From assembly GCA_017937305.1 (NCBI GenBank), contig JAGBDV010000002.1:1-64000 (forward strand): 64,000 bases of DNA, read 5' to 3'. How positions within the stretch are numbered: the stretch's first letter is position 1; each line of letters opens with the position of its first letter. The position numbers were made by a program, and so were the translations under genes. This stretch comes from Bacilli bacterium (lineage in GTDB: Bacteria > Bacillota_I > Bacilli_A > ML615J-28 > CAG-313). Below are positions 1 through 64,000 of the stretch, piece after piece. The notes beneath the pieces are model-generated. The model ran no database searches. It saw only the letters and a program-made list of their open reading frames with translations, and had not been told where the DNA came from.

Positions 1-42
1 ATATTTTTTAACATCTGAAGCTATTATCGCTTCATAAACTTT

Positions 43-64
43 AAGGGTGAAAGGCCCTTTTTTG
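43..64 (+). terminator. Intrinsic terminator of a gene left of the window
   Basis: A stem AAGGG/CCCTT with a seven-base loop is followed by TTTTTTG on the plus strand. A second small hairpin, TGAAGC/GCTTCA, lies just before it at 16-34. No coding sequence is visible in the first 140 bases, so this probably ends a plus-strand gene upstream of the window. Confidence 0.6.
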
Positions 65-140
65 CGTACTATAAACTTTTAAAATTAGCTAACCATAAAG
101 ATAATTATCTAATTACTTGATTTATTTATAGTAGGCTTTT

Positions 141-2228
141 TTAGTCTAATACTTTAATATGTGGATAGTCTCTTTTAATTTTCTTAATTGATTGATCTTT
201 ATCAAAGATAATTTGAACAAACATATCGTCTAGTGCAACAACTTTACCATATCCGAAATATTTATGGTTAACTTTTGCGCCTACACGCATTTCTCCACCA
301 GCTGATGCTTCTTTTTCTTTTTGAAGTTCTACACTTTCTTTTACATCTTCTGCTGTTAAATATTCACTTAAGAATCTAGAAATTCTATTTCTTACAACTC
401 TACCATAAATTAATCTACTTTGAGCACAGCTTAAGTAAATCTTTGATTTTGCACGTGTAAATGCAACATATGCAACACGACGTTCTTCTTCAATTTCAAC
501 ATCTTCTCTAACACTTGGGAAAATACCTTCTTCAAGTGCAACAACAAATACTATTTCAAATTCTAATCCTTTTACTGAGTGAATTGTTGAAAGTGTAATT
601 GCATCTGCTCTTGCGTCATCTTCAAATGATTGATCAAGCATGATATCATCAATACCAATTCTTACCTTATCTTTTTGTGATAAACCAACATCATTGATAT
701 TTTCATCAATATTATAAAGTACTGATTTAAATTCATTGATATTATCTACTCTATTAGTATTATTTAACATATCTTCTTCTTTAAGAAGTTCTAAATATCC
801 TGTTTTTTCTACTAAATAATCAAAAAATTCTACAAGTGGCATTTCTTCAATTACTTTTGTAAAATCAACAATCATTTCTTTAAATTCTAATAATGCCTTA
901 TTTTTAGAAGAAGGGTTTTCACGATAAATTTCTTCAATTGCTTCAAATAATGAAATATTTTTTTCTTCCATTAATGTCACAACTTTTTGAATTGTTTTAT
1001 CACCAATACCTCTTGGTTGTAAATTAATAATACGTTTAAAGTGACTTATTCTATTTGGATCACATATAAATCTAAAATATGAAATAATATCTTTTACTTC
1101 TTTACGTTTTAAATATGAGAAACCACCATATATATTATATGGCATTCTTTCTTCTAAAAAAGCCATTTCAAAGTTTCTTGATATTGCACTATTACGGTAT
1201 AATACTGCAATATCAGAATATTTATATCCATCATGTCTTACAAGATGTGCTATTTCATTAACAACATATCTTACTTCTGCTTCATAATAATATGCTTCTT
1301 GAACGATTACATCATTAATTGAACCTTCAACATCACTATATAATTGTTTTGGTTCTCTAATTTGATTATTTTTAATTACTGCGTTTGCACCTTTTAAAAT
1401 ACTATTATGAGAACGATAGTTCTTAAGAAGTTTAACGACTTTCGCATTCGGATAATCTTTAGTAAAGTTTAACATATTATCAATAGTAGCACCTCTAAAA
1501 CTATAGATACTTTGATCATCATCACCTACAACAAATAAGTTTTCTAAAGATGATGCTAACATTTTAATAATATTATATTGAACTTTATTCGTGTCTTGGA
1601 ATTCATCAACTAATATATATTGGTAAAGTCTTTGATAATATTCTAATACATCTGGACATTTCTTAAATAATTCTTCTGTTTTAAGTAATAAATCATCAAA
1701 GTCTAGTAAGTTATTTTTCTTTAAATATGCCTCATATTCAGTATAGATTGGCATTACAATACTATTTAATTGACTAATACCATTTTTAAAATCACCGATC
1801 ATTTTAGCAGCAAGTTTAGTAGAGAAAGCTTTTTTATCAACGTCTTGTTGCTTAAAGATATCACTAAGAATCTTTTGAACATCTTCATCATCAATAATTT
1901 CAAAGTTTCTTTCATACTCTAGTCTATCAATGAATCTTCTTAATATTTTTACACATAAAGAGTGAATAGTTGAAATATTTAAATATTTAGCATCTTCATC
2001 AAGAATTGAAATAAGACGTTCTTTCATTTCATTTGTTGCTTTTTTAGTAAATGTAATAGCTAAAATATTATAAGGTTTTATATTACATTCTGCAACCATA
2101 TAGGCAATACGAGCAGTAAGTGTTTTAGTCTTACCAGTACCTGCTCCTGCAAATACCATTACAGGACCATTGATAGTTTCTACTGCTTCTAATTGTTCTT
2201 TATTTAAGATATCTAAAATTGATGCCAT
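141..2228 (-). CDS. pcrA: ATP-dependent DNA helicase PcrA/UvrD
   Basis: Superfamily 1A 3'-5' DNA helicase of nucleotide-excision repair and replication-fork maintenance. The 695-residue protein has a Walker A GAGTGKT at residues 28-34, a Walker B VDEFQDTN near 210, motif III GDDDQSIYSFRG just after, and the late motifs including the VAFTRAKS motif VI near 590. A C-terminal tail of about 60 residues with a Tudor-like KVNHKYFGYGKV core matches the PcrA RNA-polymerase-binding domain. It is slightly shorter than B. subtilis PcrA (about 740). It is the last gene of the groES operon, starting three bases after the glnS stop with no clear Shine-Dalgarno, so it probably depends on translational coupling. 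In Firmicutes pcrA often sits with ligA; ligA is absent here. Confidence 0.95.
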   Translation of the reverse strand: MASILDILNKEQLEAVETINGPVMVFAGAGTGKTKTLTARIAYMVAECNIKPYNILAITFTKKATNEMKERLISILDEDAKYLNISTIHSLCVKILRRFIDRLEYERNFEIIDDEDVQKILSDIFKQQDVDKKAFSTKLAAKMIGDFKNGISQLNSIVMPIYTEYEAYLKKNNLLDFDDLLLKTEELFKKCPDVLEYYQRLYQYILVDEFQDTNKVQYNIIKMLASSLENLFVVGDDDQSIYSFRGATIDNMLNFTKDYPNAKVVKLLKNYRSHNSILKGANAVIKNNQIREPKQLYSDVEGSINDVIVQEAYYYEAEVRYVVNEIAHLVRHDGYKYSDIAVLYRNSAISRNFEMAFLEERMPYNIYGGFSYLKRKEVKDIISYFRFICDPNRISHFKRIINLQPRGIGDKTIQKVVTLMEEKNISLFEAIEEIYRENPSSKNKALLEFKEMIVDFTKVIEEMPLVEFFDYLVEKTGYLELLKEEDMLNNTNRVDNINEFKSVLYNIDENINDVGLSQKDKVRIGIDDIMLDQSFEDDARADAITLSTIHSVKGLEFEIVFVVALEEGIFPSVREDVEIEEERRVAYVAFTRAKSKIYLSCAQSRLIYGRVVRNRISRFLSEYLTAEDVKESVELQKEKEASAGGEMRVGAKVNHKYFGYGKVVALDDMFVQIIFDKDQSIKKIKRDYPHIKVLD

Positions 2229-2231
2229 ATT

Positions 2232-3875
2232 TTACACATTAAATGATGATTTTAAACCAACAATACGGTTAAAAATTAAATCATTTCCTTTCGATTCTTT
2301 ATCTACAGTATAATATCCATTACGAATAAATTGGAACTTATCTTCAGGTAAAACATCTTTTAAGTAATTTTCAACAAAACCGCATTTAACAATCCATGAA
2401 TCTGGATTAATTTGTTCTTTAAAGTTTTCAGTTGATACTTTTTCTTCTTTCATTAAGAAATCATATAAATTAAATTTTGCAGGTACAGCTGTAGTAGCTT
2501 CTACATAGTGAATTGTACCATTTGGTTTTCTTTCATTAAATCCTGATCCTGATTTAGTAGCTGGATCATATGTACAATGGATTTCAATAATTTCGCCATT
2601 TTCATCTTTAATAACTTCTTCACATTTAATAAAATATGCATGCATTAGACGAACTTCAATTCCTTTTGATAAACGTTTCCATTTCTTGTTTGGTTTTTCT
2701 TCAAGGAAATCTTCTCTTTCAATATATAAGTATTTTCCAAATGCCATTTTATGTGAACCAAGTTCTTCATTTTCAGTATTATTTACTGCATCAACATATT
2801 CTAATTTATCTTCAGGGTAGTTAGTAATTACTACTTTTAATGGATCAATAATGGCCATTGGTCTAATTGTCTTAAGTTTTAAATCTTCTCTTAAGAAATA
2901 TTCAAGCATACCATAATCTACAGTTGAATTTATTTTTGAAAGACCTGTTGCCATAATAAATTCTTTAATAGCATTAGGTGTAAAACCTCTTCTTCTTAAG
3001 CCTACTAGAGTTGGCATTCTTGGATCATCATACCCTGTTACGATATTATCATCAACTAGTTGTTTTAAATATCTTTTACTCATTAGAGTATGAGTAATAT
3101 TTAATCTTCCCCATTCAATTTGGCGAGGTTTTGCAGCAACATCACAGTTATTAATTACCCAGTCATATAAAGGACGATGGTCTTCAAATTCAATACTACA
3201 AAGTGAATGTGTAATACCTTCAATAGCGTCTTGTAATGGATGTGCAAAGTCATACATTGGATAAATACACCATTTATTTCCAGTTTGATGATGTTCTACA
3301 TGCATAATACGATAGATAACAGGATCTCTCATATTCATATTAGGGCTTGCCATATCAATTTTTGCACGAAGTGTTTTTTCACCATCTTTATATTTGCCTT
3401 CACGCATTTCTGCAAATAGTTTTAAATTTTCTTCTACACTTCTATTTCGATATGGAGAGTTCTTTCCTGGTGTAACTACATCTCCACGATAAGCTGCCAT
3501 TTCTTCATGAGTTAAATCACAAACAAAAGCTAAACCTTTTTTAATTAATAAAACTGCTTTTTCATATGTTTCTTCAAAATAACTAGAACCATAATTTACA
3601 GTTTTAGGAGTGTACCCTAACCATTTAATATCATTAATAATAGCTTCAACATATTCTGTTCCTTCTTTTGAAGGATTAGTATCATCTAAACGAAGATTAG
3701 TTGCACCACCAAAATATTCTGATAATTCAAAGTTATTAATAATAGCACGTGCATGACCAATATGTAAATATGCATTAGGTTCTGGTGGAAATCTCGTTAG
3801 AATATGGTCTACAACACCATTTTCTAATTCATTCTTCATAATTGTTTTAATGAAGTTTGAATTTTCGTTCATCAT
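2232..3875 (-). CDS. glnS: Glutaminyl-tRNA synthetase
   Basis: Class I aminoacyl-tRNA synthetase that charges tRNA-Gln directly in the cytoplasm. The 547-residue length fits GlnRS. The class I HIGH motif is at residues 38-41 within a [14 protein letters not shown] block that is diagnostic for GlnRS/GluRS, and the KMSKS counterpart is MSKRYL near residue 265. The C-terminal half holds the anticodon-binding beta barrels. Most Firmicutes make Gln-tRNA through GatCAB, so a stand-alone GlnRS is a lineage marker (family knowledge; many GlnRS genes are thought to be transferred). A Shine-Dalgarno (ATAGGAGA) sits inside the end of the upstream B3/B4 gene, leaving almost no intergenic space. Confidence 0.95.
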
Positions 3876-3876
3876 A

Positions 3877-4545
3877 TTAATTATCTCCTATTTTTCTAAT
3901 ATTTTTAATTTTTGTAAATGTTTGATAAAGTGAAATTAGTTTTTGTTCATCAACATCTTTTTCAATTTCATCAAAACATATAATCATTACTAGAATACTT
4001 TTAGTACTACTTGTTACACATGTCCTTAAAGTATCACTAGTAGGACAGCCAAATGGTCCAATTTCATCAGTATAAACAGGAATATTAGTAACGTTTATTA
4101 AACCTCTATTTATTCCTTCATATATATCTTCTTTAGTACCAAGTCTAATAACTACATCATTAACTAATCTTTCTTTATCAACTACACAAACACTACGAAG
4201 AGTTTCTATTGATAAGATATTGCCAAGATCAATAACATCACCTAAACGGTATAAGCTATTTCCTTTTATAACTCTTCTAAGTAATGCTTCACATGCAGGA
4301 CGAGTATGAGATGGGTCTTTACCCATTTTTTTATATCCATCACGTGTTTGTTTTAGTTTAGGTATTTTTGTTATTTCATCATAATTATACTTACTAGAAA
4401 CTAAAGTATATAATTTTTCTAAATATTCATCTACTTCTTTAGATTTGTTCATTGCATCAAAATCAGATTCAAAATCTATTTCATATGCAATAACACTAAA
4501 GTTAGGTAGTAGTTTTTTTAAATCATTACTAATTCTGCAGTTCAT
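3877..4545 (-). CDS. B3/B4 domain protein (PheT-like, free-standing)
   Basis: About 222 residues matching the B3/B4 tRNA-binding/editing-like domain found in the phenylalanyl-tRNA synthetase beta chain, here as a free-standing protein. Recognisable blocks are the [20 protein letters not shown] stretch near residue 70, the [15 protein letters not shown] block near 95, and [11 protein letters not shown] near 165. Free-standing members are thought to bind or edit mischarged tRNA, but the substrate is unknown. It lies directly before glnS, which fits a translation-quality role (inference). The reading frame opens with a TTG six bases upstream of the ATG used here; neither has a good ribosome site. 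The frame overlaps the end of the coiled-coil gene, suggesting coupled translation. Confidence 0.75.
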
Positions 4546-6088
4546 TTTCAAGTGTATTTATTCTTTCTTTAACAGCATTATAGTTTTCTAATGCAATTTC
4601 AAGATTCTTAATTTCTTCTTTTACACTACTGATTTTTACTTTTAAATCACGTAAACTATTATAAAGTGTTGATAGTCTTGCTTCAACAAACTCTTTTTCT
4701 CTTAATACAGAAACTAATTTAATATTGTTATGATCTTTTTCAAAGTTTCTAATTTCATCTTTTACTTCACGAAGTTTAACACTTAAAGAATTTTTAAGCG
4801 TATTAAGTTCAGATATTTGTTGAGAAAGTTCAGCAATTTCTACACCATGAATTCCTGCAAGTAGTTTTTCACCATGTTCTTTTTTAACATAATCTAACTT
4901 ATCACTAATTATTTGATACTGAGCTTCAGTTTCTCTTTCTGAAGAAATAAGTTCTTTATATTGTTTATATGCTATTGTATAATAAGCATTTTCGTTTATT
5001 GCAAGAGTTGCACTATCTAAAAACTCTACTAATTCATCATAACATCTAGATGCTTCAACATAAGTGTTATAATATTTATTTTCTTTTTCTTTTAAATAAT
5101 CATAACGATTCTTATATTCATCAAGCTGTTCTTTTTCTTTTAGCAATCCATTTAATTCCATCTGTTTGATAGTTTTTAAGTTCTTTAGTGTATCTTGAGA
5201 TTTTAAACTATTAGTTCTATCTTTTACTAAAGCTTCAACAACATTAGAAATTTCAGCACTACTAACTTCTTTTAAACGATGATAATTAACTGTATCTAAG
5301 ATATATTTAGTATCTCTTTCTTTAATAACTTCAAATGTTTCAATTAACTCAGCTTTTAAAGTTTCTCTTTGTTTGATTTCATCTAAAATATTTTCTTGCA
5401 TATAACCAATTTCTTCATTAGTTCTACTTTCAATTTTAGATAAGATTGCTTTAGTATTTTCTTCAATTAAAGCATTTTCTTTATTAATTGCTTCTTCAGT
5501 ATCGAATACTACTTTTTCTAACGCATCACTTTGGAAACTAAGAGCACGACATTCTAAGATTAATAAATATAACTGATCAGATAATTGTTGCATTACAAAT
5601 TCAACATTAGTCATAACTAAACTTAAATCATCAGTGTTTTCTAAAGATCTAAGAATTGTTTTATAATAACCTAAAGTAGCATTCTTTAATACATCTTGTT
5701 TACTTAAATGTTGGCTCTTAACAGCCATGAACTTAGCTTTTAATTCATTAAGTTTTGTTTCATTAGCACGTTTTACAAGTTCTAACTTTTGAATTTCATC
5801 TTTATATTGAGCATTCATTGCAGCAATATCTTGAACTTCTTTTACTTCTAATTCTAAATTAGTATATTCATTCTTTAAATTTTCAATATCTTTATCAATT
5901 TGACGAACGCGATAATTTAAAATTTCAGTATATTCTTCTAGATATTTTTTTACAAAATATTGTTCAATAGTTAAAGTTGAACCTTGAGTTAATTTAAATG
6001 CTTCTAGTTCTACTTTTAAGTTACTATTTTCTTTTTTTAATTCTTCTATTTCTTTCAAGATAATATCTTGTGGACTATTATTCATCAT
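4529..6088 (-). CDS. Long coiled-coil protein of unknown function
   Basis: 519 residues, almost entirely heptad-rich, charged alpha-helical coiled coil (Glu, Lys, Leu, Asn), with no Walker motifs, signal peptide or membrane segment, so it is probably cytoplasmic. The N-terminal 30 residues already look helical. It resembles SMC or cingulin arms only in composition, and I do not assign a family. Its ATG overlaps the groEL stop (ATGA), so it is translated directly behind the chaperonin, and its 3' end overlaps the B3/B4 gene. Placement inside a groESL operon is unusual. It might be a structural or adaptor protein that needs the chaperonin, but that is only a guess from context. Confidence 0.7.
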   Translation of the reverse strand: MMNNSPQDIILKEIEELKKENSNLKVELEAFKLTQGSTLTIEQYFVKKYLEEYTEILNYRVRQIDKDIENLKNEYTNLELEVKEVQDIAAMNAQYKDEIQKLELVKRANETKLNELKAKFMAVKSQHLSKQDVLKNATLGYYKTILRSLENTDDLSLVMTNVEFVMQQLSDQLYLLILECRALSFQSDALEKVVFDTEEAINKENALIEENTKAILSKIESRTNEEIGYMQENILDEIKQRETLKAELIETFEVIKERDTKYILDTVNYHRLKEVSSAEISNVVEALVKDRTNSLKSQDTLKNLKTIKQMELNGLLKEKEQLDEYKNRYDYLKEKENKYYNTYVEASRCYDELVEFLDSATLAINENAYYTIAYKQYKELISSERETEAQYQIISDKLDYVKKEHGEKLLAGIHGVEIAELSQQISELNTLKNSLSVKLREVKDEIRNFEKDHNNIKLVSVLREKEFVEARLSTLYNSLRDLKVKISSVKEEIKNLEIALENYNAVKERINTLENELQN

Positions 6089-7668
6089 ATTAAATTATCC
6101 TCATTTACTACTTGTTTTTCTTTTTTTGATATTATTGCACATTCTGTTGTTAGTACAATACCTGCAATACTTAATGCATTAGTAACTGCTGATATTGCAA
6201 CACTAGCAGGATCGATAATACCATATTCTCTTAAATCAACGATTTGTTTTGATTTAGCATCAAACCAATGATTATTATCTACTTTACTTATTATATCATC
6301 TTTATTAACACCAGCATTTTCAAGAATTTGATTAAATGGTGCAATAAAAGATTTAATAATAATATCTCTTGCAGAAATATATTCATTATATGATTTTAAT
6401 TCTTCACTAATTTCATATAATACTTTTCCGCCACCTTCAATAGTACCTGATACAAATGCAGCTTTAGTTGCACAAAGAGCATCTTCAATTCGAAGTTTCT
6501 TATCTTGAAGTTCTACTTCTGTTGCAGCACCTACTTTAATTAGTGCAACACCACCTAATATTTTTGCGATACGTTCACGGTATTTTTCTTTTTCATAAGT
6601 AATTGTTTCATTATCAAGAAGTGTTTTTAATCCTTCTGCATAAGAGACAACAACATCAGTATCTTGAGCCCCATCAATAATAACAGTTTTATTTTGATTA
6701 ATTATTGCCTTAGCACATTTACCTAACCCATCAACTCCTAAAGTAGTTAAGTCATCTCCTTTAGTTGTTGATACAAAAGTTGCACCAGTAATACATGCAA
6801 TATCTTTTAAAAGTTGAATTTTACGATCACCAAAGCTTGGAGCCTTTGTTACTACAACATTGAATACTCCACGAAGTTTATTCATAACAATTGCTGATAA
6901 TACTTCTTGTTCAATATCATCACAAATAATTAAAAGTGGATTACCAGTCTTCATAGCATTTTCAAGATAAGGCATAATTTCTTTCATTGAAGTAAGTTTT
7001 TTATCAGTTACTAAAACATCTGGTGAAACTAGTTCTGCAATTTGTTTTTCTTCATTATTTGCCATATAACTAGATGCAAAACCTCTATCATATGAATAAC
7101 CCTTTACAACATCTAGACATGTTTCTAAACCACGAGATTCTTCAACACTTACTTCTCCATCAGGACCTACTTCTTCATAAGCTTCAGCTATTAATTTTCC
7201 AATATACATACTTCCACTAGATAGTGTAGCTACTTTTGCAATATCATCTAAAGACTTAATAGCTTCACTTCTTTGTTTAATTTTTTCTAAAATAATCGGT
7301 AAATAATAGTCAAATCCTTCTTTAATATCTACAGGATTAACTCCCTTATCTAATTCTTCTAAACCATTTAAAATACAACTACTAGATAAAATAACAGCAG
7401 TAGTTGTGCCATCTCCTGCAAGATCATTAGTTTTAGAAGCAGCTTCTATAATTAATGATGCTCCAAGGTTTTGATATTGATTTTCTAGAACAACGTTTTT
7501 CGCAATAGTAACACCATCATTAATAATTAAAGGTGTACCAAATTCTTGTTCAATTATTACATTTCTACCACGAGGACCAAGTGTTACTTTAACAGCATCA
7601 GCTAAAGTTTTAATTCCTTTTGCAATCTCAATTCTTGCATTATTTCCAAATTTTAAATCATTAGCCAT
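6085..7668 (-). CDS. groEL: Chaperonin GroEL (Hsp60)
   Basis: Group I chaperonin large subunit, which refolds proteins in the cytosol as a 14-mer with GroES. The equatorial ATP site is intact: TLGPRGRNV near residue 30, GDGTTTA at 85-91, and the catalytic Asp in RIEDALCATKA near residue 395. The apical region retains the KAPSFGDR block. At 527 residues it lacks the flexible Gly-Gly-Met tail of most bacterial GroELs and ends in a charged VNEDNLI. Some usually invariant positions are changed, for example GTIEGGG where GVVAGGG is typical. It follows groES by one base and is overlapped by a coiled-coil gene. No CIRCE element is seen in the operon promoter, so HrcA control is not supported. Confidence 0.95.
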   Translation of the reverse strand: MANDLKFGNNARIEIAKGIKTLADAVKVTLGPRGRNVIIEQEFGTPLIINDGVTIAKNVVLENQYQNLGASLIIEAASKTNDLAGDGTTTAVILSSSCILNGLEELDKGVNPVDIKEGFDYYLPIILEKIKQRSEAIKSLDDIAKVATLSSGSMYIGKLIAEAYEEVGPDGEVSVEESRGLETCLDVVKGYSYDRGFASSYMANNEEKQIAELVSPDVLVTDKKLTSMKEIMPYLENAMKTGNPLLIICDDIEQEVLSAIVMNKLRGVFNVVVTKAPSFGDRKIQLLKDIACITGATFVSTTKGDDLTTLGVDGLGKCAKAIINQNKTVIIDGAQDTDVVVSYAEGLKTLLDNETITYEKEKYRERIAKILGGVALIKVGAATEVELQDKKLRIEDALCATKAAFVSGTIEGGGKVLYEISEELKSYNEYISARDIIIKSFIAPFNQILENAGVNKDDIISKVDNNHWFDAKSKQIVDLREYGIIDPASVAISAVTNALSIAGIVLTTECAIISKKEKQVVNEDNLI

Positions 7669-7669
7669 A

Positions 7670-7909
7670 TTATTCCTCCACTACCGCAAGAATACACTTT
7701 TCTTCACAAAGATAATATTCTTCACTTTCATACTCTACTTTAATTAAACCTTCTTTTACAAATACAGTTTTATTAACAAAGTCTAATTCTACATTTTCTC
7801 CCTGGAAAATGCACACATAAAAGTCATTATGTTCTTTAGGCATAATGATAATAGAATTTTCCTTATTTTTACACTTTAATAATAGATTTTTATTAACTGG
7901 CTTAATCAT
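7670..7909 (-). CDS. groES: Short, divergent GroES (Hsp10) co-chaperonin
   Basis: 79 residues, against about 95 for normal GroES. The start (MIKPVNKNLLLK) matches the MIRPLHDRVLVK strand and the end (EYYLCEEKCILAVVEE) matches the EYLILxESDILAIVE strand, so the barrel termini are conserved. The mobile loop is abbreviated: the Gly-Gly before the hydrophobic tripeptide is gone, although SIIIMPKE resembles the GIVLPDS segment that docks into GroEL. The roof hairpin region is also shortened. It is the first gene of the operon and immediately precedes groEL, which supports the identity. Shine-Dalgarno AGGAGG lies nine bases before the ATG. Confidence 0.8.
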   Translation of the reverse strand: MIKPVNKNLLLKCKNKENSIIIMPKEHNDFYVCIFQGENVELDFVNKTVFVKEGLIKVEYESEEYYLCEEKCILAVVEE

Positions 7910-7933
7910 GCGATAGTCCTCCTATTTTATTCC

Positions 7934-7962
7934 ATTATATCACAAAGTAACTTTAATTTCAA
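7934..7962 (-). promoter_or_regulatory. groES operon sigma-A promoter
   Basis: On the minus strand: TTGAAA, a 17-base spacer, then TATAAT, 25 bases before the groES start. There is no TTAGCACTC-N9-GAGTGCTAA inverted repeat (CIRCE) around it, nor a CtsR heptad repeat, so the usual heat-shock repressors of Firmicutes groE are not visible. Confidence 0.75.
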
Positions 7963-7999
7963 GATTATTGTGATGTAAGTTTTTTTACCATTTTTTTAA

Positions 8000-8031
8000 C
8001 AAAAATAAGGTAACACTAAATATGTTACCTT
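8000..8031 (-). terminator. Terminator after the AbiE-type operon
   Basis: Nine-base stem AAGGTAACA/TGTTACCTT with a seven-base loop, followed on the minus strand by ATTTTTG. It lies between the toxin stop codon and the groES promoter and separates the accessory block from the groE operon. Confidence 0.8.
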
Positions 8032-8043
8032 TACTAAATCATT

Positions 8044-8946
8044 TTATATTAAAAACTCATTGCATATTTTTTCTAAAACTAATATTGCTTCTGAGTATGT
8101 AATATTATCATATATTATTTCACTTGTTACTTCCTTATAATCTTTTTCAAAAATATTAAGTGCGACAATTTCCTTTAATTTTTTTCCAACATCAAAACCA
8201 TCTTGAGCGCTTATGCATCTTTTATTTAATTTTCTTTCTTCTTTTACTTTATTAAATAAATCTTTTAATGTTTCATCTATATTTATTAATGGATAAATCT
8301 TGTATAAATCATAAATATGTCTAGAACTTCTAGTTAAGTCTTGTTTTAATGAACTATCACATAATGCAAATATTTTATCTATAAAAGTTCTTTCTAACGA
8401 TTGTACTTTGATTTTAAATGGTTCTACATCAAATTTTTCAATTAGATCTCTACGATCAATTTCCTCTAAATATTCATATATAAAACACTTAGTTTCTTTT
8501 TCCAATATTGGGTAAGTTTTAGATATATAGGTTGTTTCAACCAATATTTTTTGGAGAATAACTTTATTGATATATTCTGGATTATAAGAAATTTCGTATC
8601 TATTAAAATCTCGTCTGCTACGAATATTATCTATATTTAAAATTTGTAGATTTAATTTTTCACAAGAATCGACAATCGTTTTTTTTAAACCCCTTTTATA
8701 TTTTGGAGTTAAATAATTTACTTCTATTGATAAATCAATATCTTCAGAAAACCTATTAATAATTCCATAACATTTTGATAATGATGTTCCTCCCTTGAAT
8801 ACAACATGAGGAAAAGTTAGATTAATTTCTTTTAACAGTACAAATACAAAATAATCTTTTTCAACATAAGTTTCATTTATTTTATAATAATCACTTGTAT
8901 TTTTTATTAAATCATAAAATTCTCTTTTTAAATTATGTAAATTCAT
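8044..8946 (-). CDS. AbiEii-family nucleotidyltransferase (toxin)
   Basis: DNA polymerase beta-like nucleotidyltransferase of the AbiEii/AbiGii toxin family. About 300 residues, with the nucleotide-binding KGGTSLSK at 51-58 and the metal-binding SEDIDLS at 67-73, the two defining motifs. Further conserved features are VQSLERTFIDKIFAL and RHIYDLYKI in the second half. Characterised members modify nucleic acids, commonly by adding nucleotides to tRNA 3' ends, and stop growth during phage infection (family knowledge; this member's substrate is unknown). The frame is open from a GTG 12 bases upstream, but GAGG before the ATG at 8946 supports this start. It overlaps the upstream antitoxin by 14 bases. 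Confidence 0.85.
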   Translation of the reverse strand: MNLHNLKREFYDLIKNTSDYYKINETYVEKDYFVFVLLKEINLTFPHVVFKGGTSLSKCYGIINRFSEDIDLSIEVNYLTPKYKRGLKKTIVDSCEKLNLQILNIDNIRSRRDFNRYEISYNPEYINKVILQKILVETTYISKTYPILEKETKCFIYEYLEEIDRRDLIEKFDVEPFKIKVQSLERTFIDKIFALCDSSLKQDLTRSSRHIYDLYKIYPLINIDETLKDLFNKVKEERKLNKRCISAQDGFDVGKKLKEIVALNIFEKDYKEVTSEIIYDNITYSEAILVLEKICNEFLI

Positions 8947-9559
8947 AAAATACCTCACTTACTATTAAATTTTTTGTTGTCTTAGCAGGAAAAGAATTTA
9001 ATAGTTTAGTGACCTGTATTTTACTGATTTTATTTTCTGATATATATTTTTTGACTTCTTTTTGACACTTAGAATTTTTTAAATAATCAGTAATGCTTAT
9101 TCGTGTAAAAAATTCTAAAATCGTATATGCCTTATAATTATCATTGGTAATATGTATTCTAGATTTTTTTAATAAAATATCTCTACCTCTAATATTAATT
9201 AAACGTGATTTTCTCGATTCCTTATTTGTTATTACTTCAATTAGTGCTGGTATCTGTGTACTTAAGGAAAAATTTACCTCCATTACTTTAAGTCCAAAAA
9301 TTCCAAATCTTTCATTATTATTGTATATATATTTCTTTTCAATTACATCATCTAATGACAGAATCGAATCACCAACAATTGTCTGTCTAACCAAATAATA
9401 AATCCCTTGATCATATCTTTTTAAAACACTAAGTTTTAAAGCTTCATTAATTAACTCAAAAACTTTAGATTTTGAATAATCATTCATAATATTATATATT
9501 TCATTAATAAAAATAGGCTCATCATAATTAAATTTTTCTTTTAAGCGTTCTATTAACAT
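8933..9559 (-). CDS. AbiEi-like antitoxin / transcriptional regulator
   Basis: 208 residues directly upstream of and overlapping the AbiEii-type gene, the standard antitoxin-toxin order of AbiE type IV systems. The N-terminal 60 residues form a winged-helix-like region (YSKSKVFELINEALKLSVLKRYDQGIYY), consistent with DNA binding and autoregulation. The rest resembles the AbiEi C-terminal antitoxin region only loosely. In known systems the antitoxin does not bind the toxin but counteracts it and represses the operon (family knowledge). A good Shine-Dalgarno, AAGGAGG, precedes the ATG and a consensus promoter lies 47 bases upstream. No function outside this pair is implied by context. Confidence 0.7.
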   Translation of the reverse strand: MLIERLKEKFNYDEPIFINEIYNIMNDYSKSKVFELINEALKLSVLKRYDQGIYYLVRQTIVGDSILSLDDVIEKKYIYNNNERFGIFGLKVMEVNFSLSTQIPALIEVITNKESRKSRLINIRGRDILLKKSRIHITNDNYKAYTILEFFTRISITDYLKNSKCQKEVKKYISENKISKIQVTKLLNSFPAKTTKNLIVSEVFYEFT

Positions 9560-9605
9560 TCTCTTTCCTCCTTGTGGATTAATTTGAACTTTTTTAGTTA
9601 CTTAT

Positions 9606-9634
9606 ATTATATACCTTTTTTACAAATTTGTCAA
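9606..9634 (-). promoter_or_regulatory. Strong promoter of the AbiE-type operon
   Basis: Perfect TTGACA, a 17-base spacer and TATAAT on the minus strand, just upstream of the antitoxin. It lies downstream of the structured RNA's terminator, so the toxin-antitoxin pair can be transcribed independently of that RNA. Confidence 0.85.
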
Positions 9635-9689
9635 CACAAATTTCAAATTAAATTTTTTTAATTAAATCATAGTACCACCTCCTTAAAAA

Positions 9690-9884
9690 ACAAAAAAAGA
9701 TATTAACAATATAAAAGATTCTATCTCTAAAATAGAAATAGTTAATTCTTTTATAATGTCAATATCCGCGTAACCTCTAAAGCGCAATTCTCAAGTTACC
9801 TAAACCTTAGGAGTAGCAAGAATTTCAATATGATTATTACTTCTTTAGAGTAAATAATAACCTTTAAAACTCATAATTCTTACA
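9690..9884 (-). ncRNA. Structured RNA element, copy 1 (unclassified)
   Basis: A ~195-nt element nearly repeated at 14133-14328. Reading the minus strand from about 9884: GTAAGAATT pairs with a later AATTCTTGC and encloses a hairpin whose loop contains CTCTAAAG (9843-9850); then a CCTAA/TTAGG hairpin; then a GCG/CGC hairpin whose loop contains CTTTAGAG (9775-9782), fully complementary to the first loop; then a 20-base-pair-arm hairpin (9699-9766) followed by a T tract, i.e. an intrinsic terminator. After the T tract comes AAGGAGG and an ATG followed by one codon and a stop. It does not match T-box (no UGGN bulge), SAM, purine, TPP or c-di-GMP riboswitch cores by eye. Confidence 0.75.
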
Positions 9885-9889
9885 AGAAT

Positions 9890-9918
9890 ATTATAACATA
9901 ATACATAATATAAATCAA
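9890..9918 (-). promoter_or_regulatory. Promoter of structured RNA copy 1
   Basis: TTGATT, 17-base spacer, TATAAT on the minus strand. The same hexamers and spacing occur before copy 2, so the promoter is part of the conserved unit. Transcription would start near 9883. Confidence 0.85.
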
Positions 9919-10027
9919 TGTTTTTCTTGCATAATTTCAAAATATTTTTCTACAAGATTTAGTCATATTTTGCATATCATTAAAAACTTATTTTAATATT
10001 TGATATAATATTATTGAGGTGAAAATT

Positions 10028-10576
10028 ATGAAAATACTTATGACATGCTTTGAATCTTTTGGTGGATTTACTACTAATTCTACTGAACTTGCACTAAGTA
10101 AACTTAACTATTTAGATATTGATAGAATTAATTTACCAGTTTCATATCCTGATGCTTATGTTGTCTTAAAACAATTAATGAAAGAATGTGACTTTATTAT
10201 TATGCTAGGTATGGCTGCATCAAGAGATAAAATATCTATTGAAGAACGTGCTAAAAATTTACTTGAGTTTAAAATTCCTGATAATAATCGTCAAATAATT
10301 ACAAATAGACTAATTAGTGATGAAGGATCAGAATACATATATAGTAAAGTAGACATTGATAATTTAGTTAACGTTTTAAATAAAGATTTTGATGTCTATA
10401 AATCAAGTGATGCAGGAACATATATTTGCAATTACTTATATTATAAAGTACTTCAAACAATTGATGTTCCAAGTATCTTTGTTCATATACCAAATTACCA
10501 AACAAATGAAGAATTTGAAAAATTACATTCATTTTTAATTACATTAATAAATTATATTAAAGGAGAAAACAAATGA
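10028..10576 (+). CDS. pcp: Pyroglutamyl-peptidase I (peptidase family C15)
   Basis: Cytoplasmic cysteine peptidase that removes N-terminal pyroglutamate from peptides. 182 residues, slightly short for the family (about 200-215). The N-terminal MTCFESFGGFTTN matches the VTGFEPFGGxxxNPS start. The triad is visible: Glu73 in IEERA, Cys134 in DAGTYICNY and His153 in FVHIPNY. A GTG nine bases upstream also opens the frame, but GAGGTG at 10016-10021 is better placed as the ribosome site for this ATG. Its stop overlaps the ATG of the endonuclease lipoprotein (ATGA), so the two are translated as a unit, perhaps for scavenging peptides and nucleic acids (inference). Confidence 0.88.
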   Translation: MKILMTCFESFGGFTTNSTELALSKLNYLDIDRINLPVSYPDAYVVLKQLMKECDFIIMLGMAASRDKISIEERAKNLLEFKIPDNNRQIITNRLISDEGSEYIYSKVDIDNLVNVLNKDFDVYKSSDAGTYICNYLYYKVLQTIDVPSIFVHIPNYQTNEEFEKLHSFLITLINYIKGENK

Positions 10577-13152
10577 GAAAATTATTGTTTCTAATTACAC
10601 TTTTATGTTTATTATTTATTTCAGGATGTGAAGTTCCCCCTACTGAAAGCTATATATCAAACATTAAAGAAAGCAAGTACGTTGTTACATGGGATGAAGA
10701 CTTATCAAGTACATTATATTATATAAATATAACATCAGATGTAAGTAGCTCTGTTACATTTACTACAACTGATACATCATATGACTTGTCTTCATATATC
10801 GATGGATTACTAATTAAAAATAATGAATTTACATTAACTGTAAAAGTTAAATCAAATAGTACAACTTCTGTTTATAAAGAAGAAATAACAATTACTGTAG
10901 AAAAAGAACTTCCTACTCTTCCTATAGCCCCTATTCCAACAAATGTAAAAATTGAAAATAACATTCTTACATGGGATAATATGAATAATGTTAACACATA
11001 TGAAGTAACCATAACATTAAATGACTTAGTTGATTCTTACACCGTTTCAACAAATTCCTTTGATTTTACATCATATTTATCAATTAGCGGAACTTATTAT
11101 TTTCAAGTTAAATCACTTATTTCTGATAGTTATTCAAATGACTCAGAATACTGCAAAGTAGTAGCTTATGAATATGAAGAAATAGTAATTGAAAAAGAAA
11201 TCTTTAACTATAATTTCTTAACTATGGAATCACTTCCAACTGGTTTTTCTGCAACAAGTTTTGCAAAATACGCTGATAAATCCGTAAAGTTTAATTCCAG
11301 TGGTTTTTATCTTACAACTAATTCATTTAAAGCATTAAAAAGCTTTTCTGTTACAGCAACAATTAAAGGTAACGGATGTAGTGGTGATGCAACAATCACA
11401 TTCTATGGTTTAGATGATTCTAACAAAATTATTGAAACCTATCCTATTACTTATGCAATCACTAACTCAAAACATGATATTACAGCTGAATTTAATAATA
11501 CTTCTATTACAAAAATAAAATTAGAATATACTACTAAAGCAACAGGTAATTTTGGTTTATATAACCTTTCAGCAAATCACGACGAAGAAAGCGATAGAAT
11601 TACATCAATTAGTTTAGAAGAATATCAAACTTCATACTTACAAAATCAACCATTTGATTATTCAGGTAACCTTATTGTTAATTATAAATCGGGTGCTGTT
11701 AAAAAACATAAACTAAATGATGTCAAAGATCAATTAACAATTTCTCAATTTAGTACAACTTCTAAAGGAACTTATACATCTGTTCTTTCATATGAAGGAT
11801 TTAAAGCAAACTTTACATACAACGTTAAATATGATTATGATGCTTATTACACATACGCTGATGATATTAAAATATATACTTTTGATTTAAATGATACCGC
11901 AGACAATTTATTTGTAATGTTAAGCATTACACAAGATGAAGAAACTATCAATGTCTTATTTGATTATAATAAGAAAACAACTATAGATATAATTAATAAT
12001 TTATTACTTGAAATATCTTCATATACATCTAATAAAGTAGATTATGCCTATTCAGTTAATAATGCTAACTTATTCACTGACTCAAAACCATTAAATAATA
12101 CTACTCAATATAACTTTGCACCAGATGTATATGTAACAGTAAATAACAATGAGTTTAACATTGATGTTTATGGATTTAATTATTACTTCACTTTAGATAC
12201 AATCACAAAAACAAATAAAGTAGATATTTTACACGTAAATAGTGATATTGATATTGACACATTAAAAGTAGTTGATCCAACTAATGTAATCCTTCAAGAA
12301 GGAACAATTAATGATTTAGTTGAAAATGGTATGGCAGTATATTCATACAATAATCAAATTTATCAATATGCACCTACATTAAGTAATTCATTTTTCTATA
12401 CATTTACTAAAAATACATATACTATTGATGGTGATAATCTATTAGAGCTTAGTTCTAATACAGCATGGAGTGATGCAGAAACTAACGGATTACATCACAA
12501 AGATTTAAACAACTATGTATATAGAATTAGCTATTATGGAGATATATCTAATTTATATGGTAATGAATTGTTAAATTCAATAAAAAATACAATCACAAAA
12601 ACTCATACAACTTTAGTAAACTATGCATATGCTAAAACAGCATACAAGCTAACAGATGCAGATCCATTAAAACCAGGAAATATTATTACATTCTATTCAA
12701 ATACTTCAATTAATGGAACATGGGAAAATGGTATTACTTGGAATAGAGAACACGTTTGGCCTAAATCATTATCAGGTGGAATATATAATACACTTGATGA
12801 CAGTGATAAAAATGCAGGTACTGACCTGCATCATATTAGACCAGCTCTTACTTCAATTAACTCTTCACGTGGTAATAAAGCATATGGAACTATCACTAAT
12901 GAACAAACATTCTATCCGGGTGATGAATTTATTGGCGATACTGCAAGAATTTTATTCTATCTATCAGTAAGATATGATATGAGTATTACAGGACTTAAAG
13001 TATGTAATGATATATCTTTGCTTCTTGAATGGAATAACATAGATCAAGTAGACAACTTAGAAAGAAATAGAAATGCATCTGTTCAAGAAATTCAAGGAAA
13101 CTTTAATCCATTTATTGATAATCCTTGGATTGCAGAAAGAATATGGCAATAA
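10573..13152 (+). CDS. Secreted lipoprotein with endonuclease I (EndA/NucM-type) domain
   Basis: 859-residue surface lipoprotein. The signal peptide ends in a lipobox FISGC with Cys at residue 19. Next come two fibronectin-III-like modules (residues ~30-200), a beta-sandwich region, and a bacterial Ig-like segment (residues ~340-415). The C-terminal 230 residues form an endonuclease I domain with the His-Me-finger signature NREHVWPKS, then DLHHIRPALTSINSSRGNK. These enzymes cut DNA and RNA non-specifically outside the cell, usually for nutrient scavenging. Shine-Dalgarno AAAGGAG precedes the ATG, which overlaps pcp. A palindromic terminator follows. Confidence 0.88.
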   Translation: MRKLLFLITLLCLLFISGCEVPPTESYISNIKESKYVVTWDEDLSSTLYYINITSDVSSSVTFTTTDTSYDLSSYIDGLLIKNNEFTLTVKVKSNSTTSVYKEEITITVEKELPTLPIAPIPTNVKIENNILTWDNMNNVNTYEVTITLNDLVDSYTVSTNSFDFTSYLSISGTYYFQVKSLISDSYSNDSEYCKVVAYEYEEIVIEKEIFNYNFLTMESLPTGFSATSFAKYADKSVKFNSSGFYLTTNSFKALKSFSVTATIKGNGCSGDATITFYGLDDSNKIIETYPITYAITNSKHDITAEFNNTSITKIKLEYTTKATGNFGLYNLSANHDEESDRITSISLEEYQTSYLQNQPFDYSGNLIVNYKSGAVKKHKLNDVKDQLTISQFSTTSKGTYTSVLSYEGFKANFTYNVKYDYDAYYTYADDIKIYTFDLNDTADNLFVMLSITQDEETINVLFDYNKKTTIDIINNLLLEISSYTSNKVDYAYSVNNANLFTDSKPLNNTTQYNFAPDVYVTVNNNEFNIDVYGFNYYFTLDTITKTNKVDILHVNSDIDIDTLKVVDPTNVILQEGTINDLVENGMAVYSYNNQIYQYAPTLSNSFFYTFTKNTYTIDGDNLLELSSNTAWSDAETNGLHHKDLNNYVYRISYYGDISNLYGNELLNSIKNTITKTHTTLVNYAYAKTAYKLTDADPLKPGNIITFYSNTSINGTWENGITWNREHVWPKSLSGGIYNTLDDSDKNAGTDLHHIRPALTSINSSRGNKAYGTITNEQTFYPGDEFIGDTARILFYLSVRYDMSITGLKVCNDISLLLEWNNIDQVDNLERNRNASVQEIQGNFNPFIDNPWIAERIWQ

Positions 13153-13154
13153 CT

Positions 13155-13188
13155 AAAAAAGATTAGGAATAATCCTAATCTTTTTTTT
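13155..13188. terminator. Bidirectional terminator between endonuclease and rhuM-like genes
   Basis: AAAAAAGATTAGGA paired with TCCTAATCTTTTTT around an ATAA loop. It works on both strands and serves the convergent genes, reaching into the stop codon of the minus-strand gene. Confidence 0.85.
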
Positions 13189-14050
13189 AGATATTACATA
13201 GTAATGGATTAATTAAATCGCTATTAGATTCACTAATAGAAAATATTTTTTTCCCTAAATCTTTTATTGAATGCCCAATATGATAAAGTTTTTCTCTATC
13301 AATTATTATATATCTATCATGAACTTTTTTTATATATCTAACTGACAATGAGCTGTATTGCTTATTAAAAGCATGTATATCACTATCGATTAATTTTGAA
13401 GTAGATTTATTTGTATAAATTATAACTTTAACATTTTTCTTTTTTACAACTAATCGATCAAGAATAGTTCTATCTAAATAATTATCTATTATAATAATTT
13501 CTTTAGTTGCACTTTCGAAAATTTTTTGTATTATTGCATATGCATCATAAAACTGTCCATTATAAAAAATTTTATTAAATCCGTATTCTTTATCTAAGAC
13601 TTTATCTTCTAATTTTAGTAGTCTATTATTTATGCTAATCACTTCATTTTTTAATTCGATATAGTTTTCATTAGATACTACTACTCTTCTAGGGTTAATA
13701 ACATAACCTCTTAAAAGATACCCTTTTAAAATTTGATTTGCCCAAATTCTAAACTTTACACCTACTATCGATTTGACTCTATATCCAACAGAAATTATTA
13801 CATCTAAAGAATACATACAAACTAGTTGTTTAACACCATCAACACGCATTTTTTGCGTGTTGTTATCATAATTTAATTCTTCGTCTTTAAAGATATTATT
13901 TATATGTTTTCTAATTGTTTTACAGTCTTTTCTAAAAAGACATGCCATTTGATTCGCTGACATCCATATTGTTTCTTCATATGGACTTACAGTAATATCT
14001 AGTTCTAATTCTCCATCAATAAATTTTACTAAATCATATTCTTGTTCCAT
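13187..14050 (-). CDS. RhuM-family protein with C-terminal phospholipase D-like domain
   Basis: 287 residues. Residues ~25-120 match the RhuM family (ETIWMSANQMACLF, KHINNIFKDEEL, YSLDVIISVGYRVKS, FRIWANQILKGYLLRGYVIN). After a short coiled linker, residues ~165-280 look like a single phospholipase D-type domain with HDRYIIID, an HxR-x4-D variant of HxK-x4-D, followed by GHSIKDLGKK. One such motif per chain implies a dimeric active site (family knowledge). RhuM proteins are common in defence islands and near restriction systems, and their biochemical role is unclear. Regulation may involve structured RNA copy 2 just upstream. Whether the domain is a nuclease or only binds nucleic acid cannot be told from sequence. 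Confidence 0.75.
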   Translation of the reverse strand: MEQEYDLVKFIDGELELDITVSPYEETIWMSANQMACLFRKDCKTIRKHINNIFKDEELNYDNNTQKMRVDGVKQLVCMYSLDVIISVGYRVKSIVGVKFRIWANQILKGYLLRGYVINPRRVVVSNENYIELKNEVISINNRLLKLEDKVLDKEYGFNKIFYNGQFYDAYAIIQKIFESATKEIIIIDNYLDRTILDRLVVKKKNVKVIIYTNKSTSKLIDSDIHAFNKQYSSLSVRYIKKVHDRYIIIDREKLYHIGHSIKDLGKKIFSISESNSDLINPLLCNI

Positions 14051-14132
14051 TTTTATACCCCTTTTATTTTAATATTTTAAATTTTGAATAACACATTTAT
14101 TATATTACTTATATATCCCTCCTTTATAAAAT

Positions 14133-14328
14133 TAAAAAACAGATACTAACAATATAAAAGATTCTACATCTAAAATAGAAATAGATAATTCTTTTATAAT
14201 GTCAATATCCGCGAAACCTCTAAAGCGCATTTCTCAAGTTACCTGTAACCCCAGGAGTAGTAAGAATTTTAATATGCTAACTACTTCTTTAGAGTAAGTA
14301 ATTGGCTTTAAATCTTAGAATTCTTACA
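14133..14328 (-). ncRNA. Structured RNA element, copy 2 (unclassified)
   Basis: Second copy of the element at 9690-9884, in the same orientation. On the minus strand from about 14328: GTAAGAATT pairs perfectly with AATTCTTAC. The enclosed hairpin loop has CTCTAAAG (14287-14294) and the later GCG/CGC hairpin loop has CTTTAGAG (14218-14225). CCTG/CAGG replaces copy 1's CCTA/TAGG, so pairing is kept by compensatory change. The terminator hairpin has arms at 14142-14161 and 14190-14209 followed by a T-rich run, then AAAGGAGG. The rhuM-like gene starts 83 bases further on. No obvious separate promoter for that gene is seen, so read-through control is possible. Confidence 0.75.
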
Positions 14329-14333
14329 TTTAT

Positions 14334-14362
14334 ATTATAACATTATTTTACATAAAAATCAA
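14334..14362 (-). promoter_or_regulatory. Promoter of structured RNA copy 2
   Basis: TTGATT, 17-base spacer, TATAAT on the minus strand, identical in hexamers and spacing to the promoter of copy 1. The spacer sequences differ, which suggests selection on the promoter rather than very recent duplication. Confidence 0.85.
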
Positions 14363-14369
14363 TACTTTT

Positions 14370-14397
14370 TTAAAAAAACTTGCATAAAATGCAAGTT
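14370..14397 (-). terminator. Terminator of the oad-bioY-birA operon
   Basis: AACTTGCA/TGCAAGTT stem with a five-base loop and a run of T on the minus strand, starting at the birA stop codon. It isolates the biotin operon from the promoter of RNA copy 2. Confidence 0.85.
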
Positions 14398-15109
14398 ATC
14401 TTTTTATTTTTATTTCCCCACTATTAAGATATAATATTTTATCTTTTTCTTTTACAATTAATCTTCCATCAGTATGAATATCTAAAATTATACCTTCACA
14501 TAAAACATCATTTCTTGTGAATTCAATTAATTTATTAATTCCAAATAAATTTGATCTAATATATTCAATATAAGATGTATTCCCATTTAAATATTCATCG
14601 ATTTCTTTAACTAAAATATTGGACAATTCTTTTATTAATAAATCTATATCAAAATTAATATTAAGTTCTTTTTTTAAAGATGTTGTTAAAAGATTAATAT
14701 CATCATTAAAGCTAGTTTGATTAATATTTATTCCAATTCCAATAACTACCATTTTAGAGTTATTATTCATTTTACCTTCTAATAAGATTCCACAAATCTT
14801 TTTATTATCAACTAATACATCATTTGGCCATTTAATATATAACTTATTAAGATATTTACTTAAAAACTTGTGTACTGCAACACCAGTAACTAAAGATAAC
14901 AAATTTACATCAGTTCTATCATTAAACTCTTTGATTAAAATAGACATTAAAATATTATCACCAGCACAAGAATGCCATACTCTTGTCATTCTACCTCGAC
15001 CATTTGTTTGATAATTTGCAGTAACGATAGTATAGTTATCAAGAGTTTCATAATGCTCTTTTATATATTCATTAGTAGAAGTGATTACATCTTTTTTAAT
15101 TATTAACAT
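14396..15109 (-). CDS. birA: Biotin-[carboxylase] protein ligase, no DNA-binding domain
   Basis: Attaches biotin to the acceptor lysine of biotin carrier domains using ATP. 237 residues with GRGR near residue 37 (biotinyl-AMP loop), KWPNDVLV near 98 and the GIGININQ strand near 125, then a C-terminal SH3-like region. The N-terminal helix-turn-helix of bifunctional BirA is missing, so it is a ligase only and cannot repress biotin genes. It ends the operon that encodes its likely substrate, the carrier subunit of oxaloacetate decarboxylase, together with the BioY transporter. Start ATG follows bioY after one base. Confidence 0.93.
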   Translation of the reverse strand: MLIIKKDVITSTNEYIKEHYETLDNYTIVTANYQTNGRGRMTRVWHSCAGDNILMSILIKEFNDRTDVNLLSLVTGVAVHKFLSKYLNKLYIKWPNDVLVDNKKICGILLEGKMNNNSKMVVIGIGININQTSFNDDINLLTTSLKKELNINFDIDLLIKELSNILVKEIDEYLNGNTSYIEYIRSNLFGINKLIEFTRNDVLCEGIILDIHTDGRLIVKEKDKILYLNSGEIKIKR

Positions 15110-15110
15110 T

Positions 15111-15647
15111 TTATGAAATCCTTTCGATTGTTGGTTTTATTTTGATTGAAATAAATCCCGCAAGTATTGCTTTTATTATATCAAATGGTAATAGTGGAAG
15201 AATAGATACTATAATAAATGTTTTTATATCTATTTCATATACTCCCTTAATTATAAATAAGTATAAACAACCAATAGTGTATATAAATATTATAGTTATT
15301 AATAAACTAATAATATTTTTAATTTTATCATTTTTAATATTTATTAAATCAAAAATTTTAATTATAAATGGTACAAAAATAAAACTAATTATAAAACCAA
15401 ATGATGGAGTAAATATTTTTGATATTCCACTTGTAAAGTTAGCAAAAACTGGAATTCCAATTAGTCCCATTAATATATATAATATAATTATAATTTCAGC
15501 ATCTATAAAAGGTAAAATAAGTGCTAGTAGTAAAACCACTAGCACTTGTAATGTCAATGATATATCGGATAAAGGAATTGATATATATGAACTAACGATT
15601 AATAGTGCTAAGAATATACTATCAATTGCTATCCGTTTAATTGTCAT
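15111..15647 (-). CDS. bioY: Biotin transporter BioY (ECF S component)
   Basis: Membrane substrate-binding subunit for biotin uptake. 178 residues with about six hydrophobic helices, an N-terminal SYISIPLSDISLTLQVLVVLL block that matches the BioY LPFTPVPiTLQxxxVLLAG region, and the central GIPVFANFTSGISKIFTPSFGF segment. BioY usually works with the shared EcfAA'T energising module, which is not in this window. Position between oadB and birA indicates that it feeds biotin to the sodium-pump operon. No biotin biosynthesis genes are visible, so the cell may be a biotin auxotroph (inference). Confidence 0.9.
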   Translation of the reverse strand: MTIKRIAIDSIFLALLIVSSYISIPLSDISLTLQVLVVLLLALILPFIDAEIIIILYILMGLIGIPVFANFTSGISKIFTPSFGFIISFIFVPFIIKIFDLINIKNDKIKNIISLLITIIFIYTIGCLYLFIIKGVYEIDIKTFIIVSILPLLPFDIIKAILAGFISIKIKPTIERIS

Positions 15648-15650
15648 ATC

Positions 15651-16814
15651 TTATCCAAAAATACTTAAAAGTAAACCAGCAGCAACAGCTGAACCAATTA
15701 CACCTGCAACGTTAGGTCCCATAGCATGCATTAATAGATAATTTGATTTGTCTTCTTCCATACCAATCTTGTGTACAACACGTGCAGCCATTGGAACAGC
15801 AGAAACACCAGCAGCACCAATCATTGGATTAACTTTACCGCCTGTAAGTTTGCACATAAGTTTACCTACTAAAACACCAGCAGCAGTAGCAGCACTAAAT
15901 GCAAGCATACCAAGAAGTAAGATATATACAAAGTTAGCAGCTTGAGCACCATCTGTTAAAATTGCAGTAGCACCAACTGATAAACCTAAAAGAATTGTTA
16001 CAGCATACATAATTGTTTTAGCAGCAGCATCTACAAGGTTTGGAACTACACCAGATTCTTTAATTAAGTTACCAAGCATTAACATACCAATTAAAGCAGC
16101 ACAAGAAGGAATAAGCATAATTACAACAATCATAACTACAATTGGGAATAAGATTTTTTCACGTTTAGATACTTCTCTTGCTTGAACCATTTTAATTTGA
16201 CGTTCTTCTTTTGTAGTAAGCCATTTAATAATTGGTGGTTGAATAACAGGTACAAGTGCCATATATGAATATGCAACAACAGCAATAGATGCACAAAGCA
16301 TTTCACCACCATCTGCACCAGCTAACATCTTATTTGATAAGAAAATTGCAGTAGGACCATCAGCACCACCAATGATACCAATAGCAGCAGCTTCTAAGGC
16401 ATTAAATCCTAAGAAGAATGCACCAAAGAATGTTAAGAAAATACCAAATTGTGCAGCAGCACCAAGTAATAAACTAGAAGGTCTTGAAAGTAGTGGACCA
16501 AAGTCTGTTGTAGCCCCAATTCCAAGGAAGATTAATGGAGGGAAAATCTCTAAACTAATACCTTGATGGAATTGATAGAATAAACCTTCTTGATGTTCTA
16601 CATTATAAAGTCCAGGAGCTAGATTTACAAGTAGCATCCCGATACCAATAGGGATTAATAAATATGGTTCAAACCCTTTAGCAATAGCTAAATAAATTAA
16701 TACACAAGCTACTAAGATCATTACAAGTCTTAGTAAGAATGGTAATAGTTCAAATGAACCTTCAGTAAAAAATCCCATTTGATTAATGAAATTTTTAATT
16801 AAGTCTCCAAGCAT
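15651..16814 (-). CDS. oadB: Oxaloacetate decarboxylase, beta subunit (Na+ pump)
   Basis: Integral membrane subunit that decarboxylates carboxybiotin and moves Na+ out of the cell. 387 residues, typical length, multi-spanning. The hallmark GGADGPTAIFLSNK lies near residue 149, and the conserved NLIKESGVVPNL and GAAGVSAVPMAARV segments follow. The same subunit serves methylmalonyl-CoA and glutaconyl-CoA pumps, so the assignment to oxaloacetate rests on the OadA-type alpha subunit in the operon. The product pumps sodium that could drive the AGCS symporter encoded at 38765. Confidence 0.93.
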   Translation of the reverse strand: MLGDLIKNFINQMGFFTEGSFELLPFLLRLVMILVACVLIYLAIAKGFEPYLLIPIGIGMLLVNLAPGLYNVEHQEGLFYQFHQGISLEIFPPLIFLGIGATTDFGPLLSRPSSLLLGAAAQFGIFLTFFGAFFLGFNALEAAAIGIIGGADGPTAIFLSNKMLAGADGGEMLCASIAVVAYSYMALVPVIQPPIIKWLTTKEERQIKMVQAREVSKREKILFPIVVMIVVIMLIPSCAALIGMLMLGNLIKESGVVPNLVDAAAKTIMYAVTILLGLSVGATAILTDGAQAANFVYILLLGMLAFSAATAAGVLVGKLMCKLTGGKVNPMIGAAGVSAVPMAARVVHKIGMEEDKSNYLLMHAMGPNVAGVIGSAVAAGLLLSIFG

Positions 16815-16820
16815 AACCGA

Positions 16821-17180
16821 TTACCCGATAACTACTAATACTTGACCGTTTTGTACAGCAGTTCCTTTTGATACAGCGATTGATTTAACAACACCTGAGA
16901 ATTCAGCAACAACTTCGTTTTCAAGTTTCATTGCTTCTAAGATGAATAATACATCACCAGCATTAACTTGTTGACCAACACTAACCTTAACATCTAAGAT
17001 TGTACCAGCCATAGGTGCTTTTTGTTCGTTTCCTGCACCACTTGCAACAGGTTGAGGAGCAGCTTGAGGAGCTGCAGCTTGTGCAGCAACTGGAGCAGCA
17101 ATATTACCAGCTTTTTCGCTTACACTTTCTAATTCAACTTCGTAAACTTTACCGTTAACTTTAACTTTATAAACTTTCAT
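16821..17180 (-). CDS. Biotin carboxyl carrier subunit of the decarboxylase pump
   Basis: 119-residue carrier. Residues 1-20 form the usual KVYKVKVNGKVYEVELE start, residues 30-55 are an Ala/Pro/Gln linker, and residues 56-119 are the biotinyl domain with EAMKLENEV; Lys85 is the biotinylation site. In many bacteria this domain is fused to the C-terminus of OadA. Here it is separate, matching the shorter 464-residue OadA. It shuttles CO2 from the cytoplasmic carboxyltransferase to OadB in the membrane. A Shine-Dalgarno-like GGAGAA sits before the ATG. Confidence 0.93.
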   Translation of the reverse strand: MKVYKVKVNGKVYEVELESVSEKAGNIAAPVAAQAAAPQAAPQPVASGAGNEQKAPMAGTILDVKVSVGQQVNAGDVLFILEAMKLENEVVAEFSGVVKSIAVSKGTAVQNGQVLVVIG

Positions 17181-17192
17181 GATTTTATTCTC

Positions 17193-17903
17193 CTATCCAA
17201 TTTGTTTTACTGAAACTACTCTAACATCTTCTTTAGTTTCATTGTGATAATCAATTGTAGCAACTAGTGCTGCAACCATCATATCTTCATCTTTAATATC
17301 TTCCATTGTAAATGCTTTTTGTGGAGCACTAACAACAGGTTGTGGTTTTGCAACTGTTTCTTTCTTTTCTTCTTTTTTAGGAAGATATTTAAATGCAGAA
17401 ACAATTAAGCATAATAAGATTAACATTAAGAATACTATTGCGATACATACACCAGCAACGATTCCTGCATCAGCAAGAGTAATATATTTAGCACAAACTA
17501 TTTTATCACTATCAACTGTTGATAATTTTGTAACTCTTTGTCCATTTACAAATTCAGCATTTTGATACCAACCTGCAAAATAATAACCATCTCTTTGATG
17601 ACCATGAGCAGGAAGTGAATAATCACCTGTTGTTTCATCAACATATACTGGTTCATATTCACCCACAGGAATACTAGCACCAACTAAATATAAAGTACCT
17701 GTTTTATTTTTTTCATCAAATGAATAATAACCAACAAATGTTTTACCTTCTTCAGGTCTGTCAGATACGTAATAAACTATATCTTGAATATCTCCAACTT
17801 TAACAAGTTCTACATCTTTAAATGAACCTTTTTTACAACTTGTTAAACTAAACACAAATAAACATGTAATAACTAAAATAAATAATTTAAATAATCTTTT
17901 CAT
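17193..17903 (-). CDS. OadG-type gamma subunit fused to an extracellular lipoprotein domain
   Basis: 236 residues. OadG is normally an ~80-residue protein with one membrane helix and a charged cytoplasmic tail; here that unit forms the C-terminal half (ITLADAGIVAGVCIAIVFL helix near 145-170, then KKEEKK and DDMMVAALVATIDYH-type tail). The N-terminus is a lipoprotein signal with LTSC (Cys23). Between them lies an extracytoplasmic segment with GYYFAGWYQNAEF, typical of InlB B-repeat (Listeria-Bacteroides) modules. Thus the pump stabiliser carries an outside domain. The frame opens at a GTG directly after oadA, but GGTAGGTG favours this ATG. Confidence 0.8.
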   Translation of the reverse strand: MKRLFKLFILVITCLFVFSLTSCKKGSFKDVELVKVGDIQDIVYYVSDRPEEGKTFVGYYSFDEKNKTGTLYLVGASIPVGEYEPVYVDETTGDYSLPAHGHQRDGYYFAGWYQNAEFVNGQRVTKLSTVDSDKIVCAKYITLADAGIVAGVCIAIVFLMLILLCLIVSAFKYLPKKEEKKETVAKPQPVVSAPQKAFTMEDIKDEDMMVAALVATIDYHNETKEDVRVVSVKQIG

Positions 17904-17912
17904 ATCTAACAC

Positions 17913-19307
17913 CTACCCAATTACTACGTTAAATTCAACGACTTCATTTTCTTCTTTAGGAGCATATTTAGCTTCTAAGAATTTAACTGCTACATTTTCA
18001 AATAATGCACATGAAAGTACGTCTTCATCACATTTACAAATGTTTCCATATTTTTCTTTCATCGCATCAAATTCTGGAGCAATCTTATCAGCAGGACGAT
18101 ATGTAATAACTTCTGCATCACCAATAATTTTCTTACGAACATCTTCATTTACTTCTGCAGGAGCTTTACCATAGTTACCTTTTAAGTATTCAATAATTTC
18201 TTTTGGACAAGATTTATATCTTTCACCAAATAATACATTCATAACAGCTTGTGTACCAACCATTTGAGAAAGTGGTGTAACTAGTGGTGGATAACCTAAG
18301 TCTTTTCTTACACGAGGAATTTCTTTTAATACTTCTTCATATTTATCCATTGCACCTTGGCCTTGTAATTGGCTCATAAGGTTAGATAACATTCCACCTG
18401 GAACTTGGTATTTTAAAATATTTGGATTAACTGTTAGAGCTTTTGGATTAAGTTTACCTTCTTTTAAGAATGCATCTTTAACAACAGTTAATTTTTCACA
18501 AGCTTTCTTTAAGTAATCAAGTTTTAGACCTGGATCGTATTCTGTACCAGCAAGTGCATATTGTAAGCTTTCTGTACAAGGTTGAGAAGTACCACCAGAA
18601 AATGGTGAAAGTGCTGTATCAACAATATCACATCCAGCTTCAATAGCTTTCATAACAGTCATTTCTGCAATACCACCAGTACAGTGAGTATGAAGTTCAA
18701 GTGGTAAGCTTACACTTTGTTTTAAACGAGAGAATAATTCATATGCATCAGTTGGTAATAAAACACCAGCCATATCTTTGATACAGATTGAATCAGCACC
18801 CATTTTTTCAACTTCTTTAGCAAGTTCTACATAATAATCAATTGTATGTACAGGACTTGTTGTATAAGATAATGCAATTTGACAATGGCCATCATATTGA
18901 CTCTTATATTTATTTGTTGCATCAACAGCGCTCTTTAAATTTCTTAAGTCGTTTAATGCATCAAAAATACGAATAATATTAATACCATGCTCTAATGATT
19001 TTTGTACAAACTTTTCTACAACTTCATCCGAATAGTGACGATAACCTAGAATGTTTTGTCCTCTAAATAACATTTGTAATTTAGTGTTTGGGCAAGCCTT
19101 ACGAATAGCATCAAGTCTTTCCCATGGATCTTCATTTAAGAAACGTAGACATGCATCAAATGTAGCACCACCCCATACTTCAAGTGCATGATACCCAGCC
19201 TTATCTAAAAGTTCAGCTACAGGTATAATGTCTTTAGTAGATAGACGTGTTGCAATTAAAGATTGATGACCATCTCTTAATGAAGTATCAACAATTTTTA
19301 CACCCAT
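17913..19307 (-). CDS. oadA: Oxaloacetate decarboxylase, alpha subunit (carboxyltransferase)
   Basis: Transfers the carboxyl group of oxaloacetate to biotin, giving pyruvate. 464 residues: a TIM-barrel HMGL-like domain with DTSLRDGHQSL near residue 7 and metal ligands in ELHTHCTGG near 205 (HxH), a carboxylated-lysine motif ICIKDMAG near 173, and the conserved carboxylase helical domain with PGGMLSNL near 300. It lacks the C-terminal biotinyl domain, which is a separate gene in the operon. Pyruvate carboxylase subunit B is closely related, but the OadB/OadG genes decide the assignment. First gene of the operon; Shine-Dalgarno AAAGGAG precedes it. Confidence 0.93.
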   Translation of the reverse strand: MGVKIVDTSLRDGHQSLIATRLSTKDIIPVAELLDKAGYHALEVWGGATFDACLRFLNEDPWERLDAIRKACPNTKLQMLFRGQNILGYRHYSDEVVEKFVQKSLEHGINIIRIFDALNDLRNLKSAVDATNKYKSQYDGHCQIALSYTTSPVHTIDYYVELAKEVEKMGADSICIKDMAGVLLPTDAYELFSRLKQSVSLPLELHTHCTGGIAEMTVMKAIEAGCDIVDTALSPFSGGTSQPCTESLQYALAGTEYDPGLKLDYLKKACEKLTVVKDAFLKEGKLNPKALTVNPNILKYQVPGGMLSNLMSQLQGQGAMDKYEEVLKEIPRVRKDLGYPPLVTPLSQMVGTQAVMNVLFGERYKSCPKEIIEYLKGNYGKAPAEVNEDVRKKIIGDAEVITYRPADKIAPEFDAMKEKYGNICKCDEDVLSCALFENVAVKFLEAKYAPKEENEVVEFNVVIG

Positions 19308-19356
19308 CTTTTTGTTCTCCTTTTTTTAAATAATTCTTGTTAAGATTCGTGATTTC

Positions 19357-19410
19357 AAAAAAAACCACATTCTTCATGTGTATTTTATCATAATTAAGTT
19401 TTTTTCTCAA
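19357..19410 (-). promoter_or_regulatory. oadA operon promoter with an initiation-proximal hairpin
   Basis: TTGAGA (19405-19410), 17-base spacer, TAAAAT (19382-19387) on the minus strand. The first transcribed bases form CACAT-GAAGA-ATGTG followed by GTTTTTTTT, a five-pair hairpin with a T tract that looks like a weak terminator right at the start of the message. It could be an attenuator or merely chance in AT-rich DNA. Confidence 0.6.
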
Positions 19411-19476
19411 CCTTAATGCTAAAAATTAAAAATCCATAATTTTCATAAATTAAATAGTTTTTTAATAATTTCCTAT

Positions 19477-19505
19477 AAAAAAGAGTAAGCATTTTATACT
19501 TACTC
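19477..19505 (-). terminator. Terminator after the YcxB-like gene
   Basis: GAGTAAG/CTTACTC with a nine-base loop and TTTTTT on the minus strand, between the 19525 gene and the oadA promoter. Confidence 0.85.
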
Positions 19506-19524
19506 ATTCTTAAATTATATATTT

Positions 19525-20076
19525 TTATTTTTCTACAAAAGAATATTCAATATTATTATCTAGACAATATTTCTTAAACACATCTAATTCATTGGACTCA
19601 ATTACAGTTATTCTAACATCTTGTTTTTGATTAAATTGAATAACAATAAAATTAGTATATCTCTCAATCCAAATCTTATAATAACCATCAAAAGATAATT
19701 TTAATACATCAGTCTTATCACCATCTATTGTAGTTATTACTAAATCTTTTTTATCAAACTCATATGTCTTATAAACATATTCCACAGTATCAAATGATTT
19801 TAATTTAAGATTTAGTAGTTCCTTATATGCTTTATTTAATGTGTTTTTCCATCTAAAGATTAGGAATATTCCATATGGAATTGCAAGTAATCCTATAATT
19901 AAAATTATTAAATCATGAACCAAAACGAAATAATTAAATATTGAAACAGGACCACCTATAAGCATTATAAGTATCAAAATTCGTACATTTTTACTTTTTT
20001 GCAAATTAGCATACTTTATAACTTTTGCTAACATTCTAGTCATTAAATTTTTATCTAGTATATTCTCAATTTTCAC
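19525..20076 (-). CDS. Membrane protein with YcxB-like C-terminal domain
   Basis: 183 residues. Two adjacent membrane helices (about residues 33-75: RILILIMLIGGPVSI and LIILIIGLLAIPYGIFLI) follow a short basic N-terminus. The C-terminal ~90 residues are a beta-rich cytoplasmic domain with YKIWIERYTNFIVIQFNQ and a final helix LDVFKKYCLDNN, which resembles YcxB-like proteins of Firmicutes. Function unknown. It is a single gene with its own terminator, lying between the ASCH gene and the oad operon. The family call is by layout and is weak. Confidence 0.5.
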   Translation of the reverse strand: MKIENILDKNLMTRMLAKVIKYANLQKSKNVRILILIMLIGGPVSIFNYFVLVHDLIILIIGLLAIPYGIFLIFRWKNTLNKAYKELLNLKLKSFDTVEYVYKTYEFDKKDLVITTIDGDKTDVLKLSFDGYYKIWIERYTNFIVIQFNQKQDVRITVIESNELDVFKKYCLDNNIEYSFVEK

Positions 20077-20121
20077 AAGTTATTCCTTTCTTTACTACAT
20101 AAATATAACATTTATTAAATT

Positions 20122-20475
20122 TTAAACTACTCTGACTTCTATTCCAACTGTCCCATATTTATCAATATCTTCTTTAGAATAATAATTATACATATCCTCA
20201 AAATTAGCAGTTTCATTTTGTTTATATCCTATTGATATTTTATCATGGTTATTGTAAAGTTCTTTAAATGTTTTATATTTATATAAGTTTTCAACATTAG
20301 TTTTAATTTTATCACCAGTTGATGTATTAGTAAATATAATTACATCATTAATCTTTATAGTAGATCTTTTTTCATCATTAAGTCTCATCTCAATAGTTTT
20401 ACAACCACTTTTTATAGCATTAAATGGTGCATCCCATAATTTCATATAATGAGTATTAGAAGTGAGTTGTTGCAT
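20122..20475 (-). CDS. ASCH domain protein
   Basis: 117 residues matching small ASCH proteins: KLWDAPFNAIKSGCKTIEMRLNDEKR corresponds to the PFxxIKxGxKTIExRLxDxKR signature, followed by an INDVIIFTN beta strand and YKTFKELY. ASCH domains have a PUA-like fold and bind RNA or modified nucleotides. Some have nucleic-acid hydrolase or amidohydrolase activity on acetylated cytidine (family knowledge; not predictable here). Monocistronic, transcribed away from the tsaD terminator. Confidence 0.85.
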   Translation of the reverse strand: MQQLTSNTHYMKLWDAPFNAIKSGCKTIEMRLNDEKRSTIKINDVIIFTNTSTGDKIKTNVENLYKYKTFKELYNNHDKISIGYKQNETANFEDMYNYYSKEDIDKYGTVGIEVRVV

Positions 20476-20517
20476 ATTTTGACTCCTTATTTATTAATAA
20501 ATAAAACTTTCTAAAAT

Positions 20518-20543
20518 AAGAATTAAGATTACTCTTAATTCTT
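20518..20543. terminator. Terminator at the end of the tsa cluster
   Basis: Eleven-base stem AAGAATTAAGA/TCTTAATTCTT with a TTAC loop, overlapping the tsaD stop codon. Followed by ATTTT on the minus strand and TTG on the plus strand, so it mainly ends the long minus-strand cluster. Confidence 0.8.
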
Positions 20544-21494
20544 TTGTTCTTTTATATATTTATGATACCCTGCAGCTGCAATCATTGCAGCATTGTCTGT
20601 ACAGTATTTAAACTGTGGAACTGTTAGTTTAATTCCAAGTTCATCCATTTTATCTTTCATTGCATTTCTTAAACCTTTATTAGCGGCAACCCCACCTGCA
20701 ATAATTACTTGTTTAACATTATACATTGTAGCAGCTTTTGATGTTTTAGAAACTAGTACATCAATAACTGCATTTTGGAAACTTGCAGCAAGGTTATTTG
20801 CATCAATTGCCTCACCTCTTTGATTTGCATTATGACAAAGATTGATTACCGCAGATTTAAGTCCTGAAAAGCTAAAATCAAGTGAATCTTTTGAAAGTTT
20901 AATATGTGGAAGTGGGTATGTAGGAGTTCCAATATGAGCCATTTTATCAATAATAGGACCACCAGGGTATCCAACATTTACTACTCTTGCTACTTTATCA
21001 TAAGCTTCACCTACAGCATCATCTAATGTTTCACCTAATATTTCAAAGTCCATATGATCTTTCATTAGAACAAGTTCAGTATGTCCCCCTGATACTACAA
21101 GTGCAAGAAGTGGAAAAGTAAAGTCTTCTTCTAGATAGTTTGCATATATATGACCATGAATATGGTTTACATAAATAAGCGGTTTATTGAAACACAAACT
21201 AATTGTTTTTGCAGTATTAACACCTACCATTAAAGATCCAATTAATCCTGGTTCTTTAGTTACTGCAACAGCATCAATATCGTCAAGTGTAAGATTCGCT
21301 TGTTTTAAAGCATCATCTAATACATAAGTTACTTTTTTGATATGTTCCCTGCTTGCAACTTCAGGTACAACACCACCATACATTGTATGAATTGCTATTT
21401 GAGTATAAACTGTATTACTTAATATTTTTCTACCATTTTCTACAATGGCCATTGCTGTTTCATCACAGCTTGATTCTATCGCAAGTATTATCAT
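20535..21494 (-). CDS. tsaD: tRNA N6-adenosine threonylcarbamoyltransferase TsaD
   Basis: Catalytic subunit that transfers threonylcarbamoyl to A37 of ANN-decoding tRNAs. 319 residues with ASKHA-fold signatures: AIESSCDET near residue 5, the metal-binding HIHGHIYANYL near 110, LLALVVSGGHTEL near 130 and IAGGVAANKGLR near 265. Partners TsaB and TsaE are encoded in the same run of genes. Overlaps rimI by four bases. Last gene of a long minus-strand cluster. Confidence 0.97.
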   Translation of the reverse strand: MIILAIESSCDETAMAIVENGRKILSNTVYTQIAIHTMYGGVVPEVASREHIKKVTYVLDDALKQANLTLDDIDAVAVTKEPGLIGSLMVGVNTAKTISLCFNKPLIYVNHIHGHIYANYLEEDFTFPLLALVVSGGHTELVLMKDHMDFEILGETLDDAVGEAYDKVARVVNVGYPGGPIIDKMAHIGTPTYPLPHIKLSKDSLDFSFSGLKSAVINLCHNANQRGEAIDANNLAASFQNAVIDVLVSKTSKAATMYNVKQVIIAGGVAANKGLRNAMKDKMDELGIKLTVPQFKYCTDNAAMIAAAGYHKYIKEQKN

Positions 21495-21922
21495 ATTATT
21501 TCCTTCATCATTACTAAAGCGTCATCGCCATTTTTATAGTAATGCTTTCTTTTTGATATTACATTAAAATTATTCTTTTTATAAAAGTTTATTCCTTTTT
21601 CATTTTGTTCTCTTACTTCTAAAACAACTGACTTTGTATTAGGATATCTATTTAATAACTCATTAAATAAAAGTGTGCCTATTCCTGTTCTTTGGAAATT
21701 TTCATCTACGACAAAATTTAAGATTTCAAGTTCACCATTTATTACATAAGCCCCAATGTACCCTAATACTTTTTTACTTTCTTTAGCAGATAAAAAACAC
21801 ATAAATTCATTATCAAGTTCGTTTTCTAACATTTCAACACCTAGTGTTTCACCTAAAAATTGTTCTTCTAAAAGTACTACTTGAGCAATATCTTCTTTTA
21901 TTAATTTATCTATTTTAATCAT
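21491..21922 (-). CDS. rimI: Ribosomal-protein alanine N-acetyltransferase RimI
   Basis: GNAT-fold acetyltransferase, 143 residues. The acetyl-CoA loop is FQRTGIGTLLFNEL near residue 80, with the preceding LEILNFVVDENF strand and the later VVLEVREQNEKGINFYKKNNF motif, all typical of RimI. It acetylates the N-terminal alanine of ribosomal protein S18 in E. coli; substrates elsewhere are less certain. It sits between tsaB and tsaD, a common Firmicutes arrangement, and shares a one-base overlap with tsaB. Confidence 0.92.
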   Translation of the reverse strand: MIKIDKLIKEDIAQVVLLEEQFLGETLGVEMLENELDNEFMCFLSAKESKKVLGYIGAYVINGELEILNFVVDENFQRTGIGTLLFNELLNRYPNTKSVVLEVREQNEKGINFYKKNNFNVISKRKHYYKNGDDALVMMKEII

Positions 21923-22503
21923 TAGATACCACTTCTTATATAGTTAGGAGTAAAGTCTAGTGTTGATTCTTCTTTAAATAAGTTATATTTAATGATATTT
22001 AAAGCAGGATTTGCACTAAAGAATTCTTCATTCATTTCTAGGATTTCAAAGTTTGAATAGTCGCTGAATGATTCTTCATCTTCACCAAATGTTTCATCAC
22101 AAATCACATTCATTTGATTATTTTTTACTTCTACTATTTTAAAGTAACTATGTTTCTTTTTAGCATCAATTCTTGCAATAAAAAAACCATTTGTTTCTAG
22201 TTTTGATGCAAGAATTAAGTCTAAAGATGAAAAGCTAAAGAACTTTTTATTCTTAATATGAGCAAGTACTTTACCTACAGTTCCTGCAATTCTTAAACCT
22301 GTATATGATCCAGGCCCACGTCCTACATATACTTCAGTTATATCGTCAATAGTAATGTTATTTTCATTTAAGAATTTATTTAAAAAATCCACAAGTGTTT
22401 CTGAGTGATCGTTTTTACCACTTCTTACAAAATATTTAATTTCATTATTATTAACAAGACTTAAGTATAAATAATTAGTAGATGAATCAATTAATAATTT
22501 CAT
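21922..22503 (-). CDS. tsaB: tRNA threonylcarbamoyladenosine biosynthesis protein TsaB
   Basis: Non-catalytic partner of TsaD. 193 residues beginning LLIDSSTNYLYLSL, with VYVGRGPGSYTGLRIAGTVGKVLA near residue 60, the best conserved TsaB motif. The C-terminal half is poorly conserved as usual. It overlaps tsaE by 17 bases and rimI by one, indicating coupled translation of the t6A genes. Confidence 0.95.
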   Translation of the reverse strand: MKLLIDSSTNYLYLSLVNNNEIKYFVRSGKNDHSETLVDFLNKFLNENNITIDDITEVYVGRGPGSYTGLRIAGTVGKVLAHIKNKKFFSFSSLDLILASKLETNGFFIARIDAKKKHSYFKIVEVKNNQMNVICDETFGEDEESFSDYSNFEILEMNEEFFSANPALNIIKYNLFKEESTLDFTPNYIRSGI

Positions 22504-22984
22504 AATTATTGCTCCTTAATGTTTCTTTTATACTTTCTATATTTGTATTATCATTACAAACTAACTTAAATAGTCTTTCATCTAAAGAAATATTAGTAAT
22601 TGTAATATGCCATAATTCTAAAGGTAATAAATCATCAATAATATCAGCCCATTCTACAACTGATACACCACCTAATTCAAAGTATTCTGCTAAAGCATCA
22701 TCACCACTTGAATCATTTAATCTATATACATCTAAATGATATAGTTTTTCAATATTATTTACATTAATAGTTGGTTCATAAATTTTCATAATTGTAAATG
22801 TAGGACTATTAATTGTTCTTTTTACGCCAAGTGCAAGGCCAATTCCTTTGGTGAATGTTGTTTTACCTGCACCTAAATCACCACGTGCAGCAATTACTAA
22901 ATTTGGATACATATAACTTGTTAATAAAGTTCCAAGTTTTATCATTGCATCTTGATTTACTACTTTTACTACTACTTCTTTCAT
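22487..22984 (-). CDS. tsaE: tRNA threonylcarbamoyladenosine biosynthesis ATPase TsaE
   Basis: P-loop ATPase of the t6A complex. 165 residues with Walker A GDLGAGKTTFTKGI near residue 37 and the later SPTFTIMKIYE and HLDVYRL blocks that define the family. Works with TsaB and TsaD, whose genes follow. A 9-base gap separates it from cwlD. Confidence 0.96.
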   Translation of the reverse strand: MKEVVVKVVNQDAMIKLGTLLTSYMYPNLVIAARGDLGAGKTTFTKGIGLALGVKRTINSPTFTIMKIYEPTINVNNIEKLYHLDVYRLNDSSGDDALAEYFELGGVSVVEWADIIDDLLPLELWHITITNISLDERLFKLVCNDNTNIESIKETLRSNNYEIIN

Positions 22985-22993
22985 AGTGTACTC

Positions 22994-23641
22994 CTAATTA
23001 TTTTCTAAATATTTTAAAATACCTAAATAGATCATTAAACATCTATATTCTAATGTTTTCTCATTAGTCATTATATTTAAATCAAATTCATTTGACATAA
23101 AGCCTAGTTCTACAATTACTCCTGGGATTAATGCATTATCAGTAATATATTTATCTTTAATTAATTTGGCAATCCTTTTGTTTGTTTTATCTTCCTGTAA
23201 AAGATAATCTTGAATTGAATTTGCTAACGCTTTAGACAATGGATGTTTATCACTATAAAAGCTTTGTGCTCCATGGACTATATTACTAGGGTATTTATTT
23301 GCATGAAGTGATATATATAAAATATTTGATTTTTTGTTAATTATTTTTAATCGATTTTTCATATCTGTTACTTTATCACTTGATAAAGATTCATCTTTAA
23401 CTCTTGTATAAATTACACTATATCCTGTATCTTCTAACATTCTACCAAGGATTAAACTAGCATTAAGTGTAATATCTTTTTCTACAATATCATTAGATAC
23501 TGCTCCACCATCAAAACCTCCATGACCTGCATCAATGCAGATTGTTTTTTTAGGTGAAGTGATATATACTGTAAAAGATACTAAAAATAGTGTTAATACA
23601 ATAATAAAAGTTAAAAATAAAGTTACACGACGTTTATTCAA
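22994..23641 (-). CDS. cwlD: N-acetylmuramoyl-L-alanine amidase, CwlD type
   Basis: 215-residue zinc amidase (Amidase_3) with an N-terminal membrane anchor/signal (residues 8-28). Zinc ligands are visible: IDAGHGGFDGG (His40), Glu54 in IVEKDITL, SLHAN near 112 and the catalytic Glu in VIVELGFMSN. CwlD, with PdaA, makes the muramic-delta-lactam of the spore cortex; the size and single domain fit it well. The start is TTG, preceded by GGTGAT. Presence alongside yunB and coat genes supports spore formation. A vegetative amidase role is an alternative. Confidence 0.82.
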   Translation of the reverse strand: MNKRRVTLFLTFIIVLTLFLVSFTVYITSPKKTICIDAGHGGFDGGAVSNDIVEKDITLNASLILGRMLEDTGYSVIYTRVKDESLSSDKVTDMKNRLKIINKKSNILYISLHANKYPSNIVHGAQSFYSDKHPLSKALANSIQDYLLQEDKTNKRIAKLIKDKYITDNALIPGVIVELGFMSNEFDLNIMTNEKTLEYRCLMIYLGILKYLENN

Positions 23642-23687
23642 ATTAAATCACCAATGTATTTTATTTTTAACTTTAATTTTTTATACA

Positions 23688-24236
23688 TTATTTATTAAAT
23701 AATTCTTTTAATAATGTGTGTAATTCTAATCTTTGTTCTTCATTAAGTTGAGGAAGAACTCCAGATTCATTAATAGTATGACCCTCTACTGTATCAATAT
23801 GGAATCCCGCAAGACCTCCATTTTTTACTTTAATTACAGTTGGAGCATTGATTCTATCTTTTTCAACATCTACAACATCTAGAAAGTATTCATATAATCC
23901 TAAATAGTAGATTCTATCTTTTGAATCAATATTATCACGTGCATCTTTAATATTACAATAATAAATGTTTTCTAAATTTAAGTTTTTACCTACTTCATTT
24001 AATTCTGGCATTAAAGCTTGACACCATGGACATTCAGGAAAACCTAGTACAACAACAAATGTTTCTTTATTAGAAACTTTCTTTGAAAGTTCTTCTAAAG
24101 ATAATTCTTTAATAATATGTTTATTATCAGTAATACCTGGATAATTTTCCATAATTTGATCCTCTTTTTTACATGAAGTAATAGTAATAGTAAGTATTAA
24201 ACAAAATAAAATACATAAGACTTTTAAAGGTTTCAT
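23688..24236 (-). CDS. Thioredoxin-like lipoprotein
   Basis: 182 residues with a lipoprotein signal ending TITSC (Cys22). The mature part is thioredoxin-like: a FVVVLGFPECPWCQALMPEL strand-active-site region with the redox pair CPWC near residues 75-78, and a cis-Pro candidate NAPTVIKVK near 135. It would act on the outer face of the membrane as a reductase or thiol exchanger. No CcdA or DsbD-type partner is visible nearby. It overlaps nothing but starts one base from the S1 gene. Confidence 0.8.
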   Translation of the reverse strand: MKPLKVLCILFCLILTITITSCKKEDQIMENYPGITDNKHIIKELSLEELSKKVSNKETFVVVLGFPECPWCQALMPELNEVGKNLNLENIYYCNIKDARDNIDSKDRIYYLGLYEYFLDVVDVEKDRINAPTVIKVKNGGLAGFHIDTVEGHTINESGVLPQLNEEQRLELHTLLKELFNK

Positions 24237-24237
24237 C

Positions 24238-24567
24238 TTAGTCCTCCAATTTGTATTTTTCTACCCAGCCTGCAAGTTTTTCATCTAGTGTAGCAAAACC
24301 AATATTATATTCTGGTACACGGCATTTAATACCTCTTGTTTTGTGTAGTTGCTTATAGCTTAGTTTTACTTTCTTATTTTCTTCATCAATCTCTAATACT
24401 CTTAAACGTATTTCTTGTCCAACTGAAACAAATTCTTTGATTGATTTAACATAGTTATCAGAGAATTCTGATATATGAACAAGGCCTATATAATCACCTA
24501 CACTAACAAATGCACCATATCCTACAATACTAGTTATTTTCGCAATAACAATATCTCCTGGTTGCAT
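24238..24567 (-). CDS. S1 RNA-binding domain protein (YugI/GSP13-like)
   Basis: 109 residues. Residues 1-72 are a single S1 domain: GDIVIAKITSIVGYGAFVSV, then GLVHISEFSDNYV and VGQEIRLRVLEIDEENKKVKLSYK. The C-terminal 35 residues are unique. Small S1 proteins such as B. subtilis YugI associate with ribosomes. The adjacent genes (nfu, trx lipoprotein) do not sharpen the role. Its start overlaps the nfu stop by one base. Confidence 0.85.
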   Translation of the reverse strand: MQPGDIVIAKITSIVGYGAFVSVGDYIGLVHISEFSDNYVKSIKEFVSVGQEIRLRVLEIDEENKKVKLSYKQLHKTRGIKCRVPEYNIGFATLDEKLAGWVEKYKLED

Positions 24568-24812
24568 TAGAATTCTTCCTCTACTTTTTCAACGCCTATT
24601 ACACCAGGTACTTCTTCTAGCATCATTACTTCAATGCTGTTTTTAATTGTATCATCACTACTAGAACAGCCAATACATGCGCCAAGTAATTTGATGTATA
24701 CAATACCATCCTTAAAATCTACAAAGTCTAAATCTCCACCATCTTGATTTAAATATGGGCGTAATTTTTTAATTACTTTTTTTACTTGTTTTACAATTTC
24801 TTCTTGAGTCAT
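24567..24812 (-). CDS. nfu: NifU-like iron-sulfur carrier (Nfu)
   Basis: 81 residues, a bare Nfu domain: NQDGGDLDFVDFKDGIVYIKLLG then CIGC with Cys46 and Cys49, which hold a [4Fe-4S] cluster between two monomers. Delivers clusters to apoproteins. A TATAAT box lies about 40 bases upstream, so the downstream genes may have an extra promoter here. Confidence 0.93.
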   Translation of the reverse strand: MTQEEIVKQVKKVIKKLRPYLNQDGGDLDFVDFKDGIVYIKLLGACIGCSSSDDTIKNSIEVMMLEEVPGVIGVEKVEEEF

Positions 24813-24894
24813 TTATTTATACCTCTAACTTTTTTATTACTTATATATATTATACTACATTTTATTAATTATTTGTATTAATTTGGTTTTATTT

Positions 24895-25527
24895 TTATTC
24901 CTTAAAAAGATTACCAGAAAAATAATAGATAGGAATACTTCCTTGCAATACTTCTGATATTAAATATATTTTTGTTTCAAGGGTAATATTTTGACTTTTA
25001 AGTGGAATAAATGCTTCAATAGAAATCGTAGCTTTTATGTATACTTCAAGTAGTGTATTATTTATTCCAAATTCACTAGTTTCTGTAAATAAGTCAGTTG
25101 TATATGATGACATTGGCGATGTTTCTATTTTAATATTAGGACCAACATTTGCAAAAAGAGCTTGACTACAAAGTTGACCAAGTGGTATTTCTACCATTCC
25201 AAGTCGCTCTTCGATTTGACCATTATTTAATGAATCACTTATTAAATTAGATACAAGTGCCAATATTTTATTTACTACAATTGTATCTACATATACTCCT
25301 GTAATATTATTAGATGAATCATATTTATATTTTAAAAAGTTTTCTTCACTTGAAAGTGCTGCAACCTCTAATGATGCGGAAGAAAAAATATCACTTGCTG
25401 CTAAAGTAACAGCTTGCTCTAAGAATTCATTAGTTCTTTCGCTAAAATAGTTATCAATAGCCTTTATGCAAGATAAAGGTATTAAAATTAATAGCATAAA
25501 AATAATTATAAACTTAATTTTTTTCAT
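24895..25527 (-). CDS. yunB: Sporulation protein YunB
   Basis: 210 residues: an N-terminal membrane anchor (residues 5-22) and an extracytoplasmic domain. Recognisable YunB features are the helical LEQAVTLAASDIF region, DTIVVNKILALVSNLI, the VEIPLGQLCSQALFANVGPNIKIE block near residue 110, and EFGINNTLLEVYIKATISIEAFIPL near 155. In B. subtilis yunB is a SigE-controlled mother-cell gene of unknown biochemical role. Its occurrence with cwlD and coat genes is consistent with a sporulating organism. Confidence 0.82.
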   Translation of the reverse strand: MKKIKFIIIFMLLILIPLSCIKAIDNYFSERTNEFLEQAVTLAASDIFSSASLEVAALSSEENFLKYKYDSSNNITGVYVDTIVVNKILALVSNLISDSLNNGQIEERLGMVEIPLGQLCSQALFANVGPNIKIETSPMSSYTTDLFTETSEFGINNTLLEVYIKATISIEAFIPLKSQNITLETKIYLISEVLQGSIPIYYFSGNLFKE

Positions 25528-25547
25528 AATAAAAACCTCATAATATT

Positions 25548-26672
25548 TTATTTATTATGAGGTATTTTTATTAATGATATTGCTTCAGCACCTATACCTT
25601 CTTCTAAAGATATAAGACCTTTTTTATTTAATGTTGCTGCTTTTACACAAACATTAAAGGCATTAGTAATCTCTTTGATATTTTTAGCCATTTGTTTTTT
25701 ATAATCTTTTAATGAAGGTTTAATTAAATAAACCATAACATCAATAGATTGTATTTTAATATGTTTTTTATTTAACAAACTTACTACTTCTTTTAAGAAT
25801 AAACTTGAATCATATCCTTTATATAAAGGATCAGTATCAGGAAAAAGTGTACCAAGATCTCCTAAACCTGCAGCTCCTAGTAAGCATTCTGTTACTGCGT
25901 GATACACAACATCTGCATCACTATGACCTTTTAAAATAGGATATTGATCAAATATAATTCCTCCAAGAATTAATTTACCATGATCATCAAAAGGATGATA
26001 ATCTAATGAATGTCCTTGTGAATAATTATATTTGCTGGATAATTCATATTCAATATAATCAAGGTCATTAATAGTTGTAAGTTTTAAATTATTAGTAGAT
26101 TCTCTAACAAAACAAACTTCAAAATCTTTTTCGAATAATGCGATCTCATCAGTTATTAATTTTTTATTTTCTAATATTTCATCAAATAATGATTTATGAA
26201 AAAACTGGGGAGTAGTTATTGAATAAAGTAAATCTCTATTAACAAGTTCTACTGTAGTTGTAACTTTTCTAATTGTATCTGTTACACGATGATACATTGT
26301 ACCAAGTAAAAATCTTGTTGATGCTTTTTTGATATTTTTTATATCATCAATGTGAATTAATGGTCTTGCAGCATCATGGATAAATGCATAGTCTCCTGAA
26401 ACACATTTTATAGCATTTCTTACACTTTCGCATCTAGAAGTACCACCAAGTATAATTTTAACATTATATGATGTATTCTTAATATATTCAGAAACTATAT
26501 CATAATCATTTTCTGATACAACTAAAATATATTCATCAAATCCCACTTGAGTGAATTTTTCTAAACTATAAATAAACAGTGGGACTTGATTTATTTGATA
26601 TAATACTTTATTAATTTCTAAGCCACATCTAGATCCGTTACCTGCCATTAATAAAATTAAACTATTTTTCAT
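25548..26672 (-). CDS. ispDF: Bifunctional IspD/IspF, isoprenoid MEP pathway
   Basis: 374 residues. N-terminal ~220 residues are IspD (cytidylyltransferase for methylerythritol phosphate) with LMAGNGSRCG at 8-17 and FIHDAARPL near 97. The rest is IspF (cyclodiphosphate synthase) with metal-binding DYH near 222 and GHSDADVVYHAV near 245, and LGDLGTLFPD near 272. Fusion of non-consecutive steps 3 and 5 is known in some bacteria; it is unusual in Firmicutes (family knowledge). The IspD P-loop is divergent (LEINK where PKQ is typical). Overlaps the PAS gene by 11 bases. Confidence 0.93.
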   Translation of the reverse strand: MKNSLILLMAGNGSRCGLEINKVLYQINQVPLFIYSLEKFTQVGFDEYILVVSENDYDIVSEYIKNTSYNVKIILGGTSRCESVRNAIKCVSGDYAFIHDAARPLIHIDDIKNIKKASTRFLLGTMYHRVTDTIRKVTTTVELVNRDLLYSITTPQFFHKSLFDEILENKKLITDEIALFEKDFEVCFVRESTNNLKLTTINDLDYIEYELSSKYNYSQGHSLDYHPFDDHGKLILGGIIFDQYPILKGHSDADVVYHAVTECLLGAAGLGDLGTLFPDTDPLYKGYDSSLFLKEVVSLLNKKHIKIQSIDVMVYLIKPSLKDYKKQMAKNIKEITNAFNVCVKAATLNKKGLISLEEGIGAEAISLIKIPHNK

Positions 26673-27882
26673 TTACATCATCCTTTAATGAATCATTTAA
26701 TAATTCTTCTACCTTATACACAACAGGTGCAATAGGTGTTTCAGATAAGCCAGAAATAATGTCTACTGATTCTTTTGTAGAAATAATACGATCTATAATT
26801 TCTTCATCACATCTAGATAAGATATGAATAATTGATACATATTCTTCACCTTCTCTTGATAAGAATACCGCATCTTCTACTGCGTTAAAGCAAACATTAT
26901 TAATTCTTAATCTTATCTTGATTCTTGTTGGACTGATACTATTAATAGTTGAACTTTGTTCATTGTATTTATCTTTGTCTTCATCAACAATCATATCATA
27001 TACTTCTTTGAATGTATATGATTCTTTATCAATACCAACAAATTGTTTAAAACTTTCTGTAGCATAGAATAGTTTTTCTTGATAATCATAATATAATCCT
27101 ACGCCTTCAGATAAAGACATTAGAATATGTAAAACATTTTTATGATTATATAAATTATTTACCATACCATCTAGTTTACCTTTAATACTAGAGATTAAAG
27201 TTTGTTTATCACTATAGAAATATACGGCGCTACCAATCTTTTTATCCTTAAAATATATTGCTTGAATAAACCCATAATAATGAGTTATTTCATCATGTTC
27301 TCTTAATCTTAAATCAATAGTGAATTCATACATTTTATATTTACTTAGTACTTCATCTAAATGACTAAGAAATAGTTCTCTATTAGAAGTAATAAATTCT
27401 TCACCATTAATTTTGTGAACATCAAGTGTATCAAAAATTAATTTCCAACCATCTTTCTTTTCTAGTTCTTTTTTAGTAAGTCTTGTCATTTGCGCAAATG
27501 AAATACTTGAACTTACAATACGATTTTTCTTATCCATACTGATAAAAAAATCTGTCGTATCGTTTTTAATATGGTCTTCTATTTTTTGACGATGAGTTTC
27601 AGTGCATAGATATTTATAAACCATTAATGCCATTCTTAATAACATCACAGCATATAATGAGATTACAATAATAGTATATATATTTTTATTAGATTGATCT
27701 AAGAATGCTACCGCAATTAATAATGCTAATAAGATAGTAGATAAAATATCATACTTTTTAAATATTATGAATTTCACTACGATTGTACAAAGCATCATCA
27801 TAGCTAGTCCTGTGTATAACACAATACCAAACTTACTAATGATTTGATATACAAATGCTAATGTATTAATTGTTGTAATCAT
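26662..27882 (-). CDS. Membrane sensor protein with PAS-like domains, next to cdaA
   Basis: 406 residues. Four membrane helices occupy residues ~8-90. Residues ~105-225 look like one PAS domain (DFFISMDKKNRIVSSSISFAQMTRL) and residues ~245-355 like a second (LSEGVGLYYDYQEKLFYATESFKQFVGI). No GGDEF, EAL, kinase or DHH motif is present, so it does not hydrolyse c-di-AMP and is not GdpP. It occupies the position directly after cdaA where cdaR is normally found. It may sense a signal and act on the cyclase; that is inference from position only. Confidence 0.6.
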   Translation of the reverse strand: MITTINTLAFVYQIISKFGIVLYTGLAMMMLCTIVVKFIIFKKYDILSTILLALLIAVAFLDQSNKNIYTIIVISLYAVMLLRMALMVYKYLCTETHRQKIEDHIKNDTTDFFISMDKKNRIVSSSISFAQMTRLTKKELEKKDGWKLIFDTLDVHKINGEEFITSNRELFLSHLDEVLSKYKMYEFTIDLRLREHDEITHYYGFIQAIYFKDKKIGSAVYFYSDKQTLISSIKGKLDGMVNNLYNHKNVLHILMSLSEGVGLYYDYQEKLFYATESFKQFVGIDKESYTFKEVYDMIVDEDKDKYNEQSSTINSISPTRIKIRLRINNVCFNAVEDAVFLSREGEEYVSIIHILSRCDEEIIDRIISTKESVDIISGLSETPIAPVVYKVEELLNDSLKDDVNEK

Positions 27883-27894
27883 TTGATACCTCTT

Positions 27895-28686
27895 TTATTG
27901 AATAATAATATGATTTGTAAGTGATAATCTTAATGCTTCTTCACTTAAACCTTGAGTAATAGTTCCTCCAAGTGTAGTAGAAACTCTACCTGATTCTTCA
28001 GAAACAATTACTGTAAAAGCATCACTATCTTCACTAATACCAATAGCTGCACGGTGACGTGAACCAAGTTCACTATTGATATCAGGTTTATCACTAGGTG
28101 TATAGAATGTACCTGCACACATGATGCGATTACCTCTAATAATTACAGCACCATCATGTAAAGCAGTATTCGGGAAGAAAATAGTTTTTAAAAGTTCTAC
28201 TGTTACTTCTGCATCTAGTTTAACACCTTTTTCAATATATGTATTTAAATTTTGTGTTTTTTCAATTGTAATAATTGCACCAATTTTTCTTGAAGATAAA
28301 TATGCTGTTGCAGCAACTAAAGTATCGATTAATTTTTCTTTAGCATCTTCATCAGTTAAAGTACTTTTTGGAGTTTTAACTACTGGTGAATAATTTCTTG
28401 AGCTATATTTTAAGTCATTATTAGTTACTACTAAACAATTAGTAGAAACTAAAACACCTAAAAATAATAATCCAAACTTAACTAATTCAAGTTGTAATAT
28501 GCAAGCTACAATACCTGCTAATAAATATACTGCAGAAATAACTAAAGTTTTTCTTCTTTTAGTTTTCTTATAAATGAAAAACGCTACTACTGCAAATATA
28601 AGAATAAATAAAACAAGTTCTACAGCTAACATTACATAGTTAGTTTGATCATTTAACATTCCTATATTAATTAAAGTTTTTAACAT
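27895..28686 (-). CDS. cdaA: Diadenylate cyclase CdaA (c-di-AMP synthase)
   Basis: Membrane-bound enzyme that makes c-di-AMP from two ATP. 263 residues: three helices in the first ~90 residues, then the DAC domain with HDGAVIIRG near 178 (DGA motif) and GSRHRAAIG near 209 (RHR motif), ending in VSEESGRVS. In most Firmicutes the operon is cdaA-cdaR-glmM. Here neither cdaR nor glmM follows; the next gene encodes a PAS membrane protein, and an ankyrin protein and a large ATPase precede it. Confidence 0.95.
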   Translation of the reverse strand: MLKTLINIGMLNDQTNYVMLAVELVLFILIFAVVAFFIYKKTKRRKTLVISAVYLLAGIVACILQLELVKFGLLFLGVLVSTNCLVVTNNDLKYSSRNYSPVVKTPKSTLTDEDAKEKLIDTLVAATAYLSSRKIGAIITIEKTQNLNTYIEKGVKLDAEVTVELLKTIFFPNTALHDGAVIIRGNRIMCAGTFYTPSDKPDINSELGSRHRAAIGISEDSDAFTVIVSEESGRVSTTLGGTITQGLSEEALRLSLTNHIIIQ

Positions 28687-28700
28687 TTTAAGTTGCCTTT

Positions 28701-29207
28701 CTATTTCTTATTTTTTAATAAATTTACAATATGATCATTTTTTTCATCTAACGCATAATCAAGTGGTGATTGATTTCTTTCATCAACCAGTGACACATCA
28801 GCCCCTGCTTTAAGTAGAAGTTTAACGATATCTGAATATCCTTCAGATACAGCTAAATGTAAGGGAGTTGCTTCAAACTCACAAGCTATATTAATATCTA
28901 CTTTACAATTAATTAATTCTTTTACTAAAATAATACGATTATTTTTAACTGCTAAATGAAGTGGTGTATCATAGTTATCATCACAAATATCTAAATTTAA
29001 ACCGCATTTTAAAAGATAAATAAATAATCCAGTAACATTATATTTTACAACATAATGACCAAGTGTTTTACCTTTTAAATATTTAGTATTAATATTGAAT
29101 CCATTTGCAATTTGATTACGAATTGTTTTTTTAATTAACGCAAGATGATTTGGATAATCTCTGAATACATGAATTATACTTATAAACATCTGTTTATTAC
29201 TTGGCAT
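28701..29207 (-). CDS. Ankyrin-repeat protein
   Basis: 168 residues. After about 40 helical residues come four ankyrin-like repeats (residues ~45-165), the clearest being DTPLHLAVKNNRIILVKELI and ATPLHLAVSEGYSDIVKLLLKAGAD. No signal peptide, so cytoplasmic. Ankyrin repeats bind proteins; the partner is unknown. Its ATG overlaps the stop of the large ATPase gene (TAATG), so the two are probably made together, and cdaA follows after 14 bases. Confidence 0.88.
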   Translation of the reverse strand: MPSNKQMFISIIHVFRDYPNHLALIKKTIRNQIANGFNINTKYLKGKTLGHYVVKYNVTGLFIYLLKCGLNLDICDDNYDTPLHLAVKNNRIILVKELINCKVDINIACEFEATPLHLAVSEGYSDIVKLLLKAGADVSLVDERNQSPLDYALDEKNDHIVNLLKNKK

Positions 29208-32200
29208 TATTTATTACCTTCTTTTGCAAGTTTACAGATTTCTGCAACAACATCATCTAAATTTTTATTAAGTTGTTCCATACAATAAATATAAATATCC
29301 CATCCACGTTTCTTATATTCATTTACATAATAAATATAATCATCAACCATTGAATAACACATATCAGTTCTTTGACCATAAATTATGAAACCAATATTTT
29401 TATTTTGTTTCTTTAGTACTAAATCAATATAACCAGGACCAATTTCTATATTAACACCATATTTAATTAAACGTTCATAAATAATTTTAGTAATACCATC
29501 TATTCTAAACTGTAGTTCTTTTGGTTTACCAATAAAATCATCAATTCTTTCAATTAATAAAGCATTTTGTTTAGTAATTCTTAATCCTTGATAACACAAA
29601 TATACAGCATGTTTTGCAGTAATATAATTACGTTTAACTATGTCTATTGTAATATTGTTTAAAGACTCTAAATCTTCATACCACAAATATGTATAATCAG
29701 AAAGTCTAGTAGATTCATATTCTGTTGAAATAATCTTAATTGAAAGATTTAATATTCTAATTGTATCTTCCATCGAAAATTCAAGAGAAAGTTTATTAAC
29801 AAATAAACTATAAACTTCTCGTCTTGTACTTGGTTTAGATACTAATATATTAAATACTTTCTTATCTGATTTTTCATAATGTTCTTTAAACTTTTCAATT
29901 ACCATATCTACCATCTCAGAGATAGAAGATAACTGATGTTTTTCTATTACTAAAGAAGGAGTATAAATGTATTGATTATCGTTTTGCCAAAGATTACCAA
30001 ATTCAGATTTCATTTCAATATAGCGTTTATGAAGTGGAATACACGTAAAGTTTTTATTTCTTTGCATCAAAGAGTTAGTAGCAGATGATTGGAATGATGC
30101 ATCCCCAAAGATTACTACTTGAGAAGCTTTATAAATATTAGAGTATTTATTAGATGTTGATAAATGAGCATCATCAATAATAACTAAATCAAAGAATGAA
30201 AAGTCATTCATACGATTAAAGACATCAATATCTGCAATAAATAATTTTTTATAATGCGGAGCATTTTCAACAATAGAATTAAATGGATCCACTAGTGGAG
30301 TAATTTTAAATACTTTTTGTTTCTTATTAGAATATCCACTAATACGTTTACGTAATTCTGCAATATTAGTTTCACAGAATCTTTCTTCTTCTTTTTCAAA
30401 CTTATTAACCGTCTTGATTAAATTAGAAATACTAAATTCTTGGAATCCAAGTTTAATCATATCACGATAATATTTACTCATTGTCGAATATAAATAAAGT
30501 TCAGAAATATTACTTATATCATTATTAAATTTACCATCTTGAATATTATTTGCAAAATCTTTTAAACCATAATAATGATAAGAATCTAAAATATGTTCTA
30601 CTTTATAGATATGTTCTAATTGATCTATCTTTTCTACATACTCTGTTAGTATTTTATTAATATCAACGAATGATTCATTTTGTAGATTCATTTTACCTTG
30701 ATAGAAGCAAATAGAAAATGCTCTTAAAGCGTTATACCATTTTTCATAGTAGTTGCCAAAATCAGAACAACTTTCCATAAATTCAGTATATACTTTATCA
30801 TTAAGTAAAGCAGTATAAATATTTTCTTGAGTAATTCCTTCATAGTGTTTTAAACGCTTAATAAAGTTTCTAAAGTGTTCAATTGTTTGACCTAAAGTAA
30901 TTGTATCTGTTTCACTACCTTTATAAGCATCACCATATAATCCTTTATAGTAACTATCTTGTTCTTTTAAATGTTTTACACTTTCTTGATATTGTTTATC
31001 AACTTCCATTAAATATAAAACATCATAAGTTTTTATAATATCATTAGATTTAAAATAAGATTTAATATTTTCAATTGCTTTTAAGACTTTTTCTAAATAT
31101 GGTATATATGATTTAATTGATTTAACTGATTCAATAAAGTTACTACCAGATACCTTTAAATTAAATTCAGCTAAGCCTGATTCAATAACTCCAAGTTCTT
31201 TTTGATTATCTCTTAAAATTGTTAAATCAACTATTAAATCACTACGTTTAAAGTTCTTAATCGTTTTAGCTTTCTTAATAAATAAATTTAAAACAATAGT
31301 TTCCCATGGAGTTAAGCTATCAATAAAATTTAGGAATGATAAATAATTACCCCAAGTATTTTCATCATTTTTATTAGAGACAGTTTCCTTAGGTAATTCA
31401 TTCTTAAGTTCAGTAATCTTTTCAAAATATAATTTTAAATTAGTTGCAACAACTGAAGCATTAGTTTTATTTTTACGTAAATCTAATTTATTTACCATTG
31501 TTTTAACTCTTTTAACACTATGTGGGTCTTCTACTATTTCTTTAATAGTAGCATAATTCATTTCATCCATATTAAAGAAAGGTTGTAAATTTTGATATTG
31601 ATCAACTATTTGAGTATTTACAACATTTAACTTTTCTGCTTTATCTCTTAAAATTTTAGGATTTAAAATAAATTCATCTAACCAAGCTTCATCAATTTCT
31701 GAAGTTTCAAATAGATGTAAAAGCTTATTTAATAATACAAATTGTTCTGCACTAGGAGACTCAAAATCAAAGTAATTCTTAATCTTTTCATATATATCAA
31801 TTGAAGCAGAAACCCACTTCTTAGATTTAGAATAAATACTTTCAACTAAGTCATAACTATTTAATAACTGATCTACATATTTAACATCTAAACTACTATT
31901 ATCTTTAATTACATAATGTCTATTTACAATTTGTTTAAAGTCATTTTCAATAGTGCCTGGTTCATACACATCAACACAATTTTTTTCATAGAAATAAATT
32001 CCATTATAATAGTAATCAACATAGTGAGAAATTTTACTAAGGGCATCAGTACTTTTTTCGATAAAATCATCACTGCCCCATACTGCAAGAGGTTTATATA
32101 TTTTAAAACTATTTAATTCTTCAATTAAGTGTAAGAAACTTGTAATATTTTCTATTTTATTTAAATGATACTTAGATGTAATTTTATCTAAGTGACGCAT

Positions 32201-33532
32201 TATTTTCTTATTTTCTTCAAAGAATTCTTTTGTATGTTCTTTAATTTCTGGAGCTGTTAAAGCATTTTTACCTGATTGAAGTCTAGCCCAAACATTATTA
32301 GGAAGAGGATCTACTTGTTGTAAACAAACTTCTACTTCTTTTAATGTCTTATAAATATATTCTACTTCTTCACGGTCTAAATTCTTTTCAAGGTAAATCT
32401 TATCTTCTAAGCCCATTGATTTTCTTGTTGCAAGTTTTTCTAAAATATAACTATAAGGATAGCCATGGAATTTCTTATGATAAGTATCTCTATATGCTGC
32501 AACATCATCAATTACACTAAAATTAAAGGAATCAATTGGTAGTACTTCTACTTGTTCTATATCGTCTAAATTCCATATATTTTTAGTTAAATCGTATGCA
32601 TAAGGTTCAAAACCTAAATATTTAATATATCTTCTAAAATCAGTAATATTATCTAAATCTTGATTAACATATAATACTTTCTTACCATCATAGATTTTAT
32701 CTGCAATAATGTTTAATGCTGTAGAAGTTTTACCAGCACCAAGTTTACCATCAACAACGATATTTTCACCATTATGAGCTTTTAGGATTACATATTTTTG
32801 TTCTACATTTGCAGGTTTAATACTATGAATACTATTAAAATATTTTTTAATTAAATCAATATCATTAATTTCATATATCGAATGCTGTACATTAAAGAAA
32901 TTTTCTTGTTCAATATAGTCTGAATATTCAACTTCCATTAAAGATAAATAATTGCTGGTTCCAATACTAAATCCAGTAATATCTCTTAACTTTTTACAGA
33001 AATTATCAAGTTCAAAAACATTATCAATTTTAGTTTCTGCAAGGCTTGCAAGTTCACTTATTTGTTTTTCTTCTAACAAATTATCAAATTTACATAATCT
33101 AGATAACATTGTATTAAAACAAGCATGACCAGTAAACACTAATTCTTGTTTAACATAATCAATAGAAAGTGGTAATAAAATAATCGGTGCAAATTTTTCA
33201 ACACCTGTTTTATCAATGTATCTTGCAGTACCACAAGTTAAGATAAATTTTGATGAAGAAGATTTTTGATGTAAACTATACAAATAGTTAATTTGATAAT
33301 TAATATCAGCTTCTTTTTGATCTGTTATTTTACCAATACCTAAAGCAGTAATATCATAATAATATATTTCACTAAGTGCAACAGGATGACCATTAAAAAG
33401 CTTGTCAAGAACTTTTATATCGACATTACCTAGTTCAATATAATAATTTTCTTCTAGTATATTTAATAAATGTTGATTTACAGATTGAATACTAAATTCG
33501 TTCTTTCTTCTTTCCTTTTCAATTTTATTCAT
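29207..33532 (-). CDS. Large divergent DUF4011-type SF1 ATPase/helicase with nuclease-like C-terminus
   Basis: 1441 residues. The N-terminal ~200 residues resemble DUF4011 (APIILLPLSIDY, CGTARYID). Walker A GKLGAGKTS is at 262-270. A long helical middle (~400-1080) is followed by FDLVIIDDAHLS (Walker B) near 1130 and FGDASFQ (motif III-like GDxxQ). The final ~110 residues look like a PD-(D/E)xK or Vsr-like fold: YGVNIEIGPGYIDLVLKKQNKNIGFIIYG. Related proteins are common in antiviral islands. Canonical motifs V-VI are hard to find, so helicase activity is uncertain. The frame opens 10 codons earlier, but GAGGTG before this ATG decides the start. Confidence 0.6.
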   Translation of the reverse strand: MNKIEKERRKNEFSIQSVNQHLLNILEENYYIELGNVDIKVLDKLFNGHPVALSEIYYYDITALGIGKITDQKEADINYQINYLYSLHQKSSSSKFILTCGTARYIDKTGVEKFAPIILLPLSIDYVKQELVFTGHACFNTMLSRLCKFDNLLEEKQISELASLAETKIDNVFELDNFCKKLRDITGFSIGTSNYLSLMEVEYSDYIEQENFFNVQHSIYEINDIDLIKKYFNSIHSIKPANVEQKYVILKAHNGENIVVDGKLGAGKTSTALNIIADKIYDGKKVLYVNQDLDNITDFRRYIKYLGFEPYAYDLTKNIWNLDDIEQVEVLPIDSFNFSVIDDVAAYRDTYHKKFHGYPYSYILEKLATRKSMGLEDKIYLEKNLDREEVEYIYKTLKEVEVCLQQVDPLPNNVWARLQSGKNALTAPEIKEHTKEFFEENKKIMRHLDKITSKYHLNKIENITSFLHLIEELNSFKIYKPLAVWGSDDFIEKSTDALSKISHYVDYYYNGIYFYEKNCVDVYEPGTIENDFKQIVNRHYVIKDNSSLDVKYVDQLLNSYDLVESIYSKSKKWVSASIDIYEKIKNYFDFESPSAEQFVLLNKLLHLFETSEIDEAWLDEFILNPKILRDKAEKLNVVNTQIVDQYQNLQPFFNMDEMNYATIKEIVEDPHSVKRVKTMVNKLDLRKNKTNASVVATNLKLYFEKITELKNELPKETVSNKNDENTWGNYLSFLNFIDSLTPWETIVLNLFIKKAKTIKNFKRSDLIVDLTILRDNQKELGVIESGLAEFNLKVSGSNFIESVKSIKSYIPYLEKVLKAIENIKSYFKSNDIIKTYDVLYLMEVDKQYQESVKHLKEQDSYYKGLYGDAYKGSETDTITLGQTIEHFRNFIKRLKHYEGITQENIYTALLNDKVYTEFMESCSDFGNYYEKWYNALRAFSICFYQGKMNLQNESFVDINKILTEYVEKIDQLEHIYKVEHILDSYHYYGLKDFANNIQDGKFNNDISNISELYLYSTMSKYYRDMIKLGFQEFSISNLIKTVNKFEKEEERFCETNIAELRKRISGYSNKKQKVFKITPLVDPFNSIVENAPHYKKLFIADIDVFNRMNDFSFFDLVIIDDAHLSTSNKYSNIYKASQVVIFGDASFQSSATNSLMQRNKNFTCIPLHKRYIEMKSEFGNLWQNDNQYIYTPSLVIEKHQLSSISEMVDMVIEKFKEHYEKSDKKVFNILVSKPSTRREVYSLFVNKLSLEFSMEDTIRILNLSIKIISTEYESTRLSDYTYLWYEDLESLNNITIDIVKRNYITAKHAVYLCYQGLRITKQNALLIERIDDFIGKPKELQFRIDGITKIIYERLIKYGVNIEIGPGYIDLVLKKQNKNIGFIIYGQRTDMCYSMVDDYIYYVNEYKKRGWDIYIYCMEQLNKNLDDVVAEICKLAKEGNK

Positions 33533-33624
33533 AAAGCACCTCGTGTAAACATACTTATACATTTATATTATATCACATTAATAAAAAAAAGCATTCAATA
33601 AGGAAAAGATTTTTTAAAAAGAAA

Positions 33625-33654
33625 AAACACTAATCAAATTACTAATTAGTGTTT
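33625..33654 (-). terminator. Terminator of the ClpC-like gene
   Basis: AAACACTAAT/ATTAGTGTTT stem followed by TTTC on the minus strand; it includes the stop codon of the ClpC-like gene at 33642. Confidence 0.8.
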
Positions 33655-35573
33655 ACCATTTCAAGTATTTTATTTTGATTTATTTGATATTTACCTATTG
33701 GTTTTTGAATAGCTTGATAATATATATTAATTTGATCTTGATATTTTAGATTTTTAAATCCTTCAATAATAATCCCTCTTTTAAGTAAGCTATTTAATAA
33801 TTCAGATGTATTTTCATGAATAGAAGTAATTACAATATCATAATTTAAATTATTATTTTTACTATTTTCAATAAAACCAATTGAATTACTATTTATATTT
33901 TCATCGATAATAAAGAGTACACTTTTTAAATAGATATATCTTGAGTGAGAATCAATAATATAATGTTTATTAAATAGATTCTTAAAAAATAATTTAATTA
34001 TAGAATTAGATAAATGATAATTTTTTAAATAGATAATACTAAACGGATACTTCATTAAATGATTTAGAAGTATTCCTCCATCATCATATCCAACATATCC
34101 TTTTGATGAACCAATTAAATTAGAGATTGATTCTGCTTTTTGATAATCGTTTAAATCGAGTTCTAGAAAGTGTTCTTTCTTTATACTAAATACTTTTTCC
34201 AAATCTTTTTTTAGTAAATCAAAATTAAATGTGTTATTTGCAAGAACTATTCCCATATTTTTTAAAGATTTAATTGGCTTTATTCTTCTTAAATATAATA
34301 GTTTTAATTCATTATAATAAAGCTTATAATTATTAAGTTCTTCTAGTGTTGGAATATTAATACCTTCATGAGAAGATATTACATCTTTTACTAATTGATA
34401 AATATTTATGCCTAATAACTTATACCTTGATAGTGTTTCATCTAAAATATCAATCGCTTTATCAGGAAAAGTCTTATTTAAAATATAATTATCTGCAAGT
34501 TCAATAATGTAATCAATTAATCTTTCTTCTATATATACTTGATAATGATTTTCATATATATCTTTAATGCCCATTAAAATATTCTTAGTTTCTTCAAGTG
34601 AAGGTTCATCAATAAATATAGTTTGAAATCTTCTTATTAATGCTTTATCTTTTTCAATATACTTATAATATTCATCAAGCGTTGTTGCAGCAATGAGTTT
34701 AAGTTTGCCTTTCGATAAATAAGGTTTTAAAATATTTGCAACATCTAATGAACCATCATTTGATCCTGCACCTACAATATTATGTACTTCATCAATGAAT
34801 AATATTGCATTTTGATTAATTACATATTTTATTGCATTCACTAGTTTTTCTTCCATTTCACCGCGGTATTTAGTTCCTGAAATTAAACTACCTAAATCAA
34901 GTTCATATATATCTTGATTAAGTTTTTTAGAAAGTGCACTTACTAATTGAGTCTTTCCAATTCCAGCTTGTCCAATTAATAAGGGATTATTTTTTTGTCT
35001 TTTAGATAATATATATAAAAGCTGATTTAAGTAATTTTTTCTTTCTATATATTTATGTAAACTTTCTTCTTTTGATAAATTAATTAAATAATTAGGTTTT
35101 ATTACTTGTTCTTTATCAAGTATTAAAACTTCTTCTTTATAAAAATTAAATATATCAATTATATCTTGTTTTAATTGTTCAATATCAATATTTAAGTTTA
35201 ATAAAATCTTTGTGCCACTATATGTTCTATTGCAAAGCATTGTATAAAACATGTGTTCATCATATACATATTCTGATCCTACTTCTTTTGAAAGAATTGA
35301 TGCATCAATTACTAATTGTTCAAATTCTTTTGTAAATACTTTAGAAGGTTGTTCAAATACTTCTTCTTTTTTATACTCTTCTACTAAATCATTATATTCT
35401 ATTTCTAATTCATTTAATAAAAAATGACATATTGTATCGTTAGCATTATACATCGCTAATAATAAATAAAATGTAGTTACATAATCTTCATTATTAGTTT
35501 CGTTATTTATTTTTACAAGGTTCTTAGCAGTTTCAATTAATTCAACAGCTCTTTTACTAAATGATTCTAACAT
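33642..35573 (-). CDS. ClpC/ClpB-like AAA+ protein with a degenerate second ATPase domain
   Basis: 643 residues, against about 810 for ClpC. Residues 1-140 are a Clp-N double repeat. D1 is intact: Walker A GQAGIGKT at 201-208, Walker B LFIDEVHNI near 257, and an arginine-finger region KALIRRFQ near 310. A short helical segment stands where the middle domain would be. D2 is a relic: ANNTFNFDL replaces the Walker A GPTGVGKTE, KNYHLSN replaces DEIEKAH, yet SNLIGSSKGYVGYDDGG (the pore-loop GYVGYEEGG block) is kept. So only D1 should hydrolyse ATP. No clear ClpP-binding loop was found. No CtsR site is evident upstream. Confidence 0.75.
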   Translation of the reverse strand: MLESFSKRAVELIETAKNLVKINNETNNEDYVTTFYLLLAMYNANDTICHFLLNELEIEYNDLVEEYKKEEVFEQPSKVFTKEFEQLVIDASILSKEVGSEYVYDEHMFYTMLCNRTYSGTKILLNLNIDIEQLKQDIIDIFNFYKEEVLILDKEQVIKPNYLINLSKEESLHKYIERKNYLNQLLYILSKRQKNNPLLIGQAGIGKTQLVSALSKKLNQDIYELDLGSLISGTKYRGEMEEKLVNAIKYVINQNAILFIDEVHNIVGAGSNDGSLDVANILKPYLSKGKLKLIAATTLDEYYKYIEKDKALIRRFQTIFIDEPSLEETKNILMGIKDIYENHYQVYIEERLIDYIIELADNYILNKTFPDKAIDILDETLSRYKLLGINIYQLVKDVISSHEGINIPTLEELNNYKLYYNELKLLYLRRIKPIKSLKNMGIVLANNTFNFDLLKKDLEKVFSIKKEHFLELDLNDYQKAESISNLIGSSKGYVGYDDGGILLNHLMKYPFSIIYLKNYHLSNSIIKLFFKNLFNKHYIIDSHSRYIYLKSVLFIIDENINSNSIGFIENSKNNNLNYDIVITSIHENTSELLNSLLKRGIIIEGFKNLKYQDQINIYYQAIQKPIGKYQINQNKILEMVNTN

Positions 35574-35711
35574 TTACCTTATCTCCTTATCTTTTATATC
35601 CCTTAAATTATATGATATGGTTACTTAAATTATTATAATTTTAGAAATTGTCTTATTTTTTTGATATAATAGATATGATTAATAATAACAATATAAAAAG
35701 AGGAGCGATTT

Positions 35712-36998
35712 ATGGAAAACACAAATTTTTCTAAAGCTATTTTAGTTGGTGTATGTACTGGAAAAGATGAAGTATTTAACTACGAAATGAAAGAACTAGT
35801 TAATCTTTGTGAAGCTTGCAATATCATATGTGTTGAAACAGTCACACAAAATCTTGCATATCCTAATAATGCAACTTATATCGGTAGTGGTAAACTTGCT
35901 GAACTAGTTGAACTATGTAATCTAATAGAAGTAGATTATGTAATTTTTAATGATGAATTATCCCCTGCAGAACTTTCTAATTTAGCAGATGAACTACCTT
36001 GTGAGATTATGGATAGAACAATGCTGATTCTAGAAATTTTTAAAACAAGAGCCAAAACTAAAGAAGCTATGTTACAAGTAGAAATTGCAAATCTAAACTA
36101 TATGTTACCTCGTCTAGTTGGTGCAAGAAAGAACTTATCACGTATTGGCGGTGGTGGAGGTGGTGGTGCCGGTGCAAGACGTGGTGCTGGTGAAACTAAA
36201 CTAGAACTTGATAGAAGATATATTGAAAATAGAATATATAAACTTAAAACAGAACTTGATGATGTCGTTTTAAGTAGAAAAACTTCAAGAAAATCTCGTG
36301 CAAAAAATGAAGTAAAAACCGTTGCGTTTGTAGGTTATACTAATGCAGGTAAGTCTTCTACAATCAATAGTATTTTAAACTATGTTGAAGGAGATCTTGA
36401 AAAACAAGTTTTTGTAAAAGATATGCTTTTTGCAACTCTTGAAACTTCAACAAGAAGAATAAAACTTCTTAATAACCATGAATTCTTAATTACTGATACA
36501 GTAGGATTTGTTAATAAACTTCCACATCACTTAGTAGAATCATTCAAATCAACGCTTGAAGAAATTACAGAAGCATCATTAATCGTTCACTTAATCGATA
36601 CTTCTAGCCCTTATGTAGATTGGCAAATTGAAACTACTATGGAAGTACTAGATAAACTTCATTGTTCTAAAATTCCATGTGTATATGTATTTAATAAAAC
36701 AGATTTAGTAACTAATGAAATATTTATTCCTACATCATATACTCCATCACTTAGAATTTCTAATAAAACAAATAAAGGTATAAAAGAACTTATTGAGTAT
36801 ATTGAAAGTTCTTTATTCCCTGATGAAATTAATACTACATTATTAATACCTTATACTAATGGAGAAGTATGTAATGTATTAATGGAAAATGCAAATGTTT
36901 TAGACACTGAATATTTAGATTCAGGTACTAAAATGAAAGTTATCTTAAGTAAACATTTATATGAACTGTATAAAAAATATGAAATACAAGAAGCTTAA
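35712..36998 (+). CDS. hflX: Ribosome-associated GTPase HflX
   Basis: 428 residues. N-terminal HflX domain (residues 1-140, with ATYIGSGKLAEL and VIFNDELSPAE), a Gly-rich GGGGGGG linker near 146 followed by ARRGAGETKLELDRR, and a G domain with G1 GYTNAGKSS near 210, G3 DTVGF near 263 and G4 NKTD near 333. It splits stalled 70S ribosomes under stress. Shine-Dalgarno AGAGGAG precedes the ATG. Divergent from the ClpC-like gene and convergent with a lipoprotein gene. Confidence 0.96.
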   Translation: MENTNFSKAILVGVCTGKDEVFNYEMKELVNLCEACNIICVETVTQNLAYPNNATYIGSGKLAELVELCNLIEVDYVIFNDELSPAELSNLADELPCEIMDRTMLILEIFKTRAKTKEAMLQVEIANLNYMLPRLVGARKNLSRIGGGGGGGAGARRGAGETKLELDRRYIENRIYKLKTELDDVVLSRKTSRKSRAKNEVKTVAFVGYTNAGKSSTINSILNYVEGDLEKQVFVKDMLFATLETSTRRIKLLNNHEFLITDTVGFVNKLPHHLVESFKSTLEEITEASLIVHLIDTSSPYVDWQIETTMEVLDKLHCSKIPCVYVFNKTDLVTNEIFIPTSYTPSLRISNKTNKGIKELIEYIESSLFPDEINTTLLIPYTNGEVCNVLMENANVLDTEYLDSGTKMKVILSKHLYELYKKYEIQEA

Positions 36999-37014
36999 TT
37001 TAAGCTTCTTGTAT
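36984..37014. terminator. Bidirectional terminator built over the hflX stop
   Basis: ATACAAGAAGCTTA paired with TAAGCTTCTTGTAT around ATT. The hairpin contains the last codons of hflX and of the convergent lipoprotein gene, whose stops are one base apart. Confidence 0.85.
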
Positions 37015-37728
37015 TTTTATTACTTCTTTTGACTTATTAAAACTATAATTTACATATATAACATATTCTTTAATGTTAGTTGTAAATTCTAATTTTAAAA
37101 TCCCTGATACACAAAGTAAATCAGGAGGAATATTAAATGATACATTAGTAAATAATCTTGTAGTTCCTTCATAAATATATGCATCAATTAATTGATGTTT
37201 ATTTATTTTAAATAAATTATGGTTTACTAAATAAGTACTTATCTTTGATAAATAAATTGTTCTATCAATACCATTATGAATATATATAATTACTTTATTT
37301 TCATTAATATCAATAACTCCAGTAATTAAAGTATCATTAGATGGGATCTTAACTAATTGATACCTTCCAATATCAACTTCATATTCTTTACCTTTACAAA
37401 TAAATGTTAAGTGGGTAATTGAAAATTGATTAGATGCAAATATTATTTTAAATTGGTAAAATATAGCATCTACTTCTTCATCATTATATATGTATTTCGT
37501 AATTGTTTTAAATACAATATCCGAATCTAAAATGTTATGATGATCTTTTAATTTTAAATCCACAAAATTAGTACTTGTATATATATTTAAATAAAGTGTT
37601 CTTGATGATGTATTTAAATCTTCATAACAAGATACTTTAGATGATTCAATAAATGTTTCTTTTTGTTTTTTACAAGATGTTGTAAATAAAATAATTATCA
37701 ATAATAAAAAAATTAAATATTTTTTCAT
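37000..37728 (-). CDS. Lipoprotein of unknown function
   Basis: 242 residues. Lipoprotein signal MKKYLIFLLLIIILFTTSC with Cys19, then an all-beta-looking extracellular region with no family I recognise. The frame extends 17 codons upstream to a TTG, but the signal peptide begins at this ATG; the ribosome site is weak (TATGG). It follows dusB after 34 bases and probably ends the dapF operon. Confidence 0.65.
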   Translation of the reverse strand: MKKYLIFLLLIIILFTTSCKKQKETFIESSKVSCYEDLNTSSRTLYLNIYTSTNFVDLKLKDHHNILDSDIVFKTITKYIYNDEEVDAIFYQFKIIFASNQFSITHLTFICKGKEYEVDIGRYQLVKIPSNDTLITGVIDINENKVIIYIHNGIDRTIYLSKISTYLVNHNLFKINKHQLIDAYIYEGTTRLFTNVSFNIPPDLLCVSGILKLEFTTNIKEYVIYVNYSFNKSKEVIKIQEA

Positions 37729-37762
37729 ACCATATTGTATTACTAAAATATTTAATTTATGA

Positions 37763-38746
37763 TTATTTTTTAGGTACAATTAAAGGATTATTAATTATTT
37801 CTTTTGCAAGAAGACATAGCTCTTCAAAATTAGAAACAGATACAACTAAAGGTTTATAGCTTTTAGTTCCTATTAGCTGTTTTAAATACCATGCAGCATG
37901 CGTTCTCATTTCAACCAGTGCAACATGTTCTCCTTTTAAAGTGATTAAACGTTTTGTATGATCTAACATTGTATTAATAATTTCTTCTTTTGTAGGTTTT
38001 TCAATGATTTCACCTTTATCAAAATATGCATTAAGCTGATCAAATAACCATGGATTACCACAAGCAGCACGACCAATCATTAAAGCATCAACACCAGTAT
38101 ATTCTTTCATTTTAATTGCTGATTCTATATCTTTAATATCACCATTTCCAATTACTGGAATTGATACTGCTTCTTTTACAGCTTTAATATGATCTAAATT
38201 AGCACTTCCTGTATACATATCAGATCTAGTTCTACCATGTATTGCAAGAGCGGTAGCTCCAGCTTTTTCAATTAATTTTGCAACTTCAACACAATTTATT
38301 GAAGAATGATCCCAACCTGTTCTAATTTTTACTGTGATTGGTTTATTTATATTATCAGTAAGTGTTTTTACAATAGAATATATTTTATCTGGAGTTTTCA
38401 TAAGTGCTGAACCACTTCCTGCTCTTACTATTTTTTGAACAGGACATCCCATATTAACATCTATAATATCTGCACTAGATCTTTCTTCAATCATTTTTGC
38501 AGCTACTAAAATTATATCGGGACTAGATCCAAACACTTGCATTGAAATTGGATGCTCATTTTCCCAAATATCAATCATTTCTAGTGTTTTATTATTCTCA
38601 TATGATAACCCTTTATCACTTACCATTTCAGCATAAACAAGTCCTGCTCCATGTTCTAAGCAAATTGTTCTAAATGCTGATGTGGTTACTCCAGCCATAG
38701 GAGCAAGTATTAAATTGTTTTTTGTATTAATGTTTCCTATTTTCAT
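37763..38746 (-). CDS. dusB: tRNA-dihydrouridine synthase DusB
   Basis: FMN enzyme that reduces uridine to dihydrouridine in the tRNA D loop. 327 residues: TIM barrel beginning LAPMAGVTTSAFR, catalytic Cys in DVNMGCPVQKI near residue 103, KIRTGWD near 142, HGRTR near 170, and GNGDI and GRAACGNPW near 200-228. Closest to the DusB subgroup of Firmicutes. It lies between an AGCS transporter and a lipoprotein in the dapF operon. Confidence 0.95.
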   Translation of the reverse strand: MKIGNINTKNNLILAPMAGVTTSAFRTICLEHGAGLVYAEMVSDKGLSYENNKTLEMIDIWENEHPISMQVFGSSPDIILVAAKMIEERSSADIIDVNMGCPVQKIVRAGSGSALMKTPDKIYSIVKTLTDNINKPITVKIRTGWDHSSINCVEVAKLIEKAGATALAIHGRTRSDMYTGSANLDHIKAVKEAVSIPVIGNGDIKDIESAIKMKEYTGVDALMIGRAACGNPWLFDQLNAYFDKGEIIEKPTKEEIINTMLDHTKRLITLKGEHVALVEMRTHAAWYLKQLIGTKSYKPLVVSVSNFEELCLLAKEIINNPLIVPKK

Positions 38747-38764
38747 AAATTACTCCTATAAACT

Positions 38765-40129
38765 TTACTCTAAGTTTAATTCTTTTATTGATTCTTCTTT
38801 TACAATTTTACTAAGAGCTATTAATGCAATTAAATTAGGAATTGCCATAAGTCCATTAAAAATATCAGCTAAATTCCATATTAAATCTACTTTTAATAAT
38901 GCCCCAAAGAAGATTGATAATACATATATTAATATATATATTTTACGCATTATTTTATTATTGTTAGTTAAATAAGCAACAGATTTTTCTCCATATACAC
39001 ACCAACCAATCATTGATGTAAAAGCAAATGTTGATAAACAAACAATTAATAATATTGAACTAAATAATTCATTAAATGCTAACCCCTCAATAAATGCTTG
39101 ATTAGTAATGTAAACCCCTTCTAAAGGAAGCGTCCACACATTAGTAACAATAACAACAAGTCCAGTAATTAAACAAATAGCCATTGTTACTACCATTGCA
39201 CCCATTGATACTAATCCCTCATGTGCAGGATTAGTTGTTTTAGATGTTGCAAGAGCAATAGGTGTAGATCCAAGTCCAGCTTCGTTTGCAAATATACCTT
39301 TTTGAGCGCCTGTAGTTATTGCTTTTAACACACTGTATCCAGCAATACCACCAATGACGCTTTTAGAAGAAAATGCCATCTTAAATATTGTTACAAAAGC
39401 ATTAGGAACTTCTTTGATGTTTAATGTAATTATAATTAAACAAGTAGAAATATATAGTATTGCCATAAAAGGAACAATTTTTTCACAAACAATAGATATT
39501 CTTTTTAATCCACCAAATAAAATAATACCACTTAATACTGTAACTATTAGTCCCGCAACTATCGCAAGTAAAGAAACTTGATTATTAAAGATTGTAAAAT
39601 ATGACGTAGGTTTAAAAATTATATTTAAACCATCTACTATCCCATTGCTTTGGGTCATTGTTCCCATTCCCATAACAGCACAGACTGCTGCTAGAAATGC
39701 AAATATTTTTGCAAGTGGTTTAAACTTTTTTCCCATTCCGTATTCTATATACGCAAAAGGACCTCCAATAACTTCACCATCATCATTCATTTTACGATAT
39801 CTAATAGCAAGATAACCTTCTGCATATTTTGTAGCTAGCCCTACTAATGCAAATATAAACATCCAAAATAAACTTCCCGCACCCCCAATAGCAAGTGATG
39901 TTGAAACACCAATAATATTACCTGTACCAATTGTTGCAGAAAGAGAAATACAAAGAGCCTGGAAAACTGAAACTTCTCCAGCTCCTTCATTTGATGGTTT
40001 AAACATTAATTTTAATGCTAAACCCAATCTTCTAAACTGAATACCTTTTAATTTTATTGTATATATTATACCTGTTATAAAAATTAATAAAAGGATTGGT
40101 ACATACCAATATGTTGCAATAAAATTCAT
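38765..40129 (-). CDS. Sodium:amino-acid symporter, AGCS family (AlsT-like)
   Basis: 454 residues, about ten to eleven membrane helices. AGCS hallmarks are SATIGTGNIIGVSTSLAIGGAGSLFWMF near residue 68, ATKYAEGYLAIRYR near 100, and KGIFANEAGLGSTPIALA near 277. These carriers import alanine, glycine or glutamine with Na+ (family knowledge), so they could use the sodium gradient made by the oxaloacetate decarboxylase. Substrate cannot be read from the sequence. Nine bases after dapF. Confidence 0.93.
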   Translation of the reverse strand: MNFIATYWYVPILLLIFITGIIYTIKLKGIQFRRLGLALKLMFKPSNEGAGEVSVFQALCISLSATIGTGNIIGVSTSLAIGGAGSLFWMFIFALVGLATKYAEGYLAIRYRKMNDDGEVIGGPFAYIEYGMGKKFKPLAKIFAFLAAVCAVMGMGTMTQSNGIVDGLNIIFKPTSYFTIFNNQVSLLAIVAGLIVTVLSGIILFGGLKRISIVCEKIVPFMAILYISTCLIIITLNIKEVPNAFVTIFKMAFSSKSVIGGIAGYSVLKAITTGAQKGIFANEAGLGSTPIALATSKTTNPAHEGLVSMGAMVVTMAICLITGLVVIVTNVWTLPLEGVYITNQAFIEGLAFNELFSSILLIVCLSTFAFTSMIGWCVYGEKSVAYLTNNNKIMRKIYILIYVLSIFFGALLKVDLIWNLADIFNGLMAIPNLIALIALSKIVKEESIKELNLE

Positions 40130-40138
40130 AATTACCCC

Positions 40139-40894
40139 TTATAAAATAATGTCTCCAACCTTCTCGCTTGGGCCTTCCATATATATATTATTATCTTCTA
40201 TAGTAATTAACAATTTACCAAGTGCTTGATGAACAAAAACTTCATTTTTTACAAGTCCTAGTTTTTTACTCACTACAACACTACTACAAGATCCCGTCCC
40301 ACAAGCTTTAGTAAAACCAACCCCACGCTCATAAGTAACAATCTTTATATTATTTTCATCAATGATATTAACAAAATTAACATTAGTTTTATTTATAAAA
40401 TATGAATGATTTGATATATATTTACCTAACTCTTCAGTAATTTCTTCAGTTGTATATATTACTGCATGAGGAACACCAAAATTTAAAGAATAAACTAAAT
40501 AAGTTTTATTATTAAATTCTATGTTGATACTTTCAATTTTATCAATCATTTGTCCCATTTTAACTTTAACAACAAAAGGGTTAGTTGATTTAATTTCCAA
40601 ATGCTTTACCCCATCAAGTGTATTACAATCAAAACTATTTCCATTTATAAAATGATGATTATAACAGTAATAACTAAAACATCTTATTCCATTACCACAC
40701 ATTTCACCACGAGAGCCATCTTGATTATAAAAGACCATTTCAAGTGGATCTTTTTTTACAATTATTAATCCATCAGCACCAATACCTGTATAGCGATTAC
40801 AGATAGCTTTAATATACTTGCTGTTACCAATTAAAGATAAATCTTCTGTAATTAAAAAATCATTTCCTAAACCATGATATTTTTCAAATTTCAT
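40139..40894 (-). CDS. dapF: Diaminopimelate epimerase
   Basis: Converts LL- to meso-diaminopimelate for lysine and peptidoglycan. 251 residues, short for the family (about 275). Both catalytic cysteines are visible: MCGNGIRCF near residue 72 and KACGTGSCSS near 192. N-terminal KYHGLGNDFLI is diagnostic. This implies a DAP-type cell wall, and with cwlD and nagZ it separates the organism from wall-less Mollicutes. First gene of the group dapF-AGCS-dusB-lipoprotein, with a TATAAT about 60 bases upstream. Confidence 0.95.
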   Translation of the reverse strand: MKFEKYHGLGNDFLITEDLSLIGNSKYIKAICNRYTGIGADGLIIVKKDPLEMVFYNQDGSRGEMCGNGIRCFSYYCYNHHFINGNSFDCNTLDGVKHLEIKSTNPFVVKVKMGQMIDKIESINIEFNNKTYLVYSLNFGVPHAVIYTTEEITEELGKYISNHSYFINKTNVNFVNIIDENNIKIVTYERGVGFTKACGTGSCSSVVVSKKLGLVKNEVFVHQALGKLLITIEDNNIYMEGPSEKVGDIIL

Positions 40895-40980
40895 ATTTAT
40901 ACTTCTTCCTATAAAATATACCTACATTATTTATAGATACATTATACTACATTGTTATTATTTTTAAAAGTAAAATTAAA

Positions 40981-41096
40981 AAGATCTTATCTTAAGTCCC
41001 CCCACCCACAAGTTGCAAAAAGTTTAAGGCTGCTTCAATCACGATCTGACCTGGTTCGCTATGAAACCTTGGATGAAGGTACTTAAAATAAGATCC
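40981..41096 (-). ncRNA. ffs: Signal recognition particle RNA, small bacterial type
   Basis: About 116 nt. The conserved Ffh-binding core reads CCAGGTCAGATCG and GAAGCAGCC on the minus strand, the signature of domain IV. The ends pair over a long helix (GGATCTTATTTTAAGT with ACTTAAGATAAGATCT). The 5' end at GGATC is exactly seven bases after the -10 box. The apical loop reads UGAU closed by a G-U pair, where GGAA or another GNRA loop is usual. A T-rich run follows the 3' end. Confidence 0.93.
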
Positions 41097-41102
41097 ATAT
41101 AT

Positions 41103-41131
41103 ATTATAATATATTATTAATAAAAAGTCAA
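41103..41131 (-). promoter_or_regulatory. SRP RNA promoter
   Basis: TTGACT, 17-base spacer, TATAAT on the minus strand; near consensus, as expected for an abundant RNA. Confidence 0.9.
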
Positions 41132-41235
41132 CCCTTACACTATTTTTAATAGACGCTATTGTATAAACTTATATAGTTCTTTTTATATATAATAAAATTT
41201 AAAAAAGATAATTTTTAATTAAATAATTAACAAAT

Positions 41236-41275
41236 AAAATCACTTGTGACTATACTAAAGACACAAGTGATTTTT
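41236..41275. terminator. Terminator after the lipoprotein pair
   Basis: AAATCACTTGTG paired with CACAAGTGATTT around a 13-base loop, with T-rich sequence on both sides. It ends the minus-strand lipoprotein operon. The rest of 41132-41418 has no intact gene (see the fragment at 41280). Confidence 0.8.
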
Positions 41276-41279
41276 AATA

Positions 41280-41410
41280 TTATATAACACTTAAATAAAT
41301 ATATAATCTAACTCTAGGATTTAGATCGTATGTTCCATTTTCCACGCTATATGAATAAGACATATCGAATTCTATTTCAACTAATTCTTTTCTTTCTATA
41401 AATCATTGTT
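41280..41410 (-). pseudogene. Possible 3' fragment of a degraded gene
   Basis: An open frame of about 39 codons reads toward a TAA at 41280-41282 with no start at its upstream end; its only internal ATG (41363) would give 27 residues (MSYSYSVENGTYDLNPRVRL then six more). The composition looks like a beta-rich protein end rather than random AT-rich DNA. It lies between the lipoprotein stop and the terminator, so it may be the remnant of a third lipoprotein gene. Weak call. Confidence 0.25.
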
Positions 41411-41418
41411 TAAAAGTA

Positions 41419-41853
41419 TTAATTTATTAATTCAAAATTTGTACAATCAATCTTATATTTATAATAATCTTCATCAAAACCATTATATAATTTTAAAGTA
41501 GCAAAACCTATTTTTTTATCATTTTTATATATAGTTATGTTCATAAAATGTTCATTTTTGAATTTAAAATTGTCACCAGAATATAATAATATCCATTCTA
41601 CTATATCTTCGTTTGTAAATACCTTAGTTAAACATTTTTCATCTCTCAACAAGGAACCCTTAAAAATTTCAAGTTTATATGAGTGATTATTTTTATAATT
41701 CAAAAAAATAGGATAACCTGCATTTGAAGAATAAGCACCATAGTCCCACTGTTCAGGAAAAGTAACATAATTTGTAATATCTTTTTTTACACCACATCCA
41801 GCTAAACACATTATAAACATTAAACTCATAAAAACTAAAAATATTTTTTTCAT
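41419..41853 (-). CDS. Small lipoprotein of unknown function
   Basis: 144 residues with lipobox CLAGC (Cys20). The mature part is rich in aromatic and charged residues (FPEQWDYGAYSSNAGYPIFLNY) and has no family I recognise. It overlaps the preceding lipoprotein gene by four bases (ATGA), so the two are produced together under the leader at 42821-42929. Confidence 0.65.
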   Translation of the reverse strand: MKKIFLVFMSLMFIMCLAGCGVKKDITNYVTFPEQWDYGAYSSNAGYPIFLNYKNNHSYKLEIFKGSLLRDEKCLTKVFTNEDIVEWILLYSGDNFKFKNEHFMNITIYKNDKKIGFATLKLYNGFDEDYYKYKIDCTNFELIN

Positions 41854-42701
41854 TTTTTTGCCTCCTTACAAATTTCTGCAAAATCTTTAAGTTTAATCTT
41901 TACTTTATGAAGATAATAATTTTCACCATTGTTAACCTCTATGTATTGCGTTAATTCATCATCATTAACAGTAACCTTTTCTATTGCGTCATAATATATT
42001 CCACTTTCACCTTTTAATAAATATTCTATATTATTACTTTCTTCATATACCTTTTTATCATTCATAATAATATAATAGTCTTTGTTTGCTTTGTTAACTT
42101 CGAAAGTATGTTGCATATCATAACTATTAAAAATTAGTTTTTTTGTTCCTTCTTGTTGCATTTTTCCAAAATCTTCATAACACCAAATAAGAAATTGATT
42201 ATAAGGTTTTTCAATCTCTAAATTATTTTCAAAATCCTCTTTAATATTAAGGTAATATTTAAAAGAACGATTATCTATATGTCTAAATTTTTTTAATATA
42301 TCCTTTTTAATAGTAAAATCATATACTATAAAAAGATCAGATATTATTTTACCATCATAAGACTCAGTGATTTCATCTAGTTCTCCATATTTAATCCAAG
42401 TTAAATTCTCATAATATTCTAGATTTCTCTCCAATATTTTATATTCTTCTTTTTCTACATATCCACAAAGAATATATGTCTTATTAAAATTCGTTTCCAC
42501 CAAATAATAAGTCTTTGTTTCCAAGTTTCTAATCTGCTGTTCTAATGTATGAAGAGGTAGGGGTTCTACTATAACTCCCTCATTCTTAGTAAAAAAATAT
42601 ATGTTTTTTATATCCTCTTGCAAATTAAAATCATCTTTATTACAACATGATAATGATAATAAATTAATTATAACAATCAAACAAATAAACAACTTTTTCA
42701 T
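41850..42701 (-). CDS. Lipoprotein of unknown function
   Basis: 283 residues with a signal peptide ending SLSCC (Cys19 or 20) and no recognised domain. The mature part alternates short beta-like and charged stretches. Its ATG overlaps the stop of a 31-codon upstream frame (ATGA), and an AGGAGTGAT ribosome site lies within that frame, so translation is probably coupled to the small peptide. Part of an operon preceded by an attenuator-like leader. Confidence 0.65.
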   Translation of the reverse strand: MKKLFICLIVIINLLSLSCCNKDDFNLQEDIKNIYFFTKNEGVIVEPLPLHTLEQQIRNLETKTYYLVETNFNKTYILCGYVEKEEYKILERNLEYYENLTWIKYGELDEITESYDGKIISDLFIVYDFTIKKDILKKFRHIDNRSFKYYLNIKEDFENNLEIEKPYNQFLIWCYEDFGKMQQEGTKKLIFNSYDMQHTFEVNKANKDYYIIMNDKKVYEESNNIEYLLKGESGIYYDAIEKVTVNDDELTQYIEVNNGENYYLHKVKIKLKDFAEICKEAKK

Positions 42702-42793
42702 TTCACATCACTCCTTTCAGGTTTATTAACTTTATTACTAAATAATACATTTTCAAAGATAATCACCATAATCATTAAATAAATCTTAATCAT
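42698..42793 (-). CDS. 31-residue hydrophobic peptide (leader peptide or small membrane protein)
   Basis: Reads MIKIYLMIMVIIFENVLF followed by a polar tail SNKVNKPERSDVK. A single membrane helix with a charged C-terminal tail. The Shine-Dalgarno GGAAGG is eight bases before the ATG and the stop overlaps the next ATG, both of which support real translation. Layout is reminiscent of Fst/TxpA-type membrane toxins, but there is no sequence match I can claim. It could equally be a coupling peptide for the lipoprotein behind it. Confidence 0.5.
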   Translation of the reverse strand: MIKIYLMIMVIIFENVLFSNKVNKPERSDVK

Positions 42794-42820
42794 GTATGAC
42801 ACCTTCCATTATAATATAAG

Positions 42821-42929
42821 CAAAAAACTCCCTTATTTCTAAGAGAGTTAAAATAATTAAATTAATTAAACTGCATACTTTAAGTTAATTATTTTTTAAC
42901 TATCTTAGAGTATGAGATTTTCACCCCAC
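42821..42929 (-). promoter_or_regulatory. Leader with competing terminator and antiterminator
   Basis: From the start near 42929, the leader contains a UGGGG/UCUCA hairpin, then UCUAAGAUAGUUAAAA (42894-42909). This pairs, with one mismatch, to UUUUAACUCUCUUAGA (42838-42853), which is itself the 5' arm of an intrinsic terminator: AACTCTCTTA-GAAA-TAAGGGAGTT followed by TTTTTTG. CAUACU/AGUAUG encloses an AGUUAA/UUAACU hairpin between them. The two pairings exclude each other, the hallmark of a transcription attenuator or riboswitch. I cannot match it to a known riboswitch core. Confidence 0.7.
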
Positions 42930-42935
42930 ATTAGT

Positions 42936-42964
42936 ATTATATAATAAATATAATACTACGTCAA
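42936..42964 (-). promoter_or_regulatory. Promoter of the attenuated lipoprotein operon
   Basis: TTGACG, 17-base spacer, TATAAT on the minus strand. The spacer and -10 also form an AT-rich inverted repeat (AGTATTATAT/ATATAATACT). Confidence 0.85.
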
Positions 42965-43030
42965 AAATAATAATAATTTCTTCTTTTTAAACTAGATTAA
43001 ACAAGAAAAAATAGTTATAAAATAACCCTT

Positions 43031-44290
43031 CTAATTAAAATCTCTCCATTTTCCATTATGTAATCGATGTAATGATTCAGTAGTTAAAAACCATTTCTCA
43101 ACAGTTTCACCTTCTGGATAAAATTCAATAAATTTACCCTTATAGAAAGTATAAAAGCGTGTTAAATCTGTACACATTCCATATGTAGGAAGCTCTTTAA
43201 TTCCAATATGCATTTCAACTACTTCATTATTGTATGTTCCAATATAGGTAAGACCATCATGATTTAAAGTAATTAATCCTTCACCAACTATTTCTGATGT
43301 GGCTTGATTTTTTAAATTTTTATAAAGTGGAAGTACACCTAGTTTTACTTTTTCAGTTAGTTTAAAATTAGGATCTTTAATTTCTTCTTTCGCAAGAGCT
43401 CTTTCTTTATTAAACCACTCTGTTTGAGTAGAAGGAATTATACAAGTATCATCAAATGGAATCATTTCATATGTATTAGTTATGGTTGCACCATTATTAC
43501 ATGAAGTACAGTATATCTTATTAAATTCACCCTTCATTGTAAATTCTTTATTACATCTAGGACACCAATATAATAAATGATGTAGGTTATGTGCAACAAA
43601 GTTTCCTACTTTATACTCATTCTTTTGTTCTTTATTCCAAGCATAATCATCGTGATAAAGTGTTTTATTAATTAAGTCTTCAATTTCAGTGGCTGAAAGT
43701 TTTTCTATTTCTTCAGGTGTAAGTAAAATATCATATTCTACTTCAACACGTCCAAGTCTTTCATTTAAATCATATTTAGGACTAGTTAAATATCCACCTT
43801 TAATTAAAGAATAATATACTGGTAATTTAAAATGTTTAATAAACTTTCCAGTACCTACTGCAACAGGTTGATTAGCTCCAGATATTGAACTCATTCCTTC
43901 TGGATATAAAATAATATTACCTTTTTTCTTAATAATTCTTGATACTTCTTTTATTGTATAAATATCAGCAGTAAAATTCTTTTTAGGAATAACATTCATA
44001 ATTTTAAATATTCCAGCTAAGTGTGATCTAAAAAACTCATTGTATCCTGCAACAAAATTAAATTTTTTAGGTAAAAGTGGTAGTGCTGTAAACATGTAGT
44101 CAAGACGTGAAGCATGATTAGAAAGTAAGATAATTGGTCCTTTTACTTTTTTAATATCTGTTTTATATGTTACATTAATATTGTATTTTTTATAAAATAA
44201 TAACTTCCATAAATACCCTAATATAATATATAAGATACCTGGTTTTTTTAGTTTTCTTGAATGTAGTTTTTGATCTAAAGTTTTCTTCAT
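43031..44290 (-). CDS. PlsC-type acyltransferase with zinc-ribbon C-terminal extension
   Basis: 419 residues, well above the ~240 of simple PlsC. Residues ~60-215 hold the acyltransferase domain: SNHASRLDYM (HX4D) near 77 and ILYPEGMSS near 137. A membrane segment lies near residues 17-32. Residues ~240-285 contain CPRCNKEF and IYCTSCNN, a four-cysteine zinc ribbon, followed by a beta-rich end. Probably acylates lysophosphatidate or a related lipid at the membrane. The role of the zinc-ribbon half is unknown. Confidence 0.8.
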   Translation of the reverse strand: MKKTLDQKLHSRKLKKPGILYIILGYLWKLLFYKKYNINVTYKTDIKKVKGPIILLSNHASRLDYMFTALPLLPKKFNFVAGYNEFFRSHLAGIFKIMNVIPKKNFTADIYTIKEVSRIIKKKGNIILYPEGMSSISGANQPVAVGTGKFIKHFKLPVYYSLIKGGYLTSPKYDLNERLGRVEVEYDILLTPEEIEKLSATEIEDLINKTLYHDDYAWNKEQKNEYKVGNFVAHNLHHLLYWCPRCNKEFTMKGEFNKIYCTSCNNGATITNTYEMIPFDDTCIIPSTQTEWFNKERALAKEEIKDPNFKLTEKVKLGVLPLYKNLKNQATSEIVGEGLITLNHDGLTYIGTYNNEVVEMHIGIKELPTYGMCTDLTRFYTFYKGKFIEFYPEGETVEKWFLTTESLHRLHNGKWRDFN

Positions 44291-44343
44291 AAAATAATAC
44301 CTCTTTTTAATTATTTTAACATAAATACTTTATAAAAACAAAT

Positions 44344-44372
44344 AAAGCAATCATTTTTATGATTGCTTTTTA
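44344..44372. terminator. Terminator overlapping the end of tadA
   Basis: AAAGCAATCAT/ATGATTGCTTT around a four-base loop; the stem includes the last codons of tadA. T-rich on both sides. Confidence 0.8.
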
Positions 44373-44830
44373 GTTCTAATTTCTTTAAAAAATGTTTTTA
44401 ATAATAAAGCTGATTCTTCTTCTAAAACACCTTTAGTAAGTTCAACTTTATGATTAAACTTATATTCTGGATCAGATACATTGATTATACTACCAAATGA
44501 ACCAAACTTAGGTTCACTTGCAGCATATACAACTCTTTTGATTCTTGATTGAAATATTGCACCAGCACACATTAGACAAGGTTCTAAAGTAACATATATA
44601 GTTGTGTTATCTAACATCCAAGCATTAAGTTTTTTGTTTGCTTTTTTTATTGCAAGTATTTCTGCATGGTCTAAAGCTGATTTATTTTTATGTCTAGTAT
44701 TATGTGCTCTTGCGATTATTTCATTATTATAGACAATTACACATCCAACTGGTACTTCTTCTTTAAGATAAGCTTTCTTTGCTTCTTTTAAAGCTTCCTT
44801 CATGAAGAAGATATCTTGATTATTTTCCAT
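44357..44830 (-). CDS. tadA: tRNA-specific adenosine deaminase TadA
   Basis: Makes inosine at the wobble position of tRNA-Arg(ACG). 157 residues from this start, the usual length. Zinc and catalytic residues: DHAE (His55, Glu57) and EPCLMC (Cys85, Cys88). The frame is open 15 codons further upstream, but [14 protein letters not shown] matches the normal TadA N-terminus and overlaps tdk by only 11 bases. tdk-tadA form one unit ending in a terminator. Confidence 0.94.
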
Positions 44831-45413
44831 AGTTTTTATGAGGAACTTGATGACAGAATCTACATCTAGCTTCATACTTTTCTGCAGCAGAAACTAAAAT
44901 AATTGGATCATCATAATCAGCAGGTCTTCCATTAATTATTCTTTGTGTACGAGTAGCAGGTGCACCACATACATTACAAATTGCATTTAACTTAGTGACA
45001 AATTCTGCTTGTGCAAGAAGTTTAGGCATAATACCAAATGGTTCACCTCTAAAGTCTAAGTCTAATCCTGCACAAATAACTCTAACCCCTGAATTTGCAA
45101 GACGTTCACATAAGTCAAGAATATCTTTCTTAAAAAATTGAACTTCATCAAAAGCAACTGCATATGGAAGATTATTTAAGTATTTACAAGCTTCTTTTGC
45201 AGAAGAAACAGGTATTGCATCAACCCTTAAATTAGAGTGAGAAACAACTTGGACTTCATCATAACGATTATCAATTTTGGGTTTAAAAACAATAATGTCT
45301 TTTTTTGCATATTTAATACGATTAATTCTTCTAATTAATTCTTCAGTTTTTCCAGCGAACATACTTCCGCATATAACTTCTATCCAACCATCATTATTTC
45401 TTCTTATATCCAT
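44820..45413 (-). CDS. tdk: Thymidine kinase
   Basis: Type II thymidine kinase that phosphorylates thymidine in the salvage pathway. 197 residues. P-loop [10 protein letters not shown] near residue 15, the VAFDEVQFF Walker B-like strand near 88, the [11 protein letters not shown] lasso region, and the structural zinc cysteines CNVCG and CRFCH. The frame opens ten codons earlier, but AAAGAGGA is spaced correctly for this ATG. Confidence 0.95.
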
Positions 45414-45545
45414 ATTAAATCCTCTTTCCTCAAATTCTCGCAATTTCCTTTTATTATATTTATATTATATCAAATTTCTTATTTTCTTCAACTAATAAAA
45501 TAATCTTTTTATTTTTGTTTTAATGATTATTACCGACTATTATTT

Positions 45546-45574
45546 TTGCTTTTTTTTAATAATTATAGTATAAT
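45546..45574 (+). promoter_or_regulatory. Promoter of the 45600 gene
   Basis: TTGCTT, 17-base spacer, TATAAT on the plus strand, followed by AAAGGAG just before the ATG. Confidence 0.75.
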
Positions 45575-45599
45575 ATAACTAAATAATAAAGGAGTCCTT

Positions 45600-46118
45600 A
45601 TGCAAATATCTTATTTAATGTATTTTAATGAATTCTTTACAAAACAAATCCCTTTTACTGAATTTCAAAGTAAAATTGATGAGTATATCAAAACAGTAAA
45701 TCCAGGAGAACTTACCCTATTTTGTAATCATATTATTGATGATAGTTTTGTAGAGTATGATCCTGATATGGTTATGCTTGCATATCTATATTTATGGTTA
45801 TTCCCAAATAGATTAACTCAACAAAGCATTTTAACTGGTGCTGACAATATGTATCTAACATTTATCAAAAGTGTAATTGATTCATATCCTGAAGACTTTA
45901 AACAACCTCTTAATGTGCTAAAGAAAACATTTAACTATCAAATCTATGAACGTGGAAATATTATTATTATCTTCAATACTACAGAAGTAGATATTAATAT
46001 TCCTCTTCCTGATTCTATTAAGAATGGTGTTCATTATTGCATAAACTGTGGTGATGAAGTTGAATTTGAAAATTCTGTTGAACTTTATCCATATGGTTTT
46101 TATATTATTGAAAAATAA
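45600..46118 (+). CDS. Unknown protein; C-terminus like a glycoside-hydrolase beta domain
   Basis: 172 residues, no signal peptide. The first ~115 residues are mainly helical and unrecognised. The last ~55 (GNIIIIFNTTEVDINIPLP through YPYGFYIIEK) follow the pattern of the small all-beta domain that ends GH13 alpha-glucosidases, ~NLLVVLNFS then ~LxPYxxxVxE. It may be a relic of such an enzyme or an independent protein. It has its own promoter, ribosome site and terminator, so it is likely expressed. Confidence 0.5.
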   Translation: MQISYLMYFNEFFTKQIPFTEFQSKIDEYIKTVNPGELTLFCNHIIDDSFVEYDPDMVMLAYLYLWLFPNRLTQQSILTGADNMYLTFIKSVIDSYPEDFKQPLNVLKKTFNYQIYERGNIIIIFNTTEVDINIPLPDSIKNGVHYCINCGDEVEFENSVELYPYGFYIIEK

Positions 46119-46148
46119 AAGAGAAAAGATTCTTTTCTCTTTTTTTTA
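46117..46148. terminator. Bidirectional terminator between the 45600 gene and the CHR pair
   Basis: AAAGAGAAAAGA/TCTTTTCTCTTT around a two- to three-base loop, with A and T runs outside. It overlaps both convergent stop codons. Confidence 0.8.
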
Positions 46149-46721
46149 TTCAAAGATTAAACAAAGTACTATTCCTAAAAATGCAGAAATTAAAATTATT
46201 TGAATTGATGATAACTTCTTTTTAAAAACTTTAATAAATAAAAAATATAATCCAATAATTAAACTAAAAATTAAAATAGAAATATAATTAAAATATATAT
46301 CAAAAGAACTTAAATTAAATCCTAAACATTTGATTAAAAGAGTAATTCCTGCGAATAGTATTAACGCAACAATAACTGGTCTAACTCCTTTTATAAAGTT
46401 TTTAAAATGTTTATTTTCAACTATCTTTTTTAAACATATAGCAATTAGTAAAATAATAGTAAACGAAGGAAGAACAACACCAAGTGTTGCAACAAAACCA
46501 CCTAAAATTCCTCCTTGCGTAGAACCTACATATGTAGCCATATTAACTGCAATTGGTCCGGGAGTAGATTCACATACACCAATAAAACTATAGAATTCTT
46601 CTAAAGTTAACCACCCATTATTAATAACAGTTTCCCTAACTAGTGGGATCATTGCATAACCACCACCAAAAGTGAATAATCCAATTAAAAAGAATTCATA
46701 AAATAATTCTAAATAAATCAT
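46146..46721 (-). CDS. CHR-domain (chromate-type) transporter, second half-size subunit
   Basis: 191 residues, one CHR domain with about six helices. Motifs: FFLIGLFTFGGGYAMIPL at 9-27 and GVCESTPGPIAVNMATYVG near 48. Half-size CHR proteins come as adjacent pairs and work as heterodimers exporting chromate or another oxyanion (family knowledge; chromate is not certain). Its start overlaps the stop of its partner by one base. Confidence 0.88.
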   Translation of the reverse strand: MIYLELFYEFFLIGLFTFGGGYAMIPLVRETVINNGWLTLEEFYSFIGVCESTPGPIAVNMATYVGSTQGGILGGFVATLGVVLPSFTIILLIAICLKKIVENKHFKNFIKGVRPVIVALILFAGITLLIKCLGFNLSSFDIYFNYISILIFSLIIGLYFLFIKVFKKKLSSIQIILISAFLGIVLCLIFE

Positions 46722-47287
46722 TAGTTATTCACCTCGTTTCTATTAATAAGTGAATAATATATAATTCCTATAATCCCACCAAATAGTATAAAGATAATTG
46801 AAGAAAATTTTATTGTAAATATTTCGAAGATTATTAATAATAAAAATATTAGTAAAAATACACTTATTGGTATTATTTTCTTTTCAATCTTTTTTAACAT
46901 TGAAAATCCAGTTTTTATTATTAAAAAAGAAACTCCAACATTTATTCCTACAAATGCATATTTAACTATTTTAAAACTCATAAATTCTTCAATAAATAAA
47001 GATATTATAAATATAATAATAAAAGATGGTAGTACCACACCTAGTGTTGAAAATACACTTCCTAAAACCTTTTTTTGTTTATATCCAATATATGTAGCCA
47101 TATTTATTGCGATAGGTCCTGGAGTTGATTCTGCAATTGTAATAATTTCTAATAATTCTTCTTCTGTTATCCATTTTTTCTTTTCAACGATTATTTCTTT
47201 TATTTGGTAAATCATTGCGTAACCTCCACCAAATGTAAATAATCCTATTTTAAAAAACATAATAAATAATTCAAATAGATGTTTCAT
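46721..47287 (-). CDS. CHR-domain (chromate-type) transporter, first half-size subunit
   Basis: 188 residues, paralogous to the next gene. FFKIGLFTFGGGYAMIYQI near residue 11 and IAESTPGPIAINMATYIG near 52 carry the two CHR signatures. The pair forms one operon with a promoter that overlaps the terminator of the downstream-neighbouring surface hydrolase gene. Confidence 0.88.
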   Translation of the reverse strand: MKHLFELFIMFFKIGLFTFGGGYAMIYQIKEIIVEKKKWITEEELLEIITIAESTPGPIAINMATYIGYKQKKVLGSVFSTLGVVLPSFIIIFIISLFIEEFMSFKIVKYAFVGINVGVSFLIIKTGFSMLKKIEKKIIPISVFLLIFLLLIIFEIFTIKFSSIIFILFGGIIGIIYYSLINRNEVNN

Positions 47288-47305
47288 ATTAATACCTCAA
47301 TTATT

Positions 47306-47334
47306 ATTATAACATAAAAATGAAAAAAAACCAA
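47306..47334 (-). promoter_or_regulatory. Promoter of the CHR transporter pair, inside a terminator
   Basis: TTGGTT, 17-base spacer, TATAAT on the minus strand. The -35 hexamer lies in the 3' arm of the upstream gene's terminator and the spacer is its T tract. Confidence 0.7.
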
Positions 47335-47350
47335 TCTTTTAAGATTGGTT
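47323..47350 (-). terminator. Terminator of the GHL10 gene
   Basis: AACCAATCTT/AAGATTGGTT with a two-base apex (effectively a four-base loop), followed by TTTTTT on the minus strand. Shares bases with the CHR promoter. Confidence 0.85.
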
Positions 47351-47356
47351 AAATTT

Positions 47357-50038
47357 TTATTTTTTCTTAAATACAAAGATTGCCATTGAAATTACTGCAA
47401 ATAAATTAATAAAATTAATAACACCGAATGAACAACCTGATGATTTTTTATCTTTTAGTTTATCATAAGCTTCTCTAAATTCAACTTTTAATTCATCTAT
47501 TTGTTCTTTACTTTCTGCAAGTTCAACTTTTTGAATATATTCATCTATTAATTCTTTAGCTCCTTCAATAGTATTGTCATAACTATTAAATGTTGAAATT
47601 ACAGCCTTAACTTTTGAATATAAAGAATTTAATTCACTAATATATGCATTAAAATCTTTTTTCGCATTTGATATATACTCATTATCATTCATATATACTC
47701 TAAATTTAGGTTCACTCTTAATAGCATTTACAATTTCACCTTTTTTAGCATTTAGATTACGTTTAGCAAACCATTCATTTTTCTCAATGTTTTCTTTAAT
47801 TAAAGAATCTAATGTATCTTCAATTTCTTTAATTGTAGCATTATAATCTGCTTTGAAATTAGGTACTTGATTCATTTCAAGAATTGCAGCATCTACAATA
47901 TCTGTAATTTCTTCTTGAGATTTAACATCTTCTAATGCAAGTAACGCATTATCTAAAACACCTTTTAAGTCTTTTTGGTCTTGACTTTCATAGTAATCTA
48001 ATTCGAAACCATTATAATGATTATTAAGAGTAGTTTTTGCAGTAAGAATTGGTTCAGCAAGTTCTTCTGCAAGAACTTTAAATGCATCCATTGCTTTCTT
48101 GAAATTATTCATTAAAGTAAGTAATTCTTGTGCATTTGCACATTCATCTATTTGAACTTTAGTACTTGTGATTAATTTCTTCATTTCACTTTGAGTATCA
48201 ACAGTATATAAATTTAAATCTTTATATGCAGTAGTAAGTTCCATTGCATTATGTTTTTCTTGAAGTAATTCTAATGCAGCTTCTAATACATTATAATTTG
48301 TTACTTTAGCACGTTCAGTTTCAGTTAATGCATAGTAGAAACCTCTAACCGATTGAACTAAAGCCTCATGTTCAAGTTTAATAACTTTAGGTAAAGAATT
48401 AATTTTTTCAATTACATTTTCTGCAGTAGCAGTAGCAGCTTCAGTGCTAATAGGTTCAGATATTTCATTTGCAAGATTCACAGAAGAAACATAATATGAA
48501 TAATTTAATGTATCATCAAGTTCAACACTTAAATCATTACCATAATAATATACATGATCAATGTTATTTTGATCAAGTGTTTCTCCTTTTGCAACTTTAT
48601 ATACAACATATCCTCTAACATTATCACATGCATCATAGCTTAAAACATCATTAGCTACTTTAATATTTTCTACAGGAACAGTATCATATAATGGAGCATA
48701 ATATTTTTTTACATCTGCTGGAATCTTTTTGCTGAAATAATCATTTTTCACAATATCCATACCAGTTTTAGTATAAACATTACTTGATTCTAAATAATTA
48801 TAACTATAGAATGAGAACCCACCAACTTCATCATACATTTCTGCATTTAAGATTTGGTCTCTTACTTCGTATTTGTTTTTACACCAGTTACTATTAGATG
48901 CAGGCATATAAATACCCATACCTAAATAAAGATTAACTTTCTTATATCTTACAGTCCAACTCCACCATCTTGATAGTTCACCAAAACTAGCAACAGTTTG
49001 TTCAAGTGACCAATATGTTTGTGGCATAATATAGTCAATCCATTCTTCATTAATCCATTTTAATGTATCAGAATATAAGTAATTACCATAATGTGCAAAA
49101 CCACCTGTGTTTGATGCAAGAGGTGAAGTTAAATTACCATTCGCATCATATTTAGGACTTGAAGTAACACCACCATTACGATAAATCCCACTAGGAGAAA
49201 TACCAAGTTGAACAGCCTTATTATTTTCTTTATTATATTCTCTTAATTGGTTTGATAAATCTTCAATAAATAAATCAACTTGCTCTCTTTTCCAATTATC
49301 AGATTTGTTTGTTTCTACACCAGAGATATAGAAATAGTCATCAAAATGAATTGCATCAACATCATAATTTTCTACAACTTCCATACATGAATCAACAATG
49401 AAATCACGATTAGATTGTAGGCCTGGATTAAGAATTATTGAATCTCCAGATTGAAGTAAATTACTTGAATCATTAACAGGATTAACTGCAGGAATTGACC
49501 CTGAAACAAATTGCGTATTAGCACCGTTTGTTGAAATTCTATAAGGGTTTAACCACGCATGGAATTCAATACCTCTTTTATGTGTTTCTTCAATTGCCCA
49601 TTCAAGTGGATCAAATTCATCAAAATTAACTTTTGAGAACCATGATGCAACAGGATTTAATTCTGATTTATATAATGCATTATTATGAGTACGAACATGG
49701 AAAATAATACAGTTTAATCCATATGTTTCCATAACATCTAAAACATGAGAATAATCAGCTTTCCATTTTTCTTCTGTTGAATAAGATGGTAAACTTGAAA
49801 TAAAGTTAGAAACCCAACATGCTCTTAAGTTTTGTGTAGGATAATTGTATTCTTTTAATCTCATTATAGGATCACTAGTATTACGATATGTAACAGTATT
49901 CCCACTATCATCTTTTATTGCAACTAAGTTACTATCAGCATCAACACTAATAGCTTTATTAGTATTAGAATTAATTACTGTAAACATACTAACAATAACT
50001 AAAGTTAAACATACAAACAATTTAATTAAATTTTTCAT
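47357..50038 (-). CDS. Surface-anchored GHL10-family glycoside hydrolase
   Basis: 893 residues. Signal peptide residues 1-33, then the glycosyl hydrolase-like 10 (DUF187) domain at ~65-440: LRACWVSNFISSLPS, FHVRTHNNALY, DAIHFDDYFY near 232 and PQTYWSLEQ near 345. A fibronectin-like segment follows, then ~270 residues of helical FIVAR-like repeats, and a C-terminal anchor (FGVINFINLFAVISMAIFVF plus KKK). Family members act on peptidoglycan-type or surface polysaccharides; the substrate here is unknown. Single-gene unit. Confidence 0.88.
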   Translation of the reverse strand: MKNLIKLFVCLTLVIVSMFTVINSNTNKAISVDADSNLVAIKDDSGNTVTYRNTSDPIMRLKEYNYPTQNLRACWVSNFISSLPSYSTEEKWKADYSHVLDVMETYGLNCIIFHVRTHNNALYKSELNPVASWFSKVNFDEFDPLEWAIEETHKRGIEFHAWLNPYRISTNGANTQFVSGSIPAVNPVNDSSNLLQSGDSIILNPGLQSNRDFIVDSCMEVVENYDVDAIHFDDYFYISGVETNKSDNWKREQVDLFIEDLSNQLREYNKENNKAVQLGISPSGIYRNGGVTSSPKYDANGNLTSPLASNTGGFAHYGNYLYSDTLKWINEEWIDYIMPQTYWSLEQTVASFGELSRWWSWTVRYKKVNLYLGMGIYMPASNSNWCKNKYEVRDQILNAEMYDEVGGFSFYSYNYLESSNVYTKTGMDIVKNDYFSKKIPADVKKYYAPLYDTVPVENIKVANDVLSYDACDNVRGYVVYKVAKGETLDQNNIDHVYYYGNDLSVELDDTLNYSYYVSSVNLANEISEPISTEAATATAENVIEKINSLPKVIKLEHEALVQSVRGFYYALTETERAKVTNYNVLEAALELLQEKHNAMELTTAYKDLNLYTVDTQSEMKKLITSTKVQIDECANAQELLTLMNNFKKAMDAFKVLAEELAEPILTAKTTLNNHYNGFELDYYESQDQKDLKGVLDNALLALEDVKSQEEITDIVDAAILEMNQVPNFKADYNATIKEIEDTLDSLIKENIEKNEWFAKRNLNAKKGEIVNAIKSEPKFRVYMNDNEYISNAKKDFNAYISELNSLYSKVKAVISTFNSYDNTIEGAKELIDEYIQKVELAESKEQIDELKVEFREAYDKLKDKKSSGCSFGVINFINLFAVISMAIFVFKKK

Positions 50039-50223
50039 TTGACCTCCATTAATTTTTATAATGTTTCTTTTTTATTATTATATCAAATAGTATAGAAAAA
50101 CTCCACCCCTTTGATAATCTTTCAAAGTCATTATAACATATATAAATATTTTTTTAATTAGTAAATATTGGAATTAATATTTTTTTAAATAAAGGTAATA
50201 CTATTTTTAAAGGAGATTTTATT

Positions 50224-50424
50224 ATGACACAAAAAGAATTACTTTATATAATGGATACAGTAAACCATTTAAAACATTTTGCTGAACATGCTTGTGAAGT
50301 TAAAGATGAACTTCAAAATAATGAATCACAAAGTTTAGTTTGTAGTGTGCTTTCTGATTCTACAAAAGCATATAAAGAATATACTAATCTAGTATGCACT
50401 GGAGGTTGCTCATATGAACGATAA
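50224..50424 (+). CDS. Small helical protein in a spore-coat gene pair
   Basis: 66 residues, helical, with four cysteines (CEV, CSV, and a C-terminal CTGGC). Not recognised alone, but it overlaps the start of a CotF-type coat gene by 11 bases and probably belongs to the same coat layer; small paired CotF-related proteins are common in spore formers. AAAGGAG lies before the ATG. No sigma-A -35/-10 pair is obvious upstream, in keeping with possible sporulation-specific transcription. Confidence 0.6.
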   Translation: MTQKELLYIMDTVNHLKHFAEHACEVKDELQNNESQSLVCSVLSDSTKAYKEYTNLVCTGGCSYER

Positions 50425-50686
50425 GTTTTATTTAGAATCACTTCTTACAGAATGCAAGGCTTTATGTAATTTATTATTTGCTGCAACTACAGAAAGTTCA
50501 AATCCAGAAATTCATCAAAAATTCCAAACAGGACTTAATGTTTGCTTAGAATGGCAAAATGCAATATTTAAACATATGGAACAACTTGGATATTACAAAC
50601 AAGAACAAATTGACAAACAAGCTATTTCTAAAGAACAAGCAACAATTAAACCTTTAGATCTAGATTATCAATCTTGTTGTAGATAA
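50414..50686 (+). CDS. Spore coat protein, CotF family
   Basis: 90 residues. ESLLTECKALCNLLFAATTESSNPEIHQKF followed by LNVCLEWQNAIFKHMEQLGYY matches the two-helix CotF/ferritin-like domain, where the usual pattern is xxLLTxxK..Y..A..E..xPxxxxxF...L......xxxxxxMxxxGWY. Structural protein of the endospore coat. Overlaps the preceding small gene and is followed at once by a terminator. Confidence 0.82.
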   Translation: MNDKFYLESLLTECKALCNLLFAATTESSNPEIHQKFQTGLNVCLEWQNAIFKHMEQLGYYKQEQIDKQAISKEQATIKPLDLDYQSCCR

Positions 50687-50716
50687 AAAAATGGTAAGTT
50701 AGACTTACCATTTTTT
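50685..50716 (+). terminator. Terminator of the coat gene pair
   Basis: AAAAAATGGTAAGT/ACTTACCATTTTTT around TAG, starting at the stop codon of the coat gene. Confidence 0.88.
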
Positions 50717-50769
50717 AGCATAATATTAATATTTAAACATATATATTATTGAAAGGACTTATTTTTAAT

Positions 50770-51237
50770 ATGAATAATACTCTTAAAAAAATCTTATTTT
50801 TTCTTCTAGGCCTATTTGTCTACTTTTTACCGTCACTATTATTTAGAAGTGATACAAAGTTTTATGAATCATTAAAAGGAACTTTTATTCCAAATATTGT
50901 ATTTATAATTGTTTGGGCAATTATCTTTATTATTTTATCATTCATTAATACATATTTATTTAGTAATAAAGAATCTTATAATAAAAAAGAATTCAGAACT
51001 TATTTTATTTTAATGTTTATAAACTACGTTTTTATTTTCTTATTTCCATTAGGCTTTTTTGTTTTAGAAAATTTATTCTTAGGTTATATTTTTACACTTC
51101 TTACTTGTGTAACTGGAATTTTATTATCAATGCAAGTACTACTTCTTAATAAAAAGATATCTTTACTTTATATTCCATATATTCTTTGGACTGTTTTCGC
51201 AACAGTATATTCAATTATGTTATATTTAAAAAACTAA
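50770..51237 (+). CDS. TspO/MBR family membrane protein
   Basis: 155 residues in five predicted helices, the TspO layout. YESLKGTFIPNIVFIIVWAIIFIIL corresponds to the WYxxLxxPxxxPPxxVFxxVWxxLY region and the C-terminal LLYIPYILWTVFATVYSIMLYL to the YxxWxxFAxxLNxxIxxLN helix. Several usual aromatic and Pro residues are replaced, so ligand binding (tetrapyrroles, cholesterol-like molecules) is uncertain. The frame extends to a TTG, but GAAAGGA precedes this ATG. Stop overlaps that of the convergent ABC gene. Confidence 0.72.
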   Translation: MNNTLKKILFFLLGLFVYFLPSLLFRSDTKFYESLKGTFIPNIVFIIVWAIIFIILSFINTYLFSNKESYNKKEFRTYFILMFINYVFIFLFPLGFFVLENLFLGYIFTLLTCVTGILLSMQVLLLNKKISLLYIPYILWTVFATVYSIMLYLKN

Positions 51238-53009
51238 TTATATTGTGATTTATGAAGCTCATAGTAGAACCCTTGTTTATTGATTAGTTCATTATGAGTT
51301 CCAAGTTCTACAATATTACCATCTTTTACTACTAATATTAAATCAGCATTTTTAATAGTAGATAATCTATGCGCAATAATAAATGATGTTTTATCTTTCA
51401 TTAATGTCCTCATTGCATCTCTAATATTAATTTCGGTAATTGTATCTACATTAGAAGTTGCTTCATCTAAAATTAACATTTTTGAATCTAGTAGCATTGC
51501 ACGAGCGATTGTTAATAATTGTTTTTGACCTTTAGAAATATTAGTACCACCTTCTTTTAATACTGTATAATAATCATTTGGAAGGTTTTCTATAAAAGTA
51601 TCTATTTTAGCTGCTCTTGCAGCTTCTTTTACTTTTTCTAAAGGTGCATTACTACCATAGCTTAAATTTTCATAAATGGTACCTTCAAAAAGCCATGTAT
51701 CTTGAAGTACCATTGCATAAGATTTTCTTAAATCTTTTCTTTTAATAACTTGAATGTTGTTTTCATCTAAATATATAGACCCACTATTAATATCATAAAA
51801 ACGCATAAGTAGATTTACAATTGTTGTTTTACCAGCACCTGTAGGTCCAACGATTGCTATTTGTTTACCAGGTAATGCATCAAATGAAACATTTTTTAAA
51901 ATCATTTTATTTTGTTCATATCCAAAATAAACATTTTTAAATTTAATAGCTCCATCTATATTATCTAATGCTTTTGCATCAATTGTATCTGGAACTTCAA
52001 TTTCTTCATCAATAAGTTCAAATACTCTTTCTGCTGCAGCAAGTGCACTTTGAAGATCAGTTAAAATATTTGCTATTTCATTTATAGGACCAGAGAATTT
52101 TTTTGAATAAAGTACAAATGAAGATATATCTCCTAAAGATAATTTATTTATTTTATAAAGGATTGCTCCAAATAAACAAATTAAAGAAAGTGATAAGTTA
52201 TTAACAAAATTTACACCAGGACCTGTATATGCACTATAGTATTCTGCAAGATATGATGAATTTGCAGCTTGTTCATTTACTGATGTGAAATTATTAATTA
52301 TTTCATCTTCTTTACCATATGCTTTTATTGTTTTAATACCTGTAATCATTTCTTCATTAAAACCAGATAAAAGCCCTAAGTTATGTGATCTTGCTTTAAA
52401 ATGCTTACTAGTTTTTTTAATCATTACTCTTGTGAATAATAAACTAACAGGAAGTGTTACTGCAAATACAAGTACTAATAATGGTGATACAGTTATCATC
52501 ATAATTAGTGATCCAATAATTGTAATAATACTAGTAAGTATTTGTACAAGGTCTGTAGAAAGTGATGTATTAACAGTATCAATATCGTAGGACATTCTAG
52601 AAATAATGTCACCAATTTGATTTTTATCAAAATATGAAATTGGTAAGTTTAACATTTTATTAAAAGCATCACGTCTCATTGTGTAAACACAACGTTTACT
52701 AATATTAGTCATAAGAAGTGAAATCACAAATGTAAAAATACTTGAAGCTAGATAAAATACTACCATCAATATTGCAAGAAAATATATATTATTAAAATCT
52801 ATATTTCCTGCCCCTTTATCGATTTCGTCCATAATAAATCCAGTAAGTTTTGGTCCAAGTAATGCCAAAAGATTTGAACATATTGTAAGTATTAACGCAA
52901 GAATTAATAATAGTCTAAATTTAAATAAATAATTTCCAAGTCTTCTTAAAGTATATTTCTTATTTTTAGCTTTACCTTTAGAAAATGATACACCACGACG
53001 TCTATTCAT
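51234..53009 (-). CDS. ABC exporter half-transporter, catalytically complete Walker B
   Basis: 591 residues: six helices (residues ~35-320) and an ATPase domain with Walker A GPTGAGKTT near 385, Walker B MLILDEATSNVD near 515 and an altered signature ISKGQKQ near 495. It pairs with the next gene to form a BmrCD/LmrCD/TM287-288-type heterodimer for drug or lipid export. The frame opens at a GTG three codons upstream, but AGGAGGTGAT fits this ATG. Overlaps the partner's end by eight bases. Confidence 0.92.
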   Translation of the reverse strand: MNRRRGVSFSKGKAKNKKYTLRRLGNYLFKFRLLLILALILTICSNLLALLGPKLTGFIMDEIDKGAGNIDFNNIYFLAILMVVFYLASSIFTFVISLLMTNISKRCVYTMRRDAFNKMLNLPISYFDKNQIGDIISRMSYDIDTVNTSLSTDLVQILTSIITIIGSLIMMITVSPLLVLVFAVTLPVSLLFTRVMIKKTSKHFKARSHNLGLLSGFNEEMITGIKTIKAYGKEDEIINNFTSVNEQAANSSYLAEYYSAYTGPGVNFVNNLSLSLICLFGAILYKINKLSLGDISSFVLYSKKFSGPINEIANILTDLQSALAAAERVFELIDEEIEVPDTIDAKALDNIDGAIKFKNVYFGYEQNKMILKNVSFDALPGKQIAIVGPTGAGKTTIVNLLMRFYDINSGSIYLDENNIQVIKRKDLRKSYAMVLQDTWLFEGTIYENLSYGSNAPLEKVKEAARAAKIDTFIENLPNDYYTVLKEGGTNISKGQKQLLTIARAMLLDSKMLILDEATSNVDTITEINIRDAMRTLMKDKTSFIIAHRLSTIKNADLILVVKDGNIVELGTHNELINKQGFYYELHKSQYN

Positions 53010-54711
53010 GAAGATCACCTCCTAGTTGGATATCATAAATATCTTTATACATTTGATTAGATTTTAGTAATTCTTCATGTGTTCCAAGTCCTGTAATAAC
53101 GCCTTCTTCTAATACAATTATTTTATCGGCATTCATTATTGAACTAATACGTGATGCGATAATTATTTTAGTTGTTTTTAAGTAGTTTTCATTAATAGCA
53201 TTTCTTAAAGCTTTATCTGTTTTAAAATCAAGTGCACTTGATGAGTCATCTAAAATTAATATTTTAGGTGTTCCTGCAATAGCACGCGCAATAAGTAATC
53301 TTTGTCGTTGCCCTCCTGAAAGGTTTGTTCCTTTAGCTGAAAGGATAGTTTTTTCCTTTTGTTCTAGGTTTTCTACAAATAATGATTGTGAAATTTTTAA
53401 AGCTTTATTAATATCTTTTTTAGATAGATTTCTATAGAAATCTACGTTATTATAAATTGTATCTGCAAGAAGGGTATCATTTTGGAAAGCTACTCCAAAT
53501 AAAGATTTTAATTTTCTATATGAATAGCTTCTAATATCCTTACCATTAATATAAATTGCTCCATTATTTACATCATAAAGTCTAAGTAGTAAATTAATTA
53601 AAGTACTCTTTCCACTTCCTGTTGGTCCAATAATACCAAGAGTTTCTCCTTTTTCTAATTTAAATGAAATGTTGGATAAATTATTGTGTTTACCAAGATA
53701 AGAAAAAGAGACATCTTTAAATTCAATATAATGTTTAGATGAGCCATTATAGTTTTCTTTTATTAAGTCAAGTCCCAAATCAAAGATATAATCAATTCTT
53801 TTTGATGAAGCATAAGCTTTAGATATAACTGTTATCATTCTGTTAAGTGCTATTAGTGCATTTAAAATCATCGCAAAGAATGTTGTAAATGCTAGTACTT
53901 TACCAGGTAAAATAATATCTGAATTAACGCGATATGCACCAACTACTAATACTAATATTAAGCCAAAGTTTAAGATTAGATTAATTATTGGATTAAGTGA
54001 AGACATCACAATACTTGATTTAAGTTCATAATCCATCAGTTCTTTATTAACAATATTAAATCTTGTCTTTTCATAATCTTCTTTTGACAATGCTTTAATT
54101 ACTCTAATACCTGTCATATTTTCTCTTAACGATAAAACCATCTTATCAACTTTTGTTTGAACAGTATCATATAGAGGTATTCCAAATTTTGAAGTAAAAT
54201 ATAATACAATAACAACTAAAGGTAGTACTAAAACCATAATTAATGTAAGCATTGGATCTAAGAATAATGTACATAAAGTACCACCAACAAGTAACATTGG
54301 AGCACGCACCCCAAGACGAAGTATCATTCCACACATTTGATGAATATTATAAGTATCGCTTGACATTCTCGCAATCAAGCTAGGCATTGTAACACTATCT
54401 ACTTGAGCTTGACTTAAAGACATTATTTTAGTAAACAAATCTTTTCTTAAGTTTACTGATACTGATTTTGCAATACCAGCTGCAATTTGATTAGCTTTAC
54501 AATTTCCTAAAAATCCAAGACCAGAAAGACCAATCATTAATAGTCCATAAAGAGCAATTTCTAAAATAGTACCAGTATCTACTACTGTATCTAGAATATA
54601 TGAAAGAAGAATTGGAATAAAAAGTTCTGCAACAATACCTGATATTTTAATAAATAAACATAGTATTACTTTAAATATATTTGGTCTAAAATAACTAAAT
54701 ACTCTTTTCAT
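53002..54711 (-). CDS. ABC exporter half-transporter, degenerate ATP site
   Basis: 569 residues: six helices, Walker A GPTGSGKST near 355, intact signature LSGGQRQ near 465, and Walker B ILILDDSSSALD with Asp in place of the catalytic Glu. That substitution marks the degenerate half of heterodimeric exporters; the complete ATP site is made by this LSGGQ with the partner's Walker motifs. Transcribed between eamA-type and partner genes, so the three may be one export unit. Confidence 0.92.
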   Translation of the reverse strand: MKRVFSYFRPNIFKVILCLFIKISGIVAELFIPILLSYILDTVVDTGTILEIALYGLLMIGLSGLGFLGNCKANQIAAGIAKSVSVNLRKDLFTKIMSLSQAQVDSVTMPSLIARMSSDTYNIHQMCGMILRLGVRAPMLLVGGTLCTLFLDPMLTLIMVLVLPLVVIVLYFTSKFGIPLYDTVQTKVDKMVLSLRENMTGIRVIKALSKEDYEKTRFNIVNKELMDYELKSSIVMSSLNPIINLILNFGLILVLVVGAYRVNSDIILPGKVLAFTTFFAMILNALIALNRMITVISKAYASSKRIDYIFDLGLDLIKENYNGSSKHYIEFKDVSFSYLGKHNNLSNISFKLEKGETLGIIGPTGSGKSTLINLLLRLYDVNNGAIYINGKDIRSYSYRKLKSLFGVAFQNDTLLADTIYNNVDFYRNLSKKDINKALKISQSLFVENLEQKEKTILSAKGTNLSGGQRQRLLIARAIAGTPKILILDDSSSALDFKTDKALRNAINENYLKTTKIIIASRISSIMNADKIIVLEEGVITGLGTHEELLKSNQMYKDIYDIQLGGDLHE

Positions 54712-54732
54712 TTTATTCTCCTTTCTAGTTTC

Positions 54733-55638
54733 TTATTTTTTAAATAACTTTTTAAAATCTATTTGTGCACAGACAACTGAAATAAATATTAAAATACATC
54801 CAATAATTAATCTAAGTGTTAGTTCTTCTTTTAAAATAATTACACCACCAAAAAGTGCAAAAACACTTTCTAAGCTCATAATCATTGATGCAATAGTAGG
54901 TTCTGTGTATTTTTGTCCTATTATTTGAAATGTATATGCAATGCACCCTGAAAAGATAGCAGCATATAAAATAGCAGGAAGAGCTAAATAAATATTATAG
55001 AAGTTTACTTTTTCAGTAAATAGCATAAATAAAAATGATAAAATACCAGCTACAATAAACTGCATGGCAGATAATTTTACACTATCAATATGAGGATTAA
55101 TAATATCTACTAATGTAATTTGTACCGCAAACATCAATGCACAAATTAATGTTAAAATATCACCTAGTTCTAATTTAAAATATCCAGTCACACTAATTAA
55201 ATAAGAACCAACTATCGCTAACCCTAAATATAACCAAATAATAGGTTTAGGTTTCTTTTTTATAAAATATCCAATAATAGGTACAATTACCATATATAAA
55301 GATGATATAAATCCTGATTTACTAGGTGATTTAGTTATGTTAATTCCTAGTTGCTGAAAAGTAGATCCCATAAATAATGCAACACCTACAAAGATAGCCA
55401 TGATAAAAATCCATTTAACTGACTTTGAACTTGGTATATATTCTTTGATATTTCTTTTTCTAAATAATGATACTATTAATAAAATAACTCCTGTTATTAT
55501 AAATCTACCTGCATTATAAGTGAATGCTCCAACATGATTGCTACCTAAGCTTTGTGCAACAAATGTTGTTCCCCAAAAGAATGCAGTTATTAATAATAAC
55601 AAAGGTCCTTTAAATTTTTTAAAAAACATGTTTTTCAC
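54733..55638 (-). CDS. EamA-family (DMT) transporter
   Basis: 301 residues with ten membrane helices in two EamA repeats. LLLITAFFWGTTFVAQSLG opens the first repeat and LTLICALMFAVQITLVD the second; ASMIMSLESVFALFGGVIILKE is the typical last EamA block. Likely a metabolite exporter of unknown substrate. It leads the ABC exporter genes by 21 bases. Confidence 0.9.
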   Translation of the reverse strand: MKNMFFKKFKGPLLLLITAFFWGTTFVAQSLGSNHVGAFTYNAGRFIITGVILLIVSLFRKRNIKEYIPSSKSVKWIFIMAIFVGVALFMGSTFQQLGINITKSPSKSGFISSLYMVIVPIIGYFIKKKPKPIIWLYLGLAIVGSYLISVTGYFKLELGDILTLICALMFAVQITLVDIINPHIDSVKLSAMQFIVAGILSFLFMLFTEKVNFYNIYLALPAILYAAIFSGCIAYTFQIIGQKYTEPTIASMIMSLESVFALFGGVIILKEELTLRLIIGCILIFISVVCAQIDFKKLFKK

Positions 55639-55686
55639 CTTTTTAATATATATATTATATCACTTTAAATGTTATTTTAAAAAAGA

Positions 55687-55731
55687 AAAGACTTTATAAT
55701 AAATATATTTTTTATTATAAAGTCTTTTTGT
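55687..55731 (-). terminator. Terminator of the CDF gene
   Basis: AAAAGACTTTATAATAAA paired with a matching TTTATTATAAAGTCTTTT around a short AT loop, about 18 pairs, with T-rich sequence after it on the minus strand. Confidence 0.8.
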
Positions 55732-56936
55732 TATTTAATTATATTATTATACATTTTATCAATATGAATAACTGCTATCCATTGTTCATTATATTCAGAT
55801 ATTCTATTACAAATGCCTGTTTTTAATTCTTTATCTGTTATTGGATAATCAAATGGCATAACCACATCAAATAAAATATTAGTATGTGTAACACCAGGAA
55901 CAATTCTAAAATCGTGGAAAGTTAATTTTTCATCAATATCATTTAAAATATTTCTAACAATTTTTTTAATCTCATTTGTTTTTTCATCATTAACTTCAAT
56001 TGGATCCATATGAATAACTAGTTCAATATTTAATGCCTTTGATACTTCTTTTTCAATATTATCAATTAAATCATGGCTTTCCATTACATCAACTTCTCTC
56101 GATACTTCAGCATGTACGGTTGCAAAATTCATATTTGGACCATAACTATGAACTACTAAATCATGAATACCATAAATTCCTTCATATGCAAGAATCTTTT
56201 CTGATAATTCTTTAACAAACTCTTCACTAGGGATTTCACCAAGTAAAGGATTAATTGTTTCTTTAATTAAACTTATACTAGATACGATTATGAATACTGC
56301 AACAAGTAAACTTGCAATACTATCAATATTAATACTACCTTTACTTACAATAAAGATAACAGTAGAAATTAATATTGCAATAGTCGTAATACAGTCATTT
56401 AGTGAGTCTTTAGAATTAGCACGAAGTGCATCACTTTCGATTTCTTTTCCCATCTTTGTATAGAAAATTGCTTGCCAACACTTAACTGCAATTGATAAAA
56501 CTAAGGAACCAATTACGATAAAAGGATTAGAAACATCAAGAGGAACCGCATTACCTTTAAATAAATCATATATTCCTACTACTGATTCTTTAAATAAAGA
56601 AAAGCCAATCATAAGAATAATAAATGAAATAATCATTCCAGTGATATATTCAAATCTTTGATGTCCAAATGGGTGATCTTTATCTGCTTTTTTTGAACTA
56701 ATCTTAAATCCAATAATTGTAATGATTGAACCTAGTCCATCAGAAAAGTTGTTTACCCCATCTGCAAATATTGCAGGAGAAATAGAAATAGTACCTACAA
56801 TCATTTTAATAGCAGCTAATATAATATTGCTGATGATTCCTACTATTCCTGCAAGTGTTCCATAAGATTCTCTCACCTTTGGGTTTGATGTATTTTTGTA
56901 ATCTTTAATAAATAATTTAATTAGTAACTTTCTCAT
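55731..56936 (-). CDS. Cation diffusion facilitator, Mn-type motif
   Basis: 401 residues: six helices (residues ~28-215) and a ferredoxin-like cytoplasmic domain, extended by ~90 residues compared with FieF. The transport site reads NNFSD in helix 2 and DSLND in helix 5, an NxxxD/DxxxD set that characterises Mn-exporting CDFs, where zinc CDFs have HxxxD. DKDHPFGHQRFE follows helix 2 as usual. Probably an Mn(II)-H+ exporter (inference from the motif). Single gene, divergent from the 57014 gene. Confidence 0.85.
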   Translation of the reverse strand: MRKLLIKLFIKDYKNTSNPKVRESYGTLAGIVGIISNIILAAIKMIVGTISISPAIFADGVNNFSDGLGSIITIIGFKISSKKADKDHPFGHQRFEYITGMIISFIILMIGFSLFKESVVGIYDLFKGNAVPLDVSNPFIVIGSLVLSIAVKCWQAIFYTKMGKEIESDALRANSKDSLNDCITTIAILISTVIFIVSKGSINIDSIASLLVAVFIIVSSISLIKETINPLLGEIPSEEFVKELSEKILAYEGIYGIHDLVVHSYGPNMNFATVHAEVSREVDVMESHDLIDNIEKEVSKALNIELVIHMDPIEVNDEKTNEIKKIVRNILNDIDEKLTFHDFRIVPGVTHTNILFDVVMPFDYPITDKELKTGICNRISEYNEQWIAVIHIDKMYNNIIK

Positions 56937-57013
56937 AATAATATTATACTATTTTTTTTAAAATAAATAAACCAATTTACTATTATTTCATATATTAAAA
57001 TAGGAGGATTAAA

Positions 57014-57370
57014 ATGAATAATGAAATGATTAAAAGAATTAAAGCTAACAATAAATGTTTACTAGTGTCAAGTTATAATGATGATGTAAGTGTAGGCATA
57101 TGTAACTATAAATATTGTGATAACAGTATCTTAATTGAATGTATTAACTATACAAATTTATTAGAAAGTTTAAAGAATAATAATAACTGTATTATATATA
57201 TAACTGTATGTGATGAAGAATACGTATATTATCTAATTATTAAAGGAACAGCAAGTCTTTCATCTACTAGTTTTAGGTGCCCATCTATTTGTAATCAAAA
57301 CAATAAATATCTAATTGATATTGAAATTAATAATATAGATTGTTATCAAGAAAAAAGAAACAGAATTTAA
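57014..57370 (+). CDS. Small protein, possibly a flavin-type split barrel
   Basis: 118 residues, no signal or membrane helix. The order of strands (CLLVSSYNDDVSVGICNYKY, SILIECINYTNLLESLKNNNNCIIYITV, YVYYLIIKGTASL) resembles pyridoxamine-phosphate-oxidase-like FMN-binding split barrels of about this size, but no decisive motif remains. AGGAGG precedes the ATG. Its stop codon overlaps that of the convergent zinc-ribbon gene by three bases. Confidence 0.5.
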   Translation: MNNEMIKRIKANNKCLLVSSYNDDVSVGICNYKYCDNSILIECINYTNLLESLKNNNNCIIYITVCDEEYVYYLIIKGTASLSSTSFRCPSICNQNNKYLIDIEINNIDCYQEKRNRI

Positions 57371-57382
57371 TCTGTTTCTTTT
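57352..57382. terminator. Terminator formed by two overlapping gene ends
   Basis: AGAAACAGA/TCTGTTTCT around ATTTAA, extended by A and T runs. The loop holds both stop codons: TAA on the plus strand (57368-57370) and TAA on the minus strand (57367-57369). Confidence 0.85.
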
Positions 57383-57828
57383 AATTTATACTTCTTCGTT
57401 GTAACTCTAAATAATTGTTTCCTACATTTAGGACAAACTTGTGGTGCTCCATCATAAATTAATTGAATATGTCCACACTCTTTACTACATACTGCTAACG
57501 CAATATATATTTCTTTAATATCACCAATACAATCAACTTTACCATTTATTAAATCATCAAAAGTAATATCACCTATCCAATCTAATGATTCATCTTGATT
57601 ACCTTTATCAGATAATAATTGATCATAAAACTTACATTTATTGAAAAGTTTTTTATTTGCTAATTCATATTCCATATTATAAATCTTTTTAAATTCATTA
57701 CCACAATCACAATAATGAATAAAGTTTGAAGTTCCCAAATATGCATGTGAACAATTTTTTGTACAAACTAATAAACATATATCAATTTGATTTGGAAAAT
57801 ATTTATTTTTAAAAAATACTTTTTTCAT
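57367..57828 (-). CDS. Unknown protein with a duplicated zinc-ribbon module
   Basis: 153 residues made of two similar halves. Half 1 (~15-55) has CLLVCTKNCSHAYLG and YCDCGNEFKKIYNMEYEL; half 2 (~105-150) has LAVCSKECGHIQLI and CPKCRKQLFRVTTKKYKL. Each has a Cys-x3-Cys-x-His start and a closing Cys-x(1-2)-Cys, suggesting one metal ion per half. No enzyme motif. Cytoplasmic by the lack of a signal. It is followed upstream in the same direction by the LRR lipoprotein gene (15-base gap), so the two may be co-transcribed. Confidence 0.6.
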   Translation of the reverse strand: MKKVFFKNKYFPNQIDICLLVCTKNCSHAYLGTSNFIHYCDCGNEFKKIYNMEYELANKKLFNKCKFYDQLLSDKGNQDESLDWIGDITFDDLINGKVDCIGDIKEIYIALAVCSKECGHIQLIYDGAPQVCPKCRKQLFRVTTKKYKLKETD

Positions 57829-57843
57829 TTAAACTCCATAATA

Positions 57844-59214
57844 TTAAATACTATCTCTACTTGCGTTGAATGTTTTCTTTGCACCACTTGGACTAAAGTT
57901 AGAGTGCCAAGTTGATGGAACACTTTCTGCTTCTATATATAACATTGCTTTATGACAAGCATAGAATGCATAATCACCAATATATGTAACAGATTTAGGG
58001 ATAAATACTTTTTCTATTCTTAAGCAATTTTGGAATCCGTATTGTTCAATAGTATGTAAAGAGTCTGGAAGTATTGCAACTTTAAGGTTCGCACATGCTG
58101 CAAAAGCACTCATTTTAATTATTTCTAATCCTTCATTAAAGACTACTTCTTCAAGATATTCACATCCACTAAATGCATAGATACCAATTTCTTTTACTGA
58201 TGATGGAATTTCAACAGTTGTTAAAGAAGTTTCTCTAAATGCTTTATCTCCAATATAAACAACACTATTACCAAAAGTTATTTCTTCTAGTATATCTAGT
58301 TTTAAGAATGCAGAATTACCAATTTTATCAATTGTATAATTATTAACTTGTTCTTTAATTTCAACTATATTTTCAATACCATTATAGTTTAAAAGAGTCG
58401 CTGTTTCATCAATATAGTATTCAAAGTCATTTTCTTTTAAAATTTTAGATAAATCTAAATCCTTATGAATATATACTAAATTATCATCATATGCTTTTTC
58501 ATTCCACATTGATACATCACTACTATCTGTATAAATATGAATAGTATTATAAAATGCATATTCTCCAATTTCTTTTACTGTTTTTGGAACGATTATACTT
58601 CTTAAGTTTTCACATCCATAAAATGCTGCATCTTTAATTTTTTCACATGCAGAAGGAATATTAATTTCTTTTATTGTTGAATTAGAAAAAGCGTTGCTTT
58701 CTATCTCTTTTATTGTAGGTGGAAGTGTTACTTTTTTAATTGTTTGATTATTATCAAAAGCATAAGCTTTAATTGAAGTAACCGGTAAATAATTAAATGT
58801 CGATGGAATAATTACTTCATTACTTGTTCCTTTATAATTTGCTACTTGATAAGCATTTCCATTTTTATTAAGTGAAAATTCTAATCCTAAAGTGTAAGTT
58901 TCTCTTTCAATGAAGTTAAGAGTAAATTCTTTCTTTACTCCTTCATAGTTAATTATGAAAGTGTAACTGCCTTCAGTAATTTTATTTGGATAATTTTCAA
59001 TTAATAGTGGTGTTAAGATTTCTTCTTTGCTTGCACCATCAATCGATACATTAATTTTAATTGAAGTGATGTTAAATTCATCAATATAGTATACTTCTTT
59101 AATAGTACTTTCTATTACATCAATTAAAATTACAGGTTCATCTTTTTGTGTTTTTCTGCACGAACAAATAAATAATAATGTTAAACATATAAATAAAATC
59201 ATAATCTTTTTCAT
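57844..59214 (-). CDS. BspA-like leucine-rich-repeat lipoprotein
   Basis: 456 residues. Lipoprotein signal ending FICSC (Cys18), an Ig-like region (residues ~25-105), then BspA/LRR_5 repeats in two blocks (~135-235 and ~280-425) such as ITSIKAYAFDNNQTIKKVTLPPTIKEIESNAF, split by a degenerate spacer. Surface protein; such repeats mediate adhesion to host or matrix proteins in gut and oral bacteria (family knowledge). A TTG four codons upstream opens the frame, but GGTTGGTGAT and the signal peptide favour this ATG. Confidence 0.88.
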   Translation of the reverse strand: MKKIMILFICLTLLFICSCRKTQKDEPVILIDVIESTIKEVYYIDEFNITSIKINVSIDGASKEEILTPLLIENYPNKITEGSYTFIINYEGVKKEFTLNFIERETYTLGLEFSLNKNGNAYQVANYKGTSNEVIIPSTFNYLPVTSIKAYAFDNNQTIKKVTLPPTIKEIESNAFSNSTIKEINIPSACEKIKDAAFYGCENLRSIIVPKTVKEIGEYAFYNTIHIYTDSSDVSMWNEKAYDDNLVYIHKDLDLSKILKENDFEYYIDETATLLNYNGIENIVEIKEQVNNYTIDKIGNSAFLKLDILEEITFGNSVVYIGDKAFRETSLTTVEIPSSVKEIGIYAFSGCEYLEEVVFNEGLEIIKMSAFAACANLKVAILPDSLHTIEQYGFQNCLRIEKVFIPKSVTYIGDYAFYACHKAMLYIEAESVPSTWHSNFSPSGAKKTFNASRDSI

Positions 59215-59235
59215 ATATATCACCAACCTAGTATT

Positions 59236-59264
59236 ATTATAACATAAATGGATGTTTTTGTAAA
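59236..59264 (-). promoter_or_regulatory. Promoter of the LRR lipoprotein gene
   Basis: TTTACA, 17-base spacer, TATAAT on the minus strand, 21 bases before the ATG. Confidence 0.8.
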
Positions 59265-59284
59265 CGATTTTAAAAGTATAGTAC

Positions 59285-59313
59285 TTGTTTATGATTATTT
59301 ATTTTTATATAAT
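59285..59313 (+). promoter_or_regulatory. Promoter of mgsA
   Basis: TTGTTT, 17-base spacer, TATAAT on the plus strand, with GAAAGGAG between it and the ATG. Confidence 0.75.
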
Positions 59314-59339
59314 AATTAATGAAAGGAGATTATTATATA

Positions 59340-59717
59340 ATGGTTTTAGCACTAATAGCGCATGATAAAATGAAAGATGCCATGATTTATTTTGCTAAAA
59401 AGTATGAATACATCTTAAGAGAACATACACTTCTTGCAACAGGGACTACTGGTAAGAAAATTATGGAAAATACTGGTCTTACTGTTAGATGTTTTAAATC
59501 TGGACCACTTGGTGGTGATCAAGAAATTGGTTCTAGAATTGCTAATGGTAAAGTTAATGCAGTATTCTTCTTTAGAGATCCGCTTACTGCACAAGCACAT
59601 GAACCAGATATTTCTGCACTTCTTCGTCTTTGTGATGTATATCATGTTCCTCTTGCAACTAATCCTGCAACTGGGGATTTACTTATTAAAGCAATAGAAA
59701 ATGGTTTAAAAAATTAA
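59340..59717 (+). CDS. mgsA: Methylglyoxal synthase
   Basis: Converts dihydroxyacetone phosphate to methylglyoxal, a bypass of lower glycolysis under phosphate limitation. 125 residues from this start. Family motifs: LIAHDKMKD at the start, LATGTTGK near 37, [14 protein letters not shown] near 60 (catalytic Asp), and [15 protein letters not shown] near 85 with the catalytic His. The frame is open from an ATG 21 bases upstream, but that codon precedes the Shine-Dalgarno, so the ATG at 59340 is used. Confidence 0.96.
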
Positions 59718-59762
59718 ATAACCTTACCTTGTAATATATATACAAAGTAAGGTTATTTTTTA
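59716..59762. terminator. Bidirectional terminator between mgsA and nagZ
   Basis: AATAACCTTAC/GTAAGGTTATT with an inner CTTGTA/TACAAG-like extension; T run on the plus strand and A run on the other side. Serves the two convergent genes. Confidence 0.85.
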
Positions 59763-59768
59763 TTTTAA

Positions 59769-61316
59769 TTATAGTTTAATTGTAAGTTTACCTTTTGGAG
59801 TAAGCTCTTTCTTTAAATATTTAACTACTGTTCTAATTGAATTTGGTGTATATTCATATAAACATAAGTAGTTATTTAAGTTATTATATTTATTAAAGTC
59901 CATAGGTCCTTTTAATGAAATAACAGTAACTTCTTGTTTTTTATCAAGCACTGCATTGATAAACTCTACTTGTTTAGGAGATGTTGCAGCATTATAACTA
60001 AAGATTACTACATTATCGTAAGTTTCTAAACTATTTAATACACTTTCTTTAAATTCATCTGTATTAAGTAGTTCTAAAACATCCAAGTTATTAAATTCTT
60101 TCTTTAATACTTTTGCAAGGTTACGATCATCAAATTCATCTTCAATGATTGTTCTTGCCATCGCAACAGGTGCAATTAATAATGTATTAGGAGTTAAAGT
60201 TACATTATTACCTTTAACCATTGTTAAAGAGTTATCTACTATTTCTTGTGCTAATTTATTATTTTCTTCGCTAAATTTCATGTCTTGATTATAGAAATAC
60301 TTTTCTAAATATGGTAGTGTTTTTTCTTTTGCTTTTAAAATTCTTTCTACCTTTTTATCAAGTTCTTCCACTTGAAGTCTACCATCATTTACTGCTTCTT
60401 CTAAAAGGCTTAATGCTTTTAGTTGGAATTCTAAAGTATGAGAGATATCACATAGATCAGCTCCAGCAAGTACTGCTTTTAATGCTCCGTTTGCAGTACC
60501 AAATTCGTTTTGAATTGCTTTCATTTCTAAACAGTCTGTAAGAATTAATCCTTCAAAACCTAGTTCTTCTCTTAAAACATTTGTAAGTATTTTTTTAGAA
60601 AGAGTTGCAGGAACAGTGTCATATGCAGGGAATAAGATATGAGCACTCATAATAGCAGGAACATTAATATTTTCAATAAATGGGTGCATTTCAATTTTGT
60701 GAATTCTATCTAAATCATAGTTAATAATAGGAAGTCCAAGATGTGAATCTACTTCACAGTCACCATGTCCTGGGAAATGTTTCGCACAAGCAAGTACACC
60801 GTATTCTAAAGATCCTTCAATAAATCTTTTACCAAGTTTTGCTACTACACTTGGGTCATCTGAATAACTTCTTACGTTAATTACTGGGTTATTTGGGTTA
60901 TTATTTACATCAAGGCTTGGTGCAAGGTTTAAATTCATCCCAAGTCTAATCATATCTTCAGCTAACATTCTACCTGTATAATATGTTGCATCGCTAATTG
61001 ATGCAGATGCTGTCATAGGTCCTGGTGCAAATGTAACATCTTTCATCATTCTAGTTACAAGTCCACCTTCTTGGTCTATTGCAATAAAAGGGATATGACC
61101 GGTAGATTTATAGATTTCTTCATGTATCTTTTTAGTAAGTTCTCTTACTTGGGAAGCGTTAGTAAAGTTTCTTGTAAATAAGATTACATTACCAACATGA
61201 TAATCTTCAATTAATGTTTTAATTTGATCATCATAATATGTTGAATGAAAACCAGGTAAAATTAGTTGTCCTAGTTTTTCTTTTAAAGTCATTTCCTTAA
61301 CTGTTTTTAATTTCAT
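59769..61316 (-). CDS. nagZ: Beta-N-acetylhexosaminidase, GH3 (NagZ-like)
   Basis: 515 residues: the GH3 TIM barrel (residues 1-330) with AIDQEGGLVTRM near 80 and KHFPGHGDCEVDSHLGLP near 180, the His/Asp dyad loop of NagZ-type enzymes, plus a C-terminal alpha/beta domain of ~180 residues as in B. subtilis NagZ. No signal peptide, so probably intracellular cleavage of GlcNAc-MurNAc peptides in cell-wall recycling. Single gene facing mgsA. Confidence 0.92.
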   Translation of the reverse strand: MKLKTVKEMTLKEKLGQLILPGFHSTYYDDQIKTLIEDYHVGNVILFTRNFTNASQVRELTKKIHEEIYKSTGHIPFIAIDQEGGLVTRMMKDVTFAPGPMTASASISDATYYTGRMLAEDMIRLGMNLNLAPSLDVNNNPNNPVINVRSYSDDPSVVAKLGKRFIEGSLEYGVLACAKHFPGHGDCEVDSHLGLPIINYDLDRIHKIEMHPFIENINVPAIMSAHILFPAYDTVPATLSKKILTNVLREELGFEGLILTDCLEMKAIQNEFGTANGALKAVLAGADLCDISHTLEFQLKALSLLEEAVNDGRLQVEELDKKVERILKAKEKTLPYLEKYFYNQDMKFSEENNKLAQEIVDNSLTMVKGNNVTLTPNTLLIAPVAMARTIIEDEFDDRNLAKVLKKEFNNLDVLELLNTDEFKESVLNSLETYDNVVIFSYNAATSPKQVEFINAVLDKKQEVTVISLKGPMDFNKYNNLNNYLCLYEYTPNSIRTVVKYLKKELTPKGKLTIKL

Positions 61317-61373
61317 AAGTTTTACTCCTTAAAATTTATTCATATATATAGTATAACACAATATTATCTTTTT

Positions 61374-62660
61374 TTAAATAATAGTAATCATTAAAATTAC
61401 AATTAAGATTGCGGGTACTGCAAATATGCTTCCATATTCCATAAAACTAACAAACGAAAACTTTAGTTTTTGTTTCTTTAAAAGTGATAACCACATTATT
61501 CCAGCAAGTGCACCAATTGGTGTTAAGAACGCTCCAATATTACTTGCTGCAATAACTGTATATATATTATTTACATTTGCATGAGAAAGTTCTAATATTT
61601 CAGTAAATAATACACTCATAGGAATATTATTAAGTAAATTACAAGCAAAAAATGATGCAATACCATATGCATAGTTAGAATTAGTATTTTCAAAAACTTT
61701 AATTAATACATTAAGTGCACCACATTTTGTTACTGCAAATACAATTGTAAACATTGAAAGTAAGAATGGAATTAAATTCCAAGGAGCTCTTTTTAATGTA
61801 TTAATAAGTTCTATAGGTTTTTCTTTTTTTACTAAAGCATAAATTAAACATGAAATAATTAGTGATAAACCAAATATAAGTGTTACAATCCACATTTCAA
61901 TATTAATATACGAAGATACTGCAAGTATTACTGTACAAGTTATTAAATTAAATAAACCAACAATTAGTAAAAATTTATTTTTAATAGATGTATGTTCTTC
62001 TTCTAAAACAATAGGTTCTTGTAATTTCTTATGAAATACAATTAACATTAATAAAAGTGTAGTAAGTCCTGTAACAATAGTAGGAATAGCCATCTTCATA
62101 AAATACTCTACAAAATCAATACCAAATGATGTTGCAATATATATATTTGTAGGATTGCCAATTATTAGCATCATACTCCAAGTATTAGCTGCAATAAATT
62201 CTGCAATTAAATATGGGATAGGGTTTATCTTTGTATGACGTGCAAAATAACATATAAATGGAGTAAAGGTTAAAATAATAATGTCATTAGATGTAAATAC
62301 TGTTAAAATACTAGTTAATGTATAAAGACTTAAGAATATATATATTTGTTTACCTTTTACATGATTAGTAACAACTGTTGCAAGATACTTAAAGAAGTTT
62401 ACTTCATCTAAAAAGATTGAAAGTATTGTCATTGAAATAAATAAAATAAGTATTTGAAGTGGTCCAATCTTTGAACTTGTAAAATGTGTATAAAGTTCTG
62501 ATATTGTTACCTCTTTAATAAGTAATAAAATAATTGCTCCAACAAGTGCTACAATCCAATATGTTTGTAGTTTAATTTTTTTAATTTTAATTTGAGGCAG
62601 TAGTAAGCTTGATAGAATTATTAATAAAATTGTCGCTACTGCAATAATTAAAGAGGCCAT
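61374..62660 (-). CDS. ArsB/NhaD/SLC13-type ion transporter
   Basis: 428 residues, about eleven helices. Recognisable blocks are FTSNDIIILTFTPFICYFAR near 123, IAEFIAANTWSMMLIIGNPTNIYIA near 152, and a second-half repeat NNIPMSVLFTEIL and GAFLTPIGALAGIMW near 390. The IT superfamily includes arsenite, Na+/H+ and dicarboxylate carriers; NDIIIL and GNPTN fit the ArsB/NhaD branch, but the substrate cannot be named. It starts three bases after the SGNH hydrolase gene, so the two are probably co-expressed. Confidence 0.85.
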   Translation of the reverse strand: MASLIIAVATILLIILSSLLLPQIKIKKIKLQTYWIVALVGAIILLLIKEVTISELYTHFTSSKIGPLQILILFISMTILSIFLDEVNFFKYLATVVTNHVKGKQIYIFLSLYTLTSILTVFTSNDIIILTFTPFICYFARHTKINPIPYLIAEFIAANTWSMMLIIGNPTNIYIATSFGIDFVEYFMKMAIPTIVTGLTTLLLMLIVFHKKLQEPIVLEEEHTSIKNKFLLIVGLFNLITCTVILAVSSYINIEMWIVTLIFGLSLIISCLIYALVKKEKPIELINTLKRAPWNLIPFLLSMFTIVFAVTKCGALNVLIKVFENTNSNYAYGIASFFACNLLNNIPMSVLFTEILELSHANVNNIYTVIAASNIGAFLTPIGALAGIMWLSLLKKQKLKFSFVSFMEYGSIFAVPAILIVILMITII

Positions 62661-62663
62661 GTT

Positions 62664-63965
62664 TTAAGCCTCTTTTTCCATATCAGCACAAAGTGCACGA
62701 TAGAATACATCACCAATTTGTAGGTAGCCTTCCATTGTAGGATGTACACCGTTAGTACCAATACGCTCTAATTTTTCATTACGATTGTTAACCTTAAGCA
62801 TTGCCGCAGGCATATTGTTTTCAACATCAAATTGTGCTTTCATATCAATATATCTGCAGAAGTCTTTATATTCTTCCCTCTTACATAAGTTTTCTAAATA
62901 TAAATCATAATTAAATGCAGTTGTTACTTCTCCAAAAACATCAGAATAGAATCCACTTGCACCATAGTTTGCTGCAATACCACCATCAATAGAAGGTGAA
63001 TGAATTCCAATAAGTCTAACCTTAATATTTGGGAAGTCTATTTTTGCACGATTAATAAATTCTACAATAAATGGTTCAAAGTGTGAGAAATCTTCATTAA
63101 ATGGTTTATATTGACCATTCCAAGTAAGAAGTACATATAAATAGTCGATTCCTTCAAAGTTATTATCTAAACAATATTTTTTAAAATTAGGCCCATCAAG
63201 CTCTTCATCATAGAATGGATTACCTTTTTCAAAGTAATATTTAGAAACTTTAATATCAGTTGTATGAATACCACCATCGACATTAGTAAATACATCTCCA
63301 ACAGTAGGTAGACATGAATAGTTACCAGGACCACGTTTGAATTTAAGTTTCTTTTCTTCAATAGATTCTAAAACCCACTTTAAATTATTAGATTCCCATG
63401 TTGAATGCTGATCATTTTCATCTAAGTTATGACTTTCTACTTCAATCCATACAGATGATGTTGTTGAAACTGCTTCATTTTTTACAAAGTGACGCCATTG
63501 CCAACCACCATAGCCTTCATATCCTACTTCTTCTTTTTGCATTGTTCCAATGAAATTTAAAGAATCTTTAAATCCAAGTCCAACAGGAGCACCATCATCT
63601 TTAGTAAATCTTCTAAAACCTTCATATGGCCATACACCATTAAATGTGATAGAGTCTCCAACACATAAAATATTCATTTTCTTTTTTGGTCGAGCTGGTT
63701 TTACAACATGAAGATTAGTTGTAGCAGTATCAATCGCATTTCCAAAATCATCATATAATGTAATTGTAAGAGGGTAATCTCCTTCATCACCTGTGCTAGG
63801 TGTATATGTATAATATCTTGGGTAAGGTCTACCTTTAGGGGATGTTACATATATATAATATTTATATGGATTCATACTTCTAACTACACCACGATAGAAT
63901 AGTTCAAATGTATCACCAATAACTAAATCATAATTTTCTGCTAAATATAATAGTTTTTTATTCAT
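62664..63965 (-). CDS. SGNH/GDSL hydrolase with N-terminal beta domain
   Basis: 433 residues without a signal peptide. Residues 1-90 are a beta-sandwich domain (PRYYTYTPSTGDEGDYPLTITLYD). The SGNH domain begins at MNILCVGDSITFNG near 98 (catalytic Ser), has a Gly block YGGWQWRH near 150, the Asn block LTWNGQYKP near 288 and ends with NGVHPTMEGY near 410 (catalytic His; Asn replaces the usual Asp three residues before it). Likely an esterase or acetylesterase on carbohydrate; substrate unknown. AAGGAGA before the ATG. Confidence 0.85.
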   Translation of the reverse strand: MNKKLLYLAENYDLVIGDTFELFYRGVVRSMNPYKYYIYVTSPKGRPYPRYYTYTPSTGDEGDYPLTITLYDDFGNAIDTATTNLHVVKPARPKKKMNILCVGDSITFNGVWPYEGFRRFTKDDGAPVGLGFKDSLNFIGTMQKEEVGYEGYGGWQWRHFVKNEAVSTTSSVWIEVESHNLDENDQHSTWESNNLKWVLESIEEKKLKFKRGPGNYSCLPTVGDVFTNVDGGIHTTDIKVSKYYFEKGNPFYDEELDGPNFKKYCLDNNFEGIDYLYVLLTWNGQYKPFNEDFSHFEPFIVEFINRAKIDFPNIKVRLIGIHSPSIDGGIAANYGASGFYSDVFGEVTTAFNYDLYLENLCKREEYKDFCRYIDMKAQFDVENNMPAAMLKVNNRNEKLERIGTNGVHPTMEGYLQIGDVFYRALCADMEKEA

Positions 63966-64000
63966 AAGAATCTCCTTACTTTAAAATAATTCTTATATAG

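Follow-up and report, generated by a model that had tools for sequence, protein, structure and literature searches.

The window, i.e. the whole 64-kb stretch of DNA that was analyzed, contains two copies of one structured RNA, both on the minus strand (Table 1). The copies could be aligned across the whole element and were 85% identical over about 238 nt in a search of the host's own genome (E 2e-70). Both folded far better than shuffled sequences (z -5.2), none of 200 shuffles being as good. The sequence-only reading of this region had described a duplicated structured RNA with a shared promoter, a terminator and a trailing AAGGAGG, which is confirmed by these data. Since a simple terminator scan did not report the two long hairpins at the end of the copies, the terminator assignment relies on fold, U-run and cross-copy pairing. 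No tRNA or tmRNA was detected within the 64-kb window, and its sole Rfam match was a bacterial small SRP RNA (RF00169) at 40990-41085 (minus strand).

Copy 1 precedes an AbiE operon. Its assignment as a toxin-antitoxin system, already made by the sequence-only reading, was supported by Pfam for AbiEii and by PADLOC for both AbiEi and AbiEii. The same reading had placed the RNA directly upstream of the operon, which holds true for the order of the elements but not for their distance: the first AbiE start codon lies 132 nt beyond the U-run, and the gap harbors a promoter of its own. A second promoter-like TTGACA/TATAAT sequence between leader and AbiE was also found in genomes G003 and G004. As this promoter follows the terminator, the leader cannot be the only control of AbiE. 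The gene behind copy 2 had been interpreted as a RhuM-phospholipase D fusion. While the RhuM part was recovered (PF13310, PDC-S05), Pfam, PHROGs, NCBIfam and PDB searches called no PLD domain in 13187-14050, and what the protein carries is a PLD-like motif (HDRYIIID...LYHIGHSIKDLGKK). Promoter, structured RNA, intrinsic terminator-like hairpin and a gene in the same orientation succeed one another as in an attenuator, in copy 1 with the second promoter intervening.

Table 1. Features of the two leader copies and their cargo genes in the window, and positions of the class II leaders
Feature	Position	Strand	Evidence
Copy 1, structured RNA	9692..9889	-	
Copy 1, extent from promoter (9918-9890) to U-run end (9692)	9692..9918	-	
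Promoter copy 1, TTGATT-17-TATAAT, TG before -10 (extended -10)	9890..9918	-	promoter scan and sequence
RNA core copy 1: P1, P2, P3, P4, first strand of terminator hairpin	9748..9885	-	covariance model R1, 129.9 bits, E 3.1e-20
Loop L2 copy 1, CUCUAAAG, kisses L4	9843..9850	-	pairing across copies
Loop L4 copy 1, CUUUAGAG, kisses L2	9775..9782	-	pairing across copies
Putative terminator copy 1, long hairpin and U-run	9692..9767	-	fold, U-run, cross-copy pairing
Shine-Dalgarno copy 1, AAGGAGG, then tiny ORF ATG ATT TAA	9678..9684	-	sequence
Second promoter, TTGACA-17-TATAAT (12/12), between copy 1 and AbiEi	9606..9634	-	promoter scan
AbiEi, 208 aa, cargo of copy 1	8933..9559	-	PADLOC AbiEi E 6.9e-45
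AbiEii nucleotidyltransferase toxin, 304 aa	8044..8958	-	PF08843 E 1.2e-29; PADLOC AbiEii E 9.7e-79
Copy 2, structured RNA	14134..14333	-	
Copy 2, extent from promoter (14362-14334) to U-run end (14134)	14134..14362	-	
Promoter copy 2, TTGATT-17-TATAAT, TG before -10 (extended -10)	14334..14362	-	promoter scan
RNA core copy 2	14191..14329	-	covariance model R1, 129.6 bits, E 3.4e-20
Loop L2 copy 2, CUCUAAAG	14287..14294	-	pairing across copies
Loop L4 copy 2, CUUUAGAG	14218..14225	-	pairing across copies
Putative terminator copy 2, long hairpin and U-run	14134..14210	-	fold, U-run, cross-copy pairing
Shine-Dalgarno copy 2, AAAGGAGGG	14117..14125	-	sequence
RhuM-family protein, PLD-like C-terminal motif, 287 aa, cargo of copy 2	13187..14050	-	PF13310 E 5.8e-17; PADLOC PDC-S05 E 9e-82
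Class II leader L195	G004:C3:200845	+	
Class II leader L197	G000:C8:84069	-	
Class II leader L196	G003:C18:33470	-	
Class II leader L198	G004:C7:273130	+	

In the folded leader, P1 and the P2 that it encloses are separated by a conserved asymmetric internal loop (GNUUUAAA opposite AUA). The short P3 hairpin has the pattern CCN/NGG and P4 is a GCG/CGC stem; an 8-bp kissing helix (L2-L4) forms between the P2 and P4 loops. An alignment of 31 copies comprised 36 pairs with 95.4% of the cells paired. In 22 of the 36 pairs both sides had changed; the covariation score was 0.354, compared to 0.164 for shuffled and at most 0.114 for slid alignments. The kissing helix was paired in 98.7% of the cells. 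It switched from CUCUAAAG/CUUUAGAG to GUCUUUUG/CAAAAGAC in one clade, where four pairs were changed on both sides, and in one distant copy the G-C pair at its end was replaced by A-U. The clade switch probably represents one evolutionary episode, so that counts of double changes overstate the number of independent events. Compensatory pairs were detected in the terminator hairpin as well, whose first strand was slightly more conserved in the more distant copies (94%) than the second one (89%). Some of the covarying pairs are G-U when read on the transcribed strand, which is typical of RNA. The structure of the leader RNA is strongly supported by these comparisons, and the conserved, covarying fold is aptamer-like, as in a riboswitch.

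A systematic column search for alternative pairing yielded only weak helices of 4 to 5 bp, and no alternative helix of at least five pairs that involves the terminator's first strand was conserved in 80% of the copies. Due to this result, a textbook antiterminator is not evident and there is no switching mechanism to point to. Mutually exclusive antiterminator and terminator helices are present in many transcriptional riboswitches, albeit not in all. Two other candidates were discarded. For an alternative helix P4' (GUAAC/GUUAC), proposed by single-sequence folds, 82% of the cells paired and the covariation was not clearly above that of shuffles. A leader peptide inside the RNA (copy 1 could encode MSFKGYYLL) would lack its start codon in most copies.

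By DNA search, seven copies were identified in the host genome, three of which are cut off at contig starts, and more were present in related genomes. Covariance models, the first built from 12 and the second from 31 copies, revealed 33 copies in eight of 43 genomes of the host's order, with up to 11 copies per genome. Other genomes of the class, in each of which the best eight candidates were scored by covariance model, gave no copy, nor did class and phylum genomes searched for the kissing-loop pattern, or viral contigs (IMG/VR), phages and plasmids. The single Bacilli locus obtained by a RhuM protein search of genome contigs (L104) had no leader either. The leader family is narrow and so far confined to one order. 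Neither copy matched an Rfam family at the gathering score, and nothing credible emerged at E values up to 10. The family was also not found in the literature searched or in several catalogues of structured RNAs, a 2017 catalogue of 224 motifs lying outside this search. It is apparently a new family of real, structured RNAs.

Of these 33 copies, 26 had a readable cargo, three had no recognizable cargo, three were located at contig edges and one was a weak partial match. The downstream gene belonged in 25 of 26 readable cases to one of five families, RhuM (eight, some with a Fic or PLD-like end), the YhcG/DUF1016 nuclease (five), AbiE (four), SLFN_AlbA_2 with a RecG-type ATPase C-terminus (four) or TnpB (four including one pseudogene; NCBIfam guided_TnpB, E 4e-41), some of these 25 cargos being orthologous between genomes of one genus and hence not all independent. 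For YhcG (PDC-S02) and RhuM (PDC-S05, PDC-S23), the PADLOC status is that of candidate defence systems, the defence role itself being predicted. Genome G004 harbors about 17 genes of the five families (counted from family searches plus two AbiE loci), which is approximately 1% of its estimated 1,800 genes, yet these families provide nine of its nine readable cargos. Thus, the association is not due to chance. Many YhcG, RhuM, AlbA_2 and TnpB genes of the same genomes have no leader. The interpretation given by the sequence-only reading is supported in part: the predicted homologues with covariation (33 copies, 22 pairs with double changes), the lack of an Rfam match and an enrichment upstream of defence or toxin genes were all borne out.

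The 26th readable cargo consists of two proteins of 178 and 418 aa in genome G036 (L049, 2201-3996, plus strand), to which no family could be assigned. The pair had no match in Pfam, PADLOC, NCBIfam or PHROGs, and the 418-aa protein no PDB chain; weak partial relatives of the latter occur in two unannotated gut phage records. By association, the pair is a candidate defence system. The three copies without cargo (two in G004, one in G010) look decayed, as the one on G004 C6 has lost the family's terminator and the one on G010 C3 is truncated, while cargo-bearing copies keep the structure. Within the cargo genes, the RhuM-Fic proteins at L091, L086 and L093 have near-identical C-terminal Fic parts, and the N-terminal stretch of L091 differs, which is, judging by this pattern, mosaic recombination within the gene.

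All readable cargo genes are oriented in the same way as the RNA. For roughly half of the copies measured, the distance from U-run to start codon is 21-38 nt, and a Shine-Dalgarno sequence lies in between. In the other half, the distance to the gene is 60-300 nt, in some cases with a tiny ORF (ATG TAA, ATG TGA, ATG GGG TGA or ATG ATT TAA) following the Shine-Dalgarno sequence and the cargo further on. Tiny ORFs were seen after the terminator at 9664-9684 of the window and also at L053, L086, L039, L045 and L037. This layout looks as if the leader had been joined, together with a start codon, to a new gene. The tiny ORFs are candidates for relics of such fusions, or else for functional minimal ORFs.

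The modular character of the leader is also apparent from its phylogeny. In the RNA tree, copies grouped by lineage and not by cargo, and at least 12 cargo changes were counted on 25 tips. At the birA site, the RNA is followed by AbiE in G003 and G004, but by RhuM in the window, where a promoter-RNA-AbiE unit (about 9925-8037) lies 4.4 kb beyond this site, in front of groES. Some copies reside in TnpB elements with sharp ends (left ...TTTATTCATAAGGAAAGTTCATATTTTT, right ...AAAAATCATTTTGTTCT), just inside the left end. TnpB insertion sequences carrying the same leader bear out the earlier suggestion that the RNA is linked to mobile cargo. In G007, the same left end was detected upstream of an AlbA_2 gene, and it resembles sequence 5' of other cargos. 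Because the leader lies inside the left end and this end also precedes AlbA_2, TnpB elements may be one of the vehicles by which the leader was disseminated within the host's family. The f2 genomes contain the leader, and no TnpB gene was detected in them. As to the insertion sites, a 1.7-kb TnpB element (L040, sense 1946-3649; L042; L047) is inserted right behind terminator-like U-runs of its neighbours; at L047, tnpB is decayed.

Some members of the same gene families that lack this RNA are preceded by other leaders. A second, unrelated class (class II) of approximately 80 nt, pseudoknot-like, has four occurrences in the genus, where it stands in front of AlbA_2, YhcG and ToxN/AbiQ genes, the ToxN/AbiQ toxin being preceded by it in two genomes. 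In its sequence (AAACAAACACnCAnAGUCUUAUUCAUAC...GUUUGUU...GUAUGAnUAGGACUUUUUU), pairing of AACAAAC with GUUUGUU would create a pseudoknot involving the terminator stem. Furthermore, G023 and G036 contain YhcG and RhuM genes (L132, L135, L142, L146, L156) that are located behind a promoter, a leader peptide of 15-20 codons and a terminator. The short ORFs end at or in the terminator hairpin, which is followed by a U-run and a Shine-Dalgarno sequence, and these leaders look like leader-peptide attenuators of defence genes. Given that other attenuator-like leaders occur on the same gene families, attenuation is the most natural reading of the main RNA. A 6S RNA gene (RF00013, 54.8 bits; L123, 647-836, minus strand) adjoins a YhcG gene in the host genome.

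From promoter, fold, terminator-like hairpin, position of the Shine-Dalgarno sequence and gene association, all of them read from the sequence, we infer termination, attenuation and regulation. With a probability of roughly 60%, the leader acts in cis as a transcription attenuator common to unrelated, costly defence and mobile genes organized as single- or two-gene cassettes. Transcription would begin at the leader's own promoter, and the nascent RNA would fold into P1/P2, P3 and P4, held together by the L2-L4 kissing helix. Most transcripts would stop at the long terminator hairpin abutting P4, yielding an RNA of approximately 190-200 nt, and the downstream gene would be made on read-through only. 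A costly nuclease, toxin or transposase would therefore be kept low by default. A fold this compact and conserved points to regulated, and not merely low, read-through, with a ligand, a protein or RNA polymerase state as the regulator. Besides a ligand-sensing switch, which is possible, control could be exerted by a protein, through modification of RNA polymerase, or through P4 stacking on the terminator. Several observations weigh against the attenuator reading: the lack of a conserved antiterminator pairing, the second promoter of the AbiE copies, the leaderless members of the same families and the cargo genes that begin 60-300 nt from the RNA. The put and EAR elements act through RNA polymerase modification. 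Quite tentatively, the leader could be a regulatory RNA, either an orphan riboswitch or an antitermination element acting on RNA polymerase, which senses a signal linked to infection or stress and co-releases AbiE, RhuM, YhcG, AlbA_2 and TnpB as a regulon.

Other functions of the leader were considered. It is conceivable that the terminated RNA is an antitoxin or RNP partner neutralizing or guiding the adjacent protein, as RCd22 does with AbiF and ToxI with ToxN. The cargos include toxin-like genes, the class II leader of the same genus precedes ToxN/AbiQ, and the RCd22 locus has the same order of promoter, structured ncRNA, terminator and toxin gene (PMC12373285). However, near-identical RNAs that group by lineage stand before at least five unrelated protein families, which makes recognition of a specific protein unlikely, AbiE is already equipped with an antitoxin that is a protein, and TnpB as a rule works with an RNA derived from its own 3' end; on balance, this function is improbable. 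Slightly less probable still is that the leader is selfish DNA, a repeat spreading either within a TnpB element of the IS200/IS605 type or by homology as a module, with a fold that reflects transposition or recombination. The TnpB elements with defined ends, the left end before AlbA_2 in G007 and the similar sequence 5' of other cargos would agree with such an origin, as would the birA site, where the cargo varies and the RNA stays, and the differing places of the promoter-RNA-AbiE unit. On the other hand, the constant orientation and often tight spacing to the cargo, the covariation with G-U pairs on the transcribed strand, the f2 genomes with a leader but no TnpB gene found and the location of the element ends outside the RNA are at odds with it.

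IS elements shield their transposase genes against outside transcription, and a constitutive leader that limits read-through into the cargo as a passive terminator or insulator, with no sensing, would fit both this habit and the failure to find a conserved antiterminator. Against this speaks the leader's own promoter, and neither a conserved P1-P4 core nor kissing loops would be required in a simple terminator. We regard a passive role as rather remote. The least credible alternative, with hardly any weight, is a stand-alone small RNA acting in trans whose promoter region is merely shared with the cargo. It would account for the promoter, the own terminator and the three copies without recognizable cargo, but just these copies look decayed and the structure is kept where a cargo is present.

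The inducing signal of the proposed attenuator would be directly testable with a single reporter. Research on defence genes has mostly dealt with single systems, and little is settled about how their cost is held down between infections. If the attenuator reading is true, one structured leader serves at least five unrelated families, which would mean a common RNA-level control of defence. The findings suggest that unrelated defence weapons are placed under one common RNA safety catch, and a signal-dependent release of the cargo genes, which the sequence-only reading had considered, would be an attractive possibility. The leader could also serve as a tag for new defence genes, since genes behind it would be candidate defence systems if they are indeed released in parallel.

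The closest known relative in layout is the abiF RNA/RCd22 (RF03085), which has a like order of elements from promoter via RNA and terminator to the gene. In C. difficile, the AbiF/RCd22 locus comprises a SigA promoter, a structured ncRNA, a Rho-independent terminator, an RBS and a phage-defence toxin gene (PMC12373285). Premature termination limits the toxin, the RNA also binds AbiF, and the authors call RCd22 riboswitch-like (PMC12373285). The leader differs from RCd22 in sequence and fold, and it is associated with at least five unrelated protein families while RCd22 serves only one. The RF03085 covariance model did not match either copy at the gathering score or at E up to 10, and none of the tested cargos (AbiE, RhuM, YhcG, AlbA_2, TnpB, unassigned) was an Abi_2 (AbiD/F) gene. 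Type III toxin-antitoxin systems (ToxI of ToxIN, AbiQ) also have an RNA and a terminator between promoter and defence gene, and ToxI uses pseudoknots. Among the leader's cargos there was no ToxN/AbiQ-family protein, ToxN having been encountered only behind the class II leader, and no ToxI-like tandem repeats of approximately 36 nt were seen in the aligned leader copies. With orphan riboswitches and riboswitch attenuators the leader shares the conserved internal loop, the kissing loops, the intrinsic terminator and the RBS right before the gene. By contrast to riboswitches, its cargos have no common metabolic theme and no mutually exclusive antiterminator is evident. Finally, some copies reside inside TnpB elements, which recalls the TnpB/omegaRNA of IS200/IS605 elements. 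The omegaRNA is located at the right end of the element, though, while the leader lies 5' of tnpB at the left end and also accompanies cargo other than TnpB.
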